From NCBI GenBank assembly GCA_028681135.1, contig JAQUJC010000003.1, positions 1-64,000 of the forward strand: 64,000 nt of DNA, given 5' to 3'. The position numbers and the translations under genes were made by a program. Shown here piece after piece: positions 1-64,000 of the stretch; positions within the stretch are counted from its first letter, which is position 1, and every line of letters starts with the position of its first letter. The notes under the pieces were generated by a model. The model saw nothing but the letters and a program-made list of their open reading frames with translations. It did no database searches and had not been told where the DNA came from. The stretch is from Kiritimatiellia bacterium. Its GTDB lineage: Bacteria; Verrucomicrobiota; Kiritimatiellia; CAIQIC01; Lenti-01.

Positions 1-76
1 GGCTCACCCGGAGGGTTCGCCCTACCCAAGGCATGTGAATCCGGCTTTGGGTAGGGCGAGGCGTCCCTGCCGAGCC
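1..76. repeat. Imperfect inverted repeat, intergenic hairpin
   Basis: Positions 1-27 and 49-76 are imperfectly complementary. The arm ends pair well (GGGTAGGGCGA with TCGCCCTACCC, and GAGCC with GGCTC) around a variable middle, with a loop of about 21 nt. The left arm recurs identically for 28 bp at 44754-44781. It lies downstream of tsaE, so it may act as an RNA hairpin, but there is no T-tract. It is probably a dispersed REP-like element. The window starts inside or at its edge, so its true extent is unknown. Confidence 0.6.
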
Positions 77-137
77 GAACTGTTCTGCTCTGCAATTACG
101 GCTATAAAATAAAGTAATATGCTCTAAGCCGCGCGCA

Positions 138-617
138 TCAGGCGTCAGGCCTCACGCTCGCCGCTGGCCGCTCGACTGTCACGCGCCGGGACTCGTCTCC
201 CGCCGCCCCCTCAGCCAGGCGCACATGCCAGCAGTCCTCCGGCATCAATTCCCCCAGCCGCTCCGCCCACTCGATGGCCACCACCCCGTCGAAATGCTCC
301 AGATAGTCTTCCAGCCCCAGCCCAAAGGCATCCGCCGCGCCCCGTAGGCGATAGAGATCAATATGCGCCAATCCCCGCCGCCCCCGATATTCATTGATCA
401 ACGTAAACGTCGGACTCCCCACCGGCCGCCGCACCCCCAACGCCTTGGCCAATCCCTGCACAAAACACGTTTTCCCCGCCCCCAAATCACCATGCAGACA
501 CACCACCGCTCCATCCGGCACTTCAGCCGCCAGCCGTGCCGCCACCGCCTGCGTTTCTGCGGCCGATGTCGTCTCCATCTGCTCCGGTCCATCTGTCACA
601 GTTTCACACGTTCCCAC
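138..617 (-). CDS. tsaE: tRNA threonylcarbamoyladenosine biosynthesis ATPase TsaE
   Basis: TsaE is the P-loop ATPase that works with TsaB and TsaD to make t6A37 on ANN-decoding tRNAs in the cytoplasm. The 159-aa protein has Walker A GDLGAGKT at residues 43-50, the family motif SPTFTLINEY at about 68-77, HIDLYR at 85-90 and EWAER at 116-120. The length is typical. The second Met (residue 14, position 578) is an equally plausible start, since alignable sequence begins near residue 15. It is the last gene of the leftward run and is separated from the transporter upstream by about 180 bp, so it may have its own promoter. Confidence 0.93.
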   Translation of the reverse strand: MGTCETVTDGPEQMETTSAAETQAVAARLAAEVPDGAVVCLHGDLGAGKTCFVQGLAKALGVRRPVGSPTFTLINEYRGRRGLAHIDLYRLRGAADAFGLGLEDYLEHFDGVVAIEWAERLGELMPEDCWHVRLAEGAAGDESRRVTVERPAASVRPDA

Positions 618-797
618 ATTCCCGCCCCCAGCGCAATGTCCACTTGCCCCCTGAAATGTATGTCATACATGGACTTTCAGGCGGTGGGCGTGACACGTCG
701 ATGGGTGGGGTGCCGCCTTGGGGTGCGGCTGGGCGGTGATACACCGGCCCCCGGGGCTCTCTTCGGTGCTCACGGGCGGTGGCGATAAAACCGGGGA

Positions 798-3374
798 TTA
801 GTCGTCGTCGCACTCCTGGAGACGCGTCTCGTAAATCTCGGGATCGACGAGTCGTTGCTGCTCGGCCAATGGCGCCATCTCCACCTTCTTGCCCAATTTC
901 GAGTGCTTGACCCAGAACTGCGGCTTCATTTCGACGAGGGCGATGCTCTTGCAGTGCTTCATGATCCGGTCAAGCGTTCCGATATAATCGCTCAAGTAAA
1001 TGCCCGCGATCGGCGTAATCAACCGTTGGGACACCTTGTCAACATACAGCGCGCGCGTACGTTGGCTGGTCTTGATGTAGTCTTCCCGGATTTGCAAAAT
1101 CTGCTGAGCCGCCGCCTGGAAGTCCTTCTGATCCGGGTCAAGCGAATCAATAATCATCTTGAAAAGACGAAACGCGGTTTCATAGAGCTGGAAGAGCATA
1201 TCGAACGATTCCGGATCCACAATGGCCTCGGGAATCTTTTGCCGACGCAGGGACAAATCGCAGATTGTATCGATGTGATCGCCAATGCGTTCAAGGTCGG
1301 ACATGCAACGGTCGATATATTGGATGAGCACGGCCTGGCGCTTGGAGAGATAGCGCTTGGTGAGATTGCCTAAGTAGTTTTTTACCGCCAGCTTGATTTC
1401 GTTGATCGCCTTTTCATTCAGCTTGATGGTGTGGACCTCCTGCGTTGTGTGCGCGAACAGAATGGTCTGGCCAGCAAGGCGCTGACTCACGGCACAAATA
1501 CGGGCGACGCGTTGGAGTTCACGGATGCTGGCATAGATGGCCTTCTCAGGATAATCCAGCAAATCGGGAAGGAGATAGGAGGGTTCAGGGGGCGGGGTTC
1601 GGGAGGGCACAACCTTGCGGATGAACCGAGCGTAAATGGGCACAATTGGCATGAAGACACAGCAGTTTTGGATCATGAGGAGGGTGTGGGTGTTGGCAAT
1701 CTGCCGCACCACATCGGGCGAGGTGGCCGCAAAGAGCGGAATCCATAGCGGCGCGAGTAAAATGGAGACAATTGCATTGAAGACATTGGTCAGCAAATTC
1801 GCCACTGCGGCACGGCGCGCCTCGATGCTGGCACCAATCGACCCCAGCAAGGCCGTGGCGCACGTGCCAATCTGCGCACCGATCACAATGGGATACACCT
1901 GCCAGAGCGAGTCGAACACGCCCGCCGTTGTCAGCGCAAAGCTCATGCCGATGGTCGCCCCGCTGCTTTGAATAATGGCGGTCAAGCCAAAGGCGAGCCC
2001 GGCACCCAGCAGGCGCCCGGAGAAGGTGTGGCCGTCAATGCCCACCATGAATTGCCGAAGTAAATCGCGATGCGGGGCTATGGCATCACTCATGGTTTTC
2101 ATGCCCAGAAACAACAGGCCAAACCCGATCAGGACGCGCCCCATCGCCTTGGCCCGCGGGTTGGGAATCGCCATTTGGGTGATGATGCCGATGGCAATGA
2201 CCGTAAAGCAGTAGTCCGTTAAGCGGAAGGACACCAGTTGCATGGACAAGGAGGTGCCGAGATTGGTCCCCAGCATCGGCGCAATCGCCTGCGGCAAACT
2301 CATCAGCCCCGCATTGATAAAGCCCACCAGCATCACGGAGGCCGCCGAGGAGTGAATCAAGGCCCCCATCGTTGTGCCAAGCGCCAATCCCGAAAATCGA
2401 TTGGTGGTGGCCTTGGACAACATCGTCCGCAAGCCATTCCCTGCCACAATGCGCAGGCTTTCGGACATGATATTCATGCCAAAAATAAACAGGCCCAGGC
2501 CGCCCAGAACCTGGAAGACCAAGAAAAACAGTTGTTGGGGTCCCAGGCGGCCCAGATCGGCCGATACAAAGCCGATCGATTTTACGATATCCTGCCCGCC
2601 CGCGGCTCCCACAAACCGGATAAAGCGTTCGGTTGCCGGGTGACAGGGTTCAACGCGGGAATACAGCAGGATGGGTTCCACATAGGGGTATAAGCCTTCA
2701 CGCACGGTGGCATCGCTAGGGGAGACCCCGTTAACAGACAGAGGATTCAGGTCGGGACGGCTCATGAAATTCATGCCGACATACCCGATGGCATTGGGGT
2801 GGGCGGCGAGGTCGTCCGCTAAAGCCGCATAATTGGCAAAGGTGCGAGCTGAACGCGTATAGGCACTGTTGCCCATGGCCAGCCGCCGGAATCCCAGATG
2901 GGTACCACCCGTCGCATCTCGAATGAGCACCTCGATGCGGCGGTCAGGGCCCCCCACCTGTTTCCAGTTCTGGATTCGCCCGGTAAAGATATCGCGAATG
3001 GCGTGATCCGAGAGATTCTTCAGCGGGTTTTGCGCGTTGACGACCACGGCCACGCCATAATAGCCGCCGATGGCCGACTTCAGGGCAATACCGCGGGAGC
3101 GGGCAATACGCAGCTCATCGTCATTGAACAAGCGCGACGAAACGGCGATGTCGCTGGTGTCCTCTAACAAGGCCGCAATCCCCGAGGTCGAACCCAGTCG
3201 GCTCAGTTCAACGTCGACCGTTGGCTCCTCCTCCTGGAATGCCGCGATCAGCCGCGGGCCCAGTTCTTCGCCAAACGTATCGGAGCCCCGAATCAACAGC
3301 CGGTCGTCGGCATGGGCGACAACCGCCGCCATAATCCAAAAGCCCGCCACAATCCATTTGATCTGTTTTTTCAT
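798..3374 (-). CDS. PstS-like / Na+-phosphate cotransporter (NptA) / PhoU-like fusion
   Basis: Three modules lie in one 858-aa chain. A signal peptide (1-22) leads into a PstS-type phosphate-binding domain (about 23-272), with RGSDT at 29-33, the phosphate-loop region GSTSG at 61-65 and ATGGTH at 154-159. A polytopic NptA/PNaS domain follows (about 280-585), with the two inverted QSS-type repeats IHSSAAS (340-346) and IQSSGATIG (468-476). The last module is a PhoU-like helical domain (about 600-830). NptA-PhoU is a normal arrangement. The fused periplasmic binding protein is unusual, because such proteins normally serve ABC transporters. The likely role is phosphate uptake or sensing. The start is chosen for the signal peptide. 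It lies 14 bp downstream of the VWA gene and is probably cotranscribed with it. Confidence 0.85.
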   Translation of the reverse strand: MKKQIKWIVAGFWIMAAVVAHADDRLLIRGSDTFGEELGPRLIAAFQEEEPTVDVELSRLGSTSGIAALLEDTSDIAVSSRLFNDDELRIARSRGIALKSAIGGYYGVAVVVNAQNPLKNLSDHAIRDIFTGRIQNWKQVGGPDRRIEVLIRDATGGTHLGFRRLAMGNSAYTRSARTFANYAALADDLAAHPNAIGYVGMNFMSRPDLNPLSVNGVSPSDATVREGLYPYVEPILLYSRVEPCHPATERFIRFVGAAGGQDIVKSIGFVSADLGRLGPQQLFFLVFQVLGGLGLFIFGMNIMSESLRIVAGNGLRTMLSKATTNRFSGLALGTTMGALIHSSAASVMLVGFINAGLMSLPQAIAPMLGTNLGTSLSMQLVSFRLTDYCFTVIAIGIITQMAIPNPRAKAMGRVLIGFGLLFLGMKTMSDAIAPHRDLLRQFMVGIDGHTFSGRLLGAGLAFGLTAIIQSSGATIGMSFALTTAGVFDSLWQVYPIVIGAQIGTCATALLGSIGASIEARRAAVANLLTNVFNAIVSILLAPLWIPLFAATSPDVVRQIANTHTLLMIQNCCVFMPIVPIYARFIRKVVPSRTPPPEPSYLLPDLLDYPEKAIYASIRELQRVARICAVSQRLAGQTILFAHTTQEVHTIKLNEKAINEIKLAVKNYLGNLTKRYLSKRQAVLIQYIDRCMSDLERIGDHIDTICDLSLRRQKIPEAIVDPESFDMLFQLYETAFRLFKMIIDSLDPDQKDFQAAAQQILQIREDYIKTSQRTRALYVDKVSQRLITPIAGIYLSDYIGTLDRIMKHCKSIALVEMKPQFWVKHSKLGKKVEMAPLAEQQRLVDPEIYETRLQECDDD

Positions 3375-3388
3375 AGTCTCCGGCGGGG

Positions 3389-5149
3389 TTACATGGGGAA
3401 GTCAGCGCCGTAAGGTAACGGCACGTTATGACGGAGGGATAAGTCGCGAATTTTGCGTAACGTATCGTCGCGGCCGCTGGCGAGATGGTCATTGATCAGG
3501 GTATAGATTTTCTGGGCGACCCATTCGCGGCGAATGCCCTCGCCACCATCTTCCGCCGCGGACAAATCCAGAGCAAACACCATGTCACGCCGAGCGGCCC
3601 CGGAGTCGCCAATGACGTGCAGCACAGCCGTTTTTTGTCCCAGGGGGGCGCGGCCCACCAACCGGAGCGGGCGATCAAGAAATAGATGCGTCAGTGTGCC
3701 GGGATACACTTCCGCCTCGGAATCGCTGGAAAACCGATAGGTGAGATTCGCCAGAACGGGCCGCGACAGTTCACGCGCGGCGCGTTGGACCGTGGCGGGG
3801 ATGTGCTCGCGCAACGGCATCAGCCACGACCCGCCGCGGTTATTGTGGCCCAACAAGTCGAGCAGGAAGGTATTGACGCGCGCGCCCGCGCCGACCGTAA
3901 ACACCGATACGCGCCCATTATTGAGACGGCTAAAGCGCGCGATGATGTCGGAACTATCCACCGCCCCCATGGTGGGACGTCCGTCGGTCATCAGCACGGC
4001 AATCATGGGCCGTCCGCTGGGTTGATGGAGCTTCAGCAGCCGCTGGAGGGGCGTGAACAGATCGGTTTGACCACGGGCCCGCATGGCATCGGTGAACTGC
4101 ACCGCCTCGGCGAGTGCATCGGCCGTGACCGGTGCCCAGTCATCAAAACACAGGGTCGGGGCATCGCTATAGCGCATCAGATTGACACGGTCGGCGGTGG
4201 TTAGCGTCCGAAGATAGCCAACAATGCCCTCTTTGAAAAAATCGAGCTTCGTGCGAGTGATGCTTTCGGAACAATCTTGAATCAAGAGGATATCCTTCGG
4301 CAGCACCGGCAGCCCTTCCATGCCGGCGCGGGAGATGGCGAGTTCAAAATACAGCGCGTCTTCTTCGGTGGCCGGGTAGGTCGTGACCTCGACGGCCAGC
4401 AACTGCTCGATCGGCTCGACATCTGTAACGTCGGCCGGGGTTTCATCGAGCACCTTGCCCTGTTCACGAATGCGCTCGGCCTCGGAGAAATCGTCCTGTT
4501 GAGCGGCCGCGATCATGGCGGCGGCCGGCGGCGCCGCATGAGTCAGCACCGACAGCGGCCGCACGGCGGCAGCCGCTGAACCATCGGCAGCCGCGGCCGC
4601 CGCCGCAGCGGCAATGGCCTCGGAATCCGCCGGCAGGGTGATGTCAGGCGCACCATCCAACCGCGGCAGAGCCGGCACCACGCGCCGCGGGAGTGCCTGA
4701 AGTTCGACGGCGGCGGTCTGCTGCTCGATCTGCAGTATTTCCTGGCGCCAATCCATGGTCGGCCAATCTGTCTCGGGCTGTGGGGGGGGGGCCTCCGCAG
4801 GGCCCGGCGCCACAAAGGCGGTCGCGTCGGCACCCGCACGCAGATTCTCGAGCAAACTTTTCTGGAGCGATTCGACCTCGGCAAAGGCCTCGGGATTTTC
4901 GGGGCGGAAGGCTTCGGGTTGGATAAAGCGGGACAGATCGGGGGCGGGTCGGACCTCGTCCATAACCAAGGGACGCGTCGGATTCAGATCGGCCCCTCGG
5001 AAACGCTCGACCGGGAAGATCGGCAACCCGGCAAGCAACAGACCATGCAGCGCCAGAGAAATAACCAGCGCCACCCCGAAGAGGGTGGCGCGGGCCCAGG
5101 CCTGACGCGCCTCCCGACTGGCACGCCTATTTCGATCCATCACGCTCAT
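3389..5149 (-). CDS. Membrane-anchored von Willebrand factor A domain protein
   Basis: This 586-aa protein has one N-terminal membrane helix (about 22-44) after a basic cytoplasmic stretch. A Pro/Ala-rich linker follows, including an alanine run near 180-195. The VWA domain is at about 285-450. Its MIDAS motif DCSES (292-296) fits DxSxS, and MTDGRPT supplies the later loop, so metal-dependent ligand binding is plausible. The ligand is unknown. It may be an extracytoplasmic adhesion or assembly factor. A 10-G run at 4782-4791 encodes prolines in the linker. The gene sits between rho and the phosphate transporter with very short gaps. Confidence 0.8.
   Translation of the reverse strand: MSVMDRNRRASREARQAWARATLFGVALVISLALHGLLLAGLPIFPVERFRGADLNPTRPLVMDEVRPAPDLSRFIQPEAFRPENPEAFAEVESLQKSLLENLRAGADATAFVAPGPAEAPPPQPETDWPTMDWRQEILQIEQQTAAVELQALPRRVVPALPRLDGAPDITLPADSEAIAAAAAAAAADGSAAAAVRPLSVLTHAAPPAAAMIAAAQQDDFSEAERIREQGKVLDETPADVTDVEPIEQLLAVEVTTYPATEEDALYFELAISRAGMEGLPVLPKDILLIQDCSESITRTKLDFFKEGIVGYLRTLTTADRVNLMRYSDAPTLCFDDWAPVTADALAEAVQFTDAMRARGQTDLFTPLQRLLKLHQPSGRPMIAVLMTDGRPTMGAVDSSDIIARFSRLNNGRVSVFTVGAGARVNTFLLDLLGHNNRGGSWLMPLREHIPATVQRAARELSRPVLANLTYRFSSDSEAEVYPGTLTHLFLDRPLRLVGRAPLGQKTAVLHVIGDSGAARRDMVFALDLSAAEDGGEGIRREWVAQKIYTLINDHLASGRDDTLRKIRDLSLRHNVPLPYGADFPM
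4782..4791. repeat. G10 homopolymer inside the VWA gene
   Basis: A run of ten G on the plus strand encodes consecutive Pro codons in the linker of the VWA protein. It is a potential slippage site and equally a potential sequencing-error site. The frame is open as given. Confidence 0.8.
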
Positions 5150-5156
5150 GGATGCA

Positions 5157-7073
5157 TTATCCCTGCAATGTCATCAAAAATTCAAGGTTGTTCTTTGTTT
5201 TCTTGAGACGACCAATCAACAATTCCATCGCCTCGACCGCCGGGACCCCATTGAGGGCCTTGCGTAGAATCCAGACGCGGCTCAGTTCGTCCTTGTGCAT
5301 CAACAGCTCTTCCTTGCGGGTGCCGGACTTTTCGATATTGATGGCGGGGAAGATGCGCTTATCCACGAGATAGCGATCGAGGCAGATTTCCATATTCCCG
5401 GTGCCTTTGAACTCCTCGAAGATCACTTCATCCATGCGGCTGCCGGTATCGACCAGGGCCGTGGCAATGATGGTCAGGCTGCCGCCGCCCTCGATGTTGC
5501 GCGCCGCGCCAAAAAAGCGCTTAGGTTTGTGCAGCGCATTGGCATCGACACCGCCGGAGAGGATTTTGCCGCTATGGGGCTGGAGGGTGTTGTAGGCCCG
5601 CGCCAGACGGGTGATCGAGTCGAGCAGGATCACCACATGATGGCCAGCCTCGACCTGGCGCTTGGCCATTTCGATAACCAGATCGGCGATCTGGACATGG
5701 CGCTCGGGCGGCTCATCAAAGGTCGAGGCCACCACTTCGGCCTGGGTCGTGCGCTCCATGTCGGTCACTTCCTCGGGACGTTCGTCGATCAGCAGGATCA
5801 TCAACTTCACCTCGGGATTATTTTCCGAGATGCTGTTGGCCATCATCTGCATCAGGACGGTTTTACCGGTCCGCGGCGGCGCAACGATCAGGCCGCGCTG
5901 GCCCTTGCCAATCGGCGTGAGGATGTCCATCACCCGCATATTGATATTGTTCTTACTTTTCGTTTCCAGCACCAGGCGCTCATCGGGAAAGAGCGGGGTC
6001 AGGTTTTCGAAGGGAATCTTGCCCCGCTGGCCTTCGGGGGGGCCATCGTTGATCGTAATGACCCGCTTCAAAGCAAAGAATCGTTCCTTGTCCTTGGGCG
6101 AGCGGATTTCGCCTTCGACCAGGTCACCGGTGCGCAGGGCAAAGCGGCGCACTTGCGACGGCGAGACATAGATGTCGTCCGGACACGGCAGATAGTTGTT
6201 GTTCGGCGAACGCAAGAAGCCGAAGTTGTCGGGCAGAATCTCGAGGATTCCGCGAACGAACATCGTGCCATTACAGCGCGCATTGGCCTTGAGGATTTCG
6301 AAGATCAGCTCATGTTTTTTGAGCGCGCCGAGTTCCACCAGTTTATAGACGTCGGCCAATTCCTTAAGTTGCGGCACGGTGAGTTGCTGCAACTCATTGA
6401 GCTTAAGCACGCGGGCGAGTTTGGCGCGTTCGGCGGCCGCGGCCTCGGCGGCGGCACGTGCCGCGGCCTGCTGGGCAGCGCGGGCCTCCTCTTCTTCCGG
6501 CGTCAGGGGTACACGCGGGGGACGGTTTTGCTGCTGCCCGCCGTGACGACGGTCGCGATTGCGATCGAAGCGCCGGTCAGAGCGTCCGCCTTGGGTCTGG
6601 TTCCGTGGTCGGCGGCTGGGGCCATTCTGCGGCCTACGTTCACCCGTCTGCTCCTGCTCCTCCTGCGGCGGCGAGGAAGACGGCGGCGCCGGATTTTTTT
6701 CGACGGGCGGGGTCTCCTTGTCGCCGGATGCAGCAGGCGGCGTGTCGTGGGCGCGAGCCTCGGCAGGCGGGGTGTTCTTGTCGCTGGGTGTGGCGGCTGG
6801 TGGTGCCGCGGGTGCCTTGTCGCTCGTTTCTGCGGGCGTCGCCTTTGCCGCCGGGGCCTTCTGGGCCGGCTTGGCATTGGCGCCCGGATGGTATTCCTCG
6901 CCATCGGCGATGGTGGTCTCCAGCAAGGACGCCGGCAGCGGCATGGGGTCCTTGCGCTTCGGGGCCTCGTCGTCGCGCGTCTTGCGTGGACGGCCGCGAC
7001 GCGCACCGGTTTTGGCCGCGGGTTTCGCGGGGGATTGACGGGGTTTACGCGCTGGTTTGGGATCAGTGGCCAT
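5157..7073 (-). CDS. rho: Transcription termination factor Rho with long disordered N-terminus
   Basis: Rho is the hexameric RNA-dependent ATPase that terminates transcription. At 638 aa it is about 200 aa longer than the E. coli protein. Residues 1-215 are low complexity: Lys/Pro/Ala-rich, then an Arg/Asn/Gln-rich stretch at about 146-187, then an Ala-rich helix. The Rho_N domain follows (about 224-265). The cold-shock-like RNA-binding domain is at about 272-345 and contains NFGFLRSP. The RecA-like motor has Walker A APPRTGKT (398-405), LIDERPEEV and [11 protein letters not shown]. It is 2 bp from coaE upstream, so the two are probably cotranscribed. N-terminal insertions of this kind occur in several phyla. 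Confidence 0.96.
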
Positions 7074-7075
7074 CT

Positions 7076-7690
7076 TCAGTCTCCTTGTTCTAGCCTATCG
7101 TTCATATCGTTCCAGACGGCCCGGCACCGTGTTTCGAGTTCGGCCAGGCTGTCGTTATTGTCAATAACGTGGTCGGCACGCGCACATTTTTCGTGCACCG
7201 GCCACTGGCTGGCGATCCGCGCCTGCGCCTCTTCCGGCGTCAGGCCGCGTTGCGCGAGCCGTTTCCTCATGGTCGCATCGCTGGAAGCGACGCAAATTAT
7301 CTCGTCCCAGTCCTCGGTCAGGCCCGCCTCGAACAGCAGCGGGATAACCGCCACACCGAGGCGGCCCGCACGGCGGACCTCCGCGGCCCAGTCGCGCATC
7401 TGCCGGATAACAGCCGGATGCACCAGGGCCTCCAGGCGCTGGCGCGCCGCCGGGTCGCCAAAGACAATCCGCCCGAGGCGAGTGCGGTCGATGCCGCCAT
7501 CGGCCGCCAGCACCTCCGGACCAAAGGCCTCCGCTACGGCCTGAACACATGCGCCATCGGGTGCCAGCAGGCGGTGGACCACGTCGTCGGCATCCAGCGT
7601 CTCTGCGCCCCACTGCCGCCACCAGTGCGCAACCGCACTTTTACCGCAAGCGATTCCGCCTGTCAGGGCGATGCAACGTCCCGGGTTCAT
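7076..7690 (-). CDS. coaE: Dephospho-CoA kinase
   Basis: CoaE catalyses the last step of coenzyme A synthesis, ATP-dependent 3'-phosphorylation of dephospho-CoA. The ORF track opens at 8326, but that upstream part overlaps the neighbouring membrane protein gene in another frame. The real start is the Met of [12 protein letters not shown] at 7690, giving 204 aa, a normal length. The P-loop is TGGIACGKS (10-18), with the substrate motif [11 protein letters not shown] after it and HPAVI further on. It starts 13 bp after the stop of the upstream membrane protein gene and ends 2 bp before rho. Confidence 0.93.
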
Positions 7691-7703
7691 CTGCACGCCA
7701 CCG

Positions 7704-9827
7704 TCACCATGGATCGGCCGGTGCCAGCGGCGATGCCTCTGCGATGGCCTGGCCGACTTTGTCATCCTGGAAGCCGACCTCGCCCAGCCCCAGCGTAATG
7801 CGCAAGACCTCCTGCGCCTCTTCATTGCCGTCATCCATGCGCAAGGCATGAGCGGCCTTCCATTGCGCGACGTCAACATCGCCTTGTTCGAGCGCCGCCC
7901 GGGCCTGTTCGGCGCGCGTCTGCGCCAGCCGGGCCGCGATGGGACTATGCCGCAACCGGAAGACGCGGAACTTCCGATTGGCAAACTGCGGCGTAAAATA
8001 CTGCAACTCCTCGGGGCGCTGTTCGAAGAGCCGGGCGGCGGCATTTGTCGGCGGGTCCAATGCCGCGACCATATAGCGCATTTGATAGCCCGGCTGCCGC
8101 TCCGAGAATTCGCCCATGGAATAGACATATACGGTCGCCCCTTGCGATTCCATCCAGGAGCGGAACTCGGCTTCGTCGCCGGTAAAGAGCGCTTCGCCAT
8201 AGGCGCGGACTTTGGCACGAATGGTGGCCGATTCAAATTTAGGATGCAGCACAACGGGACAACCGCCATAGGCGGCAATCGACGCGCTGATGCCAAAATT
8301 GGCCAGCACGGGTTCCGGGGCAACATACGTTTTTAAGTGTGTCATCAATTCTTCGGTTTCTGCGGCATAGACATTGGGGCGGCCCCAGTAGAGCGGACCC
8401 TCCCAGCTCGGGGCATCGGGCGTTTCCACCTTGGGACGTTCCAGGCGGATGGGCCCCCACCACGGCTGGCTGGCTTCCACCACCCAGCCCGCCGCCAGCA
8501 GGGCGACGGCCCAGGGACGCCAGCGCCGGGCCTCCGGGGCCGCCAGACATCCGACGCACAGCCCGAGCCATCCGCAAGCAAATACCGCCACCCACACATG
8601 AAAGCGGAAAAACAGGATAAAGGCCGCCACCGATGCCAACAGGAAAAATAGAAGCGGTGGAAAAGCGGGAGACGCGCGCCGATGACGAACGTTGAGCCGC
8701 ATCCAAGCAAAAGTCGCAGCCGCCGTCAACCCTAAAAGCGCGGGGAACCACTGCCAGGCCATCCGCCAGGTGGTGGAATGCAGCGCGGGCACCCACAGGA
8801 TGCGCTGATCGAAGGTCAAGCACGCGGGATCGACGGGGCGAATAGTGAGATAGCGCAGTTTAGCCCAGACCAACGCCGCGAAATGGCTGTACGCCGGCAG
8901 ATAGAACCGGGACAACGCCAGCACCGCCGCCACAGGCACGGCACCCAGGATGAGGCGGGTGGCGCGGCGCTGGCGCTGAGCCACCGGGGAGCCAGCCAGC
9001 AGCATCCCCCACCCCAGCCCCATCACTGGCGAGAGCAGGAATCCGTGCGCCCGCAAGTAGGGATTGCGCAGGCCCGCCGCCAGCAGCACGGCCACCATCG
9101 GAATAGCGCGTGTCCAAAGGTCCGCTTTGGACAGGCGACCCCGCAGGGCCTGGACCAGCCCCCACGCCATATATAACCCCAGATAAAACTGTACCAAATC
9201 CCAGGTGACCAGCGCCAGCGCCGCCAGCAGCGCCGCCCCGACGCCCGCCAGCAGGCGCGCGCGCGGCGACCCCGCACGATAGCGGCCCCAGGCATCCAGC
9301 GCCAGATGCGCTAGCAAAAAGGGCAAGGCATTGTTTTCGTGCGAGAGTTCCTGGCCGGTGGAGCGGGCCACGGCCGAAATTGCCCCTCCATAAAAAGCCG
9401 CCCCCCAAAAACCGCCCGCCCCCCCCCCCCCCATCCATTTGACCCACACGAACATCGCCGGAATGGTCAGACAGAACCACAGCAGATGCAGCCACCGGAT
9501 TTTCTCCGCCAGATTCAACAGGCCCGGCCAACGGCGGGACACCTCGGCCAGGACGGTTTCCGCGCCAAGGGTGTCGGTGGCGCGCGCGTCCACGCCGTCG
9601 GGATACTCGATGCCGCGATCCATGCGCGGCACCTCGCCATCGCGATAGGCCATCTGAATGCGTCGGAATGCCAGGGCGCTTTCGAGAGAAAACGGAATCG
9701 AGCGATCACTCGTCAACTGGCGCTGCGCATTCAGCACATGGCGGCGTGTGGCCACCGCACCGATAAACAGCAGCAGCAGCAGCAGCAACTGCAACGCGAT
9801 TCGCCAACATGGACTTAGACGGGGCAT
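7704..9827 (-). CDS. Polytopic membrane protein, possible GT-C glycosyltransferase
   Basis: This 707-aa integral membrane protein has roughly ten or more hydrophobic segments and a soluble C-terminal third. After the first helix comes a loop with DGEVPRMDRGIEYPDGVD. This resembles the lumenal/periplasmic loop of STT3/DPY19-type GT-C enzymes, where an acidic residue sits near a YP-G motif, and a later ELSHENN segment is also loop-like. This suggests transfer of a sugar from a polyprenyl donor outside the membrane, but the match is by eye and moderate. A CAG-rich run near 9770 encodes a leucine stretch in the first helix. A 14-C tract encodes the GGGGAGG turn. It may be the first gene of a coaE-rho operon. 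Confidence 0.55.
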   Translation of the reverse strand: MPRLSPCWRIALQLLLLLLLFIGAVATRRHVLNAQRQLTSDRSIPFSLESALAFRRIQMAYRDGEVPRMDRGIEYPDGVDARATDTLGAETVLAEVSRRWPGLLNLAEKIRWLHLLWFCLTIPAMFVWVKWMGGGGAGGFWGAAFYGGAISAVARSTGQELSHENNALPFLLAHLALDAWGRYRAGSPRARLLAGVGAALLAALALVTWDLVQFYLGLYMAWGLVQALRGRLSKADLWTRAIPMVAVLLAAGLRNPYLRAHGFLLSPVMGLGWGMLLAGSPVAQRQRRATRLILGAVPVAAVLALSRFYLPAYSHFAALVWAKLRYLTIRPVDPACLTFDQRILWVPALHSTTWRMAWQWFPALLGLTAAATFAWMRLNVRHRRASPAFPPLLFFLLASVAAFILFFRFHVWVAVFACGWLGLCVGCLAAPEARRWRPWAVALLAAGWVVEASQPWWGPIRLERPKVETPDAPSWEGPLYWGRPNVYAAETEELMTHLKTYVAPEPVLANFGISASIAAYGGCPVVLHPKFESATIRAKVRAYGEALFTGDEAEFRSWMESQGATVYVYSMGEFSERQPGYQMRYMVAALDPPTNAAARLFEQRPEELQYFTPQFANRKFRVFRLRHSPIAARLAQTRAEQARAALEQGDVDVAQWKAAHALRMDDGNEEAQEVLRITLGLGEVGFQDDKVGQAIAEASPLAPADPW
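9419..9432. repeat. C14 homopolymer inside the GT-C-like gene
   Basis: Fourteen consecutive C on the plus strand (G on the coding strand) encode Gly residues between two membrane helices. It is the longest homopolymer seen in the window. The ORF is open with this length. A change not divisible by three would truncate the protein about one fifth of the way in. Confidence 0.85.
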
Positions 9828-9871
9828 GGGTCAGGAGACAGAAGACAGGCGGCCAATCATCGGGTGATATC

Positions 9872-10792
9872 CTAAAACAATTCCAGTTGCTGGGTGGGGG
9901 GCGGTGGCGGGGGTGCCGCACGAGGGGCAGCAGACGGCTGACGGTTGAGTTCGGTGACAAACCGGTGCAACTCATATTTTTCATAGAAGGCTTTGAGCCC
10001 CGCGAGGTCGGGGGCCGGAGGCGGAATATCTTTCCACTCGGGCACGTCGGGGACCGCGCCATCCAGGGTCATCAATTCCACATTGAGGCGGGCGGTCTCG
10101 CTTCCGGACCGCATTTTATCCCGCAGGCCGGGGGGGGTGATCTGTTCGATCTGGGCCAATGCCGCTTCCAGCGAGCCATACTGAACCAACAGTTTGGTGG
10201 CGGTCTTGGGGCCGATGCCCATCACGCCGGGGATGTTGTCGGCAACATCACCGATCAGCGCCAGCCAGTCTACAATCTGCGAGGGGCGCACGCCGGTCTT
10301 GGCTTCGACGCCGGCGGGGTCCAGTTCCGTATCGGTTTTGGTGGGCGGCACAATGCGAACGCGCTCGCTCACCAACTGCATCAAATCCTTGTCGCTGGTG
10401 GCCAGACGCACAAGGGTGCCCGCCGTGGTGGCCCGGACCGCCAGTGTGGCCATCACATCGTCGGCTTCCTGGGCATCGATCAAAATCATGGGAATGCCGG
10501 CCGTATCCAAGAACTCATTGATCAACGGAAGCTGGGTGCGCAGCTCGTCAGGCATGGGCGAGCGCTGGGCCTTGTAGTCTGGACATTTGGCCAGGCGATG
10601 GGCCGGCGAGCCGCCGTCAAAGGTCACCACCAGCCGATCGGGCCCCCACTGTGCTTCGAGTTGGCGAATCATGCGGATAAAGCCGAACAGCGCATTGGTG
10701 GGCGTCCCGTCACGTGTGGACAACCCCCGCACCGCATAAAAGGCGCGATAGGCAACCGCCGTACCATCAACAATCAGGACAGATTTCATCAT
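9872..10792 (-). CDS. Stand-alone 5'-3' exonuclease (PolA N-domain/FEN family)
   Basis: This 306-aa protein is homologous to the N-terminal FEN domain of DNA polymerase I, without polymerase domains. It has the N-terminal metal ligand in LIVDGTAVAYRAFYA, the acidic cluster DAQEADDVMATLA, TSDKDLMQLV, and the helix-three-turn-helix DNA-binding segment GDVADNIPGVMGIGPKTA. It probably acts in flap or RNA-primer processing alongside a polymerase encoded elsewhere. The tail is Pro-rich. It starts MMKS, so 10792 or 10789 is possible. It lies downstream of the pilus-like operon, separated by about 170 bp. Confidence 0.88.
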   Translation of the reverse strand: MMKSVLIVDGTAVAYRAFYAVRGLSTRDGTPTNALFGFIRMIRQLEAQWGPDRLVVTFDGGSPAHRLAKCPDYKAQRSPMPDELRTQLPLINEFLDTAGIPMILIDAQEADDVMATLAVRATTAGTLVRLATSDKDLMQLVSERVRIVPPTKTDTELDPAGVEAKTGVRPSQIVDWLALIGDVADNIPGVMGIGPKTATKLLVQYGSLEAALAQIEQITPPGLRDKMRSGSETARLNVELMTLDGAVPDVPEWKDIPPPAPDLAGLKAFYEKYELHRFVTELNRQPSAAPRAAPPPPPPTQQLELF

Positions 10793-10963
10793 GAAAGGGG
10801 GTCGTGTTTAACCTTCACGAATACAGCCGGGACCGCTCTCTCTGCGACCTCACACACGTGAGACCGCACAGGGCGCCCACACGGGCGCGTTTCATAAAAT
10901 TCAACCCGCTCCCCGGCTCCTCCCGGACACCTTCCAGGAGGGCTCGCGCAATCCAATGCGCGA

Positions 10964-13900
10964 TTAGAGTGCCGGAATGGCAGCGGTATCGGTATCAAGA
11001 CCCGCGCCGGGCATGGCCATCGTGCCTTCGCGATGGATGGGCCGACCGGCCGGGTCCACCAGGCGGGCCGTGACAAAGATCAGCAAGTTCTTTTTACTGC
11101 TGAATTGACCTTCTGAACGGAAGAGACGCCCCAGCACCGGGATATCGCCCAAGAGGGGAACCTTATCCTTGATGGTGGTCAGTTCCTCACGGATGAGGCC
11201 ACCCATCACGACGGTCTGGCCATCCCAAATAACAATGGAGGTGGTCACGTTGCGGCTGGTAAACACCGGCATGGGCATGTTGTAGGTCCAAATTTGATTA
11301 CCGAACTCGCCTGGAATTTCAATGACCGAACCGTACTGAAGCCATTCGATCAGCTCGCAGACCTCGGGGGCCATCACCAGGTCGATCGTATAGCCGTCCG
11401 GGCCAACCGTCGGGGTGACGTTGAGGATCACGCCGGTTTCACGAGTTTCAAACGTGCCCGGCTCAGAAATTGGGCCCATGGTCACGTTGCCGTCGGAGTC
11501 CACCGAGGGCTGGGTGACGGTGAATTCAGTGGGATAGATGATTTCGGTGACGACCTGAATCTGGGCGTTGACACCACTGCGCGTCGTGACCCGCGGAGCC
11601 GAGAGCAAATCTGTTCCGCCGTGCTGCGAGAGCGCCTGCAGCACAATGGTGACTTCCGGATTCGTCAGCACGCTCGAGGCGCTGAGAATGCCGCCGAGCA
11701 TGGTCTGCCCACCCGCTTGGGTAATGGACGAGACCGCACTGATGGCCTGGTTGCCCGAATCATAGCCGAAGAACCGGTTGCCCTGGGTGAGTCCTTGGCG
11801 ATTGGCGTTGATCTGCATCCGTTCGCCTGAGCCATCCTTCTTGGTGGCAAACTCATAGTTATCGTTCAAGATCCACTGCAACCCGAGTTCTTCGAGATCG
11901 GATTGATCCACTTCGACAAACCGCGCTTCGATTTCCACCTGGTTGGGGACCACGTTAAGCTGCTGCAAGATGCGCTCGAAGGTCTCCAGGTTGTCGGCGG
12001 TATTGGCGACAATCAATTGACTGATGGTGGCATTGTAGGTGATCGATGCGCCCACCGGGAACTTGACGCCTGTTTTCTCAAAGAATTCTTTGACGTCCGA
12101 CTTGGTGACGCTGACCCGGCCACTCATGGAGACAAATTCCTGGTCGCGTTCCTCTGAACTGACGGCCTGGCGTTCCACGATCACATCCATAAAGGACGGC
12201 TGGACGGGATACATGCGGGTGACGATATTGCCAACGGGGGCATCCAGCGGCGTAATCATGACCGCGCTGTCTTCGATGCGGTACTTCAGGCCGGCGACTT
12301 CCGTGATGTACTTGATGGCATCCAACATGCTGATTCGCCGCAGGTTTAGGGTAATGTCACGCACGCCGGGGGCAGAGGACATGCCCGTGCTCGCGGGGGC
12401 ACCAAAATCGTCGCCTCCAAAGCCCCAGTCATCTGCCACCGGCTCCATCGCCGGGGCCGGGGCCGGAGCCGCCCCACCCCCGGATTGACCCAGATTCAAA
12501 ATTATATTAACCCCTTCACCTTCCGGGTCAGCCGCAATGCTGGCTTCGACCAGGAAGTTGACAACATCATTGATATTGGCTTGGCGAAATTCCACCGCCG
12601 GAATAATGATATTCTGCATTTTTTCATTCAGACGCTCGGAGGCGGGTTTGCTGTCAACGCCGCCATCTTTGCCAATATTCTCAGGCACTTCGATATCGGC
12701 GCGAATGGGCGGATTCCATGAGCGGCGCACATCCGTCATCATGCCTTGGACCCGCGCTTCACGCTCATAACTGGCCATCTTGTACTTGTCGGCTTCAATC
12801 TTGCGGATATAGCGCATCGCGCTCTTGTGATACGGATCGCGCAGGAGGACCTGCTCGAACAGGGCCAGGGCGCGATCATAGTCTTTAATCATATACCATT
12901 GGCGGGCTTCGTCATAGGCTTGGTCGATCTCGGCCTGTCTTTCGATGGTCACGGTCTGGCGGGACGCCGGCTTAGGCATGGCGCTAACCGTTTCCAACCG
13001 GGTCAATCGGCGATTCAGGGCCTGGGCCCCGCGATGATCGGGGACGCCCTCCAGCGCCTTGTCCACCAACACACGCGCTTCGGCCAGGCGTTGGCGGCTC
13101 TGGACCATGCCGCGCGCACGGAGATATTGGGCTTCGGCCAGGCCCCAGGAAATTTGTTCGCGCACATCAACATTCTGGGGCCGATCGGGCAAGGCCGTCA
13201 GCGCCGAGGAAAAATTGGTTTCGGCGGCAACATAGTTGCCTGCGCTCAGGGCCTGGAAACCCTTTTCGGAAGCCCGCAGCGCATCGGTTTCGGCGGCTTG
13301 CCGCCGGATTTCTTCCTGCTTGGCCGTTTCGCGCGCAATCTTTTTCAGTTCTTGCGGAGAAAGTTGCTCTTCTTCGAGGTCAGCAGAGGGCGCAGGCGAT
13401 TCAGCATCCAATTCGTCTGCAAACAGCTCGCTATCCGCCGCCGCCTCCAGCGGTTCTTCCTCGATGGCCGGGGTGAAGGCATCAAACGCTTCCATCTCGG
13501 CTTCGGGTTCTGCTTCAAGCGATCCGGTGGTATCGCCCCATAGATCGCCCAGAATGTCGTCATCAGCCGCAGGCTCGTCTGCTTCAGGCTCAGCCGTCGG
13601 CGGCTCGGCATCGGCAGACATCAGGTCACCCAGAAGATCGTCTTCAGTCGCAGTCAGGTCTGTTTCAGGTTCAGGGATGGTGTCCGCAGCAAAATCAGCA
13701 TCGGCTTCCTCATCGGCAAACGCATCCAAGTCGCCCAAGGGGTCCATATCCGTCTCGGCCTCATTTGCGGTATCGGCATCGGGTTCATCCAGGTCGGCGA
13801 CGGGCGCCACGTCGGCCATGTCCTCCGCGTCCTCGGCAAGGTCATCCGTCGTGTCCACCGCCATGTCATCCATTGCAAACGGATCACGGTCGACTTCGGC

Positions 13901-14143
13901 ATCCTCGGTGCTAGGTGCCATTTCCGCGATATCTTCCGGGATTTCCTCGTCACCCGATTCGATTTCGCCCAGCGGGGCGGCCTCTGCTACCGCTTCGGCT
14001 TCCACCGAGGCGTCATCGACCTGCGCTGGCGGGGAATCAAAATCTCCCAACAAGGCGTCCAGATCAAATTCGTCGTCTTGGGCTCCTGCCACGTTACCGA
14101 ACAAGAGAGCCACTGTCATCGCTGCGACTATGCACCATTTCAT
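10964..14143 (-). CDS. Secretin-like outer membrane protein, Amuc_1098-like
   Basis: This is a large secretin of a pilus-like system (1059 aa from the chosen start). The ORF track start is a GTG at 14239, but the Met at 14143 opens a good signal peptide (MKWCIVAAMTVALLFGNVAGA) preceded by GGAGGAAT, so it is preferred. Residues of about 25-270 are an extreme acidic Asp/Glu/Ala region. TPR-like repeats follow (GNYVAAETNF, KDYDRALALFEQ), then secretin N-type domains. The C-terminal secretin domain has the signature VPLLGDIPVLGRLFRSE. It forms the outer-membrane channel. It is last in the operon, as in the Akkermansia order. Confidence 0.9.
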   Translation of the reverse strand: MKWCIVAAMTVALLFGNVAGAQDDEFDLDALLGDFDSPPAQVDDASVEAEAVAEAAPLGEIESGDEEIPEDIAEMAPSTEDAEVDRDPFAMDDMAVDTTDDLAEDAEDMADVAPVADLDEPDADTANEAETDMDPLGDLDAFADEEADADFAADTIPEPETDLTATEDDLLGDLMSADAEPPTAEPEADEPAADDDILGDLWGDTTGSLEAEPEAEMEAFDAFTPAIEEEPLEAAADSELFADELDAESPAPSADLEEEQLSPQELKKIARETAKQEEIRRQAAETDALRASEKGFQALSAGNYVAAETNFSSALTALPDRPQNVDVREQISWGLAEAQYLRARGMVQSRQRLAEARVLVDKALEGVPDHRGAQALNRRLTRLETVSAMPKPASRQTVTIERQAEIDQAYDEARQWYMIKDYDRALALFEQVLLRDPYHKSAMRYIRKIEADKYKMASYEREARVQGMMTDVRRSWNPPIRADIEVPENIGKDGGVDSKPASERLNEKMQNIIIPAVEFRQANINDVVNFLVEASIAADPEGEGVNIILNLGQSGGGAAPAPAPAMEPVADDWGFGGDDFGAPASTGMSSAPGVRDITLNLRRISMLDAIKYITEVAGLKYRIEDSAVMITPLDAPVGNIVTRMYPVQPSFMDVIVERQAVSSEERDQEFVSMSGRVSVTKSDVKEFFEKTGVKFPVGASITYNATISQLIVANTADNLETFERILQQLNVVPNQVEIEARFVEVDQSDLEELGLQWILNDNYEFATKKDGSGERMQINANRQGLTQGNRFFGYDSGNQAISAVSSITQAGGQTMLGGILSASSVLTNPEVTIVLQALSQHGGTDLLSAPRVTTRSGVNAQIQVVTEIIYPTEFTVTQPSVDSDGNVTMGPISEPGTFETRETGVILNVTPTVGPDGYTIDLVMAPEVCELIEWLQYGSVIEIPGEFGNQIWTYNMPMPVFTSRNVTTSIVIWDGQTVVMGGLIREELTTIKDKVPLLGDIPVLGRLFRSEGQFSSKKNLLIFVTARLVDPAGRPIHREGTMAMPGAGLDTDTAAIPAL

Positions 14144-14235
14144 CTGGGATTCCTCCTTGGAACTGAACCGGGGCCGGGACGTCGGTCCCGATTCACCCAA
14201 CACCGTCTGCTTATTTACATCATTCATAGAATTGG

Positions 14236-15318
14236 TCACCAGGGAGACCCCGTTCCTGCACCCGCCGCTGCTGCAGGCGCGGCGGCAGGGGGCGTTGACG
14301 GGGTCATCGCCGAGCGTTCATCGCCGCTGATTTGTGGGATCGTCACTTTTTCGCCGGTTTCGACTTTTTGAATTACCACGCTATCCCGGCGAATGTCAAC
14401 GACCTTGTAGTTGACGTCGTGGAAAACAAAGACATCATTGAGGCGTTGGACCGGCAACGGCCGCCGTTCGAGCAAGGACACAAACAGAATGGCCAATTCC
14501 TGCTCGGTGACCGGACGCCCCTTGACCAACACCACGGGCCGTTGGTCGGACTGCCGAACGAGCGTGAGCGTTTCGCCGTTTTTGCCCTGGGGATCATGTG
14601 TCTCGACTTTGTACCCGAGCACAATATCGCCGAGTTTGGCAAAGTAGGAGCGTTGGAGGCTTTGCAGATTGAGCAGGAAGCGCTTGCTGCCACCGGGCAT
14701 CTGCTGGGTGCCAACATAACGCAGGACAAAGGGGACGGCCCGAATTCCCGCCACACGCAGCTTGATCACGGGGTCCGGCATGCTCTCCGGATCGCGCGGA
14801 TCCGTTCCTGCGCGATATTCTTCCAGATTGGTAAATCCATCGCCGTCGAGATCCTGCGCGGCATCCGTCTTATCCTGGGGATTGAGCCCCCAATCCAATT
14901 CCACCCGGTCGGGAATACCATCGCCATCGGTATCGAGCGTTTCAATATCGATGATTGGCGGCTGCTCGGCCAAACAAAAGGGACATTCTGTGGCATCGTA
15001 GACAATGGGACGGCCGCATTTGACACAGGAGACGCGCACTTCACTGACCATGGTGCGCGGCGACACCGCTAGCGGAGCGGCGGCGACCGAGCGGGCGTCC
15101 TCCAAAACCGCGTCAAAAGGAACCGTATCGCGGATGGGCACCGGATGGCCCCGCCAGCCCACGCGGGCGAGACTCAGTGCAGCGCGCTCTTTGTCGGCCT
15201 GAATATCCTTCACCAGCCAGGCACTGGAAAACAACAGCGCGATTAACGCCAACAGAAGAAGCATTTTTTCATAGTGCTCCCGAAGCCATTCTTTTCTATT
15301 CCGGGGTGCCGGATTCAC
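14236..15318 (-). CDS. Amuc_1099-like pilus operon protein with zinc ribbon and TSP3 repeats
   Basis: This 360-aa protein has an N-terminal membrane anchor (about 19-36). A possible zinc ribbon (CVKC at about 97-100, CPFC at about 112-115) is followed by thrombospondin type 3-like calcium repeats (DTDGDGIPD, DLDGDGFTNLEEY). The C-terminal half is beta-rich and ends in an Ala/Pro-rich tail. By position (third of five), size and topology it matches Amuc_1099 of the Akkermansia pilus locus. It probably acts in the periplasm between the inner-membrane PilM/N-type complex and the secretin. The zinc ribbon beside the TSP3 repeats is notable for an exported domain. Confidence 0.75.
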   Translation of the reverse strand: MNPAPRNRKEWLREHYEKMLLLLALIALLFSSAWLVKDIQADKERAALSLARVGWRGHPVPIRDTVPFDAVLEDARSVAAAPLAVSPRTMVSEVRVSCVKCGRPIVYDATECPFCLAEQPPIIDIETLDTDGDGIPDRVELDWGLNPQDKTDAAQDLDGDGFTNLEEYRAGTDPRDPESMPDPVIKLRVAGIRAVPFVLRYVGTQQMPGGSKRFLLNLQSLQRSYFAKLGDIVLGYKVETHDPQGKNGETLTLVRQSDQRPVVLVKGRPVTEQELAILFVSLLERRPLPVQRLNDVFVFHDVNYKVVDIRRDSVVIQKVETGEKVTIPQISGDERSAMTPSTPPAAAPAAAAGAGTGSPW

Positions 15319-16337
15319 GGGTTCTCCTCCCCTTCTGCATCCGCCGTCTCTTGGGCGAAGCGGTAGACATCGACTTCCAGACGGACCAAGGGCAATTCCT
15401 GACCCGCCACCACACGCAGTTCACGCGGCAAAATGGGGGGGGCTTCGCGCACCGCGGCCGGCCGTCCTGCGCCGGGGGCCTGCCAGCCACTGGTGGCTGC
15501 CGCCGAGAGACGCGGCGTGGCTTCGGCCGGGGGGGTCTCGGGGGCGGGTGTCACGACCGCAGGGCGGGCGGTATTGATGATCTCCACCTTGGACACCACC
15601 ACAAAGGGCGACCCACGCGCAAGGCGCTCCAATATTGTCCAATTGGCCTCATCCTGGGCGCGGTAGCTCACGACATAGCGTTCGCGTGTAAACAAGCCAT
15701 CGGGGTCCCGAGTCAATTCGGTCGATGGAGCCACTTCCTCCGGTTCATCGCGACCCCGACTGCGGCGGCGGCCGTATTCTTCTTCGACGGGGGCCGTCTG
15801 GGCTGTGTCCTCAAACACCGTGCGTTCGACCGAGACCATCTCGCCAATTCCGGCCTCATAGAGAACCGAGCACAGCATCGTGACGGATCGCAACTGATCC
15901 ACGAGGCGTTCGAGGTCCTCCTGCACGGGGAGGATACCGGTGGCATAGCGCTGAAACCCAAAGGCAAAATCCGGCGGCAAGACAATGGTCTTGGCGCGAG
16001 CCACCTGAACCAGCCGCCGCAATGTCTGCTCGAGCAACTGACGAAAGCGGTCGCGATTGATAGGCTCCGAGGGACGCTGCCCTTCGCTCATGGCCTGAAA
16101 GAGCCCATCCAGATAGTCGTCATAGATACGGACCTGGCGCTTGAGGGTCTCCACATTCTCCTGCGAGGGAAAGGGATTGCGGGTCGTGAGCTTGTTCAGC
16201 CGGGCCTGACTTTGGCCCAGTTGGGCATATTCATCATGATACTGACCGCGACCACTTAACAGCCAAAAGCCTAAAATCAGGATCAGCACCAGGGTCACCA
16301 CCCCCCCCACCAGCAATGGCATGTATTTGCGGCTCAT
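15315..16337 (-). CDS. Amuc_1100-like pilus operon protein
   Basis: The start is moved to the Met at 16337 (MSRKYMPLLVGG). This removes a 26-residue extension and gives a 4-bp ATGA overlap with the PilM-like stop. It is 340 aa long, with one N-terminal helix (about 5-28), a coiled-coil-like segment, a compact domain, a Pro/Ala linker and a final strand-rich segment ending near LPLVRLEVDVYRF. I recall the same plan in Amuc_1100: RNPFPSQENVETLKRQV aligns with its coiled coil, and FAFGFQRYATGILPVQ with its WLGFQVYSTQAPSVQ. It is probably a PilO/PilN-type periplasmic component. Amuc_1100 is also known as a host-active surface protein, but that activity cannot be inferred here. Confidence 0.8.
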   Translation of the reverse strand: MSRKYMPLLVGGVVTLVLILILGFWLLSGRGQYHDEYAQLGQSQARLNKLTTRNPFPSQENVETLKRQVRIYDDYLDGLFQAMSEGQRPSEPINRDRFRQLLEQTLRRLVQVARAKTIVLPPDFAFGFQRYATGILPVQEDLERLVDQLRSVTMLCSVLYEAGIGEMVSVERTVFEDTAQTAPVEEEYGRRRSRGRDEPEEVAPSTELTRDPDGLFTRERYVVSYRAQDEANWTILERLARGSPFVVVSKVEIINTARPAVVTPAPETPPAEATPRLSAAATSGWQAPGAGRPAAVREAPPILPRELRVVAGQELPLVRLEVDVYRFAQETADAEGEENP

Positions 16338-18040
16338 AATTCCTGCGGTGCCTCCAAAACGGCCAGAATTTTGAATTCCAAGGTGGACGCGTCGGGCCGC
16401 ACCGGCGGCTGCCACACAATTTCGGTTTGGTCCGAAAACTGGTCGGATGCCCGCAGTTGGTTTCGGAATTCTGTGATTTTGTCACTGGTTTTGATTTTGT
16501 CGAGATACCCGATGCCTTCAATTTCCAAGCCGGCAATGACAGTCCCTTTCACCGCCGCGGGTTGGTCGGGATTGCGAGCGGCGGCACGGGGGGCGTCCGG
16601 CGTCCGGGGGGTGCCGGGCAACGTGGGCACCGGGGCGATACGCGTCAGCCACATCCCCTCTGTCAGCGCGCCGCTGACTTCACCGAGCATGGCTCGCCAC
16701 ACCCCGCGATTAGCTTCCAGGGTGGTCAACTTATCAATTTGATGGGCAATGGCCCTCACCTCTGTTTCCGCCTCAATTAGCTGGCGTTCCACATGCGACA
16801 ACTCTTCCACACGGCTTTCCAACTTGCCGCGGATGCCTTCCATGGCATTAGACAAGCGATGGTAAAAAGAAATCCACACGAAGAGCGTCACCAATGCGAC
16901 CAGCGCCGCTAACGCAAACACAGGCAGTTTACGTTTGAATTTCTTTTCCTCTACCGCCTTGGGCGGCAACAAATTGACTTCAATCGGGCAGGTATGCAAC
17001 TGGCGCAGGGCCAAGCCAACGAGCTGGCCCATTTCGCAGGCATGGGCCCCGATTTGTTCGGTGGGAATTTGCTCGGCCACCGCGACGTTATTGAACGGAT
17101 TAAAATAATCTGTTTCGACCCGCAGTTTTTCTTTGAGGAAGGTATCCGTATACGGGATCACGGAACTGCCGCCGGACAGCAGCAGCAGTGACGGCTGTTG
17201 GCCGCCCTGCTGGCTGCGGTAGAAGTTGATGGATCGGTTCAGCTCCTGGTGCAGGCGGGTCATCATGCTGCGCACGCTCTTGGACACCTTGTCGACCGTC
17301 TCGCTCTGCGGGCCTTCATAGGCACCGCCAAACGCCACGTAGGCGTGGGCTTTTTTCATCGCCTCGGCGTCATCAAACGAAATCGCAAATTCGTTCATGA
17401 TCAGTTGGGTGATGTGGTTGCCCGCGACAGGCACACTGCGGCTGAACACCCGCCCGGCTTCGAGGAAGATCAGGTCCGTGGAGCGCGCACCAATGTCAAC
17501 CACCAAGGTGCACGGCGGCAGGGCATCATAGTTGTAGCGAACGGCATTATAGAGGGACATGGGGGCCACATCCACCAGCGTCGGCGTCAGGCCCGCAAAT
17601 TGCACGCAGTCGCACAGCTCGGTGATATGGTCGGATTTGATCGCCGCCAGCATGACATCCACATCCCCAGTGGCACCGCTGATGAGCTGGTAATCCCAAA
17701 CCACTTCGTTCATCGGGAAGGGGACATTCTGCTGCGCTTCGTATTGGATGATCTGGTAGACCTTCTCCGGCTCCACGGGCGGCAGTTTGACGAAGCGCGA
17801 AAACACGGAATGCCCGGAAATGGCGAGTTGGACCGGCCCGGGCTTGCAGCCCGATTCACGGACCAGATCATGAATGGTGGTGATGATGTACTGAGAGCGC
17901 TCGGTATCGGCCTGGGGGTCGAGCCCCAAGTCGCTGACCGCGTAGCGCGTCATTTCCAGTCCGCCCCGCACATCCACAAACTCGGCCAGTTTGAGGGAAT
18001 GCGAGCCGATGTCCAGCGTGAGAATGGGCGTTTTGGCCAT
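16334..18040 (-). CDS. pilM: PilM-like ATPase fused to PilN-like segment, Amuc_1101-like
   Basis: This is the cytoplasmic actin-like ATPase of type IV pilus-type systems (568 aa). The N-terminal PilM fold has LTLDIGSHSLKLAE (7-20), the second phosphate loop VVDIGARSTDLIFLE and LLLSGGSSVIPY. After about residue 370 come a membrane helix and a coiled-coil periplasmic segment resembling PilN, so PilM and PilN functions are joined, as in Amuc_1101. It starts 21 bp after the stop of the upstream gene and overlaps the next gene by 4 bp. It should nucleate the inner-membrane platform. Confidence 0.9.
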   Translation of the reverse strand: MAKTPILTLDIGSHSLKLAEFVDVRGGLEMTRYAVSDLGLDPQADTERSQYIITTIHDLVRESGCKPGPVQLAISGHSVFSRFVKLPPVEPEKVYQIIQYEAQQNVPFPMNEVVWDYQLISGATGDVDVMLAAIKSDHITELCDCVQFAGLTPTLVDVAPMSLYNAVRYNYDALPPCTLVVDIGARSTDLIFLEAGRVFSRSVPVAGNHITQLIMNEFAISFDDAEAMKKAHAYVAFGGAYEGPQSETVDKVSKSVRSMMTRLHQELNRSINFYRSQQGGQQPSLLLLSGGSSVIPYTDTFLKEKLRVETDYFNPFNNVAVAEQIPTEQIGAHACEMGQLVGLALRQLHTCPIEVNLLPPKAVEEKKFKRKLPVFALAALVALVTLFVWISFYHRLSNAMEGIRGKLESRVEELSHVERQLIEAETEVRAIAHQIDKLTTLEANRGVWRAMLGEVSGALTEGMWLTRIAPVPTLPGTPRTPDAPRAAARNPDQPAAVKGTVIAGLEIEGIGYLDKIKTSDKITEFRNQLRASDQFSDQTEIVWQPPVRPDASTLEFKILAVLEAPQEL

Positions 18041-18061
18041 GGAGGCGATTCCTTAACTAAT

Positions 18062-18658
18062 CTAGCGGGCCACCGCGGCAGGTTTGATGACGTTGTAGGC
18101 GTCGTAATCGATCAGCGCAAACGGAGTTTGAGCGCGATTCAACAGTACGCCATTGACCGGCGGAAATTGTTCCCACCAGTTAGGCTTCTGGGCCGAGGAT
18201 TCCGTGGCCACGACCATCCCCTGATGCTTGACCACCACTGCCATCTGCTTGATCACCCCCATCCGGTCAATGACATTGGGGTGCAAAAAGATATCGGCAT
18301 TATGCCGACCCTTGGGGATATTCACATAGGTGACCACGCCACGAAACATCACCGGCGCATTCCTGGCGCTCTGGTCTTCCAAATAGGCGTAGAAGGTGAA
18401 CTCCAATTCATCGACCCAGTCCGGCGCAGTTTCGAATTCCACCACCGCGCGCCACCAATCCGGCGCCCGCCCCGATCGTTGCGTGCGCATCGATGTCTGG
18501 TAGATCGGGGTTTTCTCCTTGGCCGGCGTCATCTTACGAATTCGAATGATATCCGCTCCCGGGGCCACCGCCTGTCCAAAGGCACCCGCTACAGATAGTC
18601 CCAACGCGGTACACACTACCCATCCCAGTACTCGAGTGGATCGAATTCGATGCGTCAT
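18062..18658 (-). CDS. Amuc_1102-like exported protein
   Basis: First gene of the pilus-like operon: 198 aa with a signal peptide (about 1-30) and a beta-rich mature domain with WWRAVVEFETAPDWVDELEF and YVNIPKGR. The C-terminal LLNRAQTPFALIDYDAYN is near-diagnostic of the family by recall. Amuc_1102 is the small immunoglobulin-like protein at this position in Akkermansia. Role unknown; possibly a pilin-like or structural partner. The SD AGGAGG (CCTCCT at 18666-18671 on plus) is correctly spaced from the ATG. Confidence 0.75.
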   Translation of the reverse strand: MTHRIRSTRVLGWVVCTALGLSVAGAFGQAVAPGADIIRIRKMTPAKEKTPIYQTSMRTQRSGRAPDWWRAVVEFETAPDWVDELEFTFYAYLEDQSARNAPVMFRGVVTYVNIPKGRHNADIFLHPNVIDRMGVIKQMAVVVKHQGMVVATESSAQKPNWWEQFPPVNGVLLNRAQTPFALIDYDAYNVIKPAAVAR

Positions 18659-18726
18659 TTTCTTGCCTCCTGCATGTGGCGGTTCACTTCGGATTGCTCA
18701 AACAGCCTGCCTGCACAATTTTTGGA

Positions 18727-18756
18727 AGTATAGGCGCATGAGCTAGATTTCGTCAA
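18727..18756 (-). promoter_or_regulatory. Sigma70-type promoter of the pilus-like operon
   Basis: On the minus strand, TTGACG (-35, 18751-18756) and TATACT (-10, 18727-18732) are separated by 18 bp. Each matches consensus at five of six positions. Transcription would begin about 60 bp before the first gene of the operon. Confidence 0.6.
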
Positions 18757-18817
18757 TCGCCATTTCCCGTTCTTATGCATTCGGGTGCAGCGGCGCGTCG
18801 CACCATGCCCCGGACGG

Positions 18818-19582
18818 TCAGCCCATGGCATTGAATACCCTCGCCCGCGACCTCGGCGCCACCAGCGCGCAGGTGCTCATTTCCGGCGACAGCATGTTGG
18901 ATTCCGTCATCTCCACACCCATGCGCCACGCCTGCGTCCATTCCCAAATCCACCGGCTCAGGCTCATGTCCGGGCACGACGGATAGCCGGGGCCAAAGCG
19001 AGCCCCGGACATGCCCCCCCGGAATTCCAGCAGCCGCCGATGAGCCCACTCCGCCGTTGCATCGGCGTATTCTGCCGCAAACCCCGTCCAGAGAAAATAC
19101 TCCTGATAGGCGCCCGCATCTTGCAGCCGCGCCATCTCGGCCAGGGCCGCCGGGCCGCCCACCGTCACCGTAAAAAAACCAACCACATCGCCCTCGCGCG
19201 CAAAAAAATCCGGGATGCACAACTGCTCGCGAATTTTTTGGCGTGGAAACGTCAATCGAACTGGCTCGCCATCGGGGTGCGGAAACACCCGCAGGGTGTC
19301 ATGATCGGGTTGGCACTTCATCCAGGCCACGGCCGCGCGCGGTACAAACAAGCGCCGGTCTCTATTTTCGCGCCGCAGGCGCTCGTAGTGGGCCTGTGCC
19401 TCTTCGTCGAGAATCTGGCGATACGCGGCCTCCGACAGATTACCTTTTTTATACCCCCAGCGCCCCACCAACAGCGACAGGCGTTCAATGCAAAGAGTGA
19501 CATCCTCCAAGGGCGGCTCCCAAACCTGCGAGCCGAGAAATGGCGGCACAATCGGTTCGTCAGCAGTATCATCAACAGTCAT
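18818..19582 (-). CDS. Methionine synthase reactivation (AdoMet-binding) domain protein
   Basis: The start is set at the Met of MTVDDTADEPIVPP (19582), giving 254 aa. The upstream part of the track ORF overlaps the metH end. This is the Met_synt_B12 activation domain that normally forms the C-terminus of MetH. It binds AdoMet for reductive remethylation of oxidised cob(II)alamin. The signature is the ARFGPGYPSCPDMSL segment, matching the family RxSPGYPxCPD AdoMet site. Here it is a free-standing gene 73 bp downstream of a MetH that lacks it, so the two should act in trans. Confidence 0.88.
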   Translation of the reverse strand: MTVDDTADEPIVPPFLGSQVWEPPLEDVTLCIERLSLLVGRWGYKKGNLSEAAYRQILDEEAQAHYERLRRENRDRRLFVPRAAVAWMKCQPDHDTLRVFPHPDGEPVRLTFPRQKIREQLCIPDFFAREGDVVGFFTVTVGGPAALAEMARLQDAGAYQEYFLWTGFAAEYADATAEWAHRRLLEFRGGMSGARFGPGYPSCPDMSLSRWIWEWTQAWRMGVEMTESNMLSPEMSTCALVAPRSRARVFNAMG

Positions 19583-19655
19583 GTTGCGACCATACCCGAC
19601 CCAGGGGTGAGTGAAAACCCCAGAATCGCCATCCGCCTGACGGGTCTGGAGCGAC

Positions 19656-22205
19656 TCATGACGGGTCTGCACCCGCTCGCCGCAGGGTCCCGGTTTCCTT
19701 GAGTTCCCGGAAGGCCGCCAGGCTGTCAAAAGCATCTTTGCAATAGCGCACCGGGCCGGGATATACGGGCTGGCAGTCGTGGATAGTGAAATCTTCGGTC
19801 AGCGCCGCCCCCCCCAGCAACACGGGAATGTCCAGGCCCGCGGACGCCATGGCCCGCAGATTGTCACGCATCACCTGCACCGACTTCACCAGCAGTCCGC
19901 TCATGCCCAGCGCATCCGCATGGGACTCTTTCACGGCCTCGATCATCGTTTCCACGGGAACCTTCACCCCCAGGTTCACCACCTGATAGCCATTGTTCGA
20001 CAGGATAATATCCACTAAATTCTTGCCGATGTCGTGTACATCACCGGCCACCGTTCCAATCACCAAAAGGCCCGCCGCCCCCCCCGAGTCGGCCGTCAGG
20101 TGCGGTTTAATCTGATCCACCGCCTGTTTCATTACCTCTGCCGATTTCAGCACGAAGGGTAACTGTAATATCCCCTCGTTGAACAATCGCCCGACCTCTT
20201 TCATGGCGGGAATCAAATGGCCGTTGAGAATATCCTCGGCGGGCATCTCGCTGAGCAACGCCGGGATCGCCGTGTCCAACAGCGCGGCTTTTCCCTTAAT
20301 AAGGGCGGCGGCCACCTGCTGGGGCGGTGTTTGTGCCGCCGCCTCCGCCGCCGCGTCCGCCTCGGACACTTCGGCTTCAAAATACTGAAGATACTGTTCC
20401 AGGGGGTCGCCATCGGACGCATCATTGTCCAGCAACTTTTCGGCCAGGCGCACGCCCGCCGGTGCCAGAGCCGTCAGTGGTGCCAGCGTGGCAGTATTAA
20501 TGATACACGCCTCCATCCCGGCCTTGAGGCACCGATCTAAAAAGACGGTATTGAGCACCTTGCGTGCTGCCGGCTTGAGCCCAAACGAAATGTTCGACAG
20601 CCCCAGGATCGTGCGTACGCCCGGAAAATCCTGGTGGATGCGCCGGATGGCGGCGAGGGTCTCTTTGGCGGCATCGCGCAAGGCCCCGTCGCCACTGCAC
20701 ACTGTAAAGGTCAGCGCATCGATCAGCAGGTCGCCGCGACGCAGGCCCCGCGCCTCGCAAAAGGCAATCAGACGCCCAGCGATTTCCACTTTGCGCTCCG
20801 CCGTCATCGCCATGCCGGTCTCGTCGATGGTCAAGGCCACCAACCCGGCCCCGAAACGCCGCGCCAGAGCCACCAAGTGCTCCGCTTTTTCCTCGCCGGC
20901 TTCAAAATTAATTGAATTGATCAGCAAGCGCCCGCCATGGAGTTTCAGCGCGACCTCAACCACATCGAGTTGGGTGCTGTCGATCATGAGTGGCAGGCGG
21001 CATTCACGTGCCGCGCGTGCGACCAGCGCGGACATGTCGGCGCACTCGTCGCGTCCGGCATAGGCAACGCTCAGGTCCAGGATGTGGGCCACCCCCTCGT
21101 CCTGCTCTACCAGCAAATCGAAGGCCGTGTCGAGGCGCTCGGCCAGCAGCGCCTCACGGAATTTTTTCGATCCCGTGGCATTGGCTCGCTCGCCCACATA
21201 AAGCGGCGGGGGCTCTTGAGACAGGTCGACCGGCGTAAACACACTGGTCACCTGCTCGGGCGTGGTGACGGAACGCGGCGGCGGTGCCGTCGCTTCGCCC
21301 AGTGCCCGGCGCAACTCACGAATATGCTCTGGCGTGGTCCCGCAACACCCCCCCACAATATTCAAACCGACGGCGTCGGCCACCGGCATAAAGGCCGCGC
21401 GATACGCCTGGGGTCCCAGCGGATAGTGTACCTGGCCATCCACCAGCGTCGGCAAGCCCGCATTGGGCATGCACCCCATAAAACCCCGCCACTGACGAGC
21501 CAGGGCTTCCAAATGCCGTTGCATCGCCTCGGGTCCCGTCGCACAGTTGAGTCCCAGCACATCGATCGGATAGGGTTCCAGTGCGGCCATGACGGCCCAA
21601 ATCGACGACCCCACCAGCAGGGTGCCCGTCGTTTCGACCGTGACCGACACATACAGGGCCGTGGTGCGCCGCTCGCCCATCACCTGGTTCGCCGCCGCTA
21701 CCGCCGCCTTAATCTGCAGCAGGTCCTGACAGGTTTCGATGATGAGGCCATCGGCGCCCCCCTCCAGCAACCCGCTCATCTGTTCCTGATAGCCCCCGTA
21801 CAACTCGTCAAACGACACCTGCCCCAACGTCGCCAAACGGGTGCCCGGCCCCACCGACCCCAACACAAACCGCGGCCGACCATCGCCGGCCTGCGCGGCG
21901 TCGGCCGCCGCGCGCGCAATCCGGGCTGCCGCCTGGGAAATGTCTTTAGCCCGCGCCGCCAACTGGTAGTCGCCCAACGTCAGCGGCGCCGACCCAAAGC
22001 TGTTGGTCTCCACCGCATCGCTGCCCGCCGCAAAATAGGCGGCATGAATGTCGTGGATCAGCTCCGGCGCCGACAGATTCAGCCACTCATTGCAGCCCTC
22101 GTAATCGCCCCACGCCGCCGGCGTCGGCGGCCGGTCCTGGATTTGTGTGCCCATCGCCCCATCAAGTAACAGGCGCCGAGTGTTCAATATGTCACAAACT
22201 GTCAT
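19656..22205 (-). CDS. metH: Cobalamin-dependent methionine synthase, catalytic modules
   Basis: The Met at 22205 (MTVCDILNTRRLLLDGAMGT) is chosen, giving 849 aa. The homocysteine methyltransferase domain comes first (AVETNSFG, GLNCATGPEAM, GGCCGTTPEHI with the zinc cysteines). The pterin-binding domain follows (MIDSTQLDVVEVAL, ISFGL). A cobalamin cap and B12-binding domain with GDVHDIGKNL supplies the lower-ligand His. The chain ends right after the B12 domain, whereas E. coli MetH continues with about 330 aa of reactivation domain. That domain is encoded by the next gene. It makes methionine from homocysteine and methyl-THF in the cytosol. Confidence 0.93.
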   Translation of the reverse strand: MTVCDILNTRRLLLDGAMGTQIQDRPPTPAAWGDYEGCNEWLNLSAPELIHDIHAAYFAAGSDAVETNSFGSAPLTLGDYQLAARAKDISQAAARIARAAADAAQAGDGRPRFVLGSVGPGTRLATLGQVSFDELYGGYQEQMSGLLEGGADGLIIETCQDLLQIKAAVAAANQVMGERRTTALYVSVTVETTGTLLVGSSIWAVMAALEPYPIDVLGLNCATGPEAMQRHLEALARQWRGFMGCMPNAGLPTLVDGQVHYPLGPQAYRAAFMPVADAVGLNIVGGCCGTTPEHIRELRRALGEATAPPPRSVTTPEQVTSVFTPVDLSQEPPPLYVGERANATGSKKFREALLAERLDTAFDLLVEQDEGVAHILDLSVAYAGRDECADMSALVARAARECRLPLMIDSTQLDVVEVALKLHGGRLLINSINFEAGEEKAEHLVALARRFGAGLVALTIDETGMAMTAERKVEIAGRLIAFCEARGLRRGDLLIDALTFTVCSGDGALRDAAKETLAAIRRIHQDFPGVRTILGLSNISFGLKPAARKVLNTVFLDRCLKAGMEACIINTATLAPLTALAPAGVRLAEKLLDNDASDGDPLEQYLQYFEAEVSEADAAAEAAAQTPPQQVAAALIKGKAALLDTAIPALLSEMPAEDILNGHLIPAMKEVGRLFNEGILQLPFVLKSAEVMKQAVDQIKPHLTADSGGAAGLLVIGTVAGDVHDIGKNLVDIILSNNGYQVVNLGVKVPVETMIEAVKESHADALGMSGLLVKSVQVMRDNLRAMASAGLDIPVLLGGAALTEDFTIHDCQPVYPGPVRYCKDAFDSLAAFRELKETGTLRRAGADPS

Positions 22206-22522
22206 AATCGCTGATCTTCCCGTAAAAACGGCCCACCGTCTAGCCAGGATTATGCATCCGCCACGTTTGCCAAATGAAAGCAATCGGGGTCAGTTTCATA
22301 AATTAATGTTTTTGCTATTTTCCTCCTCTGGAGTGGCTTACAAATGCCATTTTTGATGAAAAACGCCTCAAAATCGCCATTTTGGGCCTGTTTTAGCCAT
22401 TTTGGGGCTGAAAATGCCGTTTTGGGGGAAGGGGACAGAAATGGGTCCTATTAAACAATCTATAGCTTGACATGCTTGCCCGTTAGGAGTGAACTGGCAA
22501 CAGTTCCAAAGGAGGACACACC
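22206..22522. other. Intergenic region left of the Rhs island
   Basis: This stretch has no gene and separates divergent metH and the secreted TSP3 protein. It holds the left 127-bp flanking repeat, then a G-rich stretch with GGGGACAGAAATGGGTCC and a strong SD (AAAGGAGG at 22508-22515) for the gene at 22523. A TTGACA is present near 22468, but I see no convincing -10 at proper spacing. Confidence 0.6.
22297..22423. repeat. Left 127-bp flanking repeat of the Rhs island
   Basis: It matches 30590-30716 at about 117 of 127 positions by eye, in the same orientation, with no gaps. Internally it has a quasi-periodic GCCATTTTGGG motif about every 24 bp and short CAAAAT/ATTTTG inverted repeats. GGGGTCAGTTTC precedes it. 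It may be a recombination substrate or the scar of a mobile unit. Confidence 0.85.
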
Positions 22523-24223
22523 ATGAGATTCATGAAGGGGCTGATGGTCGGGGGAATTGCACTGTATGCGGTCAGTGCGGGGGCGTTTCCGAGTTGGATG
22601 GGCGTGTATGGAAGCTACGTGACACATAACGGATCGAATCCAGGCGTGTATACCATTCTGATGAATCAGGATTATTATGGGCTCCACGCGGAGGTCGGCA
22701 TCGGCATCAGCAACAACTGGTCAACCTATGCGATGAACTACGCGGGCAATGCCGACGGCAATTCGCTCTGGCGATATACTCCTGGAGAAGCGCTTCCGAC
22801 CAACACCACCGTGTATTATTACTTTCATGGCTGGGACGACTGGGGCGGTCACATCTACGCGAACAACGGCGGATCCAACTACAGCTTTGTTGCTGGCCCG
22901 GCGGAACTGGAATGGATCGGACAGACAGAACATACGCCTGTTTCACCGGTGGCGGGACAGGACATCCAGGTGTGGACGGAGACCTGGCCAAAGGGTGCTG
23001 GGCAGAGCGGCTACTCCCTTATTGAGGTGGATTCGAAATGGGGTGAAGTGGGATTATCAAAGACAACTTCGACAAATCTTAACGATCTTTGGACCGGAAC
23101 CTTGGGCCGCTTCCTGCCCGGAACCGCGTTGGATTATCTCGTCGCTGTGAAAGACGGCGCAGCGACGACCCATTACGACAACAACAGCGGAAACTACTAT
23201 TCTATAAACGTAGCCACGGGAGCCCCCTTGTCGTATCTCGGTGGCGCCTACCACTGGCCAACCAATGGTACGCTGGGTTCGACGAACAGCCTGTGGCTGA
23301 ACTTGTTTGCCGCCCCGTCACAAACGCTGGTGAACGCCTATGCCGAATACAGCGTAAACGGTTGGATTTGGGAGCGCGCACCGCTGGACTTCTGGAAGAT
23401 GGACGGCACCAACGAATGGTGGCATATCGAATTGGGTCAAATGCCCCCATCCAGCCAAGTGTGGTACGCCTTCGATGCGCAGGACGGCGAGGCCACAACG
23501 GTTTACCGCCCGACCAATGGCCTGCCCTATTCCGCAACCGTGGCCGGGAATTCCACGGATAGCGATGCAGACGGATTGCCGGACGACTGGGAAAACTTCT
23601 GGTTCGGTGGCCTGACCAACGCAACGGCCAGCGGCAATCCGGATGGGGATGGTTTGCCCGACATGCCGATAGACAACTGGATGGAATATGTGATGGGGTC
23701 CGACCCAACGGAATCCAACGCCATGGCGGAAATCACGGTGTTGTGGAAACCATCCATCCCATCGCAAGGCGGGGCAATGAAAATTTCGGCGGCAACAGAT
23801 GTCTTTGATGGGCTTGGACTGTCGAGCATTACGGCCGCCTTCTCCGATGGCGGCAGCGCTACGCTCCCGGCGGCTGCTGGCGGTCGGTTTCAAAGCACAT
23901 TCTTACTTTCGAAAACCAGCACAGTCTGCAAAATCACATCCCTTTCCGGTGGCGGACAGACGGACAACAACCGTGGAATTGGCTGGACCATTCCGATCCA
24001 ACTGCTTGGCGGCGGGGAGCTCGCCGACACGGACGGCGACGGGATGCCCGATGCATGGGAACTCGCGAACGGTTTGGACCCATTCGTCGACGATGCCAGC
24101 GGGGATGCGGATGGGGATGGCATCACCAACTTGCAGGAGTATTTGCATGAGCTGAACCCGCAAGAGGCCGACCCTTGGCCGGAAATAACAATCTTGTGGC
24201 CGCAGGACGGGCAGGAACTGTAA
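22523..24223 (+). CDS. Secreted protein with carbohydrate-binding-like modules and TSP3 repeats
   Basis: This 566-aa protein has a signal peptide (about 1-21). Two aromatic, Asn/Thr-rich beta domains follow, resembling CBM/E-set modules (about 25-120 and 125-215), with a third related stretch near 225-330. Later come TSP3-like calcium repeats (DSDADGLPDDW, NPDGDGLPD, DTDGDGMPDAWELANGLDP, DADGDGITNLQEY). It ends in a short tail without a recognised anchor. The function is not recognised, but the architecture suggests a surface or extracellular binding protein. It has a strong SD and is first of a tight three-gene run with the Rhs protein: a 10-bp gap to the next gene, then a 14-bp overlap. It may be a partner or delivery factor of the Rhs protein. 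Confidence 0.7.
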   Translation: MRFMKGLMVGGIALYAVSAGAFPSWMGVYGSYVTHNGSNPGVYTILMNQDYYGLHAEVGIGISNNWSTYAMNYAGNADGNSLWRYTPGEALPTNTTVYYYFHGWDDWGGHIYANNGGSNYSFVAGPAELEWIGQTEHTPVSPVAGQDIQVWTETWPKGAGQSGYSLIEVDSKWGEVGLSKTTSTNLNDLWTGTLGRFLPGTALDYLVAVKDGAATTHYDNNSGNYYSINVATGAPLSYLGGAYHWPTNGTLGSTNSLWLNLFAAPSQTLVNAYAEYSVNGWIWERAPLDFWKMDGTNEWWHIELGQMPPSSQVWYAFDAQDGEATTVYRPTNGLPYSATVAGNSTDSDADGLPDDWENFWFGGLTNATASGNPDGDGLPDMPIDNWMEYVMGSDPTESNAMAEITVLWKPSIPSQGGAMKISAATDVFDGLGLSSITAAFSDGGSATLPAAAGGRFQSTFLLSKTSTVCKITSLSGGGQTDNNRGIGWTIPIQLLGGGELADTDGDGMPDAWELANGLDPFVDDASGDADGDGITNLQEYLHELNPQEADPWPEITILWPQDGQEL

Positions 24224-24233
24224 GGAGGGCGAG

Positions 24234-24746
24234 ATGAAAAACGTGGCAATCGGATTGTTGGCGTTAGCGTGGGGTGTCAGCGGGGCGCATGCAGGCTATG
24301 AAAGCGTTCCCGCACCCAAGGCGGCAAAAGATCAAGCCAAGGCAAAAGGCGGAGAAGTACCCGGGATCGTTAACCGCGCCGCCTGGACCGGCGGCATCGT
24401 GCTGGCCAATGGAAAAGAAATAACGCTAGAAAACGCAGGCGGGTATTTTCTACCGATCAGGCTGGAGTCCGGCATCAAATGTCAAATGTGGATTGCAGGG
24501 CCGGGATTGGTTCCCAACCGTTCTGTGGTTTTGTTTACCATGTGTGGAGGGTTTATCAACGGTAAGGTGAACGATAAAGTCGAGGTAGGTAAAGACGGAC
24601 TCCTTCGTTTCGACTATCAAAACGGCACGTTCGGGCCGCAGCCTATCCAAGCAACCCTGATGGGAAGCACCGCCACCCTGCTGACGGTCAACGCGACAAA
24701 AAACAGCCTGGACCTGGCGGAAAGGGAACCCAATGAAATCAAATAA
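24234..24746 (+). CDS. Small secreted protein upstream of the Rhs gene, unknown function
   Basis: This 170-aa protein has a signal peptide (MKNVAIGLLALAWGVSGAHA). The mature domain is beta-rich with no motif I recognise. Two cysteines (KCQMW, TMCGG) could form a disulfide. Its last codons overlap the Rhs start by 14 bp (NEIK-stop against MKSNK), which implies translational coupling. A chaperone or adaptor for the Rhs protein is possible but unproven. Confidence 0.65.
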   Translation: MKNVAIGLLALAWGVSGAHAGYESVPAPKAAKDQAKAKGGEVPGIVNRAAWTGGIVLANGKEITLENAGGYFLPIRLESGIKCQMWIAGPGLVPNRSVVLFTMCGGFINGKVNDKVEVGKDGLLRFDYQNGTFGPQPIQATLMGSTATLLTVNATKNSLDLAEREPNEIK

Positions 24747-27700
24747 GAAGTTCCTGCTCTGGGCTTTGGTTATGGGGCTGTTGGTGGCCATAATGGCCAT
24801 GCCTGTATTTGGAGAAGAGGCGGGCTGCGACAACGAAGATCCGCCGGAGTGCGATCCTTGCGAACAAGAATGCGATGACAGCGAGGGTCCCAACCGCTTT
24901 GAGGTGTATTCCGGCAACGTCAAGCGCTCGGTGTCGGATTTGAGAATGGCGGTTCAGATTGGCGAACACCCCTTGGAATTCTCTCGCATGCATTCAAGCC
25001 GTTCCGTCTGGGCGGTGCAGGTCCGATCGGACTTCGTTTTCGGGCGGGCCGGAAACTGGCGGCACAGCCATCAGTGGAGCATTCTCGACGACGGAGAGAT
25101 CAATGGTTGCCAAGGCTTGCAGGTCATCGCCCCCAATGGTCGAGTCAGCTACTACAACAAAAAATCAACGAATGACCTCTTCATGACCTACCTGCCGGGC
25201 ACCCACTCCCGGGTATGGCCGGATGGCTCTACGAACTTCTATCTCTATAATCTGGATGGAACGAAATACCACATCACCCAAGGCGGCGGTGTGTCGAACA
25301 AAACGTTCCGGATGGAGGGATTCTGGGATGCCCATTCCAATTGGTATGGATATGCCTACGGGGACGACGGGTATCTGACCCGCGTGACAGGCCCGAACAC
25401 CAACCAGTATCTTGAGCTGGAATATCGCGACCTGGAGGGCGCCGTTGCGCCGGGCTGGGTTCGTTTCACCTATACGAATGCCCAGGCCGCCGAAGTGCTG
25501 ATCCCCGGCACATGGAATGACTGGACGGGCACCCAAACCCCCATGCAGACCAACAGCAGCGGCGTGTGGGAGGCCGATGTGGAACTGGGCGAAGGATTCT
25601 TTGAATACAAGTATGCGGTAAGAAACCAGGGCAGTGGGACGTGGCAGCTGGTCGCGGACCCGGAGAACCCGCTGGTGGTCGGTCTCGATTCCAATTCCCT
25701 GGCGGTGGTCAGCGATGAACAAATCATCGAGCGTGTGACCGCCGGGGACGGCCGCAGTGTGGAGTATGTCTATGACTGGGACTGGAACAATGGGCATAAG
25801 GTGTTGGCGATGCGTCTACGCGAGGCGCAATACGGCACCGGCGAGTCCGCGCTGTACGACTATTATTCCGCCGAGCACGACCAGTATCGCAGTATGCTGT
25901 TGAAATCGGCGGATGATCCCCATGTTGCCGGGCTGGCCCGAGCTATCTCATACACCTATCATACCAACCGGCTCTATTCCGGGCAGATTCACGAAGAGCG
26001 GCTTCTTTCCAGCAGCCAGCTTGTGGCGCGACTTGAATACGACCCCACCAATCATCTGCGCCGAACGGTCGTGAAGGCCGATGGCACCACCAACGAATAC
26101 CTGTTCGTGTCGGGCGGGGCGAACACGGAGCAAAAAACCGACGCCGCCGGACAGACCATCCGGCGCATTCACTTTGGGGGAAACGGTATGTTGCAGGCCC
26201 GGGTGGACCCGATGGGGCGCACCTCCGTGTATACCCGCACCTGGCATTTCGGCGCGGTGTTGTCGGTTTCCAATGGGTGCGGCTGCCGGGGGGATCGCAT
26301 CAATACCTATACCGATAACACCTATCCATTCTACTTGGCATCCACGGCGGATGCCGCAGGAAACACCACCACATATCAGCGGGATACCGCCCATCGCCCA
26401 ACAGCCGTCTATCATCCCGACGGGACCAGCGAATATTTTGAGTATAACGCGCATGGACAAGTGACCGTGGAAAAGCGGCGCGACGGCGCCACCTGGACCA
26501 ATGTCTATGACCTTCGCGGCAGGAGAACCAGTACAACGGGGCCGGACGGAGCCTACACGGGCTTTGGATATGATGAACACGACCGCGTTTCATCCGAAAC
26601 CAATGCCATGGGGCTGGTCACCACAACGGAATACAACTGGGACGGCAAACCAACACGGAAGGTGTATCCCGATTCAACAGAGGAGCTGTGGCAGTACGAC
26701 CGCTACGGAAGCGTGACGCAGGCCGTCAGCCGATCCGGCGGAATCACGGTCTATGAGTATGACGAGCGCGGCAATCAAATTCGCGTGACCGACCCCGTCG
26801 GAGCCGTGACCGAAACCACGTACGATCTCGATGGCAGGAAGGTTCTGGAAACCAGTCCGGGCGGGTTGGTCGTCAGCAACACCTATGATGCCATCGGGCG
26901 CATCATCCGGCGCACCTATTCCAGCGACCTCACCTTCGAGACGTGGACCTATGTGTATGACGGTGTCAGCACCCACACCAACCGGCTCGGATATGGCACG
27001 ACAAACGCCTATAATGCGGATGGCCATCTCGCCAGCGTCACCGATGCCCGGGGCAACACGACCCACTACACCTATGATCAGCTCGGGCGAAGAGTGGCAT
27101 CCGAAAATGCCTTGGGGCAGACCACAACCCAGACCCTTGACCCGTCCGGGCGAGTCACCTCCATCACCGATGATGACGGCCTGGTTGTGGCCAATACCTA
27201 CAACGCCAACGGCCAATTAATCCTGTCCGTCCAGCGGGGCGGCATTACCAACGAATATGCCTATGACGATACAGGTCGCAGGACCAATGTCGTGCTCAAC
27301 GGCGCGACGGTTTCGATCACGGCCTATGACGCCATCGGGCGGACCGTATGGACCCGAAACGCCGATGGCGTGGTGGTGAGCAACGCCTATGATTCCGCCG
27401 GCCGGCTGCATCGCGTCTATATGACCGACGGCACCTTCACCGAGAATGTCTATTCCAATGGGTGGCGATGGAAGACGATCGATCGGGCCGGACGGACAAA
27501 CATAACGGAACGCGATGCCGTAGGGCGTTTGGTCCAAACCATTGATCCTTCCGGCGGGACCGTTCAGTATCGCCATGACGCATCCGGAAACCTGACCAAC
27601 TTGGTGGACCAGGCCGGCAACAACACCTTCTGGACCTACGACGCTGAAGGCCGCCAAACCCGCAAGACCTACGCCGACTCAACCCATTGGGATTATGAGT

Positions 27701-29547
27701 ATGATGCGGCGGGACGCCTCACAAACCGCACCGACGCCAAAAACCAGACCACACATTACCAATATGATGCCGTGGGCAACCTGACCAATATCAACTACCC
27801 CAACGACGCCGACGTGTCCTTCATCTACGACGCCCTGAACCGGAAAACCACGATGACGGATGGCATCGGCTCCACCACCTATGCCTACAGTTCTTGCTGC
27901 GGACTGCTGGAATCGGAGGATGGGCCGTTTGCCAACTACACATTGTACTTCGGCTATACGGACGCCAAGCAGTTGGCCTCGGTCACTTCTGCCTTCCTGA
28001 TTGTTGAGTACGACTACGACGGCCTCCAGCGTCTCCGGTCGGTAGTGGGCCCCGAAGGCACCAATACCTATTTCTACGAAGGAGCCGGAACCGCATGGCG
28101 AGACTTGCAGCTCGGCAACGGCACCGCAGTATCCCGGCATTATGACGAGTTGATGCGCCTGACAAACATGGTCAACGCTACCGATGCCGGGGTGCTCTCA
28201 TCGTTCGCCCTCACCGTGGACGACGCCGACCAGCGCACGCAGGTCATTCGCGAGGATGGCACGAGGTATAACTACGGCTACGACGCCATCGGCCAATTGA
28301 CCAACGCAGCCGCCACGCTGGCGGACGACACGCCCTGGCAGGCCTATCGGTTCGGCTACCAGTACGACTCCACAGGCAATCCCGTGGAACAGGACAAGAA
28401 CGGGCTTGTGTTCAGCAACTCCTTCAACCACCTCAACCAAAACGTCGCCACCGTTCCAGGCGGGTCATTGGCGGTGATGGGGCGCGTCAACTATGCGGGC
28501 GGGACCGTGGTGGTCAATTCCGTGCAGGCGCAACTTTCGCCCGATTTGATCTTCGCGGCGACGGGTATCCCGTTCACGCTCGGAACCAACGTGATAAATA
28601 CGGTGTTTACCGATCCCTTCGGACGCTCCACAAACCGGCAGACATCCGTGGTGGTGGCCCAGAAATCCTACCAATGCGACGCCAACGGGAATCTCACGAA
28701 CGATGGACGCATGGCGTATTTCTGGAACGACGAGAATCGGCTGGTGGCCGTGCGCAGCGCGAAAACGGGGGCGATGATCCAGGAGAATCGCTACGATGGG
28801 CTCGGGCGTCGGCGGGAAAAAATTGAGCATGGCGCAGACGGGATCACAACCAACCGCTACCTGTACCAGAATTGGATGGTGCTGGCGGTGACGGATGGGA
28901 CTGGGAACGTGCTGGAGACCTACACCCACGGCGCCGATCTGTCCGGGCAGGTGGGCGGCGGTGCAGGGGGCATCGGCGGCATTCTGGCCTTGATGCAGGC
29001 GAACGCAACGGCCTTTTATCACTACGACTTCAACGGAAATGTCGTCCAAGTGAGCGGCAGCAACCAAACCCAACTGGCGAAGTACACCTACGGACCTTTC
29101 GGAGAGGTGTTGCTCAAAGAGGGGGAATTCAATTCCCGATACCAGTTCAGCACCAAGGAACTGGATATGTCGACTGGGATGAATTATTACGGCTACAGAT
29201 TCTACTTGTCGGAGTTGGGGCGGTGGATAAATCGGGACCCTCTTAAGGAAGCAGGTGGGATGAATTTATATGCCATGGGTAAAAATTCTCCCATAAATGG
29301 TATTGATATTGACGGAAGAAAATGGTGGGAAAAGATTCCAATAGTATGTGATATATATCACAAAGCAAAATGCATTAACGAAATGGACAAATGGTATAAA
29401 GAGTGCATCGAAAGTATTCCAGACTGTGATGAGTGCGACGACTTGGTTGATTATGTCTTTTGTGTTATGGAGCAGAAGAAAAAAACCAAAGAATGCATGG
29501 AAAAATCTCAGGATATGCTTAAAGCCTGCTTAGAAGCATGTTATTAA
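24733..29547 (+). CDS. Rhs/YD-repeat secreted toxin-like protein with Cys-rich C-terminal tip
   Basis: This 1604-aa protein has a signal peptide (about 1-31), a Cys/Asp/Glu-rich segment (about 34-55) and an N-terminal domain (FEVYSGNVKRSVSDL). A CBM48/AMPK-glycogen-binding-like module is inserted at about 240-315 (IPGTWNDWTG, FFEYKYAVR, DPENPLVV). About 30 YD repeats follow (for example TTYDLDGRK, YEYDERGNQ). The Rhs core ends with YGYRFYLSELGRWINRDPL and NLYAMGKNSPINGIDIDGR. The last roughly 75 aa form a variable tip with nine cysteines and no recognised toxin fold. Base composition becomes AT-rich at about 29240, near the core/tip junction, as in exchanged polymorphic toxin tips. Export looks Sec-dependent. 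The activity of the tip is unknown. Confidence 0.9.
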   Translation: MKSNKKFLLWALVMGLLVAIMAMPVFGEEAGCDNEDPPECDPCEQECDDSEGPNRFEVYSGNVKRSVSDLRMAVQIGEHPLEFSRMHSSRSVWAVQVRSDFVFGRAGNWRHSHQWSILDDGEINGCQGLQVIAPNGRVSYYNKKSTNDLFMTYLPGTHSRVWPDGSTNFYLYNLDGTKYHITQGGGVSNKTFRMEGFWDAHSNWYGYAYGDDGYLTRVTGPNTNQYLELEYRDLEGAVAPGWVRFTYTNAQAAEVLIPGTWNDWTGTQTPMQTNSSGVWEADVELGEGFFEYKYAVRNQGSGTWQLVADPENPLVVGLDSNSLAVVSDEQIIERVTAGDGRSVEYVYDWDWNNGHKVLAMRLREAQYGTGESALYDYYSAEHDQYRSMLLKSADDPHVAGLARAISYTYHTNRLYSGQIHEERLLSSSQLVARLEYDPTNHLRRTVVKADGTTNEYLFVSGGANTEQKTDAAGQTIRRIHFGGNGMLQARVDPMGRTSVYTRTWHFGAVLSVSNGCGCRGDRINTYTDNTYPFYLASTADAAGNTTTYQRDTAHRPTAVYHPDGTSEYFEYNAHGQVTVEKRRDGATWTNVYDLRGRRTSTTGPDGAYTGFGYDEHDRVSSETNAMGLVTTTEYNWDGKPTRKVYPDSTEELWQYDRYGSVTQAVSRSGGITVYEYDERGNQIRVTDPVGAVTETTYDLDGRKVLETSPGGLVVSNTYDAIGRIIRRTYSSDLTFETWTYVYDGVSTHTNRLGYGTTNAYNADGHLASVTDARGNTTHYTYDQLGRRVASENALGQTTTQTLDPSGRVTSITDDDGLVVANTYNANGQLILSVQRGGITNEYAYDDTGRRTNVVLNGATVSITAYDAIGRTVWTRNADGVVVSNAYDSAGRLHRVYMTDGTFTENVYSNGWRWKTIDRAGRTNITERDAVGRLVQTIDPSGGTVQYRHDASGNLTNLVDQAGNNTFWTYDAEGRQTRKTYADSTHWDYEYDAAGRLTNRTDAKNQTTHYQYDAVGNLTNINYPNDADVSFIYDALNRKTTMTDGIGSTTYAYSSCCGLLESEDGPFANYTLYFGYTDAKQLASVTSAFLIVEYDYDGLQRLRSVVGPEGTNTYFYEGAGTAWRDLQLGNGTAVSRHYDELMRLTNMVNATDAGVLSSFALTVDDADQRTQVIREDGTRYNYGYDAIGQLTNAAATLADDTPWQAYRFGYQYDSTGNPVEQDKNGLVFSNSFNHLNQNVATVPGGSLAVMGRVNYAGGTVVVNSVQAQLSPDLIFAATGIPFTLGTNVINTVFTDPFGRSTNRQTSVVVAQKSYQCDANGNLTNDGRMAYFWNDENRLVAVRSAKTGAMIQENRYDGLGRRREKIEHGADGITTNRYLYQNWMVLAVTDGTGNVLETYTHGADLSGQVGGGAGGIGGILALMQANATAFYHYDFNGNVVQVSGSNQTQLAKYTYGPFGEVLLKEGEFNSRYQFSTKELDMSTGMNYYGYRFYLSELGRWINRDPLKEAGGMNLYAMGKNSPINGIDIDGRKWWEKIPIVCDIYHKAKCINEMDKWYKECIESIPDCDECDDLVDYVFCVMEQKKKTKECMEKSQDMLKACLEACY

Positions 29548-29565
29548 TAAAGGAAGTATAATATT

Positions 29566-30045
29566 ATGAAAAAAGCACTCTTAAATATTATTTCGTTTGT
29601 TGTCGGAATTGCTGTTGGATATTATTATGCTTACTCGCATGCGATAACAAACATTGGCCCGGCACTCGACATTGTTGGCCATTCTTATATTGCTTACATA
29701 ATGGAAACATCGGAAGCTGCGTACCGAACAGAATCACCCATAATTGCAATCTGGGCCCTTAAGCAATCTGCGGATGCCCTAAAAGAGCAGCTTGAAAAAG
29801 ATTATATAAGTCCAGTATTTACAAAAGAATATCTAACAATAAATCTTATGATTAATTATGCTAGACTGGCGAAGCTAACAGAGGATCAAGACACCGAACT
29901 CTCTAATGAATATATTAATAGAGCTGTTCATCTAGTTCCCAAGCGATACAGTGAACAACCCATGTCAAAAGGCGAGCTTTTCGATTTAATTAATAAACTA
30001 GACGATTATAAGGGAAAGGGGTCGGGGAAGGGGGCGGTCCTATAA
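29566..30045 (+). CDS. Candidate immunity protein for the Rhs tip
   Basis: This 159-aa protein has one N-terminal membrane helix (about 5-24) and then a helical domain (SAAYRT, ALKQSADALKEQLEK, EYLTINLMINYARLAKL). There is no recognised family. It starts 18 bp after the Rhs stop with SD AAGGAAG and has the same low GC as the Rhs tip, unlike the rest of the window. Position and composition suggest a cognate immunity protein that neutralises the toxin at the membrane. This is inferred from context only. Confidence 0.6.
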   Translation: MKKALLNIISFVVGIAVGYYYAYSHAITNIGPALDIVGHSYIAYIMETSEAAYRTESPIIAIWALKQSADALKEQLEKDYISPVFTKEYLTINLMINYARLAKLTEDQDTELSNEYINRAVHLVPKRYSEQPMSKGELFDLINKLDDYKGKGSGKGAVL

Positions 30046-30196
30046 TAATAATCGTGATTCTGGTTGTGGGAGATATATGGCGATGATCATGAAAGTTGCC
30101 TGGAACAAATGCAAAAGGGGGGGCTTGGTGCTCGTTTAACAAGGTGGACTTGTCGAATGAGAACTTTGATGGGATGGAGGGGGGGTAGGATATTTC

Positions 30197-30529
30197 ATGG
30201 ACTTCATATGCGGCATTCTTACGGGTCTGGTTGCGTGGGTAGTGACGACCCATCTTCTTGTGCCCCGCGTTCAATTCTCACAGGATATCGGGCGAACCTT
30301 TCCCCGGGGGAAGGTTCCGAGATATCGGGTCAAGATCCGGAACATAGGGCTCCGGTCTATTATTGATATTCAGGTGGTCTGTCGTCTGCGCATCAAAGGG
30401 CTGGACACCGAGCCGGAAAAGACCCAGGTCATCTATATTCGAATGGGGTACGAAAGAACGCCTATGCTGGCAAAAGGAAAGGCGTTGCTGAGAAGGGGTC
30501 AGTCCTATGAAATGATGTATTGGGATTGA
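30197..30529 (+). CDS. Short single-pass membrane protein, possibly truncated
   Basis: This 110-aa protein has an N-terminal transmembrane helix (about 4-22). A beta-rich cytoplasmic domain follows (RYRVKIRNIGLRSIIDIQVVCRLRIKG). From memory, longer proteins with this layout occur as hypothetical proteins in several phyla. This copy may lack its C-terminus, because it ends just before the right flanking repeat. The SD is weak (TAGGAT). It could be an orphan immunity or cargo gene of the Rhs island. No function assigned. Confidence 0.5.
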   Translation: MDFICGILTGLVAWVVTTHLLVPRVQFSQDIGRTFPRGKVPRYRVKIRNIGLRSIIDIQVVCRLRIKGLDTEPEKTQVIYIRMGYERTPMLAKGKALLRRGQSYEMMYWD

Positions 30530-30589
30530 CAAGCTGGGAGAAGATGCGGGGGAATGGGGACATGCCAAGGGAACCAAGAGAAAAAGGGG

Positions 30590-30716
30590 CATAAATTTAT
30601 ATTTTTGCTATTTTTCTCCTCTGGAACAGGTTACAAATGCCATTTTTGATGAAAAACGCTTCAAAATCGCCATTTTGGGCCTGTTTTAGCCATTTTGGGG
30701 CTGAAAATTCCATTTT
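30590..30716. repeat. Right 127-bp flanking repeat of the Rhs island
   Basis: Direct repeat of 22297-22423, same length, about ten substitutions. Together the pair brackets 8.2 kb holding the secreted protein, Rhs protein, candidate immunity gene and orphan membrane protein. Confidence 0.85.
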
Positions 30717-30741
30717 TCGCACTTTTTAGCTTCTTTTGAGC

Positions 30742-30765
30742 CCCGACGCCCCCGTCGGGCCTTTT
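30742..30765 (+). terminator. Possible intrinsic terminator after the Rhs island
   Basis: Stem CCCGACG / CGTCGGG with a 4-nt loop, followed by CC and four T. The T-run is short and the gap to the last gene is about 210 bp, so confidence is moderate. Confidence 0.4.
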
Positions 30766-30823
30766 CCGGGACGGGGTCGTCCCGGCTCCATTCGGATTGC
30801 TGTAAACGCTACGAAAAAGGTAC

Positions 30824-30867
30824 CAGTTTCATAATTTAACGTTTTTGCTATTTCCCTCTTCTGGAAT
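30824..30867. repeat. Third, partial copy of the flanking repeat
   Basis: It resembles the first 45 bp of the left repeat (CAGTTTCATAA, TTTTTGCTATTT, TCTGGA) with several substitutions, then diverges. It supports multiple insertion or recombination events at this locus. Confidence 0.6.
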
Positions 30868-30938
30868 GAAGGTGTCTGACCCGATGTCGCGGTGGTGTTC
30901 TTATCTCTTTGGGTTGCGGCGGCCGGGAAAAATGACCA

Positions 30939-32399
30939 TTGGCCAATTTCGTCTTGAAGGGTAAAGTGAGTGCCGATTTTACCATGACTAGCGCTTATCC
31001 CACCCCGACGGCCTCCCCGGCCACCGACAGCACACGCCAGATTGGGACCGATCCCATTTTGCCGCTGCTGCTGCGGTTTTCGGTCCCCTCCATCGTGGGA
31101 ATGTTGGTCCAAGCATTCTATAACATTGTAGACCGCATGTTCATTGGCCACGGTATCGGTTCGCACGGCCTCGCCGGGGTCACCCTGAGCTTTCCGCTGA
31201 TGATGATCATGGTCTCGTTTTCCATCTTGATCGGCGTCGGCGCCAACACGCTCTTTTCGATCCGCATGGGCGAAGGACGCCGGAAGGAGGCCGAGCAGAT
31301 TCTGGGCAACGCCTTTGGATTGCTATTTTTCGTCCCGCTGGTGGCATCGCTGATCGCCCTGACCCAACTGGACCCGCTTCTGCGTCTGGTGGGAGCCAGC
31401 AACGACCTGCTGCCACATGCGCGGACCTATGCCCGTATCATTCTTGCCGGGTCCGCGCTGTCCACCACCAGCCACGGGCTGGCGCACTTTGTCCGTTCCG
31501 ACGGCCATCCCATCGTCGCCATGGCCTCGATGATCATCGGGGCCCTCACCAATGTCGCACTCGATGCGCTCTTCATTTTCGGGTTTGGCTGGGGCATGGC
31601 TGGTGCCGCCTGGGCCACCGTGATTTCCCAGGGCCTGGCCTTCGCCTGGTGCCTGGGCTACTTCCTCTCTCCGCGCGCCAATACCCGCCTCCAGCGCCGC
31701 AACCTACGCCTGGACTACCCAAAAATCGTCTGGCCCATGCTCGGCATTGGGTTTGCGCCATTTGCCATGACCATGGCCAACAGTCTGCTCAACGTCATCC
31801 TCAATCGCGGCCTGGGGGAATACGGCGGCGACGATGCCATTGCCATCATGGGCATTCTATCCGCGTTCATGAGCATCATTTTCATGCCGGTCTTCGGATT
31901 GACCCAGGGGGCCCAGCCGCTGATCGGCTACAACTTTGGGGCGCGTCAGTATGATCGCGTCCTGCAGCTCTTCTGGAGCACGGCCATCGCCACCACCGTC
32001 GTGATGATTCTGGGCTGGAGCATCAGCCAGCTCTTTCCCAGGCAAATCCTACGCCTGTTTCTGGCCGCCGACTCGGAGCTGGTGCCCCTCGGCGTTCATG
32101 CGCTGCGGGTTTTCACACTCGCCTTTCCCATCATCGGCTTTCCCATCACGGGCGGCCATCTCTTCCAGGCCATCGGCAAACCGATCCCCGCCGCCCTGCT
32201 GGCTCTTTCTCGCCAGATCATCTTCTTCATTCCTTTCATTCTGATTTTTCCGAAATTCTGGGGCCTCAAAGGCATCTTCTACGCCGCGCCAGCCTCCGAC
32301 ACCCTGACCTGTCTGATTGCCATCTTTGTCGTGAGCCATCAGTTGCGCCTCCTCCGTCGCCGCATCACCTCTTCGCCCCCCCCCCCTACCACCCCATGA
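30939..32399 (+). CDS. MATE family efflux transporter
   Basis: This 486-aa multidrug/toxic-compound extrusion antiporter of the MepA/NorM type has twelve predicted membrane helices in two halves. Family motifs include LLLRFSVPSIVGMLVQAFYNIVDRMFIG at the first helix and QGAQPLIGYNFGARQYDR at the start of the second-half loop. The Met at 30984 (MTSAYPT) is an alternative start. An 11-C run at 32376-32386 encodes prolines in the tail. Its stop overlaps the Smr gene start by 4 bp. The substrate is unknown. Confidence 0.92.
   Translation: MANFVLKGKVSADFTMTSAYPTPTASPATDSTRQIGTDPILPLLLRFSVPSIVGMLVQAFYNIVDRMFIGHGIGSHGLAGVTLSFPLMMIMVSFSILIGVGANTLFSIRMGEGRRKEAEQILGNAFGLLFFVPLVASLIALTQLDPLLRLVGASNDLLPHARTYARIILAGSALSTTSHGLAHFVRSDGHPIVAMASMIIGALTNVALDALFIFGFGWGMAGAAWATVISQGLAFAWCLGYFLSPRANTRLQRRNLRLDYPKIVWPMLGIGFAPFAMTMANSLLNVILNRGLGEYGGDDAIAIMGILSAFMSIIFMPVFGLTQGAQPLIGYNFGARQYDRVLQLFWSTAIATTVVMILGWSISQLFPRQILRLFLAADSELVPLGVHALRVFTLAFPIIGFPITGGHLFQAIGKPIPAALLALSRQIIFFIPFILIFPKFWGLKGIFYAAPASDTLTCLIAIFVVSHQLRLLRRRITSSPPPPTTP
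32376..32386. repeat. C11 homopolymer at the MATE/Smr junction
   Basis: Eleven C encode the Pro-rich tail of the MATE protein just before the overlapping start of the Smr gene. Slippage would change the MATE tail and the coupling between the two genes. Confidence 0.75.
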
Positions 32400-32845
32400 A
32401 CATCTGCACGACCTGCGGCGAACCCATTGCCCCCCATTCCACCCTTTGCCCGTTCTGTGAAACCCCGCAACGCCCCTCCCCTGGGGCCCGTCCCGGCGGC
32501 CCACCGGTGCGCCACCTCGACCTCGAAGCGGGCCTGCCGACTGTCGCCGAAGCTCTCCAGCGGCTGGAAAGCCAGCTTGCCCGCGCCCGTGCGGATGGCG
32601 TCCGCGTCGTCCGCGTCGTTCATGGTTGGGGCTCTGCCACCGGCGGCGGGGGACGCATCCGCGCCGCCGCGCGGCGATGGCTTCAGGAACGCTACGATGC
32701 CGGCCATCTGCGTACGGTTTTCTTCGGCGACCATTTCACCCATACCAGCCCCGACGGCCGCGATTTCATCCGCCGCCATCCCGCCCTGCGTGCCAGCGAA
32801 CGCAGCGATCGCCACAATCCCGGCATCACCTTTGTGGAGCTTTAA
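32396..32845 (+). CDS. Zinc-ribbon Smr domain protein
   Basis: This 149-aa protein has an N-terminal zinc ribbon (CTTCG at 4-8, CPFC at 18-21) followed by an Smr (MutS2 C-terminal type) domain. That domain has HLDLEAGLPTVAEAL, the core motif VVRVVHGWGSATGGGGRIR and a C-terminal VFFGDHF segment. Smr domains nick nucleic acids or act in translation-linked quality control. The GxG loop is present as GSATGGGG. A zinc ribbon fused to Smr is uncommon. The start ATG overlaps the MATE stop. Confidence 0.85.
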   Translation: MNICTTCGEPIAPHSTLCPFCETPQRPSPGARPGGPPVRHLDLEAGLPTVAEALQRLESQLARARADGVRVVRVVHGWGSATGGGGRIRAAARRWLQERYDAGHLRTVFFGDHFTHTSPDGRDFIRRHPALRASERSDRHNPGITFVEL

Positions 32846-32937
32846 AACACACCCCGCCCAGCCCGTCCGCCCACTGGGCGGCCCCGACTTTATTTTCCAA
32901 GCTGGAAAGATGAGCGGATTTCGCCCATAAAGACCCC

Positions 32938-33999
32938 ATGAAGAAATCCAAGATGCCCCCCCCCCCCATTCGCGCCCTCTATGCCGTGCTGCTGATCACG
33001 GGCGGCTTACTGCTCTGGCTGCTGGCTCAGCCGAAACCCGGCGTACGGATTCGCCACCTCAAGCCGGTACTGGCACCGGATGCCCCCCCGGCCTCCGTCA
33101 TGCCATCGCGCCTTCGCGTGGCGACCTACAACATCGAGCACTTCACCGATGCCCGCGACGATGGTCCCGAGCGGACCCCCGCACAATTCATCGCCCAGGC
33201 GCAAGGTGCCGCCGCCATTATCGCCGAGGCCAACCCCGACATCCTGATGCTGCAGGAAGTTGAAAATGCCCGCGTATTGATTTATCTGAACGAACAGCTC
33301 CCCCAGCCCTACCCGTATATTTATGTCACCGACCTACGCCGCTCCAGTGGCGCGCGCGATTCGCTTAATCTCGCCCTGCTCTCGCGCCTGCGCCCCTGGC
33401 AGGTGCGCCAGTTGGGCTTTCAGGCCCTATCCGGCAGCGCCAGCCCCACCCGCGGAACTTTAGCGGCCACCTTCCCCCTCGCCGACGGCACAGCGCTGAT
33501 GACCTATAACATCCATTTAAAGTCCAATTACGGCGACGCCCCGCGCAATCAAGCCCAACGCGGAGTGGCGCTGCATCTCCTTGGTGCCGATGTGGTGACG
33601 CAAACCTTCCGCAACACCCCCCGCCCCACCTTCACCCTCGTTCTGGGGGACACCAATGTGGACCCGGACACACCCCAATTCGCCGACGATCCCTCGCTGG
33701 ATCCCTTGGCCGGTGGATTCGTGGACCTGTGGCGCGGACGCCCCATCGAAGAACGCACCACCATCCCCTCCCGCGCTGCTGGCGAAACAGGCGACCCGCT
33801 GCTGGTCTTTCCGCCGTCCGCCTTTGATCGTGTCTTCGCCTCAAAGAATTTTCTACAGGATGGCCCCTGGCGCATTGGCCCCCCCGCTGTCCTCCAAAAA
33901 GGAACCGCCACCCACGACAATTCAATTAAACCGGGCACAGACGGCCATATGTCGGACCACTATCTCGTCTATGTGGATCTAACCCCCACCCACAACTGA
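32938..33999 (+). CDS. Exported endonuclease/exonuclease/phosphatase (EEP) family protein
   Basis: This 353-aa protein has an N-terminal signal anchor (about 11-28). The EEP fold follows, with RVATYNIEHF (first Asn), PDILMLQEVEN (catalytic Glu), TYNIHLKSNYG, LGDTNVDPD (Asp/Asn pair) and GHMSDHYLV (final Asp-His). All catalytic residues appear present, so it should be a metal-dependent phosphodiesterase or nuclease acting outside the cytoplasmic membrane. Codons 7-10 are a C12 run right after the second Met, so tract-length changes would switch the frame at the start. It ends 23 bp from convergent bamA. Confidence 0.88.
   Translation: MKKSKMPPPPIRALYAVLLITGGLLLWLLAQPKPGVRIRHLKPVLAPDAPPASVMPSRLRVATYNIEHFTDARDDGPERTPAQFIAQAQGAAAIIAEANPDILMLQEVENARVLIYLNEQLPQPYPYIYVTDLRRSSGARDSLNLALLSRLRPWQVRQLGFQALSGSASPTRGTLAATFPLADGTALMTYNIHLKSNYGDAPRNQAQRGVALHLLGADVVTQTFRNTPRPTFTLVLGDTNVDPDTPQFADDPSLDPLAGGFVDLWRGRPIEERTTIPSRAAGETGDPLLVFPPSAFDRVFASKNFLQDGPWRIGPPAVLQKGTATHDNSIKPGTDGHMSDHYLVYVDLTPTHN
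32956..32967. repeat. C12 homopolymer at codons 7-10 of the EEP gene
   Basis: Twelve C encode four prolines immediately before the signal anchor. The position is typical of translational phase-variation tracts, though a sequencing or assembly length error is an alternative. Confidence 0.85.
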
Positions 34000-34022
34000 C
34001 GCTACGCCCCCCCCCTTCCGGC

Positions 34023-36341
34023 TCAATAGCTGTAGCCGATGGAAAAGCTGAAGCGGCCTTTGTCAGACGTAACCGCATCGGTATTCATTGGCCAGGCGTA
34101 ATCGAGTTGAATCGGGAAGCCGGGGAAGTCGAAACGCACGCCCAGGCCATACCCGTCGAACACGTCGCCGTCGCCGATGACTTCATTTGCGCCGTTCTCC
34201 TCGTAGAGGTCCAGCCAGACGATGCCCACGTCGTAAAAGAACGCCAAGCGCACCTTTTCGACCACTGGCAACGTATACTCCACCGTGGCATAGGCGGCGG
34301 AGCGCCCCCCGATGGGCTCTTCCGTTTCGTCTTTAGGCCCCACTTTACGGTACTTGAACGCGCGAACCGTGCGCGGACCACCCACAAACAGCCGGTCAAA
34401 CAAGGGCACCCGGTCCGAATCGCCATACTCTTTAATCATCGAGGTCCAGCCGCGGACATTCAGGACGTGATCGAACCACAGCGGGACATACTGGGAGGCG
34501 CGCAGGGTGAACTGGTATGTATCGCTTTCGCCGCCAAAAGGCCCGCCAGCCAGCGTCGCCGCCACCGACCCGCGAAAACCGCGTGAGGGCAAAAAGGGAT
34601 GATTACGCGTGTCGCGAATGAGTTCCATCGTGCCGTAGCTCTTGAGCCGCCCGCCCTCTTCCTGCTTGATCAGATCACTGGCGTAATCCTTGATATTGCG
34701 GATGTCGATATCTTCCAGCCCATAAATCCAGTTGACGCGATTAAAGGCAAAGAACGGCTTGCCCAGCGTGAGCGAACCGCCGGTCGATATCTGGTCGTAT
34801 TCATCGCTGTAATAGCTGGCCTCGCGCCGGAACAGGTCCAGCCCCAGTGAGAGGCGCCGATTCAGGAACCACGGTTCGATCAGCGACAGCTCCAGGTCTG
34901 TGCGCTCGCTACCGGCTTGCGCGCGTATCCGCAGTCGCTGCCCCCCCCCTGTGAACCGCGGCCAGCCCATCAGATCAAAGTTGCCCTGTGTCAGCTCCAC
35001 ATAGCCGATCAGATTATCAATGCTCGAAAATCCCGCACCAAACATGAGCTGGCCTGTGCGTTGCTCCTCGAGATCAAAGATCAGGTTGAAGCGATTCGAG
35101 GCCGCCGTCGCCTCTGGATAGGTATTGACGAACGAGAAGTAATTCAGATTGCGCACCCGACTCTCGCTGGTACGCACGCGCACTTCGTTATACACCTCGC
35201 CGGGCACTACGTTGATTTCACGCCGAATCACCTTGTCCTTGGTTTGCGCATTGCCGCGGATTTCGATGTTTTGGATGTAGGCCAACATGCCCTCGGCCAC
35301 GTCGTAGGTAACCGCCGCGGTCGCGGCGTTGGTGTCCAGCATCACCCGTGGTTCGACCGCCGTCTTGATGTACCCGCGCGACCCGTAGAAATCACGAATA
35401 TTTTGGGCGCTGCGTCGGATGGCCGCGAGGGCCGCCGTCTGATTCGTGCTCGCCACCACCCCGCCGGCCACCTTCTCGACCGCAAATTGCTCCATCCCCC
35501 TTATCCGCCAGTCGCTCAGGGAATACACCGGGCCTTCGTCTATCACAAAGGTAATATCGATTTTCTTGCGCCCGACATAGACAAAGGTGGGGTCGCTGAC
35601 GGCCGCCGCCAGGCAGCCCTTATCCATGAGGACCTTGCGGATGCTTTCACGGTCAGCCAGCACATGGCCGGGTTCATACAGGCCATCATTGGTGATCCAC
35701 GTCAACCAGGACGACTGCTTCTGGGTCATCACCTTGAGCAGCTCCTTGCGGTGCGCGTGCCGGTTGCCCTTGAACAGAATCCGCCGCACCACGGCCCGTC
35801 GGCCTTCGTCCACTTCAATGGTCACATCCACAAACCCCGCCTCATCCTCTACCGGTGCCAGGGTCCAGGTCAGACGCGCATCGGGAAAGAAATCCTTGCG
35901 GTAGGCCTCGCGTACCTTTTGGGCGCGCAGGCCGAGCAGGGCATGGTCCACCAGATCGCCGGCCCCGAGTTCCATTTGGGTCCGCACCTTTTTGTTGCCG
36001 AAATAGTCGGCGCCGGCGATGCGCAACATGCGGATGCGCGGTCGTCCCTGTACGCGGTAGACCAGCGCCACGCCATCGCCCTCGGTTTCCACGCGCACCT
36101 CGGCGTAGGAAAAGACGCCTGCGCGCTGCAAGGCGCGAATATCCTCAGAGAGGGCCGCCCGGTCGAGTTCCTGCCCCACCCGTGCGCCCACCTGCGCCAC
36201 CACCTGTTCAGCACTGACCGGCACATCGCCAATAACGGCGACGCGAATATCGCGGACCGGCACGGCCCCGGCGACGGTCGCCCACACCATAACCGCCAGT
36301 AACGCTGGCGCCCATATCCGTTGTTGCATCGAACGCGTCAT
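34023..36341 (-). CDS. bamA: Outer membrane protein assembly factor BamA
   Basis: This 772-aa Omp85 protein has a signal peptide (about 1-26). Five POTRA domains extend to about residue 430, including GYIKTAVEPRV and IQNIEIRGNAQTKDKVIRREI. The C-terminal 16-strand barrel has the loop-6 region VPLFDRLFVGGPRTVRAF (family VRGF-type motif, here VRAF) and ends FSFSIGYSY with a terminal aromatic. It inserts beta-barrel proteins, presumably including the secretin-associated outer membrane components. Its start overlaps the dnaB stop by 4 bp. A 9-C tract is present in the barrel. Confidence 0.95.
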   Translation of the reverse strand: MTRSMQQRIWAPALLAVMVWATVAGAVPVRDIRVAVIGDVPVSAEQVVAQVGARVGQELDRAALSEDIRALQRAGVFSYAEVRVETEGDGVALVYRVQGRPRIRMLRIAGADYFGNKKVRTQMELGAGDLVDHALLGLRAQKVREAYRKDFFPDARLTWTLAPVEDEAGFVDVTIEVDEGRRAVVRRILFKGNRHAHRKELLKVMTQKQSSWLTWITNDGLYEPGHVLADRESIRKVLMDKGCLAAAVSDPTFVYVGRKKIDITFVIDEGPVYSLSDWRIRGMEQFAVEKVAGGVVASTNQTAALAAIRRSAQNIRDFYGSRGYIKTAVEPRVMLDTNAATAAVTYDVAEGMLAYIQNIEIRGNAQTKDKVIRREINVVPGEVYNEVRVRTSESRVRNLNYFSFVNTYPEATAASNRFNLIFDLEEQRTGQLMFGAGFSSIDNLIGYVELTQGNFDLMGWPRFTGGGQRLRIRAQAGSERTDLELSLIEPWFLNRRLSLGLDLFRREASYYSDEYDQISTGGSLTLGKPFFAFNRVNWIYGLEDIDIRNIKDYASDLIKQEEGGRLKSYGTMELIRDTRNHPFLPSRGFRGSVAATLAGGPFGGESDTYQFTLRASQYVPLWFDHVLNVRGWTSMIKEYGDSDRVPLFDRLFVGGPRTVRAFKYRKVGPKDETEEPIGGRSAAYATVEYTLPVVEKVRLAFFYDVGIVWLDLYEENGANEVIGDGDVFDGYGLGVRFDFPGFPIQLDYAWPMNTDAVTSDKGRFSFSIGYSY

Positions 36342-37750
36342 CCTTCCTCCGGATCAATGCCATCAAAGCGATTGCTGAAGCGAGTGAAACTCTCATCAAA
36401 ATCCAAGTGAATCTCGCCCACGGGTCCATTGCGGTGTTTGGCAATATCCAATACCGCCAGGCGCGTATCGTCGGCATGTTGATCCTGTTTGTAGCGGGAC
36501 GGGCGCCGCAGCAGCATCACCACATCCGCATCCTGCTCGATGGCGCCGGAATCGCGCAGGTCCGAGAGCTTGGGCACCGCACTCTTGGAATCGCGCGTTT
36601 CGGGCGCGCGGCTAAGCTGACTCAGTACCAGCACCGGCACCTTCAGCTCCTTGGCCATGCCCTTGAGCGCCTGTGAAATTGCCGCGGTTTCGCGCTGGCG
36701 GCCTTCCTGGGAAAATTTCGAGAAATTCATCAGTTGCAGATAATCCACCACAATGAAGCGAATGCCGTACTTGCGTTTGAGGCGACGCGCGCGAGCCCGC
36801 AAATCCAGCGCTTCGAGCCCGGCGGTATCATCGAGATAGATCGGCGCGCTGCGCAATATGTCCGCCGCGGCAATCAGTTTCCCGTGGGCCTCCTGGTTCA
36901 CCTTGCCCCGCGATAAATCCTGGCTGGGCACCCCCGCGTGGCAGCAAATCATGCGCCGCACCAGTGATTCTCCCGACATTTCCAGGCTGAAGACCGCCAC
37001 CGGCACCGGCGTCTGATGTCGAGCGCCCAACGCGACATTCTCTGCAATATTCAGCGCCAGCGACGTTTTACCCATCGATGGGCGCGCCGCCAGCACGATC
37101 AGGTCGGAATTCTGCATGCCCAGCAGCATCTCATCAATATGCATAAAGCCAGTCGAAAGCCCCGTGATCCCCTTTTTCTCAGAGATCAGCTTCTCGACCT
37201 CCTTCATTTCGTCTTCGATGAGATTCCCAAACGTGCGATCTGTGCTGACCCGTTGCTCGCTGAGAGCATAAAAGGCTTCCTCCGCCGTCCCCAGCAACGA
37301 TTCCGCCTCCTGCTCGCCCTTATACACATCCTCGGTCACAAGGCGCGCCGCATCGATGATGCGCCGCATCAGGTGGTTATCATAGACGAGCTGGATATAG
37401 TAATCCGCGTGGGCGGTAGTGGGCGTGCCATCAATCAGGCGCGCCAATTCCTCCTCGCCCCCGACGCCGTCGAGCTGCTGATTTTCGCGCAGGCGATCGA
37501 CGACGGTGACCAAATCGACCGGTTTGCGGGCCGAATGCAACGCCAGCATCGTCTCAAAGAGTGCCTGATGCGTCTGCACATAGAAGGACTCAACGGTGAT
37601 CTGGCGTTCGATGCACAGGTCCAGGATGCGGGCGGCATCCTGCAAGGCACAGCCCAGCACAGCCCGTTCCGCATCCTCACTGTGGGGAGGAATGCGCTCG
37701 CCGGGACGCAGTGCCCGCGCACCCGGACCCGCCTGTGCTGCGCCGGCCAT
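36338..37750 (-). CDS. dnaB: Replicative DNA helicase DnaB
   Basis: This 470-aa hexameric replication fork helicase has an N-terminal domain (EDAERAVLGCALQDA), a linker and a RecA-like C-domain. Walker A is LAARPSMGKTSLALN, Walker B is IRFIVVDYLQLM, and QLSRAPETR, DLRDSGAIEQDADVV and AKHRNGPVGEI follow. Normal length, no intein. It is translationally coupled to bamA and 13 bp downstream of rplI. Confidence 0.97.
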   Translation of the reverse strand: MAGAAQAGPGARALRPGERIPPHSEDAERAVLGCALQDAARILDLCIERQITVESFYVQTHQALFETMLALHSARKPVDLVTVVDRLRENQQLDGVGGEEELARLIDGTPTTAHADYYIQLVYDNHLMRRIIDAARLVTEDVYKGEQEAESLLGTAEEAFYALSEQRVSTDRTFGNLIEDEMKEVEKLISEKKGITGLSTGFMHIDEMLLGMQNSDLIVLAARPSMGKTSLALNIAENVALGARHQTPVPVAVFSLEMSGESLVRRMICCHAGVPSQDLSRGKVNQEAHGKLIAAADILRSAPIYLDDTAGLEALDLRARARRLKRKYGIRFIVVDYLQLMNFSKFSQEGRQRETAAISQALKGMAKELKVPVLVLSQLSRAPETRDSKSAVPKLSDLRDSGAIEQDADVVMLLRRPSRYKQDQHADDTRLAVLDIAKHRNGPVGEIHLDFDESFTRFSNRFDGIDPEEG

Positions 37751-37763
37751 CGCTCGCCGCTCC

Positions 37764-38249
37764 CTAAGCCGTCGTCAGGGGTTCTTCGGTCACCCGTTCG
37801 CTGACAACCTTAACTTTCAGCGTGCCGCGCACCTCGGGATGCAGATGCAGTTCCGCCTCCTGCTCGCCCAGGGCTTTGAACGGCTCGTACATCACCAACT
37901 GCTTCTTTTGCAACTCGATGCCGTCTGCCGCCAGCTTGGCCAGAATATCGGCCGCGCTGACGGAACCGAACAACCGTCCCTCGGCATTGGCCTTGACGGA
38001 GCACGTCACAACCTTGCCTTCAAGCTGGCTCAACAACGCTTGCGCTTGTTCTTTTTCGTGTTCCAACCGCACGGCTGCTTCGGCCCGTTTTTTCTCGACG
38101 AGCCGCTTGGTCCCCAGCGTCATGACAACGGCCAGCTTCTGGGGGAAGAGGTAGTTGCGTGCATAGCCCGACCGAACCCGGCAGGCATCGCCTGAACGGC
38201 CCAGATCGGCGACATCCTCTAACAAAATAACTTCAATGGATTTGCCCAT
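37764..38249 (-). CDS. rplI: Ribosomal protein bL9
   Basis: This 161-aa large-subunit protein has the N-terminal motif VILLEDVADLGRSGDACRVRSGYARNYLFP, a long connecting helix rich in Glu/Ala/Lys and a C-terminal domain ending HPEVRGTLKVKVV. It sits in the usual rpsF-ssb-rpsR-rplI order. Confidence 0.97.
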   Translation of the reverse strand: MGKSIEVILLEDVADLGRSGDACRVRSGYARNYLFPQKLAVVMTLGTKRLVEKKRAEAAVRLEHEKEQAQALLSQLEGKVVTCSVKANAEGRLFGSVSAADILAKLAADGIELQKKQLVMYEPFKALGEQEAELHLHPEVRGTLKVKVVSERVTEEPLTTA

Positions 38250-38271
38250 GGCACACCTATCTTTCCGCCGC

Positions 38272-38511
38272 CTATGGCAGCAATCCCATCACCCGTGCGC
38301 GGCGGATCGCCCGCTTGACTTGGCGCTGTTGCTTGGCGTTTGCCCCAGTCACACGGCCCGGCAAAATTTTGCCACGCTCGGTCATGAACTTGCGCAGGAA
38401 TTCATAGTCCCGGTAGTCCACCTGCTGATCCGCCTTCAACAAGCGGGTGCGCTTGCGCGCGTCGTCCGACGCGGATGCGCGGGAAGTTCGTTTTCTCTTT
38501 GGTTTCATCAT
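38272..38511 (-). CDS. rpsR: Ribosomal protein bS18
   Basis: This 79-aa small-subunit protein has a basic N-terminus and the family core [31 protein letters not shown] (quoted in part) with [11 protein letters not shown] at the end. It pairs with bS6, encoded two genes upstream. No zinc-type Cys pair is seen. Confidence 0.96.
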
Positions 38512-38529
38512 CGTCGTCCTTGCTCTATG

Positions 38530-38991
38530 TTAAAAGGGAATTTCCTCGTCGTCAGAGGGCTTGCTCAGTGGTTCGTCAAACGACGGTTTGGCGGCGGGAG
38601 CCTCTCCCCCGGGGGGGGTATCACGCATGGGAGCACTTCCGCCCCCCTCGCGGCGGGGGCCGCTCAAAAACTGCACGCGATCCGCGCGTACTTTCAGACG
38701 CGAGCGTTTCTGGCCGGTTTCTTTGTCATCCCACGTATCCAATTGCAGGCGACCTTCCACAAAGACGGGAGAGCCTTTGGACAGGTATTGCGTGCAGGTC
38801 TCGGCCTGCCGATCCCAGACATCTACATCGAGGAACACGGTCCGCTCGACATCTTCACCGCTCTTGCTTTTGAACGACTCGTTCACCGCCATGCGCAGGG
38901 TCGAAACCGCTGTGCCCGACGGGATGCGGCGCAACTCCGGATCATGCGTCAGGTTACCGATCAGTAAAACTTTATTCAGCGCTGCCATCAT
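38530..38991 (-). CDS. ssb: Single-stranded DNA-binding protein
   Basis: The start is set at 38991 (MMAALNKVLLIGNL) rather than the longer track ORF, whose extra residues overlap rpsF. The protein is 153 aa. It has an OB fold with LTHDPELRRIPSGTAV and GSPVFVEGRLQLDTW, a Gly/Pro-rich linker and the conserved acidic tip DDEEIPF, which recruits SSB partners. An 8-G run occurs in the linker. The start overlaps the rpsF end by about 20 bp. Confidence 0.95.
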   Translation of the reverse strand: MMAALNKVLLIGNLTHDPELRRIPSGTAVSTLRMAVNESFKSKSGEDVERTVFLDVDVWDRQAETCTQYLSKGSPVFVEGRLQLDTWDDKETGQKRSRLKVRADRVQFLSGPRREGGGSAPMRDTPPGGEAPAAKPSFDEPLSKPSDDEEIPF

Positions 38992-39319
38992 CCGCTCCCT
39001 TCTCCGGTGCGGGCGGGGCGGGCGGCGCCACCACCACCTGGACACGGAACACATCGTTGTTCAGCTTCAGACGCGCCAACAACGGCGGCAGCTTGTCGCC
39101 GCCCAACGCAAACGCCATCAGGCCGTAATGCCCGCTGCGCTGCTTCTGCATCGGACGGGCAAACTCCCGCCGACCCAGCCGCGTACAGCTCGACATCGAG
39201 CCGCCAAACTTTTCAATCTCACCCCGGACCGTTTCCACTGCTCCGTCCCAGTCCGCATCTTTCAGGCTTTCCCGAAAGATAATCATTGCCTCGTATTTAT
39301 TCACCTCGTGCCTCCTCAA
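38972..39319 (-). CDS. rpsF: Ribosomal protein bS6
   Basis: This 115-aa protein has the ferredoxin-like bS6 fold: NKYEAMIIF at the first strand, LGRREFARPMQKQRSGHYGLM in the middle and LKLNNDVFRVQVV near the end. A Pro/Ala tail follows. The start overlaps the pth stop by 4 bp. Confidence 0.95.
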   Translation of the reverse strand: MRRHEVNKYEAMIIFRESLKDADWDGAVETVRGEIEKFGGSMSSCTRLGRREFARPMQKQRSGHYGLMAFALGGDKLPPLLARLKLNNDVFRVQVVVAPPAPPAPEKGADDGSAE

Positions 39320-39879
39320 TTATACTGGTTCATGGCACTGTCCACGCTATGGGTCAGCAGATGGTCCACGGCCTCCGCTGCACGGCTGGCAGTATCGGCC
39401 AAAACTTGCCGATCACCAGCGCTCATTCGTTCCAGTACATGATCTTTCAAATGTTGTCCTTGTTCCTGTTCTCCAACTCCAATTCGCACCCGTACAAACG
39501 TCTCGCTGCCCAGATGCTCGATCACCGACTTCATTCCGTTGTGGCCGCCCGCGCTACCGCCCGGTCGAATCCGCATCTTACCCAAGGGCAGATTGACGTC
39601 ATCGGTCACCACAATCAAGTCTTTCGCGGTCAGACCCGCCGAGCGCATCAACGCCCGCAACACCGTGCCACTCCGATTCATATAGGTCAAGGGTTTGGCG
39701 AGCAGCAGCGGCTCGCGGCCCTCTTGCGACACCTTGGCGCTTTGCACCGGGCGTCGCCAGGAACGGCGCAACACCGCCCCGTAGCGCCGAGCAATCTCGT
39801 CTAGAACCAGCCAGCCGGCATTGTGCCGTGTCTGCGCATATGCCCGGCCAGGATTCCCGAGACCCACGATCAGTTTCAT
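39316..39879 (-). CDS. pth: Peptidyl-tRNA hydrolase
   Basis: This 187-aa enzyme releases tRNA from stalled peptidyl-tRNA. It has the N-terminal signature IVGLGNPGRAYAQTRHNAG with the catalytic His, then LAKPLTYMNRSG and the Asp segment VVTDDVNLPLGKMRIRPGGSAGGHNG (quoted in part). Normal length. It lies 30 bp downstream of rplY, a common pairing. Confidence 0.97.
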   Translation of the reverse strand: MKLIVGLGNPGRAYAQTRHNAGWLVLDEIARRYGAVLRRSWRRPVQSAKVSQEGREPLLLAKPLTYMNRSGTVLRALMRSAGLTAKDLIVVTDDVNLPLGKMRIRPGGSAGGHNGMKSVIEHLGSETFVRVRIGVGEQEQGQHLKDHVLERMSAGDRQVLADTASRAAEAVDHLLTHSVDSAMNQYN

Positions 39880-39909
39880 GTCGGCCCGCTTTTCGCCTGT
39901 GTCCTCAAC

Positions 39910-40602
39910 CTACTTCTTCTCTTTTTCGTCCTGGGCTTTCTCGCCTTCTTCTTCCTTCTTCTCGGTCAATACTTCTGGACTCGCTTCGCCCGCTTCCGCT
40001 TCCGCCTCTGCTTCTTCCTCGGCTGTTTCTTCTTCCAGACGCGGCGCGGCCACCGCCACGATCACCTGGTCCAATTCATCCAGCAGTTTGTGCTTCGCCG
40101 CATCCACCTTCACGTCCTCGACGCGCAGGATGTCGCCCACGTTCAAATTCGTCACGTCCAGTTCCAGCTCATCAATGACATCGCCGGGCAGACACTCCAT
40201 CGCCACGGTCCGCATGACGTGCTCCAGCAACCCGCCGTGTTGGGCCACCCCGATGGGCACCCCCACCAGTTTCACCGGCACCTCGATCGAAATCGTCCGG
40301 CTCATGGAGACCTCGTAGAGGTCCGCGTGGATAATGCGGCCCGTAATCGGGTGGTGCTGCAGCGCCTTGACCATCACCTTGCTGATCTTGTCCATTCCCT
40401 CAACCTCTAGGTCCAGGATCATGTTTTCACTGCGGTGGTCGCGCAGCAACATCACAAAATCATGTTCATTGAGCTGAATATCCAGCCCTGGACGTCCCTC
40501 GCCATACGCCACCGCGGGAACCCATCCCGTACGGCGCAGACGGCCAGAGGCCGCGCTGCCTTTTGCCTCGCGCAACTGGGCTATCAGTTTTGTTTTTTTC
40601 AT
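39910..40602 (-). CDS. rplY: Ribosomal protein bL25 (Ctc type)
   Basis: This 230-aa long form combines the 5S rRNA-binding N-domain (LREAKGSAASGRLRRTG, VAYGEG) with the C-terminal beta domain (IEVPVKLVGVPIGVAQHGG, MECLPGDVIDELELDV). It ends in a strongly acidic then Lys/Glu-rich tail. The start overlaps the prs stop by 4 bp. The prs-rplY-pth order is widely conserved. Confidence 0.95.
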   Translation of the reverse strand: MKKTKLIAQLREAKGSAASGRLRRTGWVPAVAYGEGRPGLDIQLNEHDFVMLLRDHRSENMILDLEVEGMDKISKVMVKALQHHPITGRIIHADLYEVSMSRTISIEVPVKLVGVPIGVAQHGGLLEHVMRTVAMECLPGDVIDELELDVTNLNVGDILRVEDVKVDAAKHKLLDELDQVIVAVAAPRLEEETAEEEAEAEAEAGEASPEVLTEKKEEEGEKAQDEKEKK

Positions 40603-41573
40603 TGCGTTCTCCCTTGATGAATCTCGAACAGTTTGGAGACCGATTCGTCTCCGTAAATCCGCTTAATGGCATCGCCGAGCAGGTCCGCCACCGACAACAC
40701 CGTGATGGGGAAGTTATTCCAGCTTTGGGGCGGCAGACTATCGGTGGTGATGAGTTCTTCGATCGGCGATTCCTTCAGCCGTTGAATCCCCAATTCGGTG
40801 ATTGGGCAGTGACTCACTGCCGCCCGCACCGATTTGGCCCCATTATCTTTGGCCATCCTCGCCGCAGCGCACAGTGTTCCCGCCGTCGTGGTAATATCAT
40901 CCGCCAGAACACAGTCCTTGCCCTCGACATCGCCCACCAATTCCAATGCCTCCACCTCCGTAGGCGATATGCGATGTTTGCCCGCCAACGCCAGACCGGC
41001 GTTGAGCAACTGCGAATAGGAATGAGCCATTTTGAGGCCGCCGGGGTCCGGCGCCACCACCACGCAGTTATCCGGCGGCATTTTCTCGCGCAGGTAACGC
41101 ACCAGCAGCGGTGCGGCATATAAATGATCCACCGGAATATCGAAAAAGGCTTGAATCTGCGGCGAGTGCAAATCAATCGTCAGGACCCGATCCACCCCCG
41201 CCGCCACCAGCAAATTGGCCACCAACTTGGCCGAAATCGGCACCCGCGAGCGGTCTTTGCGGTCCTGCCGCGCATAGGCAAAAAACGGCATAACCGCCGT
41301 GATCCGTCGGGCCGACGCCCGTCGCGCCGCGTCCGTCATGATCAGCAATTCCATCAGGTATTCGTTCGGCAGCATCCCCGTGGACTGGATGATGAACACA
41401 TCGCGCCCCCGCACCGTTTCCTCATAGGTCACGGATATTTCGCCATCGGGAAAGCGCGTCACGTTGGCTGCACTCAACGGAATACCCACCCGCGAAGCAA
41501 TTTTCTCTGCCAGCGGGCGATTCGCATTTCCCGTAAAAAGTTTGATATGGTTCTGCATGTCGTTCATGTTCAT
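40599..41573 (-). CDS. prs: Ribose-phosphate pyrophosphokinase
   Basis: The track ORF runs through a tRNA gene. The real start is the Met at 41573 (MNMNDMQNHIKLF) with AGGAA upstream; 41567 is also possible. The 324-aa enzyme makes PRPP for nucleotide, His and Trp synthesis. Motifs: FPDGEISVTYEETVRGRDVFIIQ, DLHSPQIQAFFDIPVDHLYA and the PRPP loop VLADDITTTAGTLC. It lies 24 bp downstream of tRNA-Gln and is probably cotranscribed with it. Confidence 0.95.
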   Translation of the reverse strand: MNMNDMQNHIKLFTGNANRPLAEKIASRVGIPLSAANVTRFPDGEISVTYEETVRGRDVFIIQSTGMLPNEYLMELLIMTDAARRASARRITAVMPFFAYARQDRKDRSRVPISAKLVANLLVAAGVDRVLTIDLHSPQIQAFFDIPVDHLYAAPLLVRYLREKMPPDNCVVVAPDPGGLKMAHSYSQLLNAGLALAGKHRISPTEVEALELVGDVEGKDCVLADDITTTAGTLCAAARMAKDNGAKSVRAAVSHCPITELGIQRLKESPIEELITTDSLPPQSWNNFPITVLSVADLLGDAIKRIYGDESVSKLFEIHQGRTQ

Positions 41574-41596
41574 TCCGTCTGTTCCTGGCAGTGCAA

Positions 41597-41670
41597 TGGT
41601 TGCCCGACAAGGATTTGAACCTTGACTCTGGCCTCCAAAGGGCCGTGTGCTACCATTACACCATCGGGCA
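41597..41670 (-). tRNA. tRNA-Gln (anticodon TTG)
   Basis: Read on the minus strand: acceptor TGCCCGA pairs with TCGGGCA, followed by discriminator A and an encoded CCA (74 nt in total). The anticodon loop CTTTGGA carries TTG after the conserved T33. The T-arm contains GGTTCAAATCC. The first base pair U1-A72 is typical of glutamine tRNAs. The anticodon stem has one outer mismatch. Confidence 0.93.
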
Positions 41671-41787
41671 ATGCGTTCATTAGCCTCCCGCAGCCGCGCA
41701 CCGGCAGCCCTTTCGGCGCCGTGCCCGACCGTGACAAAGAACAAACTGACCCGTCCCTGCGGACAGACCTGTCTAAGAAACTCGCGC

Positions 41788-41816
41788 ACCTTATCCGCCT
41801 CCCCCGCAAAAGTCAA
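41788..41816 (-). promoter_or_regulatory. Possible promoter of tRNA-Gln-prs
   Basis: On the minus strand TTGACT (-35, 41811-41816) and TAAGGT (-10, 41788-41793) are 17 bp apart. The -35 is good and the -10 weak. The predicted start is about 110 nt before the tRNA. Confidence 0.35.
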
Positions 41817-41902
41817 TCCCCTGAATCATTTGTCCCTCCGCCCGGGCGCACCTGCCCCCCCCCCTTGCCTCGCCCCCGCTACATGCGGTAGGGTTTACCG
41901 AT

Positions 41903-43033
41903 ATGGACCTGTCGATTATGTTAACCTACCGCTGCAACTCGCGCTGTGCGATGTGCCACAGTTGGCAGCATCCCACTGTGCCGGACGAGGAAATCACCCT
42001 GGATACCCTCGCCCGCTTGCCGGGCGGCTTCGACTCCCTGAATCTCACCGGCGGCGAACCCACCCTGCGCGCCGACCTCGAGGCCATTGTCGACCTGCTG
42101 CATCCTAAAACCCGCCACCTCGAAATCTCCACCAATGGCCTGCAAGCCGATACGCTCGAGCGGATCATTCAACAACATCCCGACGTGAAGATTCGCATCT
42201 CCCTCGACGGCATGGGCCCCCGAAACGACGCCATTCGCGGCGAAAAGGACGGTTTTGAACGCAAGCAAGCCACCCTGACACGCTTGGCGGCCGCCGGCGG
42301 CCGCGACCTCGGCTTTGCCACCACCTTCCAGGACGACAACTGCGATCAGGTGCTCGATATCTACCGGCTGTCTGGCACATTCGGCGGCGACATGGCCACT
42401 TCCGCCCTGCACAACGGCTTCCAGTTCCACAAAATCGACAACGAACCCTATAATCGGGTGCGCATCGCCCGCGCCATCGAGCCACTCGTCGTGGAGCTGC
42501 TCAAATCGCGCCGCCCCCAGAACTGGTTTCGCGCCTATCTCAATCTCGGCCTGATGAAAAAAGTGCTAGGCCAGCCCCGTCTGATTCCCTGCACCGCCGG
42601 GCACGACTTCGCCTTCGTGGACCCCTGGGGGCGCGTCTACGCCTGCAACGTCCGCCCCGACCTCGAAATCGGCGACCTGACCACGCAATCATGGAAGGAC
42701 ATCCTCAAGAGCCCGCGCGCCGTCGAAGCCCGCACCAAGGTCGCCCGCTGCACCCACAACTGCTGGATGGTCGGTTCGCCCAAGACCGCCATTCGCCCCC
42801 CCCACCGGCCTACCGTGCCCCGCCTCCCCCCCCTGGCCTGGGTGTTCGTCAATAAATTGCGCGCCAGCGTCGGCCGCCCCATCCCTTTTGAGCGATATGT
42901 CGATTTCTCCGATGTCGCCCAGAGCCCTATCGTTCCCAAACGCCAAAGCTGGCAGGGCAAACCCTTTCGCCCCACCGTCCAGAAAAAGACCGAAACCCCC
43001 TATGGTGCTTTCAACAACGTAATGAATAAGTGA
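41903..43033 (+). CDS. Radical SAM/SPASM-type protein in surface glycan region
   Basis: This 376-aa protein has the radical SAM cluster motif CNSRCAMC (CxxxCxxC) at about 12-19, LTGGEPTLR as the GGE motif, and ISTNG. Further cysteines near the end (CTAGHDFAFVDPWGRVYACN, CTHNCW) suggest a SPASM-like auxiliary cluster. The tail is Pro-rich. The substrate is not predictable. The neighbouring genes are glycosyltransferases, so modification of a sugar, lipid or peptide linked to surface polymer is possible. It ends 5 bp before the next gene. Confidence 0.85.
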   Translation: MDLSIMLTYRCNSRCAMCHSWQHPTVPDEEITLDTLARLPGGFDSLNLTGGEPTLRADLEAIVDLLHPKTRHLEISTNGLQADTLERIIQQHPDVKIRISLDGMGPRNDAIRGEKDGFERKQATLTRLAAAGGRDLGFATTFQDDNCDQVLDIYRLSGTFGGDMATSALHNGFQFHKIDNEPYNRVRIARAIEPLVVELLKSRRPQNWFRAYLNLGLMKKVLGQPRLIPCTAGHDFAFVDPWGRVYACNVRPDLEIGDLTTQSWKDILKSPRAVEARTKVARCTHNCWMVGSPKTAIRPPHRPTVPRLPPLAWVFVNKLRASVGRPIPFERYVDFSDVAQSPIVPKRQSWQGKPFRPTVQKKTETPYGAFNNVMNK

Positions 43034-43038
43034 GCCCA

Positions 43039-44181
43039 ATGAATATAGCCATCCTTGGAAGTAAATCCCTTCCCGCCTTTGCGGGTGCCGACCGCGTCGC
43101 CGAGAATATCTTGCGGCATCTGCCCACCGACGACGGCAACCAGTACCACATCTATGTCGTCCGCACCCCCGCTCAGCCCCGGGCATTCGATCACGCCCCG
43201 AACCTGCGCGTCATCCCCATCCGGGCCATGACCGGCAAACACAGCCGCGCCACGACCTTTTTCCTGTTCAGTGCTCTGCACTGCGCCCTGTGCCTGCGCC
43301 CCGATCTCGCCCATGCCCACGACTCCGCCTTCGGGCCATTCGCGTGGATTCTGCGCCTCTTGCGACCGCGCATGCCCATTGTCGGCACCTTTCATGGCAA
43401 CCCCTACGAAAGGGCGAAGTGGAGCCGCTTCGCCAAATGGTTCCTGCGCGTCTCGGAAGCGGCCTTTATCCACGCCAGTCATCAACTCACAACCGTCGCC
43501 CGTGCCAAGGTCGCCGACGTGCAGGCCCGGAGCCAGGTGCCCATTGAGTTCATCCCGAATGGGGTCAATCCCAACTCGGATATTCCCTCGACCGGCCTGG
43601 CCCAACAGCACGGCCTCATCCCGGGCCAGTATCTCATGTTCGCCGCCGGCCGCATGGACCCCACCAAGGGCCTGCACCATTTGCTCGATGCCCTGGACAC
43701 CGTGAAACCCGATTTGCCCCTCCTGGTCGTGGGCGGCTTCGAAGGCCATAACCAGGACTATTCCAAACAGCTCCTCGCCCGTTGCAACGCCACCCCCCGC
43801 CTCGTGTTGCTCCCGCGCCTCCTGACCCAGCCCGAACTCTTTGAACTCGTCGCCGGGGCCAAGCTCTTCGTCTTCCCCTCCGAGATCGAAGCCATGAGCA
43901 TGATGCTGCTCGAAGTCATCTCCTGCGGCGTCCCGGTGCTCGCCAGCGATATTGCCGAAAACACCGAGGTCACCGGTCCGGACTACCCCTGGCTGTTTCG
44001 TAATGCCGATGCCGCCCATCTCGCCGAACAACTCGCCCGCTTCCTCCGCGATGGCCCCGGCCCCGAGACCGTCGCCCTGCGCGAGCGGTGCGCCCGTGAT
44101 TTCAATTGGACCGTCATTGCCGAGCGCTACCTCGCTCACTTCAAGCGCCTGGCCCCCTCCCCGAAGGAGACCCCCCTATGA
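43039..44181 (+). CDS. Glycosyltransferase family 4-like
   Basis: The ATG at 43039 (MNIAILGSK) is preferred over the GTG at 43030. The protein is 380 aa with a GT-B fold. The N-domain has GSKSLPAFAGADRVAENILR and AHDSAFGPFAW; the acceptor/donor region has IPNGVNP, FAAGRMDPTKGLHHLLDAL and the nucleotide-sugar site FPSEIEAMSMMLLEVISCGVPVLASDIAENTE (quoted in part). It is a retaining cytosolic transferase for surface glycan synthesis. The donor sugar is unknown. The stop overlaps the next start (ATGA). Confidence 0.9.
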   Translation: MNIAILGSKSLPAFAGADRVAENILRHLPTDDGNQYHIYVVRTPAQPRAFDHAPNLRVIPIRAMTGKHSRATTFFLFSALHCALCLRPDLAHAHDSAFGPFAWILRLLRPRMPIVGTFHGNPYERAKWSRFAKWFLRVSEAAFIHASHQLTTVARAKVADVQARSQVPIEFIPNGVNPNSDIPSTGLAQQHGLIPGQYLMFAAGRMDPTKGLHHLLDALDTVKPDLPLLVVGGFEGHNQDYSKQLLARCNATPRLVLLPRLLTQPELFELVAGAKLFVFPSEIEAMSMMLLEVISCGVPVLASDIAENTEVTGPDYPWLFRNADAAHLAEQLARFLRDGPGPETVALRERCARDFNWTVIAERYLAHFKRLAPSPKETPL

Positions 44182-44585
44182 CGGCATCCCGCACTCGCGT
44201 CGAACGCTGGGAAAACAAACTCCAACAGGTCTTCGATGAAATCGATGCCGAATTGGAGGCCGAAGGCCGCAATCTGAAATACACGCGCCATCCCGCCCGC
44301 CCCCCCGCCGGCGCCACCGGCAACCCCGAAGACGATGGCCTATTCGATCTCGGCGCCGCGTTTTCTGTCGGCATCGGCTCACGCCACGGCCGCGGCTATG
44401 TCGTCCAGGCCCGCATTGCCACGCTCGATCATGTCTCCGCCGCCGCGCAGAAAAAGCTCGAAGACGACGTTGCCCGCCGCCTGCGCAAAAAGCTCCCGGC
44501 CGCCTTCCCCGGCGTCAAACTACACGTCAATCGCGACGGCCACGTCTATAAAATCCACGGCGACCTTTCACTCGGCCAAGTGTAA
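44178..44585 (+). CDS. Conserved-looking small cytosolic protein, unknown function
   Basis: The start is set at 44178 (MTASRTRVERW), overlapping the glycosyltransferase stop by 4 bp. It is 135 aa. The N-terminus is a charged helix (ENKLQQVFDEIDAELEAE), then a disordered Pro/Ala stretch. A compact alpha/beta domain follows (GIGSRHGRGYVVQARIAT, RRLRKKLPAAFPGVKLHVNRDGHVYKIHGDL, quoted in part). I do not recognise the family. Translational coupling suggests a role with the transferase or its pathway. Confidence 0.65.
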   Translation: MTASRTRVERWENKLQQVFDEIDAELEAEGRNLKYTRHPARPPAGATGNPEDDGLFDLGAAFSVGIGSRHGRGYVVQARIATLDHVSAAAQKKLEDDVARRLRKKLPAAFPGVKLHVNRDGHVYKIHGDLSLGQV

Positions 44586-44589
44586 CACG

Positions 44590-44845
44590 GTTGGTGGTTG
44601 ATGGTTCATGGTTCATGGTTGATCGTGATCGCCACTTGAAAATTGAATATCGGATATTGAATATTGTGTGTCATCTCCCCCCCCCCGTAGCACGCGGCTC
44701 CTGTCGCGTGTATTCCCAATGTGGGACAGACCCCGCGCTACTCAAACAGCCACGGCTCACCCGGAGGGTTCGCCCTACCCACCGCCGATTGATAGTTGAT
44801 GGTTGATGGCTCATGGTTGGTGGAAATTGTTGATCGTTGGTTGTC
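44590..44845. repeat. Degenerate GGTTGATGGTTCATGG simple repeats
   Basis: Two blocks (about 44590-44630 and 44788-44845) are built from 7-8 bp units such as GGTTGAT and GGTTCAT. They lie between convergent genes and are unlikely to encode protein. Confidence 0.7.
44754..44781. repeat. 28-bp copy of the position-1 hairpin arm
   Basis: Identical over 28 bp to positions 1-28 (GGCTCACCCGGAGGGTTC and on to CCTACCCA). Here the complementary right arm is absent, so this is a partial element. Confidence 0.8.
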
Positions 44846-45030
44846 GAGCGAATCCGAGAAACCTATCCGCAAAATCCGCAGCTCGACTGTTACGGCTGTT
44901 TGCCCCTTTCCAATCCTGTAAATCCAGTCAAAAAATGGCGGCCTCCTGGACACTGGACCTCCGACCTCGGCTCCCCCCTCCCCCTTTCCTGCCTTCCTGA
45001 GTTCAGATTCACCTCCGGCTGCTCCGGATA

Positions 45031-46011
45031 TTAATGCCCGCCCGCCCCCGTCTTCATCAGCCCCAACGCCACCAACTGCTGAATGCCTTCGTACTGCTGT
45101 GCGCCGGGATGCCACAACGAAAAATCGCCCTCTTTGCGAAAACGCTCGGCATAGGCCTTGTACTCCGCGGAGGCATTCCAGTAGACCCCCCGCGCCGCCT
45201 CCCGAAAGGCCTTCTCCTTGAAATCCTGCAAGTACTTGAAATGCAAAATGGCCCCTTGGGCCTTCGAAATCTTTGCCCCTTCAATCGTGTGCAATCCCCG
45301 CCGCAAAAAAAGCTCAGGCGCATACTTGAAAAACGGATATTTGGAGCACCCGAATTCCTCGTTGAATACCCGTCCGCGTGTCCCGCCCATATAGATGGAA
45401 TCCGGGGCCTCGCCATCGAAGACCGGGTGGTATTTTTTTTGAACATATCCGTCCGCATCGAACCAGGAGGCCGCCGAGCGCAGGTCGTCACCTGGGCTGT
45501 AGGCGATCTGGCCGATGGGCTCGCGGGCAAACATCTCAATGAATAGGCTGTGTAGCGCTGCGGCACCCTCCGCTTCCAGTTCGGCCGCCAAATCGGGCAG
45601 CTTCAGCCGGTCCATCTGCGGATACACGAACAGCTCGTCGGCGTCGAGCACCAGACACCAGCGCCCGACCGCAAAACGGCGCAGCAGAGGCTCCTGCCAA
45701 TACAAGGGCCCTTTGTAGCGCTCCTTCGACGTCCAAACATGGATGCGTGGATCGGCGGCCGCGAGGTCCCGCGTGCCGTCCGTCGAATCATTGTCCACCA
45801 GCAGCACCCGCGATACCCCGAGATCAAAATGGTACTGCAGCATGAAGGGCAATCGCAGCGCTTCATTGCGACACACCACAATCATCCACACCTCGTCCGA
45901 GTTCCACGCCGGCAGCGGTCGCGTATCCACTCGCCGCATCCCCGCCCAGGCCGTTTTCCGCCGCACCCAGCGGTGGGCCCGGATTTTGAGCTGCTCCAGC
46001 CGCCGGGCCAT
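45031..46011 (-). CDS. Glycosyltransferase family 2/92-like
   Basis: The Met at 46011 (MARRLEQLKI) is chosen because the longer ORF would overlap the upstream gene. It is 326 aa. The GT-A-like core has VWMIVVCRNEALRLPFML, VLLVDNDSTDGTRDL and the metal-binding DADELF. Later segments GGTRGRVF and AILHFKYLQDF resemble Glyco_tranf_2_4/GT92-type proteins. It probably adds a sugar to a surface polymer. It lies 2 bp after the truncated methyltransferase and is last of a four-gene leftward operon. Confidence 0.85.
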   Translation of the reverse strand: MARRLEQLKIRAHRWVRRKTAWAGMRRVDTRPLPAWNSDEVWMIVVCRNEALRLPFMLQYHFDLGVSRVLLVDNDSTDGTRDLAAADPRIHVWTSKERYKGPLYWQEPLLRRFAVGRWCLVLDADELFVYPQMDRLKLPDLAAELEAEGAAALHSLFIEMFAREPIGQIAYSPGDDLRSAASWFDADGYVQKKYHPVFDGEAPDSIYMGGTRGRVFNEEFGCSKYPFFKYAPELFLRRGLHTIEGAKISKAQGAILHFKYLQDFKEKAFREAARGVYWNASAEYKAYAERFRKEGDFSLWHPGAQQYEGIQQLVALGLMKTGAGGH

Positions 46012-46013
46012 CA

Positions 46014-46307
46014 CTATTTTCCCCGCCGGTTCTTCCACGAGCGTCGGAACAGGGCCAATCCCAGACTCAGGGTTTTAGGATCAACCTTGGACAAATAGGC
46101 TTCGGGATGAACCAAATCCAGAGGCCCCGCAGCATCTGACACCCCTTGCGCCTGCAAGACCGCCAACCAAGCCCCCACCCCGCACCCAACGTCCAACGCA
46201 GAGCGGACCGGCGGAATCCGCGGCAACACCAAGTCTAATATCCGGACGGACGCCTGCGCCGTCCATTCATAGCGCTGAGAATAGAAATATGGTTTGTAGT
46301 GGCTCAT
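46014..46307 (-). pseudogene. Truncated SAM-dependent methyltransferase
   Basis: This 97-aa protein begins like a class I methyltransferase: FYSQRYEWTAQASVRILDLVLPRI, then motif I ALDVGCGVGAWLAVLQ. After about residue 57 the expected acidic motif II and the rest of the fold are missing; a short unrelated tail ends in SWKNRRGK. It is most likely the remnant of a deletion. It still overlaps the upstream stop by 4 bp and lies 2 bp before the next gene, so it may still be translated. Confidence 0.65.
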
Positions 46308-47311
46308 GCAGTTGATTCCCCAGGTTGTGCGGGCACAGGTCGCTCCACCGCTTCATTGGATGCCATGCGGCAAATGAAGGTGGCTTGGTCACCAGCACCC
46401 ATCTGGTTCAGCCATTTTGCCCAGCGCGCGTAGTCGCGCATCTGCCGACGGGTAAAATGGACGTATTGCTGGCTCTGGGCAAACGATTCTTTGGAATGGA
46501 AAAAACGGTCGTGCCGATAGTCTTCGCTCGCCCAGAACTGAAAACTGCTGGAGTCCTGTAGCATCGTTTCCACTCGCAGCCCGCATTGTCTTGCTAACCT
46601 GCTGAAACTATCTTGGGTAAACAGATTCAGGTGCCGTGGCGCATCCCATTGAACCCAGTTCGCTCCATACCGGTACCTGGCGAAGGAATCCGACAACGGA
46701 ATGCGAACGATCACGCACCCTCCGGGCTCCAGAAGCGCTGCCGCTTTGGTCAGTAGCTCGCGCGGATTCGGTATGTGTTCGAACGAATGGTCGAACAACA
46801 CCGCATGATAACTGCCTGTCTCATCCAACAGATCCCGCCGCAGGACGACCCCCTCGTCTTCCGCCAAGTTTTCAGCAGGAAAATAGCGATCAATCCCCTG
46901 GCTGTCCACGCCTGCGCACCGCAAAATACTCACCAGCATGCCCGCGCCGCAGCCAACATCGAGAAAGCGATTGCCACGACGCAACCCTGTTTTTTTTAGC
47001 CAATAGAAATAATATGGTTTTTTCAGTAAATTCAATAGCCGCCCCAGCAAAGCCGATTGTCCCAAGGCTGGAGCGGTCCGCGAACGGTACAGCCAGCGGC
47101 GCAGGGGTGGGATATGACGTACATGGAACGGCGAATAATTCCGAGCGTAGTATTTTCCCATATTAGCGGGAGGTGTCTCCAGGCGCAAATGGCCGCAAAC
47201 CGCACACTGAACGTAATCAAATGCTTCCAGCGTTCCGTCCATTTTTTCGCGAGCCTGCCATCGGCAATTCCCCGTGACATTCCCACAGATGCTGCAACCC
47301 GCAATCGTCAT
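46304..47311 (-). CDS. Zinc-ribbon SAM methyltransferase, paralogue 1
   Basis: The Met at 47311 (MTIAGCSICGN) is chosen; it overlaps the upstream stop by 4 bp. It is 335 aa. An N-terminal zinc ribbon (CSICG, CAVCG) precedes a class I methyltransferase domain with motif I RFLDVGCGAGMLVSIL, DHSFEHIPNPRELL and LEPGGCVIVRIP. The C-terminal YxxRYGANWVQWDAPRHLNLF segment is strongly shared with the paralogue at 49239-50216. Such proteins often methylate sugars or lipid-linked glycans; the substrate is unknown. Confidence 0.88.
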   Translation of the reverse strand: MTIAGCSICGNVTGNCRWQAREKMDGTLEAFDYVQCAVCGHLRLETPPANMGKYYARNYSPFHVRHIPPLRRWLYRSRTAPALGQSALLGRLLNLLKKPYYFYWLKKTGLRRGNRFLDVGCGAGMLVSILRCAGVDSQGIDRYFPAENLAEDEGVVLRRDLLDETGSYHAVLFDHSFEHIPNPRELLTKAAALLEPGGCVIVRIPLSDSFARYRYGANWVQWDAPRHLNLFTQDSFSRLARQCGLRVETMLQDSSSFQFWASEDYRHDRFFHSKESFAQSQQYVHFTRRQMRDYARWAKWLNQMGAGDQATFICRMASNEAVERPVPAQPGESTA

Positions 47312-48249
47312 TGTTGTACCTCTGGACGCGTACAAGCCCAGGCTAAAGATGCTTTTTTAAAGAAACGTCGGCCAATTGTAGACCAGGCAGCCCGGCGCCG
47401 GACCCGGCGGACTTCGGCCAACGGCATATCCCGAAACAAAATCTGTTCTTGAAGTAAATCTTCCTGCTGGAGCAGCGATCCATTCCACCGGCGAAGGGGA
47501 AAGGTATAGAATTGATAGCGCGCATCATCGCTCGGCAGAAGATCAATGTCCGGCCGCTGCTTGGGATTCAAAAACCCATAGACCGGAACATGAATCTGGC
47601 AGGCTTCGGACAACCAGGCAGCAAGCCACGTAAAACTGCTGAGGCTCAACACAATATTCTTCGCCTGACGGATAATTTGGAAATCAGCGACAGCCCCTTG
47701 CGAGGGAATCAGCCGGGCGTTCGGCAGGGCCTTGAGCAAACCATCCATATAAGGCCCGGATTCGAGTTGCCCTTGAAAAACCGGTTTTAATCCCGTTCGT
47801 TGCACGACAGATCGATAAAATACAACAGGCAATAGTCCGTAGTCCGGATGGATACCTCGATTCATGATGTCTTCCGCCCGGATATTGATCAATAACTCGT
47901 CATCGCCCAGAACAGCCTGCGCCGGGCCGGATGAAATAAACAGCTCCCGACTCTCCTGGTTGGAAGGAAAATGTTCAAGTCGGAATCCGTACCCCGTCAA
48001 ATTGACTTGTTCCAATTTTCCAGTCTTCATCAGGCCGCTGACTTGCCGCAAATCGAACAGATGACCGGTCAATTTAGGTAATTCTTGATCTTGGGAATCT
48101 CGCACCGGCGCGACGAGCCTCCATTCGGGCATATGGTAGCCAGACACAGCTAAATCTTTCCCCACTAGCTGTTGAAGCCGCATGGCCACTAGATATTGTG
48201 CCATCTGATTGCCCAACCGCCCACACGGGGTTATGACGATTTCTCTCAT
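47308..48249 (-). CDS. GT11-like (fucosyltransferase-type) glycosyltransferase
   Basis: The Met at 48249 (MREIVITPCGRLGNQM) gives 313 aa. GRLGNQMAQYLVAMRL near the N-terminus matches the GGLGNQMFQYAFA-type motif of family 11 alpha-1,2-fucosyltransferases. The C-terminal AKNIVLSLSSFTWLAAWLS parallels the family SSFSWWGAWL motif. Fucosyl or another sugar transfer to surface polysaccharide is inferred. It is first of the leftward four-gene operon and is divergent from the gene at 48428. Confidence 0.7.
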   Translation of the reverse strand: MREIVITPCGRLGNQMAQYLVAMRLQQLVGKDLAVSGYHMPEWRLVAPVRDSQDQELPKLTGHLFDLRQVSGLMKTGKLEQVNLTGYGFRLEHFPSNQESRELFISSGPAQAVLGDDELLINIRAEDIMNRGIHPDYGLLPVVFYRSVVQRTGLKPVFQGQLESGPYMDGLLKALPNARLIPSQGAVADFQIIRQAKNIVLSLSSFTWLAAWLSEACQIHVPVYGFLNPKQRPDIDLLPSDDARYQFYTFPLRRWNGSLLQQEDLLQEQILFRDMPLAEVRRVRRRAAWSTIGRRFFKKASLAWACTRPEVQQ

Positions 48250-48427
48250 GGCGGCCAATATACGAAGATACCCGGCAGAACGCCAATTCTTTCACGGCGC
48301 ACTTGCGTGGATCTCGGACACCCTCCGAGCCGACGGCAATGGGTGCTCGCCGTGTGATTGCGAATGCCCCGTCTATTTCGCAAATACGCTTGCCCCTCAC
48401 CCACCCCTTTGGCACGATGCGGTCTGC

Positions 48428-49237
48428 GTGAATTCCTTTGGGCATTTCATTCTGACTCGTTTCAATGTGCCGTTGCAGTTCGATCTGCCAGCGGGACAGC
48501 AACGCGCGCCTATGGGGCTCGATGCGGGCTGGCTGTCGCGCCGGTTCGAGCTGTTCGAACGCGTCTGCCTCGCCTCCGTCGCGCTCCAGACGGAACCGGA
48601 CTTTCGGTGGCTCATTTTTCTCGATGAGGCCACCCCGGCCCCCTTTCGCGACCGCATGGAAGCCCTGGCCACTGCCCATGATTTTCTCACGCCGGTCTAC
48701 TGTGATCGGTTCGACGATGAGACCGTTCTGCCAGTAATTCGCCGGCACGGCCCCACGGATCGGGTCCGCATCACCACGCGGCTGGACAACGACGATGCCA
48801 TTCACCCGCGGCTGATCGAACAAGTGCAGCAGCTTGCTCGCCAACATCAACAACAGCAGGATATGGACCGGGGGTTTTTTATCAGTTTTCCGATCGGCTG
48901 CTGCGAACGACAGGGAGACTTTTATCTCCAGCGTTATCGCTATAATCCTTTCACCAGCTTTGTGTCCTCCCCCACGGCTGAACGCACGGTGCTGGGTAGC
49001 GATCACCGCTATATTAGCGATGTCGCCCCCGTCGTATTGCATTGGTGCCGCCCCCTGTGGTGCCAAATCATCCACGGTGAAAATGTCGCCAACCGCCTGC
49101 GAGGCATCTATTGGCCCGGGGGCGCCCGCAGTGCTTTCGGCCCCTATGCCCAAGCCCGCCCCCCCCGTTCCTGCGTCTCTCAATGCGCCGAATGGCTCCG
49201 TAGCACCCACCAGTATCTTTTCCACCGAGGAACGTGA
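48428..49237 (+). CDS. Putative rhamnosyltransferase-type glycosyltransferase
   Basis: The track ORF opens at 48209, but that part overlaps the divergent neighbour and lacks similarity. The family normally begins right before the HFILTRFNV motif. The GTG at 48428 (VNSFGHFILTRFNV) is therefore preferred, giving 269 aa, although its SD is weak. RWLIFLDEATP and ITTRLDNDDAIHPRLI (DxD-type) match the putative rhamnosyl transferase family as I recall it. It lies 1 bp before the methyltransferase. Confidence 0.7.
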   Translation: MNSFGHFILTRFNVPLQFDLPAGQQRAPMGLDAGWLSRRFELFERVCLASVALQTEPDFRWLIFLDEATPAPFRDRMEALATAHDFLTPVYCDRFDDETVLPVIRRHGPTDRVRITTRLDNDDAIHPRLIEQVQQLARQHQQQQDMDRGFFISFPIGCCERQGDFYLQRYRYNPFTSFVSSPTAERTVLGSDHRYISDVAPVVLHWCRPLWCQIIHGENVANRLRGIYWPGGARSAFGPYAQARPPRSCVSQCAEWLRSTHQYLFHRGT

Positions 49238-49238
49238 T

Positions 49239-50216
49239 ATGACCCCTCCCGAATGCCCCATCTGCGCCAATACCGCCGGCAACCGACTGCTGTCGGTCTG
49301 CGAAAAAATGAACGGAACGCTCGAACCCTTCGATTATGCTCAGTGCCCCGCCTGCGGGCATCTGCATCTGGCCGCGCCCCCGGCAGATATGAGCCCCTAC
49401 TATGCCACAGGCTATTATTCCTTCCATTCCCGCCCCATTCCCGCCTGGCGTCAGTGGCTCTATCGTTGGCGCACGGCCGCCGCTTTGGGCGGTGGCGGTG
49501 TCAGCGGACGCCTGATGAACCGCCTCAAGCCCCCATTCTATGCCTATTGGCTGGAGCACACCGGCCTGCGCCTGGGTCACCGTGTGCTGGATGTCGGCTG
49601 CGGCGCAGGCAACCTGATTCGCATTTTGCAGGTGGCCGGGTTGCAGTGTACGGGCATTGACCCTTTTTTGCCTGGCGATTCACGCACCCCAGAAGGCGCC
49701 CAGTTGCGTAAGGCCGACCTGCTGGACATAGAATCCTCGTGGGATGCCATCTTGTTCAACCACGCCTTCGAACATGTGCCCAATCCGCGCGAGGTGCTCG
49801 CCCAGGCGGCCCGGCTGCTGGAGCCGGGCGGATGCATCGTCGTGCGCATTCCGCTATCCGATTCCTTTGCATTCTTCCATTATGGCCCTAACTGGGTCCA
49901 ATGGGACGCGCCCCGCCATCTGAATCTCTTCACACGCAACAGTTTTACAACTCTGGCTGAACAATGCGGACTGAAGGTGGAGACCACTCTTGAAGATTCC
50001 TCGCGCATGCAGTTCTGGGGCAGCGAGGAATACCAACGCAATATCTTCCACAACTCTAAGGAGTCCTACGGCCACAACCCCCACCAGACCACCTTCTCTC
50101 GGCGACAATTGCGGGATTTCGACCGCTGGTCACGCTGGCTCAACGACATGGGCGCCGGTGATCAGGCCACCTTCATCTGCCGCAAAAAACCATTGGGGTC
50201 AGCCCTTGAATCTTGA
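49239..50216 (+). CDS. Zinc-ribbon SAM methyltransferase, paralogue 2
   Basis: The start is at 49239 (MTPPECPICAN) with AGGAA upstream, giving 325 aa. It has the same plan as the 46304-47311 protein: zinc ribbon CPICA/CPACG, motif I RVLDVGCGAGNLIRIL, NHAFEHVPNPREVL, LEPGGCIVVRIPLSDSF and NWVQWDAPRHLNLF. The two are clear paralogues on opposite strands about 3 kb apart. The last seven residues and the stop are supplied by the 154-bp repeat that starts at 50195, so the native C-terminus was probably replaced. Confidence 0.88.
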   Translation: MTPPECPICANTAGNRLLSVCEKMNGTLEPFDYAQCPACGHLHLAAPPADMSPYYATGYYSFHSRPIPAWRQWLYRWRTAAALGGGGVSGRLMNRLKPPFYAYWLEHTGLRLGHRVLDVGCGAGNLIRILQVAGLQCTGIDPFLPGDSRTPEGAQLRKADLLDIESSWDAILFNHAFEHVPNPREVLAQAARLLEPGGCIVVRIPLSDSFAFFHYGPNWVQWDAPRHLNLFTRNSFTTLAEQCGLKVETTLEDSSRMQFWGSEEYQRNIFHNSKESYGHNPHQTTFSRRQLRDFDRWSRWLNDMGAGDQATFICRKKPLGSALES

Positions 50217-50348
50217 ATTATGGTGGCAATTTCCGGCTCGGGCAGGACGGAGCTCCCACCACGGGCAGGTTGCCCCTCCAGGATCCTGTGGAAACGTGCC
50301 GGTTATGGGTTTGCGCTTTGTGGCGCGGACCTCCCGGGCCGCGCTGGT
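50195..50348. repeat. 154-bp direct repeat, copy A
   Basis: It begins GGGGTCAGCCCTTGAATC and matches 51107-51260 without gaps. The first 29 bp and the last roughly 100 bp are essentially identical, with about 23 divergent bases between. It overlaps the end of the upstream methyltransferase ORF. Confidence 0.88.
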
Positions 50349-50365
50349 TTCAGCCTGAATTATTT

Positions 50366-50830
50366 TTATTCCGGATTACTTTTGGGTTTACGGTCGATAA
50401 TCTGACATAACACTCGGGCGTCTTCTTGATGACGGGGATGATTGATCGCGCTCTTGATTTGCAAAAGGGATTCGATGTCGATCCAGCAGGCCTGACTGCC
50501 TCCGTATTGAGATTTCACGCGTTTCTCCCACGCTTCAGCAAAAGACAATGGGTGCATTTCGAGCAAAAGATTAATTCGGTTTGGCGCAACACCGATTTGC
50601 AAGGCCTGATTAGGAATATCGAAATCCAATAACGTGGGACTGCCATATTCCGACAAAGCTTGATTGGCGCGAGCGATGTTTTCCGCGCTGCCCTCCACCC
50701 ATAAATCCATGTCTTTCGTGTATCGCGGTTTGGCATGGAAAATAAATGCCAACCCTCCGACAACTAAATAGCGCACACCATGTTCATGGAATAACACGAG
50801 AAGATCTTCGAAATCAGGTATTTCGTTCAT
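50366..50830 (-). CDS. Nucleotidyltransferase-fold protein (AbiEii/DUF6036-like)
   Basis: The Met at 50830 (MNEIPDFEDLLVLF) is chosen, giving 154 aa. YLVVGGLAFIFHAKPRYTKDMDLWVE carries the GG and DxD-type motifs of minimal nucleotidyltransferases, with the distal INLLLEM strand. Such proteins are often toxins or antitoxin-associated NTases that modify tRNA or protein ends. It overlaps a 75-aa upstream gene by 17 bp, and the pair lies between two 154-bp direct repeats. A toxin-antitoxin-like role is inferred, not shown. Confidence 0.8.
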   Translation of the reverse strand: MNEIPDFEDLLVLFHEHGVRYLVVGGLAFIFHAKPRYTKDMDLWVEGSAENIARANQALSEYGSPTLLDFDIPNQALQIGVAPNRINLLLEMHPLSFAEAWEKRVKSQYGGSQACWIDIESLLQIKSAINHPRHQEDARVLCQIIDRKPKSNPE

Positions 50831-51041
50831 AATTTTGTCGGGCCTGCTGCACCTTTTCGACATCGTTGCGGATGGCAATCAGCGCTGACAAGCGCTCCTG
50901 CGGAGTCTTGGATTGCCAGAATGTCAAATCCCAGTTCTCTGCATCATCGAAATTGCAGGCGCGATGAGTCACCATTCGGGCACGGCGTTCCCGAGCACGC
51001 AACTTTCTGTCGAAAACGCCTGCTGGTGTTAGCTCGTTCAT
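50814..51041 (-). CDS. Small partner protein of the nucleotidyltransferase
   Basis: This 75-aa protein has a basic N-terminal segment (FDRKLRARERRARMV) and an acidic/aromatic C-terminal helix region (NWDLTFWQSKTPQERLSALIAI). The family is not recognised. From memory, short genes with a TPxERL segment are often seen directly before NTases of this kind. An AAAGG SD precedes the ATG. The 17-bp overlap with the NTase implies coupled translation. Confidence 0.65.
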   Translation of the reverse strand: MNELTPAGVFDRKLRARERRARMVTHRACNFDDAENWDLTFWQSKTPQERLSALIAIRNDVEKVQQARQNYERNT

Positions 51042-51837
51042 TGCAACCTTTCCATGTCATCATCCTACCCCAAAACCACAGCGCCGGGAAGATCAATTTC
51101 ACCATCGGGGTCAGCCCTTGAATCTTGAATTATGGCGACTGCTTTCGGTTCGAGCGGGACGGAGCTCCCACCACGGGCAGGTTGCCCCTCCAGGATCCTG
51201 TGGAAACGTGCCGGTTATGGGTTTGCGCTTTGTGGCGCGGACCTCCCGGGCCGCGCTGGTGTAGCGCAATCGCCTCTGACAAAGGGCATGTCGAAGACGA
51301 CCTGAACAACACATACCCAGCTAAAGAATAACCAAGGTCATTCCGTCTGTTTTCTGCCTGTTGCAGTCTTTTTCCGGTCATGGTGAGCGTAGTCGAACCA
51401 TCTCGGCCCACCCCCAACGGCCAACCTGCGGAACTACGCCGAGATCCCTCGACAAGCTCGGGATGACAACCCGAGGGGCACATCCGTCCCGTTTCCAAAT
51501 TTTCAGTTTGGGTTCCCTTCTGTGAAATCCCCACCACGGGCGCGCCAGCATGAAATCCGAAGCTTGATCTCTGACGGTTCCGCTCCCTATCCCGGACAGC
51601 ACGGAGGTTGTCCCTCCAGAAATCTTATTTATCCTCTGTGAGTGTCAGCTTTTTTCCTGTTTTCCTGCTCAATTCCCCCTCCTTTTCAAACCCTTCCCAT
51701 TCGTGTCCATCCTGCTTGCCCACCGTCTTGTCCGCCGTAGCCTTGGTGAAGGTGGAAGCCTTGACGAAGGTGGGTGTTCATCCGTGGTTATCTTATTCTT
51801 TTGGGGTTGCGGCTATGCTGCGCTGTGGTCTCTCGTG
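51042..51837. other. Gene-free, repeat-containing intergenic region
   Basis: It holds repeat copy B (51107-51260). Beyond it are common intergenic repeat-like strings such as GGTGAGCGTAGTCGAACCAT and CCCTCGACAAGCTCGGGATG near 51380-51470, and a GGAGGTTGTCCCTCC hairpin near 51604. The ORFs in the track here have no convincing protein features. It lies downstream of the leftward glycosyltransferase at 51838. Confidence 0.6.
51107..51260. repeat. 154-bp direct repeat, copy B
   Basis: Same length and orientation as copy A. Together the copies bracket 758 bp containing only the nucleotidyltransferase and its small partner. Confidence 0.88.
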
Positions 51838-52977
51838 TCACGCCTTGCACAATCTCTGGTACAGCCCCATCAACTTCTCTGCGCTGGCGGGCCAGGTATG
51901 GCGTTCGAGGACCTGCTGGCGGCCGGTAGCGCCCATGCGCTGGCGCAGAGCGGGGTTTTCAGCCAGCTTCTTCAGACCCGCGGCCAATGCGGTGGGATCG
52001 CCAACGGGCACCACGATACCGGCACCATCGGCCACCAGCCGCGGCACCCAGGCACAATCTGTGGTCAAGACCGGCAGACCCGTGGCCATCGCCTCGATGG
52101 CCGCAAAGCAAAACGATTCGTAGTCGCTGGAAATCACTTTGACGTCGGCGGCGGCATAGACAGCAGGCAATTCGCTGAATGGCAGCTCGCCAAGGAATAA
52201 GACCCGGTCGGCAATTTTCAACTCGATGGCCTGCTGCTGCGTCCGCTCCTGCAACGGGCCGCTGCCTGCCAGCATCAGCCAGGAACCGGGATGGTCCTGT
52301 GTAAACCGAGCAAAGGCCTTTAGCAGCATGGCGTGATTCTTGAACGCCTGAAACCGTGCCACATAAAGTGCCACGAAGTCGTCCCGGCCAATGCCGTATT
52401 GCTGCCGGAAATTTGATGCTTGGGGGCGGAACCGGTCCGCATCCACTGCATTTGGAATATTTTCCACGTCCAAACCCAAATCGCGCAGTTTTTCAATCGT
52501 CGTGCCGCTGGCGATCAACCCATCGGCCATCCCTACCCCGCCCCGCGGATCATAATAATTTGGGGCCGTTAGGCGCATCACCACTGGAATCGTGACGCCC
52601 CGGCGCTTGAGCCAAACCACCAGGTTGGGCAGTTCGCAGACCTGGATCACATCGAATTCGGCGGCATGGCGCGCCACCCAGCGCGCAGCCCGCCACTCAA
52701 ACCATTCAAATTCTGCTTGTCGCACCCGCCAGCCCCCTCTGACCTTGTCCCAGGGGAACGTTTTTAACCAGGGCGTATGCAGCACCACCGCCCCCTCCAG
52801 CGGCATCGGCGGTGGTCCAAACAGCGGCGCGCCGCTGAGGAACGTTACCTGCGCGCCCGCCTGCGCCACATGGCGGGAAATCTCGAGGTCAAACGTCTCC
52901 CCCCCGCCGCGTTCCAGGCAGGCCATGCGGTTGATGAACAACACCCGCAGGGAGCGAGTCGGATGCGCGGCAGCCAT
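51838..52977 (-). CDS. Glycosyltransferase family 4
   Basis: This 379-aa GT-B enzyme has an N-domain with LFINRMACLERGGGETFDLEISRH (quoted in part), then the donor-binding region IPNAVDADRFRPQ, LYVARFQAFKNHAMLLKAF and SSDYESFCFAAIEAMATGLPVLTTD with the EX7E-type glutamates. It is a cytosolic retaining transferase of surface glycan synthesis. It lies 7 bp downstream of the methyltransferase at 52985, forming a two-gene operon. Confidence 0.92.
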   Translation of the reverse strand: MAAAHPTRSLRVLFINRMACLERGGGETFDLEISRHVAQAGAQVTFLSGAPLFGPPPMPLEGAVVLHTPWLKTFPWDKVRGGWRVRQAEFEWFEWRAARWVARHAAEFDVIQVCELPNLVVWLKRRGVTIPVVMRLTAPNYYDPRGGVGMADGLIASGTTIEKLRDLGLDVENIPNAVDADRFRPQASNFRQQYGIGRDDFVALYVARFQAFKNHAMLLKAFARFTQDHPGSWLMLAGSGPLQERTQQQAIELKIADRVLFLGELPFSELPAVYAAADVKVISSDYESFCFAAIEAMATGLPVLTTDCAWVPRLVADGAGIVVPVGDPTALAAGLKKLAENPALRQRMGATGRQQVLERHTWPASAEKLMGLYQRLCKA

Positions 52978-52984
52978 GCGACTG

Positions 52985-53740
52985 TCAACCCGTTTTGTTT
53001 TTTCGTCGCAACAGGAGGTCCAGCAGCCAGCGTTTCGCCACCGTCTTGGTCAGATGGGTGACCGCCGGTCCGGCCACTACGGACGCAGAGGGGTTTTTGC
53101 GTGCCCAGGCCCAGTTGTCGCGGATCACCACGGACTCTATGTCCGGATGCTGGGACACAGCCAACGTCACCAGGCGCTCGACCTGCTGTTCGTGGCGATA
53201 TTCCGTGGGCTTGTCTTGCATTGCCGGCGCCTTACTCCACCACTCAGATTTTTCGATGGAGTACATGTAATCATCGAATAGAAACCAGCCCCCCGGCTTC
53301 AATAGCTTCATCCCCAAGAAAAAGGCGCACACATCGGTTTCCCATGTGTGGGCGCCATCCAGAAAGATGAAATCAAAGTACGGTTCGCAGCGATTATCCG
53401 CCGTCTGCTGTTCAATGATCTTTTTTAGCTCCCAGGTATAGGAGATGGCCGAGAAGATGGGCGTGACAAACTCTTGCAAGCCGGTCTTGGCCAAATGATC
53501 CAGGATGTTGGGATTGTCTTTGTGATTGCGGACGGCCTCTAGGTCAATCGACGTCAAATGCCCGACACCGTTTTCTTGGAGCGCCGCCGCGATGATGCAC
53601 GAGGTTTTGCCGTAGAGAAACCCCAGTTCCAAACATTGGGCCGGACGCGATTCGCGCACCCAGTCATACAGTACTCGGCATTGGCTCTCCTCGGTGCAAG
53701 GCAAATGACCGACAGCAGCATATATTTCATTGAATTTCAT
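52985..53740 (-). CDS. Class I SAM methyltransferase (Methyltransf_24/CmcI-like)
   Basis: This 251-aa protein has motif I CLELGFLYGKTSCIIAAAL, then LTSIDLE (motif II) and FDFIFLDGAHTWETDVCAF, with LLKPGGWFLFDDY. This matches the O-methyltransferase-like family found in glycan clusters. The substrate is unknown. A Lys-rich C-terminus ends the protein. Coupled by a 7-bp gap to the downstream glycosyltransferase. Confidence 0.87.
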   Translation of the reverse strand: MKFNEIYAAVGHLPCTEESQCRVLYDWVRESRPAQCLELGFLYGKTSCIIAAALQENGVGHLTSIDLEAVRNHKDNPNILDHLAKTGLQEFVTPIFSAISYTWELKKIIEQQTADNRCEPYFDFIFLDGAHTWETDVCAFFLGMKLLKPGGWFLFDDYMYSIEKSEWWSKAPAMQDKPTEYRHEQQVERLVTLAVSQHPDIESVVIRDNWAWARKNPSASVVAGPAVTHLTKTVAKRWLLDLLLRRKNKTG

Positions 53741-53899
53741 GCATTATTCTTTCATACGGGTCTATGTCGCGCTTGGCACCTTAGCAAACTGGCCCTGCGC
53801 TGTGGAATCCCTTTGTTCGGTGTCGGGTGTCGGTTCGGAGGGGGGCCGCCTTGTCGCCCCGTCTGCATCCATTACGCGCGTCGGCTGCGAGCGAAGGCA

Positions 53900-55435
53900 T
53901 CAGGCATGCGCTGAATCGCCGTCGTGCTCGTGTGTCCAATCCCGATGGCCGTGGTGGGTGTAGTGGTGCATGACGCGGTCAAATTGAGCCATGGTGGCAT
54001 CGTTGCGGTCGCCACCGAAGAACGAGACCAGCGCCACCCCAAGGGCACCGGCGACGAATCCAGGCACCAATTCATAGAGCCCGGTATGGCCCATGAAGTT
54101 TTTCCACAGAATGACGGTCGCGCCGCCCAGCAGCATTCCTGCCAGAGCCCCCGCCCGGGTGGTACGGCGCACAAACAGCGCCGCCAGAATCACGGGCCCA
54201 AAGGCGGCGCCGAAGCCCGCCCAAGCGTACGACACCAATCCGAACACGGAGGAGTCTGGATCGCGGGCCATGAAATAGGCCACCGCTGCAATCAGCATCA
54301 CCGCACCGCGTGACACCCACAGCAGTTCGCGATCGCTGGCTTTCTTGCGAAATAACGCATGGTAGACATCGCCCGACAGCGCCGAGGCGGCGACCAGTAG
54401 CTGGCTGTCGGCGGTAGACATAATGGCAGCGAGGATGGCGGAGAGCAACAGCCCCGCCAAAAACGGCGGGAACAACACCCGCACCATCTCCATGAAGATG
54501 CGCTCGCCGTCGGCCAGCCCGGGCACAAACGCGGCGCCGACGCAGCCAACCAGCAGGGAGGCCGTCAACGCCATCACGACCCACACGATGGCGATCCGCC
54601 GCGCCTGCACCACCTCGCCCGGACGACGGATCGCCATGAAACGTACGAGAATGTGCGGCATTCCGCAATAGCCCAGCCCCCACCCCAGCGTTGAGAGCAG
54701 GGCAATCACCCCCACGCTCTTGGCACCATCGGCATAGGTCAACAGGTTGAACATCTGCGCCTTGCCCGCCGCGGCCAACGCGTCGTGCATCGGGGCCACG
54801 CCTCCCAGCCGGTGAATGCCAAGCGCGGGAACAATCACAATCGCCGCCAGCATCAACATCCCCTGGAATAGGTCCGTCCAGCACACGGCCATGAATCCGC
54901 CTAAAAATGTGTAGGTCAAAATCACGCCCACTCCCAGCAGGAGCGCCCCTTGGTAGGACAGACCAAACACGGTGTTAAACAGCTTGGCCCCGGCCACAAA
55001 TCCTGACGCCGTATAAATCAAAAAGAAAACCAGAATGATGAGCGCAGACACCATACGCAGCACATGGGTGCGGTCTTGGAAGCGGTGTTCAAAGAAATCA
55101 GGGATGGTAATGGCGTTGCCGGCCATGTGGGTGTAATGACGCAGGCGCAGGGCCACATAGCGCCAGTTGAGCCAGGTGCCCACCCCCAAGCCCACGGCAA
55201 TCCACAGCGAATCGGCGAGCCCGGCAACATAGGCTGCGCCGGGCAGCCCCAGCAATAACCAACCGCTCATGTCGGAAGCTTGCGCGGAAATGGCCGTGAC
55301 CCATTTGTTCAGCTTTCGGCCCCCCAGATAGTAGTCGGTTAGATTGTGCGAACGAAAGAAGAACCAAATGCCCACGCCCATCATGCCCATCAAATAAAGC
55401 GTAAATGCGATGATAATCCATGTGTGACTGGTCAT
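53900..55435 (-). CDS. putP: Sodium/solute symporter, PutP (proline) type
   Basis: This 511-aa SSS-family transporter has about 13 membrane helices. Signatures include YYLGGRKLNKWVTAISAQASDMSGWLLLGLPG (quoted in part), which carries the sodium site region, GGFMAVCWTDLFQG, and GMPHILVRFMAIR. This matches PutP closely. It imports proline or a related solute with Na+. The C-terminus is His/Asp-rich (HHYTHHGHRDWTHEHDGD), an unusual metal-binding-like tail. Confidence 0.9.
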   Translation of the reverse strand: MTSHTWIIIAFTLYLMGMMGVGIWFFFRSHNLTDYYLGGRKLNKWVTAISAQASDMSGWLLLGLPGAAYVAGLADSLWIAVGLGVGTWLNWRYVALRLRHYTHMAGNAITIPDFFEHRFQDRTHVLRMVSALIILVFFLIYTASGFVAGAKLFNTVFGLSYQGALLLGVGVILTYTFLGGFMAVCWTDLFQGMLMLAAIVIVPALGIHRLGGVAPMHDALAAAGKAQMFNLLTYADGAKSVGVIALLSTLGWGLGYCGMPHILVRFMAIRRPGEVVQARRIAIVWVVMALTASLLVGCVGAAFVPGLADGERIFMEMVRVLFPPFLAGLLLSAILAAIMSTADSQLLVAASALSGDVYHALFRKKASDRELLWVSRGAVMLIAAVAYFMARDPDSSVFGLVSYAWAGFGAAFGPVILAALFVRRTTRAGALAGMLLGGATVILWKNFMGHTGLYELVPGFVAGALGVALVSFFGGDRNDATMAQFDRVMHHYTHHGHRDWTHEHDGDSAHA

Positions 55436-55574
55436 AGGTCGGGCCTCCGGGGGTTGAAAATCTGGCGATCTTGCACGTTTTCGAGATAAATGAAAGCGGG
55501 AAACGCAAGGTCATCACGCCGCTGGCGTGACACGTCCGGGATTGTGTCCCGTTGGGCTACGGCTGTGCCGCGCA

Positions 55575-56291
55575 TCAGAATTCCCCGCGGACCTCGACGC
55601 GCTCGACATAGGCGCGCAACACCTCGGCCCGCTGATGCAAAATTTCAGCGGGGGTTTCCCTCATGCCGCGGAACGCGGGATCGGGCAAATCGTCGCGCGG
55701 CACGAACGCCTGCAACACGTGCCGCTTGGCCCCACGCACCCATTCCCCCATGGCCCGCATCTTCTCTGCGTCATGCCAGGCCTCAATCACCGTTGTCCGG
55801 AATTCATACTGCCGGGCCTGCTCTTGAATCAGCGCGATGGATCGGCTCACCGCCTCCACATCTGCAAAGCCCACATTCGCGGCATAGTCCCCTGGGGCAC
55901 ACTTCACATCCATGGCGACATAGTCCACCTGCGGCAGCAGCGTCTCCAGCACCGCCGGGCGCGACCCGTTGGTATCCAACTTGATGGTAAAGCCCCAGGC
56001 ACGCAGTTGCTCCATTAGGTGGGGCAGCCCCGGATGCAATGTGGGCTCGCCGCCCGTCACCACCACGCTCTCGATCCAATTGTTGCGGAATGTCCGGCAG
56101 ATTTTTTCAACGTCTGCCCAGCTCACTGTCGGCACATCCACCCGCCCCATCAGCGGAGCATTGTGGCAAAAGCCACAGCGAAAATTACACCCTGGCAAAA
56201 ACATGACCGCCGCCATCCGGCCAGGATAGTCCACCATCGAGGCATCTTGCATGATGCCGAAAACCGGCGATTGTTTGGACCTCGTGGTCAT
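55575..56291 (-). CDS. nrdG: Anaerobic ribonucleotide reductase activating protein (radical SAM)
   Basis: This 238-aa radical SAM activase has FLPGCNFRCGFCHNAP with the CxxxCxxC cluster motif, VVTGGEPTLHPGL and DTNGSRPAVLE. It generates the glycyl radical on NrdD. This longer form resembles the anaerobic NrdG2-type proteins. It is downstream of nrdD and the redoxin-like gene in the same direction. Confidence 0.9.
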   Translation of the reverse strand: MTTRSKQSPVFGIMQDASMVDYPGRMAAVMFLPGCNFRCGFCHNAPLMGRVDVPTVSWADVEKICRTFRNNWIESVVVTGGEPTLHPGLPHLMEQLRAWGFTIKLDTNGSRPAVLETLLPQVDYVAMDVKCAPGDYAANVGFADVEAVSRSIALIQEQARQYEFRTTVIEAWHDAEKMRAMGEWVRGAKRHVLQAFVPRDDLPDPAFRGMRETPAEILHQRAEVLRAYVERVEVRGEF

Positions 56292-56339
56292 CTCACGGCT
56301 GGGTCATAAACGCTGAGGCGTACATTCCCCGCTCGCGTT

Positions 56340-56738
56340 TCACACCTCTTTGGCCTGCTGCAATACCGCCTCGATCATCCGGGGTGTAATGACCCCCCGG
56401 CCCACGGCGGTATAGTCTGTCTGCAGCCCCACCCAGGTGTAGAGCGCGCTGGACCCGCCCGGGGCATCCGCCGCGCCGGGCGCGGGGTTGGCCATTGGCT
56501 GGTGTTCGCCGGTGACCGGATTCGCGCGCGAGATGTAAAACCCCGGCACCCGTTGCGGATTGAGACACTCGGCCTCGCAGAATTCCACCAGACCGTTTTC
56601 TGTCTCTAGGTCGTGATAGACCTTCTCGAACCCGGCCCATGCGTCCTCCTGCAACAGATCATCCAGCCGCCCATTGAGAGTGTGGCACTTGGGACAGGCG
56701 GATTTCCCGAATACATGAATCTGATACGTGTTCGACAT
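56340..56738 (-). CDS. Redoxin-like protein between nrdD and nrdG
   Basis: This 132-aa protein has a glutaredoxin-like N-terminus (IHVFGKSACPKCHTLNGRLDDLL, quoted in part) with a CPKC dithiol motif near residue 15. The rest continues VYHDLETENGLVEF, as in thioredoxin folds, and then diverges. The gene starts 4 bp after nrdD. Some class III reductases use a small redoxin instead of formate as electron donor, so a dedicated reductant for NrdD is a reasonable inference. It is not proven. Confidence 0.7.
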   Translation of the reverse strand: MSNTYQIHVFGKSACPKCHTLNGRLDDLLQEDAWAGFEKVYHDLETENGLVEFCEAECLNPQRVPGFYISRANPVTGEHQPMANPAPGAADAPGGSSALYTWVGLQTDYTAVGRGVITPRMIEAVLQQAKEV

Positions 56739-56741
56739 GGC

Positions 56742-59510
56742 TCAGGCCTCCACCGGCTGGCGTGCTGCCACCGGCGCGGGCGCACAGGCCACCGCCGCCA
56801 CCGTTGGCGTCGGCGGCACCACCGTCCCGCCCTCCACCGCATACCTCCCGCGCTGGCGCGCGGGCAGCTCCCCGCCGCGCTTGCTTTTGTTCCAATTCTG
56901 GATTTTGCTGAAGTACCCCACCACCCGCGTCTCGCCCTCCACGTGCACCGATCCGCATTGGGTGCACTGCTCCTGGAGTCCACGCATATTGTGCCCGCAA
57001 TCCAGACAATAGGTGAACTCGGGCGACAACGTCACCTGCGCCGACTGCGTCCGGAAAAAGGTCTCGCGCATCAGCACCTCGATGGCCCCCGGCGACGGCC
57101 GTTCTTCGCCGATAAATGCATGAGTGATGGCGCCGCTCTCGATCAGGCTGTGAAATTTCGCCTGCTGGCGAATGCGTTCGACCAGCGACACCGGCGCATC
57201 GGCCGACAAATGAATGCTGTTGGTGTAATAGGCCACATCTTCGTCCCCGCCCTTGACCACCTGCAACGCATCATCGCGATAATAGACCAAGTCGGCCTTC
57301 GCCAGCCGCCGGGCCGCGCTTTCCGCGGGCGACTCCTCCAGCGTGAGCTTCATCTTGTGCTTCACCGACAGTTTTTTGCACCGCAAAAACATGTGCGCGA
57401 TCAACTTCTCGCCCAGACGAAGGGCCTCGGCACTTTCGTGAAACTCCTGGCCGGTCAGGAACTTCACCGCATCGTTCACTCCGATCAGCCCAATGATGTA
57501 CGTCGCCTTGTCCAGTTCGACATACGGTTTGCCATCGCAAGCCGTCTTGCCGATCTGCCACAGCGGAAAGCCCGGCGCACTCATCATCTCCGCGATGCGC
57601 GTGCGCTTCTGCTCGTGCGCCTTGACGGCCATATCGATCATCTTGTCCACCTCGGCCACCAAGCCCTCATAGGTGCGCTGGCCCGCCCGGGCCGCCCGAT
57701 ACATGCACTGGGGAATGTTCACCGTCACGTTCTGAAACCCGCAAAACCGCAGGCTCTCGGGATGACGCAGCATGTAGTTGTCCTCAATCGTCGTGCGCAG
57801 GCGGCAGCAAGCCGACAGCGTTACCTCGTCGCGATCAAAGATGAAATAGACCGACCCATTGCGGCTGGCCACTTCACAGGCCCGCTGGTAGATGGCTATC
57901 TGCTCCGGATCGCTAAACGTTTCCGCACTGACATGGAAATCGCACTTGGGAAACTCGAACACATGCTCGTTGGCGTCGCCGGCCTCCCAGACCTCCAGCA
58001 GGGCGCGAGTCAGCGCGCGGGCTTCTTCCTCGAAATCGCCATAGGTCAGGATGGTATCGCCGCGGGCGACAAGGTCCTGCTGAATGTCCGGGTCATAGGC
58101 CTGCCCGTGCCGGGCATCGGCCACTTCACGCAGGACGCACCGCCGTGTGTCGTCCGACTCCGCCAGCCACAGTTCCATCATGGGGTTGCCGTGGGTATCC
58201 TTTTCGGGCTGGATGACCTCTTCGAGCCGGACCACCTCCCCATCTGCACGCCGCAGCATGTAGCGACCGCAGGGGCCCACCGCCGGCACCGACTTCAAAT
58301 AGCTCGGCACGCCCGTGTGGATGTTGAAATCCAGAAAAATCGTCTGCCCGCCGCGCGAAAACGCGTTCTGCGCCGCACCGAAAATCAGCCCCTGGGCAAT
58401 CTGATAGATTTCCTTGTCGGCCTTGCCGCGCAGATATGGCGCAAACATAATATTGATATAGGCCAATCCCAGCGCCCCCGCATAATTCGCCTGCATCGAG
58501 GCCACAAAGGTGTTGAGATGCCCGGTCAGCACATGCGCGCTGCTCGCCGGTGCGCTTTCGTTATTAAGATTGTTCAGCCCCTTCAGCCCGTACTTCTTCA
58601 CATATTCAACCGAATGCGATGAGCAATAGACGCGGTGGGGATAGCCCAGGTCGTGCAGATGAATCGCCCCGGTGTTGTGCGCGTGCTTCAAGTCCGCCGA
58701 AAAAATCGTATCCAGCGCCCACTGCTTGAGCACCAGCTCGGCAATGCCCAATTGCACTGCCTCGGGATTGTTATTGACGATGTTGCTGTTCTCGAGACTC
58801 TTGGCATACATCAGCCGGTCCACAAACTGACGCGATACGCCATAGAGCGACAAGTCGCGCAACTGGTGGCGGTAGCCGCGCAGCGACAGCTCATTGTTCA
58901 GCAACTCGCGGATCAGCGTGCTGTCCACGCTACGCATCCCGCTGGCGATGATCTGGTTCTCGACCGTCTTGGCAATGTTCAGCGCCACTTCTTCATTCAG
59001 ATCAGTGTGCTGCACCAACGTATCGATCAGCTCCCGGCGGTCCCACGGCAGCGTGCTGCCCCGGGCCACATCGTCGACCATCAGCATGCTCGCATCCGTC
59101 AAATCCACCGGCTTGGCCTCTTCCGCGGCACGCGCCGCAGTGCGCACCCGAATGCGCTCGCGGGCCAACTGGCGATGCTTGCGAAAGCGCTTGTAGGCCG
59201 CCACGATCGGCGCGTAGCCCTGCTCCGCCAGCACGATCTCGATCAAGTCCTGTATGTCCTCAATCAGCGGAATCCGCCGCCCCTGTTCATCCGCCGACAC
59301 ATGATATTCGCTGCGCGGATCGTTCAACTGCTGAATCACGATATCCGCCATCTGCTCGGGCATCGTCTCGCCTACTTCCACATGATCCCGGCGCCGCACC
59401 TCGTCCGCCGCCCGATAAATCGCCCGAATGATCTTGTCCCGGCTGAAGGGAACAATCAGCCCATCCCGTTTGCGGAATCCATCAAATCCTACTACTGTCG
59501 CCTTGCTCAT
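56742..59510 (-). CDS. nrdD: Anaerobic ribonucleoside-triphosphate reductase
   Basis: This 922-aa class III reductase converts NTPs to dNTPs without oxygen. The N-terminal ATP-cone (about 5-95; GLIVPFSRDKIIRAIYRA) gives allosteric control. The catalytic barrel includes GGQTIFLDFNIHTGVPSY (quoted in part) and GFQNVTVNIPQ. The C-terminus has a four-Cys zinc site (CLDCGHNMRGLQEQCTQCG) and the glycyl-radical segment TRVVGYFSKIQNWNKSKRGG, where the usual RVCGY is RVVGY. A Pro/Ala tail follows. The promoter overlaps an NrdR-like site upstream. Confidence 0.94.
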   Translation of the reverse strand: MSKATVVGFDGFRKRDGLIVPFSRDKIIRAIYRAADEVRRRDHVEVGETMPEQMADIVIQQLNDPRSEYHVSADEQGRRIPLIEDIQDLIEIVLAEQGYAPIVAAYKRFRKHRQLARERIRVRTAARAAEEAKPVDLTDASMLMVDDVARGSTLPWDRRELIDTLVQHTDLNEEVALNIAKTVENQIIASGMRSVDSTLIRELLNNELSLRGYRHQLRDLSLYGVSRQFVDRLMYAKSLENSNIVNNNPEAVQLGIAELVLKQWALDTIFSADLKHAHNTGAIHLHDLGYPHRVYCSSHSVEYVKKYGLKGLNNLNNESAPASSAHVLTGHLNTFVASMQANYAGALGLAYINIMFAPYLRGKADKEIYQIAQGLIFGAAQNAFSRGGQTIFLDFNIHTGVPSYLKSVPAVGPCGRYMLRRADGEVVRLEEVIQPEKDTHGNPMMELWLAESDDTRRCVLREVADARHGQAYDPDIQQDLVARGDTILTYGDFEEEARALTRALLEVWEAGDANEHVFEFPKCDFHVSAETFSDPEQIAIYQRACEVASRNGSVYFIFDRDEVTLSACCRLRTTIEDNYMLRHPESLRFCGFQNVTVNIPQCMYRAARAGQRTYEGLVAEVDKMIDMAVKAHEQKRTRIAEMMSAPGFPLWQIGKTACDGKPYVELDKATYIIGLIGVNDAVKFLTGQEFHESAEALRLGEKLIAHMFLRCKKLSVKHKMKLTLEESPAESAARRLAKADLVYYRDDALQVVKGGDEDVAYYTNSIHLSADAPVSLVERIRQQAKFHSLIESGAITHAFIGEERPSPGAIEVLMRETFFRTQSAQVTLSPEFTYCLDCGHNMRGLQEQCTQCGSVHVEGETRVVGYFSKIQNWNKSKRGGELPARQRGRYAVEGGTVVPPTPTVAAVACAPAPVAARQPVEA

Positions 59511-59652
59511 GGCCTATCTTCCTTCCTGCAACCAACCTCATCCGCGACCGGCTTCTTCACCGGACAGCCCCCACCCTGCCAGCTTCCATTGAAGCCCCTT
59601 AATCCATCCCCGGCAACCTCCCTGCGACCGAAAAAGGAAAATAGGGCCCTTA

Positions 59653-59668
59653 CCACGATATGTTGTGG
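59653..59668. promoter_or_regulatory. NrdR-box-like operator
   Basis: CCACGATATGTTGTGG is a near-palindrome matching the NrdR consensus ACAnnATATnnTGT around a central ATAT. It overlaps the predicted nrdD -10. A weaker ATAT-centred site lies 35 bp away (about 59687-59702). Paired boxes about three helical turns apart are normal for NrdR, so the spacing is slightly off. Confidence 0.5.
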
Positions 59669-59682
59669 CTGTTAATTGTCAA
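59655..59682 (-). promoter_or_regulatory. nrdD operon promoter
   Basis: Minus strand TTGACA (-35, 59677-59682), 16 bp, TATCGT (-10, 59655-59660). The -35 is perfect and the -10 is four of six. The 5' leader would be about 140 nt. Confidence 0.5.
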
Positions 59683-59823
59683 TATTACTATAATATGTGG
59701 TTTTTTAGTCTGCAATCCATATTTCCAGAACGGGTTAGCCCCAATTTACCCCCCCCCTCCCCATTCCGGTTTGACCTGCTCCCGCGTCCGGTGGCAGAAT
59801 GCCCATAACAGGGAGTGATGACG

Positions 59824-60972
59824 ATGAATATCGATAAAGGTGCGGTTTGGGTCCCCTTTAACCTCATGGAACGCTTCATGCGCGACGTCTTCATTGGCCT
59901 GGGCTCGCCCAAAGCCGATGCCGCTATCTGCGCCAGCGTCTTGCTCAAGGCCGACCAGCTCGGGTTTGACTCCCACGGCATTTCCCGGCTCAAACCCATC
60001 TATTATGACCGCATCCGGGCGGGCATCCAACGGCCCGCCGCACCCATTCGCACCCTGCGCAACCGCGGGGCCACCGCCGTTCTCGATGGCGGCAACGGGA
60101 TGGGACACGTCGTGGCCCACAAGGCCATGAGCCTGGCCATTCAGAAAGCCAAAAAACACGGGCTGGGCATGGTCGCGGTACGCCACTCCACGCACTTTGG
60201 CATTGCCGGCTATTATCCCCTCATGGCGGTGAAGGCCGGCATGATCGGCATCTGCGGTACCAATGCCCGCCCCTCCATTGCCCCCACGTTCGGCATCGAA
60301 AACATGCTCGGCACCAATCCGCTGACCTTCGCCATGCCCACCGACGAACAATTTCCGTTTCTGCTCGATTGTGCAACCTCGATTGTCCAGCGCGGCAAAG
60401 TCGAACTCCATGCCAAACTGAACCAGCCTCTGCCCCACGGGTGGGTCGTGGCGCACGACGGAACCTCCCAGACCGATCCCCACGCGGTCTTGGCCGATCT
60501 CGTCGCGGGGTCAGCCGCCCTGCTGCCACTCGGCGGCGCGGGCGAAGACTTTGCCGGTTACAAAGGCTATGGTTATGCCACGGTCGTTGAAATCCTTTCC
60601 GCGGCCCTCCAGCAAGGTGCCTTCCTGCACCTGCTCAGCGGCATCGACAAAAAAGGCGCGCAAATCCCCTATCCCCTCGGGCATTTCTTCATCGCCATCG
60701 ATATCGAGCATTTCACGCCCCTCGCTATTTTTCAGAAAATTGCCGGCACCATCCTGCGCCAGCTCCGTGCCTCGAAAAAAGCGCCCGGCCAGAAACGCAT
60801 CTATACCGCAGGCGAAAAAGAATATCTCACCTGGCAGGAACGCCAAAAAAAGGGCATCCCCGTCAACCGCCAAACCCAGCAGGAAATGCTCGCCATGCGC
60901 GACGAACTGGGACTGAAAAAATACAAATTTTCTTTCGATAAGCCCCCCAAACGCCGCTCAAAAAAAACATAA
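59824..60972 (+). CDS. Ldh_2 / YlbC-family malate/lactate-type dehydrogenase
   Basis: The track starts at a GTG (59815), but CAGGGAG is spaced correctly for the ATG at 59824 (MNIDKGAVWV). It is 382 aa. This NAD(P)-dependent oxidoreductase family reduces 2-keto acids and is unrelated to classical LDH. Motifs: DSHGISRLKPIYYDRI, VRHSTHFGIAGYYPLMA with the catalytic His, and TNPLTFAMPT with ATSIVQRGKVE. The C-terminus is Lys-rich (PPKRRSKKT). The substrate may be malate, lactate or a sulfolactate-type acid; it cannot be chosen from sequence. Confidence 0.88.
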   Translation: MNIDKGAVWVPFNLMERFMRDVFIGLGSPKADAAICASVLLKADQLGFDSHGISRLKPIYYDRIRAGIQRPAAPIRTLRNRGATAVLDGGNGMGHVVAHKAMSLAIQKAKKHGLGMVAVRHSTHFGIAGYYPLMAVKAGMIGICGTNARPSIAPTFGIENMLGTNPLTFAMPTDEQFPFLLDCATSIVQRGKVELHAKLNQPLPHGWVVAHDGTSQTDPHAVLADLVAGSAALLPLGGAGEDFAGYKGYGYATVVEILSAALQQGAFLHLLSGIDKKGAQIPYPLGHFFIAIDIEHFTPLAIFQKIAGTILRQLRASKKAPGQKRIYTAGEKEYLTWQERQKKGIPVNRQTQQEMLAMRDELGLKKYKFSFDKPPKRRSKKT

Positions 60973-61022
60973 TCCGCCTCGCGCTATTCTGTTTCCCTGA
61001 ATCTCCCCACCGGGGCAATAGT

Positions 61023-61046
61023 ACGCGGTTATTATAATAACCGCGT
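61023..61046. repeat. Perfect AT-centred palindrome, copy 1
   Basis: A 24-bp perfect palindrome with core GCGGTTATTATAATAACCGC and no loop. It lies between convergent genes and shares the same core with copy 2, about 110 bp away centre to centre. Confidence 0.9.
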
Positions 61047-61132
61047 TATTTAAAAAGCCTCCTAAACATAGCTAAAATAAGATATATAATATTTTCCCTC
61101 ATATTGTTGTAGATATTATCTCTATCAAGTAA

Positions 61133-61162
61133 AGTGCGCGGTTATTATAATAACCGCGCACT
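61133..61162. repeat. Perfect AT-centred palindrome, copy 2
   Basis: A 30-bp perfect palindrome with the same core as copy 1 and longer arms (AGTGCGCGG and its complement). The 86 bp between the copies is strongly AT-rich (TTTAAAAAGCC, ATATATAATATTTT) in an otherwise GC-rich region. It may be a MITE-like element, protein-binding sites or bidirectional terminators. Confidence 0.9.
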
Positions 61163-61212
61163 CGGCGATAGCAGGAAAAGGGAGAGAATTGTGTGAGTCG
61201 GAACCGTTCTGG

Positions 61213-61527
61213 CTACCGCTTGGGAGCGGCGTGGTCCGGTTTGGGTTCCGGGATATCCTGTGGTGGAAAATCAAAGTTAGTCTCGAACAGCTCGACGAGC
61301 CGGTCCGCCACCTGCGTTTCGTTCTCCCCGTCGACCCCAATTTTGACCGTACTGCCCTGATGCAATTCCAAGGATAGCAGTTGCATCACAGAACTCACAT
61401 CACACGAACCGTGGCCGTTTGAAATCCGGATATTCCCAGGATACTCCAGGAATTCCTTGACGATCAAGGCCGATGGGCGGCAGTGAATGCCCTGAGAATT
61501 GGCTATAATGGTTTCGCGTGTTTGCAT
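61213..61527 (-). CDS. ptsH: HPr-family phosphocarrier protein
   Basis: This 104-aa HPr has the active-site loop QGIHCRPSALIVKEF, where the His matches HPr His15 followed by xRP (Cys replaces the usual Ala). SSVMQLLSLELHQGSTVKI includes the regulatory Ser46-equivalent. A 15-aa Pro/Asp/Lys tail is added. No enzyme I or IIA is nearby, so it may serve HPr kinase/regulation rather than sugar import. Confidence 0.88.
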   Translation of the reverse strand: MQTRETIIANSQGIHCRPSALIVKEFLEYPGNIRISNGHGSCDVSSVMQLLSLELHQGSTVKIGVDGENETQVADRLVELFETNFDFPPQDIPEPKPDHAAPKR

Positions 61528-61613
61528 GGTTTAAATTGCAAAATGGCAGATACAGCCACAGTATGGGCATTGCTGTCGAGTTAAAATCCGATTAAGATGC
61601 CTCGCCATTCATT

Positions 61614-62225
61614 TCAAAACAGCTCCACCACATAGGCAATGGCCTCGCCAATCATGTTTCGTACGCCCTCTGAACAGCTCCACCAGTCATGATGATTGTA
61701 TGCGGTCGGCGTCAGAGCCACGCTTCCCACCGCGACGCCGTCACCAAATACTTGTTGAAAAGTCCGCCAGCTTCGGCGGGTATGGGGCCCTTCGCTGGCC
61801 AGATTAAAGGCTCCCCGCTCCAGATTGAGTTCTGCCTTCAGGGCCCGCGCCGAGGCTCGGGTGCGACCTCGGCGCACTTTGTCTGCCGGAACGGCCTGCA
61901 GGTCAAATTGGCCCCCCAAGTCCAAGGCCTCCATTCGGGCTTTGGTCATTTCCGGCAGGGAATTCCACGCCACCAAATAGCTGCCGACGGCAATGGGTCC
62001 ACCCGTCAAATAAATCTGTTCCACCCCATTCGACGCGGCCCAGCCAACCGCCTGCTCCAGCACATCGTCATCCAACCAGCCCTCGATCACAAGAAGGTCC
62101 GACACCACGGGGGCATGCCGCGCCAGAAACGGATACGCCCCCCAGAACAGCCACCCCGCCAGCAGCAGCAGCAGCACCAGCACCAACAAACCGCAGCCCG
62201 TGCCGCGTTTCTGGAAAAGCCTCAT
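61614..62225 (-). CDS. DUF218 (SanA/YdcF/ElyC-like) membrane protein
   Basis: This 203-aa protein has one N-terminal membrane helix (about 11-30) and an extracytoplasmic DUF218 domain: DLLVIEGWLDDDVLEQAV, IYLTGGPIAVGSYL and TRRSWRTFQQVFG, ending near LTPTAYNHHDWWSC. Relatives act in envelope integrity. The start overlaps the stop of the zinc-ribbon gene by 4 bp. Confidence 0.8.
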   Translation of the reverse strand: MRLFQKRGTGCGLLVLVLLLLLAGWLFWGAYPFLARHAPVVSDLLVIEGWLDDDVLEQAVGWAASNGVEQIYLTGGPIAVGSYLVAWNSLPEMTKARMEALDLGGQFDLQAVPADKVRRGRTRASARALKAELNLERGAFNLASEGPHTRRSWRTFQQVFGDGVAVGSVALTPTAYNHHDWWSCSEGVRNMIGEAIAYVVELF

Positions 62226-62434
62226 GACAACTTATGCTGGCGTGGGGGCAAGCGCCGTGGGGGCATATCGCCGGGAGCATTTTTCAGGTCCGGCACCTGC
62301 ATCATCTTGCCGCAAATCGGGCACTCGATCATCTCACCGAACAGCTCTCGCCCGGCATCGATGTGCTGGCCACAGTCTGGACAAGCAAACTTTATCCCGA
62401 GCACATCCTTGCGCAATACTCTCCACGGTTTCAT
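62222..62434 (-). CDS. Small zinc-ribbon protein
   Basis: The start is set at the Met at 62434 (MKPWRVLRKD), giving 70 aa. CPDCGQHIDAGRELFGEMIECPICG forms two CxxC knuckles of a zinc ribbon (quoted in part). The tail is Pro/Arg-rich. It may be a nucleic-acid or protein-interaction module. Translationally coupled to the DUF218 gene. Confidence 0.7.
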   Translation of the reverse strand: MKPWRVLRKDVLGIKFACPDCGQHIDAGRELFGEMIECPICGKMMQVPDLKNAPGDMPPRRLPPRQHKLS

Positions 62435-62553
62435 GGCTGTATTATGCCCTGATTCTCGCTCCCAGTTCAATTTTAATCGGCGGCAAGCGATACACACACG
62501 GAAACGCGCCCTTTTATCATTGACCTGACACGGGCATCTCGTACTCTTGCTTT

Positions 62554-63414
62554 ATGTTCATATCATGTTCACGCACCTTTCGAATGATCTACGCCGGGTT
62601 GGCCTTGCTGGTTCTGGCCTGTAGCGCCCCGCATCACGCCCTGGCCGCCAAGAAATGGCGCGAATATACGGGGTGCCGCCTCATCCCCCATTCCGGCAAC
62701 GATGGCGACAGCTTTCACGTCAAACCCAGCAACAGAAAAAGCCGCTATCTCTTCCGCCTCTACTTCGTGGACACCCCCGAATCGGAAAAATCCCTCCCTG
62801 AGCGCCTCCAGGAACAGGCCGACTATTTCGGCATCGCCGACATCAAAGACATCGTCAAACTCGGCAAGGAAGCCACAAAATTTACGGAACAATTTCTTGC
62901 GGATGGCAATTTTACTGTTCACTCCCGCCTATCAGATGCCCTGGGCCGCTCCTCCAAAGACCGCAACTATGGCATGATTCTGTCCGCTGACGGGCGCGAT
63001 CTGGGCTACGAGCTGGTCCGCAACGGCCTCGCCCGGATTCATGGCATGCCTACAAATTTGAGTGATCTTGATGCCTACAAGCGCTCTTCCGCCAACTGGC
63101 AAAAGTACTTACGCGGCGCGGAAGCCCAAGCCAAGAATGAAAAACTCGGTGGCTGGGCCTATGCCAGTCCCACCTCACGCTTGGATGCCCTCTTTGCGCC
63201 GCGTGAAGTCGAAGAACAGGATGTCGTGCTCAGCCGCACCATTAGCATCTATCCCACTGATCCCTCGCAAACCCGCCCGATTGGCCGCCTGAATCCCGGT
63301 GTCACCGTGCATGTCATCAAGGGTATCAGTCCCGACCGCGCCCAGGTGAAATTCACCACCTCCAACGGCAAAACCTACGAAGGTTCCGCTCGTTTTATCG
63401 ATCTCGGCCTCTAG
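62554..63414 (+). CDS. Exported staphylococcal nuclease-like protein
   Basis: This 286-aa protein has a signal peptide (about 1-31; the second Met at residue 11 is an alternative start). The SNase fold has GNDGDSFHVK, YLFRLYFVDTPESEK (metal/catalytic loop with Arg and Asp), DALGRSSKDRNYGMIL and LVRNGLARIHG. The catalytic Arg-Asp-Glu set looks at least partly present. The C-terminal about 70 aa form a second beta domain (GVTVHVIKGISPDRAQVKF), SH3-like. It is probably a secreted nuclease. Confidence 0.85.
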   Translation: MFISCSRTFRMIYAGLALLVLACSAPHHALAAKKWREYTGCRLIPHSGNDGDSFHVKPSNRKSRYLFRLYFVDTPESEKSLPERLQEQADYFGIADIKDIVKLGKEATKFTEQFLADGNFTVHSRLSDALGRSSKDRNYGMILSADGRDLGYELVRNGLARIHGMPTNLSDLDAYKRSSANWQKYLRGAEAQAKNEKLGGWAYASPTSRLDALFAPREVEEQDVVLSRTISIYPTDPSQTRPIGRLNPGVTVHVIKGISPDRAQVKFTTSNGKTYEGSARFIDLGL

Positions 63415-63656
63415 CCTGCATTATTCATCAACATGGATAAAAACGCCGTACCATAATGCAGCGTAGTTTGATATGGACAACCGCACAAAAAGTCAGTTTT
63501 CATCCATGTTGACCAAGGGCGCGACGATTCCAGCCCATCTGCTTTGTTGCGCGGGGGTTCGCAGTATGCCTATACGGCTTCACTCTCCCGACACTCTGGG
63601 AGAGGTCGGGACATCTGGGCCGGACTTGTCGCGTGAATAATCCAGGCTAGTCCGGG
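63415..63656. other. Non-coding region with inverted repeats
   Basis: No gene is seen. TCAACATGGATAAAAAC near 63428 faces GTTTTCATCCATGTTGA near 63496 as an inverted pair. GCATTATTCA and TGAATAATCC bracket the region, and TCCCGACACTCTGGGAGAGGTCGGGA forms a hairpin near 63585 (quoted in part). It resembles a degenerate structured intergenic element. Confidence 0.5.
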
Positions 63657-63992
63657 TTAACCGGACAATTTTTGCCGCACTATGTCCACGGCCACGCTGC
63701 GCGTATGCGCCAGCGCGCCCGGTTTGTCCACGGTCACCCGCACCGCCTGCACGCCATCATGGGTCATGCAGGCCTCGGCCACTCCGGCAGCCAGCGCTTC
63801 AATCAACCGGTACTTCCCCTTTTTCGCCACTGCGATCGCGGCCTCTTCGATGAGTTCATAGCTCAGCGCGTCGGCCAGCTCATCGGATTTGCCCGCCCGC
63901 CGCGTGTCACAGGCCACCGCGATATCCACCCGAACCCGCCGTGTCCTCCGGCGCTCTTCCGGATACACCCCCAGCACGCAACGCAGCTCCAA
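63657..63992 (-). CDS. folB: Dihydroneopterin aldolase family protein (partial, runs off the window)
   Basis: The sequence GVYPEERRRTRRVRVDIAV, ADALSYELIEEAAIAVA and RLIEALAAGVAEACM matches FolB, which converts dihydroneopterin to 6-hydroxymethyl-dihydropterin in folate synthesis. The apparent start codon is a TTG, and the normal N-terminal strand (xxIxLRGLELRC-type) would lie beyond position 64000, so the gene is almost certainly truncated by the window edge. Confidence 0.85.
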   Translation of the reverse strand: MELRCVLGVYPEERRRTRRVRVDIAVACDTRRAGKSDELADALSYELIEEAAIAVAKKGKYRLIEALAAGVAEACMTHDGVQAVRVTVDKPGALAHTRSVAVDIVRQKLSG

Positions 63993-64000
63993 GCCGCGCA

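Follow-up and report, generated by a model that had tools for sequence, protein, structure and literature searches.

A PstS–Na+/phosphate cotransporter–PhoU fusion in Kiritimatiellia, a candidate binding-protein-dependent secondary transporter for phosphate

Introduction

To our knowledge, before 2025 TRAP and TTT were the only families known in which a substrate-binding protein is paired with a secondary transporter. TRAP systems transport only with their binding protein (PMC9971032), and their membrane subunits have the DASS fold of VcINDY (PMC12344293), which is also the fold on which NaPi-II has been modelled (PMC6325988). The TAXI-GltS systems, described in 2025, couple a binding protein to a Na+ symporter or carry it as an N-terminal fusion, and a hand-over has been proposed for them; the authors consider that elevator transporters suit coupling to binding proteins and call for further classes (PMC12344293). 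Phosphate transporters that end in a PhoU domain are common in bacteria, and a survey of 926 genomes distinguished three types of NptA, namely those that have PhoU, those that lack it and the Vibrio type (PMC13170248). We found no PstS-NptA-PhoU fusion in the open-access literature.

Here we describe such a fusion in a Kiritimatiellia bacterium (assembly GCA_028681135.1). It lies in the first 64,000 nucleotides of contig JAQUJC010000003.1, the stretch that was analysed and that we refer to as the window.

Architecture of the fusion

The gene is a single intact reading frame running from an ATG at 3374 to a stop ending at 798, with no internal stops (Table 1). The first-pass annotation had placed a phosphate-binding protein, a Na+/phosphate cotransporter and PhoU on this one chain, and the domain search bears this out, the coordinates being exact. 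In the first part PBP_like_2 of Pfam (PF12849) matches residues 20-255 (1e-27) and PstS_2 of NCBIfam, the short PstS (TIGR02136), residues 25-271 (7.5e-49). Na_Pi_cotrans (PF02690) follows in two stretches, the best covering residues 295-429 (6e-46; 156 bits against a cut-off of 29.1), and Na_Pi_symport (NF037997) scores 149.8 bits against a cut-off of 50. The matches to PhoU are weak: that of PF01895, at residues 643-706 (1.8e-4), reaches 22.3 bits against a gathering score of 23.5, and that of phoU_full (TIGR02135), at residues 649-812 (4e-7), is far under the equivalog cut-off.

By sequence the nearest solved structures to the head are the PstS proteins 4gd5 (2.5e-25), 4q8r and 1twy, while those nearest to the core are the vertebrate SLC34 structures 9z60/9z64 (6e-8). 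An AlphaFold2 model built from 36 relatives (mean pLDDT 87.5, pTM 0.67) is confident for all three domains. Foldseek matches the first domain of the model to PstS structures, with a TM-score by target of 0.84 for 1twy, and residues 609-815 form a helical bundle at the position of PhoU. The signal peptide, which is absent from the first-pass annotation, was identified by inspection as MKKQIKWIVAGFWIMAAVVAHA-DD at the N terminus of the 858-residue chain, and a start of the form MK...W is common to all five fusions known to us (see below).

The fusion is preceded in the window by a von Willebrand A domain gene and by Rho. In L083, a locus from another family of the class, a related von Willebrand A gene and rho adjoin a NaPi-PhoU gene (L083:1141-6135), these two lying there on the opposite strand. 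Since this neighbourhood is found both at 3389-7073 of the window and in a different family, it may be old.

Table 1. Features of the fusion gene and its neighbours, in coordinates of the window
Feature	Position	Strand	Evidence
Whole gene, 858 aa: signal peptide, PstS, Na/Pi cotransporter core and PhoU	798..3374	-	Single open frame; Pfam and NCBIfam domains; four homologues sharing this architecture
Predicted Sec signal peptide, residues 1-22 (AHA|DD)	3309..3374	-	MKK, hydrophobic stretch and A-x-A; hydropathy peak 4-22
PstS-type phosphate-binding domain, residues 23-271	2562..3308	-	PF12849, TIGR02136, PDB 4gd5, E. coli PstS residue mapping, Foldseek 1twy
Short linker, residues 272-281, immediately before TM1	2532..2561	-	Junction alignment of five fusions
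Na/Pi cotransporter core, residues 282-588, two repeats and a seventh TM helix	1611..2531	-	PF02690, NF037997, SLC34 structures, AF2 helices
Repeat 1 QSS-equivalent motif, HSS, residues 341-343	2346..2354	-	Alignment
Repeat 2 QSS motif, residues 469-471	1962..1970	-	Alignment
PhoU domain, residues 603-815	930..1568	-	TIGR02135, PF01895, helical bundle in AF2 model
von Willebrand A domain protein, upstream neighbour, 14 bases away (context only)	3389..5149	-	PF00092 1e-12
TsaE, downstream neighbour (context only)	138..617	-	PF02367 8e-39

Distribution of the fusion

Across 346 genomes of the class, which is rich in NptA-PhoU transporters, scoring was limited to the two best candidates of each genome; a strong match was found in 92 genomes, and the head was spanned in five only. 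The search for the same architecture elsewhere that the first-pass annotation had proposed thus added four genomes, all from the family of the window genome, with identities to the window chain of 64% (G016), 59% (G015), 58% (G013) and 48% (G011). A related PstS is present in 113 of 388 genomes sampled from the phylum and is fused in members of this family only. Of the 80 top-ranking relatives found for the PstS head in 84,980 species, just two carry the fusion, both already known. A scan of viral contigs with the head returned one distant relative and nothing else, and the fusion was not found in plasmids or phages at a coverage of at least 80%.

An open frame of this kind could be an artefact arising from a frameshift, a chimeric contig or the misassembly of tandem paralogues. 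Tandem NaPi-PhoU copies do occur in relatives, and the assemblies, of which the publicly named ones are metagenome-assembled, are fragmented. The in-frame join is, however, common to five separate assemblies, which rules out the frameshift or assembly join that had been named as a possible objection, and the window copy could not have been stitched together from other fusions as the DNA of its head differs by ~20-50% from every other. Furthermore, third codon positions are the most variable in PstS, linker, NaPi and PhoU alike, which fits one coding gene under constraint. We consider that an artefact has next to no chance of being the explanation; the architecture is real, conserved and rare.

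Topology and proposed mechanism

In the AlphaFold2 model the two repeats are followed by a further long helix before PhoU, which we read as seven crossings, an odd number. The charges on the loops were compared over 41 homologues: those that would be inside if the N terminus is outside carry a mean of 12.6 Lys and Arg against 3.0 Asp and Glu, while those that would then be outside carry 4.4 against 4.3. Taken with the signal peptide, the loop charges suggest that the PstS head is periplasmic and PhoU cytoplasmic. The N and C termini of vertebrate SLC34 proteins are on the other hand described as cytoplasmic (PMC6325988). This opposes the N-out orientation that a periplasmic head requires and that the loop charges favour, and the topology assigned here is tentative.

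The explanation that we prefer, and that seems to us somewhat more likely than not, is a one-chain, binding-protein-dependent Na+/phosphate importer. The signal peptide would export the chain such that the PstS domain lies in the periplasm, tethered by some ten residues to TM1 of a sodium-driven transporter of the NptA/NaPi-II type. There the head would catch phosphate and, when docked on the transporter, free it into the outward-open site, with the sodium gradient powering uptake. The cytoplasmic PhoU domain would throttle the transporter or signal the phosphate status. We infer the periplasmic position of the head, the hand-over, the direction of transport and the control by PhoU. The transporter as such does not need the head, since it occurs headless in the closest relatives.

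Phosphate-binding residues and transporter motifs

The residues of E. coli PstS that interact with phosphate, which from its structures we take to be Thr10, Phe11, Ser38, Asp56, Arg135, Ser139, Gly140 and Thr141, were mapped onto the head. Loss of such residues had been raised as a second objection to the reading of the first domain, and six of the eight positions are kept: Thr10, Phe11, Ser38, Arg135, Gly140 and Thr141 correspond to Thr33, Phe34, Ser62, Arg152, Gly157 and Thr158. Asp56 is replaced by Ser80, a change also seen in the pst-operon PstS of relatives, and the position is serine or threonine in all five heads. Ser139 is replaced by Gly156; here glycine or alanine is found in every fused head and in the free PstS adjoining the G016 fusion, while serine is kept in the pst-operon and ExbBD-linked PstS proteins that were compared. 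With both positions altered in all five heads, the affinity of the head may be lowered.

In the transporter core the alignment shows GTNLGT and GAQIGT in addition to the HSS and QSS motifs. Histidine in place of glutamine in repeat 1 is usual across the class in fused and unfused proteins alike, and the loss of this glutamine is not a hallmark of the fusion.

The altered ligands could also give the weaker affinity of a sensor. The PstS domain would then sense phosphate and gate the transporter, or signal through PhoU, with no delivery of substrate. A PhoU domain on the same chain and a PhoB-like regulator in the genome would suit such a role, but none of the genes adjoining the fusion in the window encodes a partner kinase, and for binding proteins joined to secondary transporters the precedent, in TAXI-GltS and TRAP, is delivery. 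We regard a pure sensor as unlikely and retain the importer.

The Pst importer and other phosphate genes

In the window genome, which is 94% complete, no match to PstA was found, and the best hit to PstB, at 167 bits, stays below the family cut-off of 343. Both are missing in 16 of the 17 genomes of the family, including all five carriers, though some of these genomes are incomplete. The exception is G007, in which no fusion was found. Outside the family, 34 of 39 relatives have a match to PstA. The Pst ABC importer has thus apparently been lost in these genomes, and the fusion would replace PstSCAB for high-affinity phosphate uptake in a lineage that had lost it. As all carriers belong to one family, the association between the fusion and the loss of Pst is confounded by kinship.

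The fusion is the only NaPi transporter of the window genome and its only match to PhoU. YjbB, a relative with the NaPi-PhoU layout, reportedly promotes the export of phosphate (PMC11389368), and the chain could by analogy be an exporter, a safety valve with an accessory binding domain in the periplasm. An external binding protein, however, makes no obvious sense for export, and the sole other candidate for phosphate uptake in the genome is a distant transporter of the Pit type. Export therefore appears to us highly improbable as the function of the protein.

Arsenic genes near some of the fusions

In two of the carriers the fusion lies downstream of genes for an arsenite methyltransferase and ACR3. 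The order in G016 is ArsM, ACR3, free PstS, DsbD_TM protein and fusion, and in G015 it is ArsM, ACR3, DsbD_TM protein, fusion and NaPi-PhoU; the corresponding slot in G007 and G010 is taken by an unfused NaPi-PhoU. At one locus (L046:6766-11158) a free PstS and a PstS-NaPi-PhoU fusion are found in one apparent arsenic operon with just a DsbD_TM (CcdA/ArsG-like) gene between them. In the ars locus of the window genome itself (contig C112, L103:8128-11849) the frame of an ArsC-like phosphatase runs into numerous copies of a short dispersed repeat and an apparent REP-associated transposase, with ACR3 coming next.

This context raises a variant of the importer in which the tethered head serves selectivity, mainly admitting phosphate and keeping arsenate out as part of arsenic resistance. 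The pst genes are frequent in arsenic islands (PMC3834237), and there is a precedent in a Pst1-like protein that, according to a passage of the same paper citing Elias et al. 2012, discriminates phosphate over arsenate 500-850-fold (PMC3834237). The fusions of the window, G013 and G011, on the other hand, have no ars genes adjoining, the ACR3 of the window genome is on another contig, and the linkage is restricted to one genus. Unfused transporters are also found in ars operons, so the link may belong to the transporter body. Selectivity as the main purpose of the head is possible, and we would hold it only tentatively. With ars genes beside some carriers and the window fusion outside such a context, it is plausible that in some members of the family, though not in general, the fusion has a part in taking up phosphate under stress from arsenate.

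One head on three transporter bodies

In the tree the heads of all five fusions group as a single clade (support 97/95), and its sister is the free PstS encoded next to the G016 fusion. The ExbBD-linked PstS proteins of sister lineages are related yet lie outside the fused clade, and an origin of the head from them was rejected. The fused transporter bodies, by comparison, are split over three clades with unfused members alongside. The cores of the window and G016 fusions cluster with unfused proteins of G010, G001, G014, G013 and G015, those of the G013 and G015 fusions with an unfused protein of G007, and that of G011 falls in a third clade. Constraining the five fused cores to one clade was rejected (AU p = 7.5e-5), and with it, for the transporter part, a single origin and vertical descent of the whole chain; constraining only the window and G016 cores together was not rejected (p-AU 0.17).

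A comparison of the G016 and G015 fusions gives a view of how this may have come about. Late in the head they are up to 97-100% identical, while after TM1 identity falls to ~50-65%, and from there the G016 fusion is 97-100% identical to the unfused gene directly downstream of the G015 fusion. The switch around TM1 is abrupt in the identity profiles. The simplest reading, made from the sequences, is that recombination within TM1 between tandem paralogues put the head on a new body. Misjoined paralogues could imitate one such swap but hardly all three clades.

It would be conceivable that the fusion arose by chance and has no functional coupling, the transporter merely anchoring the head or acting alone, as close unfused transporters exist and some are in tandem with a fusion. 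However, the heads and the bodies of all five are under coding constraint and the head has been retained through the exchanges of body. It is as if the head were useful on different bodies. We therefore consider a chance fusion to be very unlikely and a coupled importer to be the better account.

Other features of these gene families were seen in the class. NaPi-PhoU paralogues are repeatedly found in tandem, two or three at a time (L047:188-4669, L048:1308-7734, L057:7439-11008), and seem to swap parts. In G008 the homology of a clade A NaPi protein (L059:8129-9418) ends after the core with no match to PhoU, and the gene is possibly truncated or rearranged. In two genomes from the same taxonomic order, standalone PstS relatives of the head are immediately followed by ExbB, ExbD and a further large open reading frame (L060:4160-6302, L074:7977-10038), as if a phosphate-binding protein were working with an energising complex driven by the proton-motive force.

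Discussion

The description that fits the protein best is that of a candidate secondary transporter for phosphate that depends on a binding protein. In the first-pass reading the architecture and the tethering of a binding protein to a secondary transporter are supported by domain, structure, homologue and genome-context evidence, while the capture, transport and regulation by one protein is a proposal; the NptA-PhoU half is a common bacterial NptA/YjbB-type protein, and the new element is the PstS head alone. If the head feeds the transporter, the fusion would add to an uncommon class of uptake systems whose known members, until a short time ago, all served nutrients other than phosphate. It suggests that a lineage losing its ATP-driven phosphate importer may retain a binding protein by joining it to a transporter driven by sodium. 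As the system is one gene, and close bodies exist with and without a head, the effect of the head should be directly measurable.

With PstS of PstSCAB (TIGR02136) the head has in common the fold, the export signal and most of the phosphate ligands. It differs in being joined to a secondary transporter, in a genome where PstA and PstB were not found, in the changes of Ser139 to glycine and Asp56 to serine, and in forming a clade of its own apart from the pst-operon PstS proteins. The rest of the chain shares with NptA of S. aureus and YjbB of E. coli the PF02690 core, the two repeats, the QSS-type motifs and the C-terminal PhoU, here weakly matched, though the known NptA types are without the N-terminal PstS domain. 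TRAP systems such as SiaPQM are similar in that a binding protein feeds a sodium-driven transporter, and their membrane subunit is VcINDY-like, the fold used to model NaPi-II; they differ in having separate subunits, in transporting organic acids and in showing no sequence relation. TAXI-GltS has an unrelated binding protein and an unrelated transporter family, carries glutamate rather than phosphate and has no PhoU. It resembles the fusion in placing an N-terminal binding protein on a sodium-driven symporter, and in being rare and concentrated in one bacterial family. The fusion is thus a candidate in which a binding protein unrelated to those of the known cases is combined with a transporter family modelled on the VcINDY fold that TRAP membrane subunits share.
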